A stretch of 6,531 nt of DNA, from assembly GCA_003520315.1 (NCBI GenBank), contig DOVA01000244.1, positions 1 to 6,531 of the forward strand, read 5' to 3'. Numbering within the stretch: position 1 is the first letter of the stretch; every line of letters starts with the position of its first letter. Shown in pieces: positions 1-6,531 of the stretch. Source of the DNA: Rikenellaceae bacterium. GTDB lineage: Bacteria > Bacteroidota > Bacteroidia > Bacteroidales > UBA932. The translations under genes and the position numbers were made by a program. The notes under the pieces are model-generated. The model saw nothing but the letters and a program-made list of their open reading frames with translations. It was not told where the DNA came from and searched no databases.

Positions 1-148
1 TGGCAAAGGTCCCAATTCGAGTGGTGTTGTCTCTTACAATGTGAATAAGGTACCATCAATTTTTTTGATTTCTAAAGATGGGTCTATTGTTGCAAAGGAT
101 ATTTTCGGGGAAGAACTTGAACAAAAAGTGTCGAGTTTGCTGAGATAA
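1..148 (+). CDS. C-terminal fragment of a thioredoxin-like (TlpA/AhpC-type) protein
   Basis: Only the last 48 codons are present, read from base 2 to a TAA at 146-148; the gene begins outside the window. The fragment has the pattern of the last strands and helix of a thioredoxin fold: a Val-Pro-Ser that would be the cis-proline loop, then a hydrophobic strand (IFLI), a short turn with Asp-Gly, another strand (SIVAK), and a final amphipathic helix ending in SLLR. In Bacteroidetes this ending is typical of TlpA-like thiol-disulfide oxidoreductases of the cell envelope. The CXXC active site is upstream and unseen, so redox activity cannot be judged. It converges on tsaB with 4 bases between the two stop codons. 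The fold is fairly sure, the exact subfamily is not. Confidence 0.75.
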   Translation, partial: GKGPNSSGVVSYNVNKVPSIFLISKDGSIVAKDIFGEELEQKVSSLLR

Positions 149-152
149 TCCT

Positions 153-848
153 TTAAAACAATCGTTTTTTTTGCACTCCTGCCACAAAATCTTTCAGATA
201 GTAAGGTTCAAAGTATGCAACATCTTCAAATTTTCCCTCATAGAATTTTTTGAGTGCAGGTAAGATCATTCCAGAAGCATCTGTCTTACTTTCAATAAAT
301 ACTGCATTTGGATGAGTTATTATACTTTTACATTTTAATGCTCCATCTCCGGTAAATACTACAATCCCGCTTTGAAGCTCATTCAGAAAACTTCCCTCAT
401 TAATAATCATAGCTTCAGTTTGCGAAACAGCTTCACACTTCATGTTAAATATTGAAGTATAAACCTCCATTCTTCTCGCATCAATCATCGGTACTATTAA
501 AGTATTTTCAGGATAATCAACAATCTTTGCAGCCACAAGGCGAACAATAGGTTCAAGAGAGTTTATAGCTATCAAAGGTATATCTGTTCCATAACAAATT
601 CCCTTAGCTATGGAGGCGCCAACTCTTAATCCTGTATAAGAACCCGGACCCTCACTTACAGCGATGGCATCACAGTCGGTTGTTGAAAGAGAATACTCTT
701 CAAGAATATCCTTAATCAAGGGAGCAATTATCCTTGCATGAGATTTTGGTTCATTGCTAGAGTGGGAACACAATAGAAATTCTCCTCTTGTCAGAGCAAC
801 CGAGCAGATATCAGTACTTGTCTCAATAAGCAAAAGCAAAGGACTCAT
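153..848 (-). CDS. tsaB: TsaB, partner subunit for tRNA t6A37 threonylcarbamoyl transfer
   Basis: TsaB (YeaZ) is the non-catalytic ASKHA-fold partner of TsaD. With TsaE it forms the cytoplasmic complex that moves threonylcarbamoyl from TC-AMP to A37 of ANN-decoding tRNAs. The 231-residue length is usual for the family. The N-terminus runs straight into the family's first strand with an IETST motif (residues 8-12), which fixes the start. The hallmark SEGPGSYTGLRVG stretch lies at about 65-77. No metal-binding HxExH motif of TsaD is present, as expected. It is the last gene of the minus-strand array, starting 3 bases after the stop of the adaptor gene, so it is probably co-transcribed with it. 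Nothing ties t6A modification to peptide export, and the linkage is probably positional. No damage is seen. Confidence 0.95.
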   Translation of the reverse strand: MSPLLLLIETSTDICSVALTRGEFLLCSHSSNEPKSHARIIAPLIKDILEEYSLSTTDCDAIAVSEGPGSYTGLRVGASIAKGICYGTDIPLIAINSLEPIVRLVAAKIVDYPENTLIVPMIDARRMEVYTSIFNMKCEAVSQTEAMIINEGSFLNELQSGIVVFTGDGALKCKSIITHPNAVFIESKTDASGMILPALKKFYEGKFEDVAYFEPYYLKDFVAGVQKKRLF

Positions 849-851
849 AAT

Positions 852-2123
852 TTAGCTGACGGATTTACTTTTTTCTGATCCTTGTTTCTTCTTATTTGGG
901 TCTTCTATAGTCACTTTTATGCCGCTTTTAAAGGTCTTGCTAATTCCGGAAAAAGGTCCAGTAACAACCATCTCTCCTTCTTCAAGTCCAGTCACAACTT
1001 CAATATTGTTAAGGTCTTGGATGCCCGTTGTAATTCTTCTCACTTGAAGTGTGTCATTTTTAACAATAAAAACATTTTCGACAGATTCATTGACGCTTAA
1101 GCTTTTCTTAAGAGAATCTGAAAGAAGATCAGTCCTTGTTGTAATAGACTGTAAAGGAATTGTCAGTACATTATGTTTGGTAGCTGTCTCAATTGAAACA
1201 GAAGCAGACATTCCTGGTCTGAAAGGATTTTTCCCGTCAACCATAAGATCTGAATATGATTCAGGTAAAATCAACACTTTAACCTCAAAATTTGTGACTT
1301 GGTCGACTGCTGAGCCAATATTTTTTGCCGAATTTGCTATTTGTGTCACAATACCTGTAAACTTTCTGTTTGGATAAGCATCCACTTCTATCTTGGCAGT
1401 ATCTCTATCCTTTATTCTGATAATATCATTTTCATTGACATCAACCAAAACTTCCATTTCATTGAAATTAGCTATTCTGAGCATTTCTGTGCCGGCCATT
1501 TGGCTTGTGCCTACAACTCTTTCACCTTTTTCTACGCTAAGTTTTGAAATAATGCCGTCCATAGGAGCATAAATACTGGTCTTGTAAAGATTTTCATTTG
1601 CCTCTTTAAGTGCTGCGTCATAGCTGTTAACATTAAACCGGGCTCCTTTTATTTGTTCCTTGGCTATTTCGTACTGGTAAAGAGCATCTTCATATTCTTT
1701 TTCTGAAATGGCTTTCTGTTCATATAGCTTTTTGTTTCTTATATAATTTGCCTCAATCTGACCGAATTGGGCAAGTTGCTGATCGAGCTGGGCTTTGGCA
1801 GCATTTAATGAAGCTTCTGCCCTCTCTTTCATGGAAATGTAAACGTCCTGTTTAATTTTAATAATAAGGTCTCCCCTTTTAACTTTATCTCCTTCTTTAA
1901 CATTTAACTCAATGATTTCACCTGAAACGTCAGGGCTTATCTTTACCTCTGTTACCGGTTGAATCTTTCCGTTTGCGGGAATAACTTCAGTTATAGTGTT
2001 AAGCTTAACCTTCTCGGCTGTAACTGTAACACTTTCCTTTTTACCGGCCATTCCGACAACGATCAGAATCAGAATGATTAAAGCAGCAATTATAAGAATC
2101 CGGTTTTGTTTGTTTTTTTTCAT
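852..2123 (-). CDS. MacA/HlyD-type periplasmic adaptor (membrane fusion protein)
   Basis: This 423-residue protein should sit in the periplasm anchored by one N-terminal helix (about 9-26, a run of Ile/Leu/Val after a Lys-rich start) and bridge an inner-membrane pump to a TolC channel. Domains in order: the first half of the lipoyl-like domain (about 45-92, with GKIQP and a GDKVKRGD turn), an alpha-helical hairpin rich in Ala, Gln and Glu (about 95-182), the second half-lipoyl (about 184-218, with APMDG), a beta-barrel (about 220-315), and a membrane-proximal domain ending in an EEGEMVVTG strand (about 381-389). The tail is Lys/Ser-rich. This layout resembles MacA or RND-type adaptors more than CvaA. 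It starts 14 bases after the TolC gene and no MacB-like ABC permease follows, so in this locus its inner-membrane partner is most simply the C39 transporter (inference). The start lacks a Shine-Dalgarno, as is common in Bacteroidetes. Confidence 0.9.
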   Translation of the reverse strand: MKKNKQNRILIIAALIILILIVVGMAGKKESVTVTAEKVKLNTITEVIPANGKIQPVTEVKISPDVSGEIIELNVKEGDKVKRGDLIIKIKQDVYISMKERAEASLNAAKAQLDQQLAQFGQIEANYIRNKKLYEQKAISEKEYEDALYQYEIAKEQIKGARFNVNSYDAALKEANENLYKTSIYAPMDGIISKLSVEKGERVVGTSQMAGTEMLRIANFNEMEVLVDVNENDIIRIKDRDTAKIEVDAYPNRKFTGIVTQIANSAKNIGSAVDQVTNFEVKVLILPESYSDLMVDGKNPFRPGMSASVSIETATKHNVLTIPLQSITTRTDLLSDSLKKSLSVNESVENVFIVKNDTLQVRRITTGIQDLNNIEVVTGLEEGEMVVTGPFSGISKTFKSGIKVTIEDPNKKKQGSEKSKSVS

Positions 2124-2137
2124 TAGAATAGAATGTT

Positions 2138-3457
2138 TTAAAGAGTAATAGGAATGCCTTTGTAATAATCGAGAACTTTAAGCTGGAAAACAAACTGATA
2201 TTTTGCCTGTAAAAGATCTGACATAGCCTTGAAAAGATTAGTCTTGGCAACTGTGTAGTCAGTTGCATTCAGCACACCTATCTCAAACTTTTGCTGGACA
2301 TATCTGAAAGATTCTTCCATAGATTTGACATTTTCAATGGAGGCTTTGTATTTTTCAAAATAAGCAATTGCATCATTATTGGCTTGTTGAATCTCCTTAA
2401 AGAGAGTTTGTTCCGCAGTTTTAAGATCAATTTCTGCGCTCTTGACATTCAGATGAGCATTTCGTATGACAGTATTTGTCTGCCAGTTGTTGAAAATAGG
2501 AATTCTAAGTCCGAAAGAGATAGAAGGATTGCGATTTTCATTGAACTGATCCATCATGGTCTCCTCTCTCTGATCACTGTAGTAAGTACCATAGCCGGCT
2601 GAGAAAGAAACAGAAGGATAACTTGCACCCTTGGCTACCGATAGTTGCAGTTTTGAATTTTTCTGATTTAAAAGAGCACTTTGTATTTCAGGTAAATCTC
2701 TGGATAATTCATACAAAGAATCAACAGATTCCCCATCGAACTCCGAAATCATCACACCCAAATCCGGAGTCAGAATATCAAAATGTGTGTCGTATGACAA
2801 GTCGAGAAGTTGTCTGAGGGTGAGTAAAGCAGAATTAACCTGATTTTTTGCTGAGACAACCTGTACTCTTTCAGTCGCCAATTGAGACTGTATCTCGAGA
2901 AGAGAGCTATATGCAACACTTCCGGCATCAACCAGTTTCTCAGTACGTTTAACCTGTTCTTCTACGCTAGCAAGACTTTGATCAGCTGATTTAAGAATTT
3001 CCTTTGCAAGCATTACCTCAAGATAATTTTTGGAGATTTGCAATGCAAGCTGATTCTTGGTTCTTTTAACCTCCAACTCTGAAATTTGCAACAGAACCTC
3101 CTTGCTTTTTAGATTATTGGTTTTCTGTAAACCTTCAAACAGAGTTAACGATGCATTAAGAGAAGCACTCATACTTTGGGATAGTTTATTCTCAACAATC
3201 TGCAAATCTTGCATATTTACAGAACGTCCCCAGTTCATGCTGTGAGAAACAGAGGCATTCATAGATGGAAGATAGTCCATTTTTGACTGGAAAACATTAT
3301 TATTGCTCTGGTTGACAGATATCTCTTTTTGTTTAACCATAAGATTATTGTCCCATGCATATTTTATGCACTCTACCAAACTCCAACTCTTTTGTGCCGG
3401 GAGTTGAATCGGGACGTAAAGAAGAAATAAAACCGGGAGTATGTTAGTGATTTTCAT
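2138..3457 (-). CDS. TolC-family outer-membrane channel protein
   Basis: Outer-membrane efflux protein of 439 residues. A signal peptide is visible (about 1-21: Lys2, a hydrophobic core, then LPA before Gln22). The mature protein opens with the typical WSLVECIKYAWDNN stretch (25-38) and has two similar halves rich in coiled-coil-forming Gln, Lys, Glu and Ser, the pattern of a TolC trimer whose helices form the periplasmic tunnel. The first half has a LPSMNASVS strand and the second a matching YPSVSFSAGYG strand, as expected for the internal repeat. The C-terminal part has the familiar GVLNATDYTVAKTNL stretch. It follows peptide B by 65 bases and precedes the adaptor by 14, so it should serve as the exit duct of the same system, although TolC proteins often serve several pumps. 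A possible promoter lies just upstream. Confidence 0.93.
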   Translation of the reverse strand: MKITNILPVLFLLYVPIQLPAQKSWSLVECIKYAWDNNLMVKQKEISVNQSNNNVFQSKMDYLPSMNASVSHSMNWGRSVNMQDLQIVENKLSQSMSASLNASLTLFEGLQKTNNLKSKEVLLQISELEVKRTKNQLALQISKNYLEVMLAKEILKSADQSLASVEEQVKRTEKLVDAGSVAYSSLLEIQSQLATERVQVVSAKNQVNSALLTLRQLLDLSYDTHFDILTPDLGVMISEFDGESVDSLYELSRDLPEIQSALLNQKNSKLQLSVAKGASYPSVSFSAGYGTYYSDQREETMMDQFNENRNPSISFGLRIPIFNNWQTNTVIRNAHLNVKSAEIDLKTAEQTLFKEIQQANNDAIAYFEKYKASIENVKSMEESFRYVQQKFEIGVLNATDYTVAKTNLFKAMSDLLQAKYQFVFQLKVLDYYKGIPITL

Positions 3458-3461
3458 ATGA

Positions 3462-3488
3462 CAAATATATTACTTTTTACTTAACAAA
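3462..3488 (-). promoter_or_regulatory. candidate Bacteroidetes-type promoter upstream of the TolC gene
   Basis: On the minus strand TATATTTG (complement of 3462-3469) is an exact match to the -7 box TAnnTTTG. A TTTG (complement of 3485-3488) lies 15 bases upstream, closer than the usual spacing of about 19-21 to the -33 TTG, so only one half of the promoter is convincing. The box ends 4 bases before the ATG, so transcription from it would start at or near the start codon and give a leaderless or nearly leaderless mRNA. If real, it would let the TolC, adaptor and tsaB genes be expressed without the peptide and transporter genes. Confidence 0.35.
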
Positions 3489-3522
3489 CACCCGGTCAAT
3501 GATTTTTAAATTATTTTTTTTG

Positions 3523-3744
3523 TCACTGGTACAATAATACAGGATTAGATCTCATTGAGTAAATATTGTTACTTATTACTTTAAAAAGCTTCCAAAGCTT
3601 TTTCGCCCCGTATCCTACACCCATACCGACATACTCGGCCATGTCGTATTTCCATCCTTCACCTGCACCTCCAATGATGCCGAGGCTCTCCTGATAAGAG
3701 ATCATAACAAGTTCGCCTCTGTCAAACAACGTATTGGTTTTCAT
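3523..3744 (-). CDS. peptide B: double-glycine leader precursor, bacteriocin- or microcin-like
   Basis: A 73-residue precursor. The leader (1-26) carries GEL at 10-12, Ile15, Glu19, Leu21, Ile23 and ends in Gly25-Gly26, which is how a C39 peptidase substrate looks. The predicted core (27-73, 47 residues, net charge about +3, no Cys) starts AGEGWKY, has four glycines at alternating positions (40, 42, 44, 46) that give two overlapping GxxxG motifs, then a cationic aromatic helix KKLWKLFK (48-55) and an 18-residue polar/aliphatic tail. The start is the ATG at 3744-3742, which shares its A with the stop of peptide A and has a GGGAGG ribosome site 7 bases ahead. An ATG 5 codons earlier overlaps that site and would add a non-leader-like MGGCV. 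The C39 transporter upstream and the TolC and adaptor genes downstream supply the export path. Function (toxin, signal or other) is inference; I do not recognise the core. Confidence 0.78.
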   Translation of the reverse strand: MKTNTLFDRGELVMISYQESLGIIGGAGEGWKYDMAEYVGMGVGYGAKKLWKLFKVISNNIYSMRSNPVLLYQ

Positions 3745-3932
3745 CACGCAGCCTCCCATCCGGCAACAAATCCTCGGCGGAAACGCGGCCAGTATTTCTC
3801 CAACTCCTCTGCCAAAGCAGCAGCCTTTTCAAGCAGATTTAACAATTCTCTGAATGTAAGTCCGCCCTGAACCTGCATTCCTTCACTGTCCAGAGCTTCA
3901 ACTTCCCATTCTCTTTCAACTAACTCTTTCAT
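3744..3932 (-). CDS. peptide A: second double-glycine precursor with helical core
   Basis: A 62-residue precursor, the first peptide gene after the transporter. The acidic leader (1-24) has Glu17, Met19 and Val21 before Gly23-Gly24. The core (25-62, 38 residues, net charge about 0, no Cys) looks strongly helical: an amphipathic Leu/Ala/Glu stretch (25-46), then YWPRFRR, then GFVAGWEAA, which contains a GxxxG motif at 54-58. Together with peptide B this fits the class IIb plan of two unlike peptides that pack through GxxxG motifs, but the core matches no family I can name. The start has no Shine-Dalgarno. Its stop overlaps the start of peptide B, which suggests coupled, similar-level synthesis. 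Its GC content (close to half by hand count) is above that of the transport genes. It could instead be a signal peptide or an accessory or immunity-like small protein, but the Gly-Gly leader argues for export. Confidence 0.7.
   Translation of the reverse strand: MKELVEREWEVEALDSEGMQVQGGLTFRELLNLLEKAAALAEELEKYWPRFRRGFVAGWEAA
3752..3757 (-). promoter_or_regulatory. ribosome-binding site that fixes the start of peptide B
   Basis: The minus strand reads GGGAGG here, inside the last codons of peptide A, followed by 7 bases and the ATG at 3744-3742. Strong Shine-Dalgarno sites are unusual in Bacteroidetes. With the TGATG overlap it selects the shorter 73-residue reading of peptide B. Confidence 0.6.
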
Positions 3933-3952
3933 AACAGATTATTTTTATATTT

Positions 3953-3996
3953 CTCGCAAAACGGTGTGCGAGTTTCACCAGGAGTGTGCACCCTCC
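3953..3996. repeat. GC-rich dyads between the transporter and peptide genes
   Basis: Two inverted repeats lie in the 69-base spacer. CTCGCA (3953-3958) pairs perfectly with TGCGAG (3967-3972) across an 8-base loop. The 16 bases at 3981-3996 form a palindrome with one mismatched pair (GGAGTGTG against CACCCTCC). An alternative pairing GGTG (3963-3966) with CACC (3976-3979) would exclude the first hairpin. On the minus-strand transcript neither is followed by a U-run, so they are not ordinary terminators. They could be an mRNA processing or stability element ahead of the peptide genes, or an operator. Confidence 0.45.
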
Positions 3997-4001
3997 ATTT
4001 T

Positions 4002-6062
4002 TTATTTAATGTTTACATGTCTGTCAGCAATAGCAAGGTCTTCTTTCTGATGTGAGATAAGCAGGATAATGCAACCTCTTTCTCTTTGTCTGACTACTGA
4101 ATTTAATATTAAATTTTTAGATTCAGTATCGCACGAGGAAGTTGCCTCATCCAAAATCAATATTTTGGGTTCTCTGTAAAGAGCTCTTGCTACGGCTATT
4201 CTCTGCTGTTCACCTCTCGAGAGCCTTGAGCCATTCTCTCCAAGGAACGTATCAAGACCAAGTGGCAGTCTTTTAAGGAGGTCAAGAAGACCAAGTTCCC
4301 TGCATAATTGGAGAATAAGATCACAATCAGGTTCTGTTTCTCCCGGAGCGATGTTTTGACTGATAGTTCCTGAAAATAGTCCCGGATTTTGAGGAACAAT
4401 TGTTATTATATTTCTCCATAATTGAAGATTTATCTGATTTATATCTACACCGTCGGCAGCAATAGATCCTGATTCAGCATGTAACATTCTCATCAACAGC
4501 AACGCTACAGTACTTTTACCACTTCCGTTTTCCCCACAAAGAGCTGTAATTTGTCCAGATTTAAGACAAAGATTGAAATCTTGTAACACTTTGTCCCTTC
4601 CTGCATAGCCAAACACAATTTTCTCCATTTTAAGCTCCTCGATATTAAGTTCTACAGATAAACCTTCATTATAAGGTTCTCCGTCAAGATCCATAACTTC
4701 AAAAAGTCTTTCGGCAGCCGCCATTCCGTCTCTAATAGATGTGTTGAGAGCGATGAAACTGTTTAAGGGAGACGAGAATAATGCTGTGAGCGTATAAAAT
4801 AAAATTAATTCTCCAAGTGTAAGCTTGTCGGTAAGAATAAACAGCCCGCCCGCCCATAAGGTGGTAATTGAAAGCAACTTTGAGTTAAAGTCAGTTGATC
4901 CCGCAAATGAAATCCCCCATTTACCTGCTTTAACAATTGAACTGTTGAGAGTTATCAGTCTATCACGAATATCGGCAACAATTTCTTTTTCAATCCCAAA
5001 ACATTTTACAGTAAGAGAACTTCTGATGTTTTCAATTAAGGAGCTTTCGAATTTAGCACCATTTTCCATTATTGTTTTTCTTATGCTACGATTTATTATG
5101 TCATATATGATATAAAGCAAAATATAAAGAGGCAGGAACGCCAATAAAAACAAGGAAAGTTTCCATTGAACAGTTAAAAGAACAATAATTGAAAGAAGAA
5201 AAGTCAATATATTAATTGAAAAAGTCAAAACAGCTTCTGACAGCATATTTCCCACCTTAAAAGCGTCTTCAATCCGGGAAGTAATTTCACCAGTTTTTCT
5301 ACTATCGAAATATTGTTGCGGCAGCTCAAACAATTTTGTAACGAATGATGAAATCAGTTCATGGTTTGTGCCAACAGAGAGATTAAGCAAAATTTTGGAT
5401 CTATGCCAGTAAAGAAGGAATGATAAGATAGCAAAACAGATCATTGCTACTCCGATCAAAGTGATTTGATGCTGATTTCCTGATGGTATTACATCGTCAA
5501 TCAAATATTTTATAAAAAACGAAGTACTTAAAGAAATTAATATGAAAAGTATTGAAACTGTCAAAGCTTTAAGGTAATCTCTCTTTTTTGTCTTAAATAT
5601 TTTCCACAATCTCTGAAGAGGGTTGACTCCAACTCTGCCCTTTTTAAAATTATCGTCAGGTAAGGCAACTATTATGTGACCAGTCCATTCCTCGCACAAA
5701 TCTGCTATGTTTACTCTTTGTATTCGCCCTTTTGAAGGATCCATGATATGAGCAAACTTTTTGCCAATCCGGTAAAGGACAGCAAAATGAAGCAGACCAC
5801 TCTTTTTCTTCAAATGGAGAATAGCCGGTTTGGGTATTTTATACAGAGATGACAGCTTTCCTTTATATCCTTTTGCAGTTAAACCGATTTTTTTTGCAGC
5901 ATCTATAAGTCCGGCAATTGTACTTCCCTCTGAATTGGTACCACTATAGTTTCTCAATTTTGCAACGGGGAATCGTAACCCGTAGAAAGCTGCCACAGAA
6001 GCAAGTGAGGCAACGCCACAATCACTTAAATCTTGTTGTCTGATTTTTACTGAAAACTTCAT
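4002..6062 (-). CDS. peptidase-containing ABC transporter (C39 bacteriocin exporter, PCAT)
   Basis: This 686-residue inner-membrane protein should cut Gly-Gly leaders and export the cores with ATP. The N-terminal C39 peptidase (about 1-140) has the oxyanion Gln9 and catalytic Cys15 in QQDLSDCG, His92 in LLHFAVL and Asp108 in MDPS, so the protease looks active. The ABC exporter membrane domain follows (about 160-440), with hydrophobic segments near 165-187, 199-218, 281-299, 303-322, 397-411 and 418-437. The ATPase domain has Walker A GENGSGKST (510-518), Q-loop Gln558, signature LSRGEQQ (614-620; Arg and Glu where LSGGQ is usual), Walker B ILILDEATS (634-642) and H-loop His671. Length is normal for the family. 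The start has a strong AGGAGG 5 bases upstream. The two Gly-Gly precursors directly downstream are its likely substrates, and the TolC and adaptor genes beyond them its likely partners. Gram-negative colicin V exporter CvaB is the nearest well-known type. Confidence 0.95.
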   Translation of the reverse strand: MKFSVKIRQQDLSDCGVASLASVAAFYGLRFPVAKLRNYSGTNSEGSTIAGLIDAAKKIGLTAKGYKGKLSSLYKIPKPAILHLKKKSGLLHFAVLYRIGKKFAHIMDPSKGRIQRVNIADLCEEWTGHIIVALPDDNFKKGRVGVNPLQRLWKIFKTKKRDYLKALTVSILFILISLSTSFFIKYLIDDVIPSGNQHQITLIGVAMICFAILSFLLYWHRSKILLNLSVGTNHELISSFVTKLFELPQQYFDSRKTGEITSRIEDAFKVGNMLSEAVLTFSINILTFLLSIIVLLTVQWKLSLFLLAFLPLYILLYIIYDIINRSIRKTIMENGAKFESSLIENIRSSLTVKCFGIEKEIVADIRDRLITLNSSIVKAGKWGISFAGSTDFNSKLLSITTLWAGGLFILTDKLTLGELILFYTLTALFSSPLNSFIALNTSIRDGMAAAERLFEVMDLDGEPYNEGLSVELNIEELKMEKIVFGYAGRDKVLQDFNLCLKSGQITALCGENGSGKSTVALLLMRMLHAESGSIAADGVDINQINLQLWRNIITIVPQNPGLFSGTISQNIAPGETEPDCDLILQLCRELGLLDLLKRLPLGLDTFLGENGSRLSRGEQQRIAVARALYREPKILILDEATSSCDTESKNLILNSVVRQRERGCIILLISHQKEDLAIADRHVNIK

Positions 6063-6067
6063 TTTCT

Positions 6068-6073
6068 CCTCCT
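6068..6073 (-). promoter_or_regulatory. strong Shine-Dalgarno of the C39 transporter
   Basis: The minus strand reads AGGAGG 5 bases before the ATG at 6062-6060, within a purine-rich stretch. This supports the chosen start, which also places the C39 motif at its normal distance from the N-terminus. Such a full match is unusual in Bacteroidetes. Confidence 0.65.
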
Positions 6074-6106
6074 CTTCTTCCCATACACAAATTTTGAAGT
6101 TAAAGA

Positions 6107-6220
6107 AAGGGGGTCAAACATTTTATCAACATTCTATAAAACATCTATAACTATGAAGAAATTCAACCCCGCTGGCCTCACCCTCAAAAGACCATTTCTC
6201 TCCCACAATTTGACCCCCTT
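6107..6220. repeat. perfect 12-bp inverted repeat flanking 90 bases in the operon leader
   Basis: AAGGGGGTCAAA at 6107-6118 is the exact reverse complement of TTTGACCCCCTT at 6209-6220. In RNA from the minus strand the two arms would form a long closing stem whose 3' arm ends 44 bases before the start codon. The enclosed region is richer in GC at 6160-6205 than its surroundings. No target-site duplication is visible beside the arms. It could be a structured regulatory leader or a small mobile-element remnant. Confidence 0.6.
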
Positions 6221-6227
6221 GTGGAAG

Positions 6228-6241
6228 CAAATGTACATTTG
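6228..6241 (-). promoter_or_regulatory. perfect palindrome containing a -7 promoter box, possible operator
   Basis: The 14 bases CAAATGTACATTTG are a perfect palindrome. On the minus strand TACATTTG (complement of 6228-6235) matches the Bacteroidetes -7 box TAnnTTTG exactly, and by symmetry the plus strand has the same box at 6234-6241. Minus-strand transcription would begin at about 6220-6223, at the edge of the 12-bp inverted repeat. The best -33 TTG candidate (complement of 6261-6263) is 25 bases away, too far for a good match, so an activator may be needed or the box may be fortuitous. Confidence 0.4.
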
Positions 6242-6282
6242 AGGTTTGTCATCAGGGTGCCAAAATAACTAAACTGATATAA

Positions 6283-6310
6283 GTTGCTTAAAAGAGCATT
6301 TTGTTGCTTA
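6283..6310. repeat. direct repeat of GTTGCTTA, two copies 20 bases apart
   Basis: GTTGCTTA occurs at 6283-6290 and again at 6303-6310, a start-to-start distance of 20 bases or about two helical turns. The pair lies some 50-80 bases upstream of the palindromic -7 box with respect to the transporter operon, a usual place for an activator to bind. The spacing recalls paired response-regulator sites, but the sequences fit no consensus I can name with confidence. Confidence 0.35.
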
Positions 6311-6357
6311 TTTTAAATTTCAGCAATTATTTTTAAAACAGATATTTCTAATTTGCT

Positions 6358-6531
6358 TTAAATATCCATTAACTCTCTGACACCAGGGATTTGTTCAAAA
6401 TAGGGGTAGATTTTAGGGGCTATCTTTCCAACAAAAGTATAGACCTTAGATTGAGATAAAGTTGATTGAGGGATAAAATTTAAATGAGTGTTTAGTGAGT
6501 TAAAGATATATATTAATACACTAATTATTAC
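6358..6531 (-). CDS. 3' end of a probable CvpA-family membrane protein
   Basis: The minus strand is open from the window edge for 57 codons to a TAA at 6360-6358, which is notable in such AT-rich DNA; the gene starts outside the window. The fragment begins with a hydrophobic segment (VIISVLIYIF), then a polar stretch with NSLN, FIPQSTLSQSKVY, a short helix-like VGKIAPKIYPYFE and the end ELMDI. A last membrane helix followed by a Ser-Lys-x-Tyr turn and an IAP-x-I-x-P segment is how I remember the end of CvpA (colicin V production) proteins. The assignment is from memory of the family pattern and not certain. It is co-directional with the peptide-export operon but 295 bases away, and CvpA proteins are common in genomes without bacteriocins, so a functional link is only possible. 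Confidence 0.55.
   Translation of the reverse strand, partial: VIISVLIYIFNSLNTHLNFIPQSTLSQSKVYTFVGKIAPKIYPYFEQIPGVRELMDI

Follow-up and report, generated by a model that had tools for sequence, protein, structure and literature searches.

The window, that is, the whole stretch of 6,531 nucleotides that was analysed, carries on its minus strand, in this order, the end of cvpA, an exporter gene, two short genes termed A and B, and genes for a TolC-type protein, a HlyD/MacA-type adaptor and TsaB; all coordinates below refer to that strand. The 3' end of cvpA (6358..6531), which forms one flank, was assigned from gene order and from comparison with cvpA of two related loci, L001 and L002. It is followed by a gene for a C39 peptidase ABC exporter of 686 aa (4002..6062) with matches to PF03412, PF00664 and PF00005. 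The C39 domain was recognised at an E value of 9.7e-29 (PF03412), and its Cys, His and Asp motifs were all present, as were the Walker A and signature motifs of the ATPase, under what we take to be the usual definitions of these motifs. On the other side of A and B lie genes for a TolC-type outer-membrane protein of 439 aa (2138..3457; PF02321), a possible channel for the products of A and B, and for a HlyD/MacA-type periplasmic adaptor of 423 aa (852..2123; family-model matches), and then tsaB (153..848; PF00814), a flanking housekeeping gene that served as an anchor. A block 5' of tolC (3461-3500; ACCGGGTGTTTGTTAAG...TAATATATTTGTCA) was near-identical in L002 and resembles a Bacteroidota promoter; the promoter reading was dropped, since the transcript would begin inside the gene.

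Precursor A (3744..3932) has 62 aa, with a leader of 24 aa ending in GG (3861-3932) and a core of 38 aa (3747-3860) that holds a GxxxG motif at core positions 30-34. Precursor B (3523..3744) has 73 aa, a leader of 26 aa, again with a GG end (3667-3744), and a core of 47 aa (3526-3666) with GxxxG from core position 14. The average masses calculated for the two cores are 4466.1 (A) and 5377.2 (B). The original prediction, made from the window alone, had proposed two overlapping double-glycine precursors directly behind a C39 transporter, and it was borne out in the coordinates, in the leaders of 24 and 26 aa, in the overlap of one base and in the position of the pair, which is separated from the exporter by a gap of 69 bases.

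A search with the exporter, using one genome per species, recovered L001 and L002 with the same gene order, in addition to two unrelated ABC matches. L002 lies in Bacteroidales bacterium CF, which we take to be close to the UBA932/RC9 group. A B profile matched 27 of 299 genomes of the family containing L001 and L002, and the locus was present in 26; the 27th (G297) gave a weak match inside a 778-aa frame, without any gene of the locus, and was rejected. The order exporter-A-B-TolC was kept in 26/26 of these close genomes. An A profile of 26 rows matched 70 of the 299 family genomes, 44 of them new, and 40 of the 44 new loci were fetched as the divergent set. All 40 had an exporter homologue 5' of A and, following A, a GG-leader ORF that conformed to a preset rule; the first B profile recognised 22 of the 40 divergent B at E<0.1. 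The divergent exporters were identified as homologues, the C39 motifs having been read one by one in the close loci: the Cys and His motifs were found in 24 of 27, contig ends truncating the remaining three, and a strict pattern for the Asp motif matched in 21 of 27. Co-occurrence of both precursors beside a C39-type transporter, proposed beforehand as a check, was therefore the rule in close genomes (26/26) and divergent loci (40/40) alike.

A larger A profile, built from 49 rows, had matches in 138 of the 299 family genomes, including six with best E values of 1e-5 to 1e-3 that may be chance matches; the surroundings were read for 66 of the 138. Two loci missed by this profile, L137 and L138, had the cassette at the tsaB region. 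Draws at the level of the order gave 2 of 393 genomes with profile A3 and 2 of 295 with profile A5; these were the same two genomes, both of which belong to the same family and were also in the family draw. The A3 draw is weak evidence of absence, since this profile misses many divergent loci.

Wherever the contigs of close loci were long enough, the cassette lay between ileS/cvpA and tsaB/TlpA/HINT/greA. Among the divergent loci, TolC was found 3' of the pair in 35 of 40. In L095, L107 and L112, B was followed by tsaB with no TolC-HlyD between, and for these cassettes an outer-membrane channel would have to be encoded elsewhere in the genome; L096 had neither TolC nor tsaB, and in L093 the contig ended. 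The block from exporter to tsaB was inverted relative to ileS/cvpA in L098 and L118. The cvpA gene, annotated for a 'colicin V production' protein, adjoins this colicin-V-type exporter in the window, in L001 and L002 and in most close loci; the link may be accidental, because cvpA stays with ileS in L098 and L118 while the cassette is inverted.

Distances between loci correlated with those of ileS for core A (r 0.74), core B (0.71) and HlyD (0.68). Judged from gene order and these distances, the cassette is a fixed chromosomal trait that diverges with the chromosome and not a mobile weapon. The expectation of an accessory island was not upheld, the site being fixed in the 26 close and 40 divergent loci. 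Given ileS, the distances of A and B correlated at 0.76; a statement that the two co-evolve would be weak and not specific, since the correlation between TsaB and the ABC exporter was nearly as high at 0.71. Over 52 loci, tsaB distances tracked those of the exporter with a partial r of 0.71 given ileS, much more closely than HlyD or TolC distances did.

The region 5' of tsaB was also read in genomes without a profile match, in 18 stretches from the family and 17 from the rest of the order. Two of the family stretches had the cassette, and in six cvpA adjoined tsaB. Three more (L127, L128 and L131) had TolC-HlyD-tsaB with no such exporter in front, and the remainder had another arrangement or were too short. 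Elsewhere in the order, TolC-HlyD-tsaB was present in 6 of the 17 stretches and no exporter was seen in any, several of the stretches being short. Given ileS, the distances of the exporter were uncorrelated with those of HlyD and TolC (r 0.05 and 0.00), and those of HlyD and TolC were correlated with each other at r 0.91. As TolC-HlyD stands at this site without the cassette in other genomes, it looks like an older neighbour, and the cassette proper would consist of exporter, A and B. TolC-HlyD may serve the exporter; it is not clearly the pair's own channel, as the original prediction had it.

The ATG at 3744 is the likelier start of B, listed from 3759 among the open reading frames, because it overlaps the stop codon of A by one base (TGATG, at 3744) in 26 of 27 close loci, the window included; the exception was L054. 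The same overlap was seen in just 3 of 40 divergent loci, so that as a trait of close loci it stands and as a general property of the pair it does not. Much the same applies to the predicted lack of cysteine. Both cores of the window are without Cys, and in the close set of 27 loci Cys occurred in no A core and in 2 B cores; in the divergent set of 40 it occurred in 13 B cores and 3 A cores.

Relatives in the protein database at E<=0.001 numbered 6 for A and 4 for B, and the identity between the window and L001/L002 was 79-81% for A and 56-57% for B. By the NG86 method, dN/dS was 0.03-0.18 for A over 13 pairs. For B it was 0.05-0.17 over 11 pairs, the other two of the 13, which involve the B of the window, being saturated; dS exceeded 1.5 in some of the pairs used. 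YN00 estimates reached 0.41 for A and 0.28 for B, with no estimate in 5 of 13 pairs for each. On these comparisons both frames are genes under purifying selection. Short ORFs are common in any window, and A and B might on that ground be taken for chance reading frames; conservation, fixed order and dN/dS refute this, and we regard its probability as negligible. Loss of conservation, conservation of just one frame or absence of coding constraint would have told against the original prediction, and none of these was encountered.

The cores are unlike each other and, as predicted, matched no known family. Pfam gave no match to A or B of the window, and NCBIfam gave none to B and just a chance arginase match to A (E 0.059). 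Bacteriocin family models searched with the members returned weak single-member matches only, among them Bacteriocin_IIc (0.05) and lactococcin G-beta (0.019). The ComC model (PF03047) matched one of 49 A members at E 3.1e-5 and BlpC one of 49 at E 4.4e-4; A of the window matched neither. A search of solved structures with the two profiles yielded chance-like matches only (best E 0.0038 and 0.021), and viral contigs searched for A held no relative. The B profile matched 149 proteins in the protein database; among the 120 of these that were listed no Pfam domains were found, and all usable names were 'hypothetical protein'.

Over 49 rows the invariant positions were M1, G23, G24, Y47, G54 and G58 in A and G26 and G44 in B, so that Y47, G54 and G58 in A and G44 in B are the sole invariant residues of the cores. 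G54 and G58 form the GxxxG motif of A, which was present in 67 of 67 A cores. In B, GxxxG was found in 58 of 67 cores (all 27 close ones and 31 of the 40 divergent ones), and the remaining nine had AxxxG in the same place, at core position 13 or 14. When the cores of 64 loci were shuffled, 11.6 occurrences of GxxxG were expected in A against 64 observed, and 16.3 in B against 55 observed. These counts show retention and not independent origin, since the loci are related; two of the 27 close loci, L032 and L056, have identical A and B. Taken alone, the cores of the window are unremarkable in this respect, as GxxxG arises in 4.9% of shuffles of A and 47% of shuffles of B. AlphaFold2 predicted for A a single helix over residues 27-61 with moderate confidence (mean pLDDT 67); for B the mean pLDDT was 50 and the model was not usable.

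A structured RNA element, absent from the original prediction, was observed between the transporter gene and A. The conserved block consists of a hairpin with a palindromic loop, after which come GGYG, a second strand and CRCC; a spacer then leads to a strand complementary to that second one. In the window the hairpin (3981..3996; stem GGAG/CTCC, loop GTGCAC) lies directly 3' of the transporter stop. The part of the block after the hairpin reads as an H-type pseudoknot (3953..3979), ending 20 nt 5' of the A start, in which P1 would pair 3979-3976 with 3966-3963 and P2 would pair 3972-3967 with 3958-3953. Two-sided changes between loci were found in P1 (GGTG/CACC versus GGCG/CGCC) and in P2 (CTCGCA/TGCGAG, GTCCAC/GTGGAC, TCTTTGC/GCAAAGA and others). 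A pseudoknot score of 13 was reached in 44 of 66 loci and in 2 of 330 shuffled sequences, the shuffles keeping base content only and not dinucleotides. No uninterrupted pseudoknot was found in 14 of the 66 loci, several of which have a bulged P2 by eye. By eye, the hairpin-pseudoknot also precedes A in L138.

A permutation test in which both stems were chosen jointly was biased, and it was repeated with P1 chosen independently of P2. The mean P2 stem was then 4.73 against 3.63 for permuted partners (maximum 4.08; 0/5000), and when each distinct loop was represented by a single locus (44 in all) it was 4.84 against 3.53 (0/5000). This result is probably diluted, because the rule chose the wrong stem in several loci, the window included. 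In pair counts from a MAFFT alignment, the covariation score and the number of cells with two-sided change lay beyond 500 of 500 shuffles; the number of pairs with two-sided change (2) was reached in 28 of 500 shuffles, and that of pair types (3) in 497 of 500. As the MAFFT alignment misplaces the 3' strand of P2, a search model, R1, was restricted to the hairpin and P1. In genome scans, which scored no more than 150 first-look candidates from each genome, R1 matched best at the A locus in all 18 carrier genomes (E between 6.5e-16 and 2.6e-6), training loci of the model among them; in 4 genomes without a known cassette E was 0.05 or worse, or nothing was returned. Five close loci excluded from training were all matched at 5.8e-7 or better, and of 25 divergent loci 2 were found at E<0.01. 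A second match in G102 (E 1.8e-4) fell on the antisense strand of a response-regulator gene and appears to be a chance match. Rfam gave no match at the element, which appears to be specific to this locus among the genomes tested.

A shared immunity gene was sought in the 27 close loci among 76 small ORFs from the gaps between known genes, pieces of exporter and TolC being excluded. The largest cluster spanned 6 of the 27 loci and ran antisense to the RNA element, and the other clusters were smaller; as no small ORF was kept beyond 6 of 27 close loci, these loci have no immunity gene in common. One exception emerged when the 102 fetched loci were scanned with a loose motif and with Pfam. In L138 a gene for an Rce1-like membrane protein (PF02517, E 8.5e-15; 3858-4571 of that locus, minus strand) lies between B and TolC, separated from B by a terminator-like hairpin. 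The Rce1-like family PF02517 is presumably the same as Abi, and Abi proteins were reportedly linked by Kjos in 2010 to self-immunity against bacteriocins in Gram-positives. The gene is a possible Abi-type immunity gene, found in 1 of 68 cassettes and to be treated as a lead only. The missing immunity gene is not fatal to a bacteriocin reading, since bacteroidetocin producers, which belong to the same order, inhibit themselves and have no obvious immunity gene according to the available text of the report (PMC6671954).

Of the known systems, the class IIb bacteriocins (plantaricin S and lactococcin G, for example) share most with A and B: two unlike, adjacent GG precursors with a C39-type exporter and a GxxxG or GxxxG-like motif in each peptide. 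The A/B locus differs in its Gram-negative host, its fixed chromosomal site, the lack of a conserved immunity gene and of a family-model match, and the structured RNA before the pair. In its predicted working the pair resembles class IIb, but it was not placed in that class, as the search for an immunity gene was negative and none of the family models matches. The class IIb plan put forward in the original prediction is upheld by the paired unlike cores and by small-xxx-small motifs in both, and it is not upheld as regards a conserved immunity gene; with the observation itself confirmed, its interpretation is partly supported. In Enterobacterales, class II microcins of the colicin V type combine a GG precursor with a C39 ABC exporter, an adaptor and TolC. 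Genes for all of these are present in the window, though TolC-HlyD also stands at the site without the cassette and does not co-vary with the exporter. These microcins are, as far as is known, single peptides, whereas A and B are a pair and have TolC-HlyD as a seemingly older neighbour at the site. The pheromones ComC and BlpC, matched by one A member each, have the GG leader in common with A and B; they are single short peptides accompanied by a sensor kinase. No sensor kinase was present among the ORFs read beside the cassette in L001 and L002, the other loci having been checked for the known flanking genes.

The Nap system of Neisseria resembles the A/B locus in having several small GG peptides and a C39 peptidase in a Gram-negative host, and is unlike it in lying on an acquired island with the export channel NapF and a napI gene and in having no coupled pair. 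Bacteroidetocins, as described in the available text (PMC6671954), share with A and B a GG precursor, a C39 ABC exporter, a Bacteroidales host and the want of an obvious immunity gene; they are single pediocin-like peptides with cysteines, and their loci encode a transmembrane protein and mostly a thiol oxidoreductase. By contrast, the locus studied here encodes a pair of peptides, A and B, whose cores in the window contain no Cys, where bacteroidetocins are defined by at least two Cys in the mature peptide, and no such transmembrane protein or thiol oxidoreductase adjoins them, which agrees with the earlier view that they are not bacteroidetocins. A TlpA-like gene does lie beyond tsaB, as part of the conserved flank.

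It is probable, from the arrangement and conservation of the two genes, that A and B make up a secreted heterodimer resembling those of class IIb. They would be two halves of one secreted effector: the C39 domain would cut both leaders after GG and export the cores, which would probably leave via TolC-HlyD, and in the membrane the helices of A and B would pair through their GxxxG faces as in class IIb. GxxxG or GxxxG-like motifs occur in all class IIb bacteriocins characterised so far, according to the available text of PMC6382864. The coupled stop and start codons may hold A:B near 1:1 in the close group, and the pseudoknot may set the amount of A and B relative to the exporter. The most likely use would be a membrane-directed action on competing or kin bacteria, with self-protection in most carriers coming from something other than a neighbouring gene. 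The two-peptide design can be proposed with some confidence and its target with little; for an antibacterial use the case is nearly balanced, with doubt weighing slightly the more. Against a plain bacteriocin stand the fixed site, the divergence along with the chromosome, which is unusual for a bacteriocin, and the lack of a conserved immunity gene.

These same three features would suit a secreted signal pair: the producer population would read at least one of the cores, and the fixed locus would be a core trait for communication. Single members of the 49 A sequences also match ComC and BlpC, both families of GG-leader pheromones. Such matches, however, are confined to one member each and may rest on the leader. 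In L001 and L002 the flanks, as far as read, contain no kinase or regulator gene, and the conserved flanks of the other loci are housekeeping genes. Cores of 38 and 47 aa are moreover long for pheromones, and the paired GxxxG motifs would be left unexplained; a signal pair is for us an unlikely solution. Peptides directed at the producer itself, acting on its envelope or lysing part of the population, would also account for retention as a chromosomal trait and for the lack of a conserved immunity gene, and the upstream RNA element could gate their synthesis. The Nap peptides of Neisseria, GG peptides that promote autolysis and do not kill competitors as far as the available text states (PMC11798529), would be the model. 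The same text places the Naps on a horizontally acquired island with an immunity-like napI gene, unlike the A/B locus, and self-directed action seems to us decidedly improbable. Finally, the unlikeness of A and B and their differing conservation (79-81% and 56-57% identity to L001/L002) might suggest that one is the effector and the other an accessory, be it a chaperone, a receptor or a peptide for immunity, likewise secreted through the C39 exporter. Yet both carry a GG leader and a small-xxx-small motif, and the immunity proteins of class IIb are, in the available text of PMC6957408, membrane proteins with transmembrane segments, so that we give this division of roles very little credence.

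If the class IIb-like heterodimer does act in the manner proposed, two-peptide action of the class IIb type would not be confined to Gram-positives. Among the literature titles and abstracts listed, with subscription papers and preprints outside the scope, no two-peptide bacteriocin of Bacteroidales was described; IIBacFinder is said, in the available text of a commentary (PMC12648078), to predict class II precursors in Bacteroidota. A wider proposal, which we put forward tentatively and with rather more doubt than belief, is that A and B are a near-core, vertically inherited two-peptide effector of the whole family, a Gram-negative counterpart of the class IIb peptides, mostly without an immunity gene and with its own hairpin-pseudoknot sensing a ligand, the ribosome or the state of the exporter and thereby adjusting how much of the pair is made. 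If the pair does act as proposed, it would be a fixed trait in roughly half the species sampled from a single Bacteroidales family, and one that annotation, when it gives a name, lists as 'hypothetical protein'. In its own right, the RNA element is a candidate for a new class of cis-regulators linked to one gene pair.
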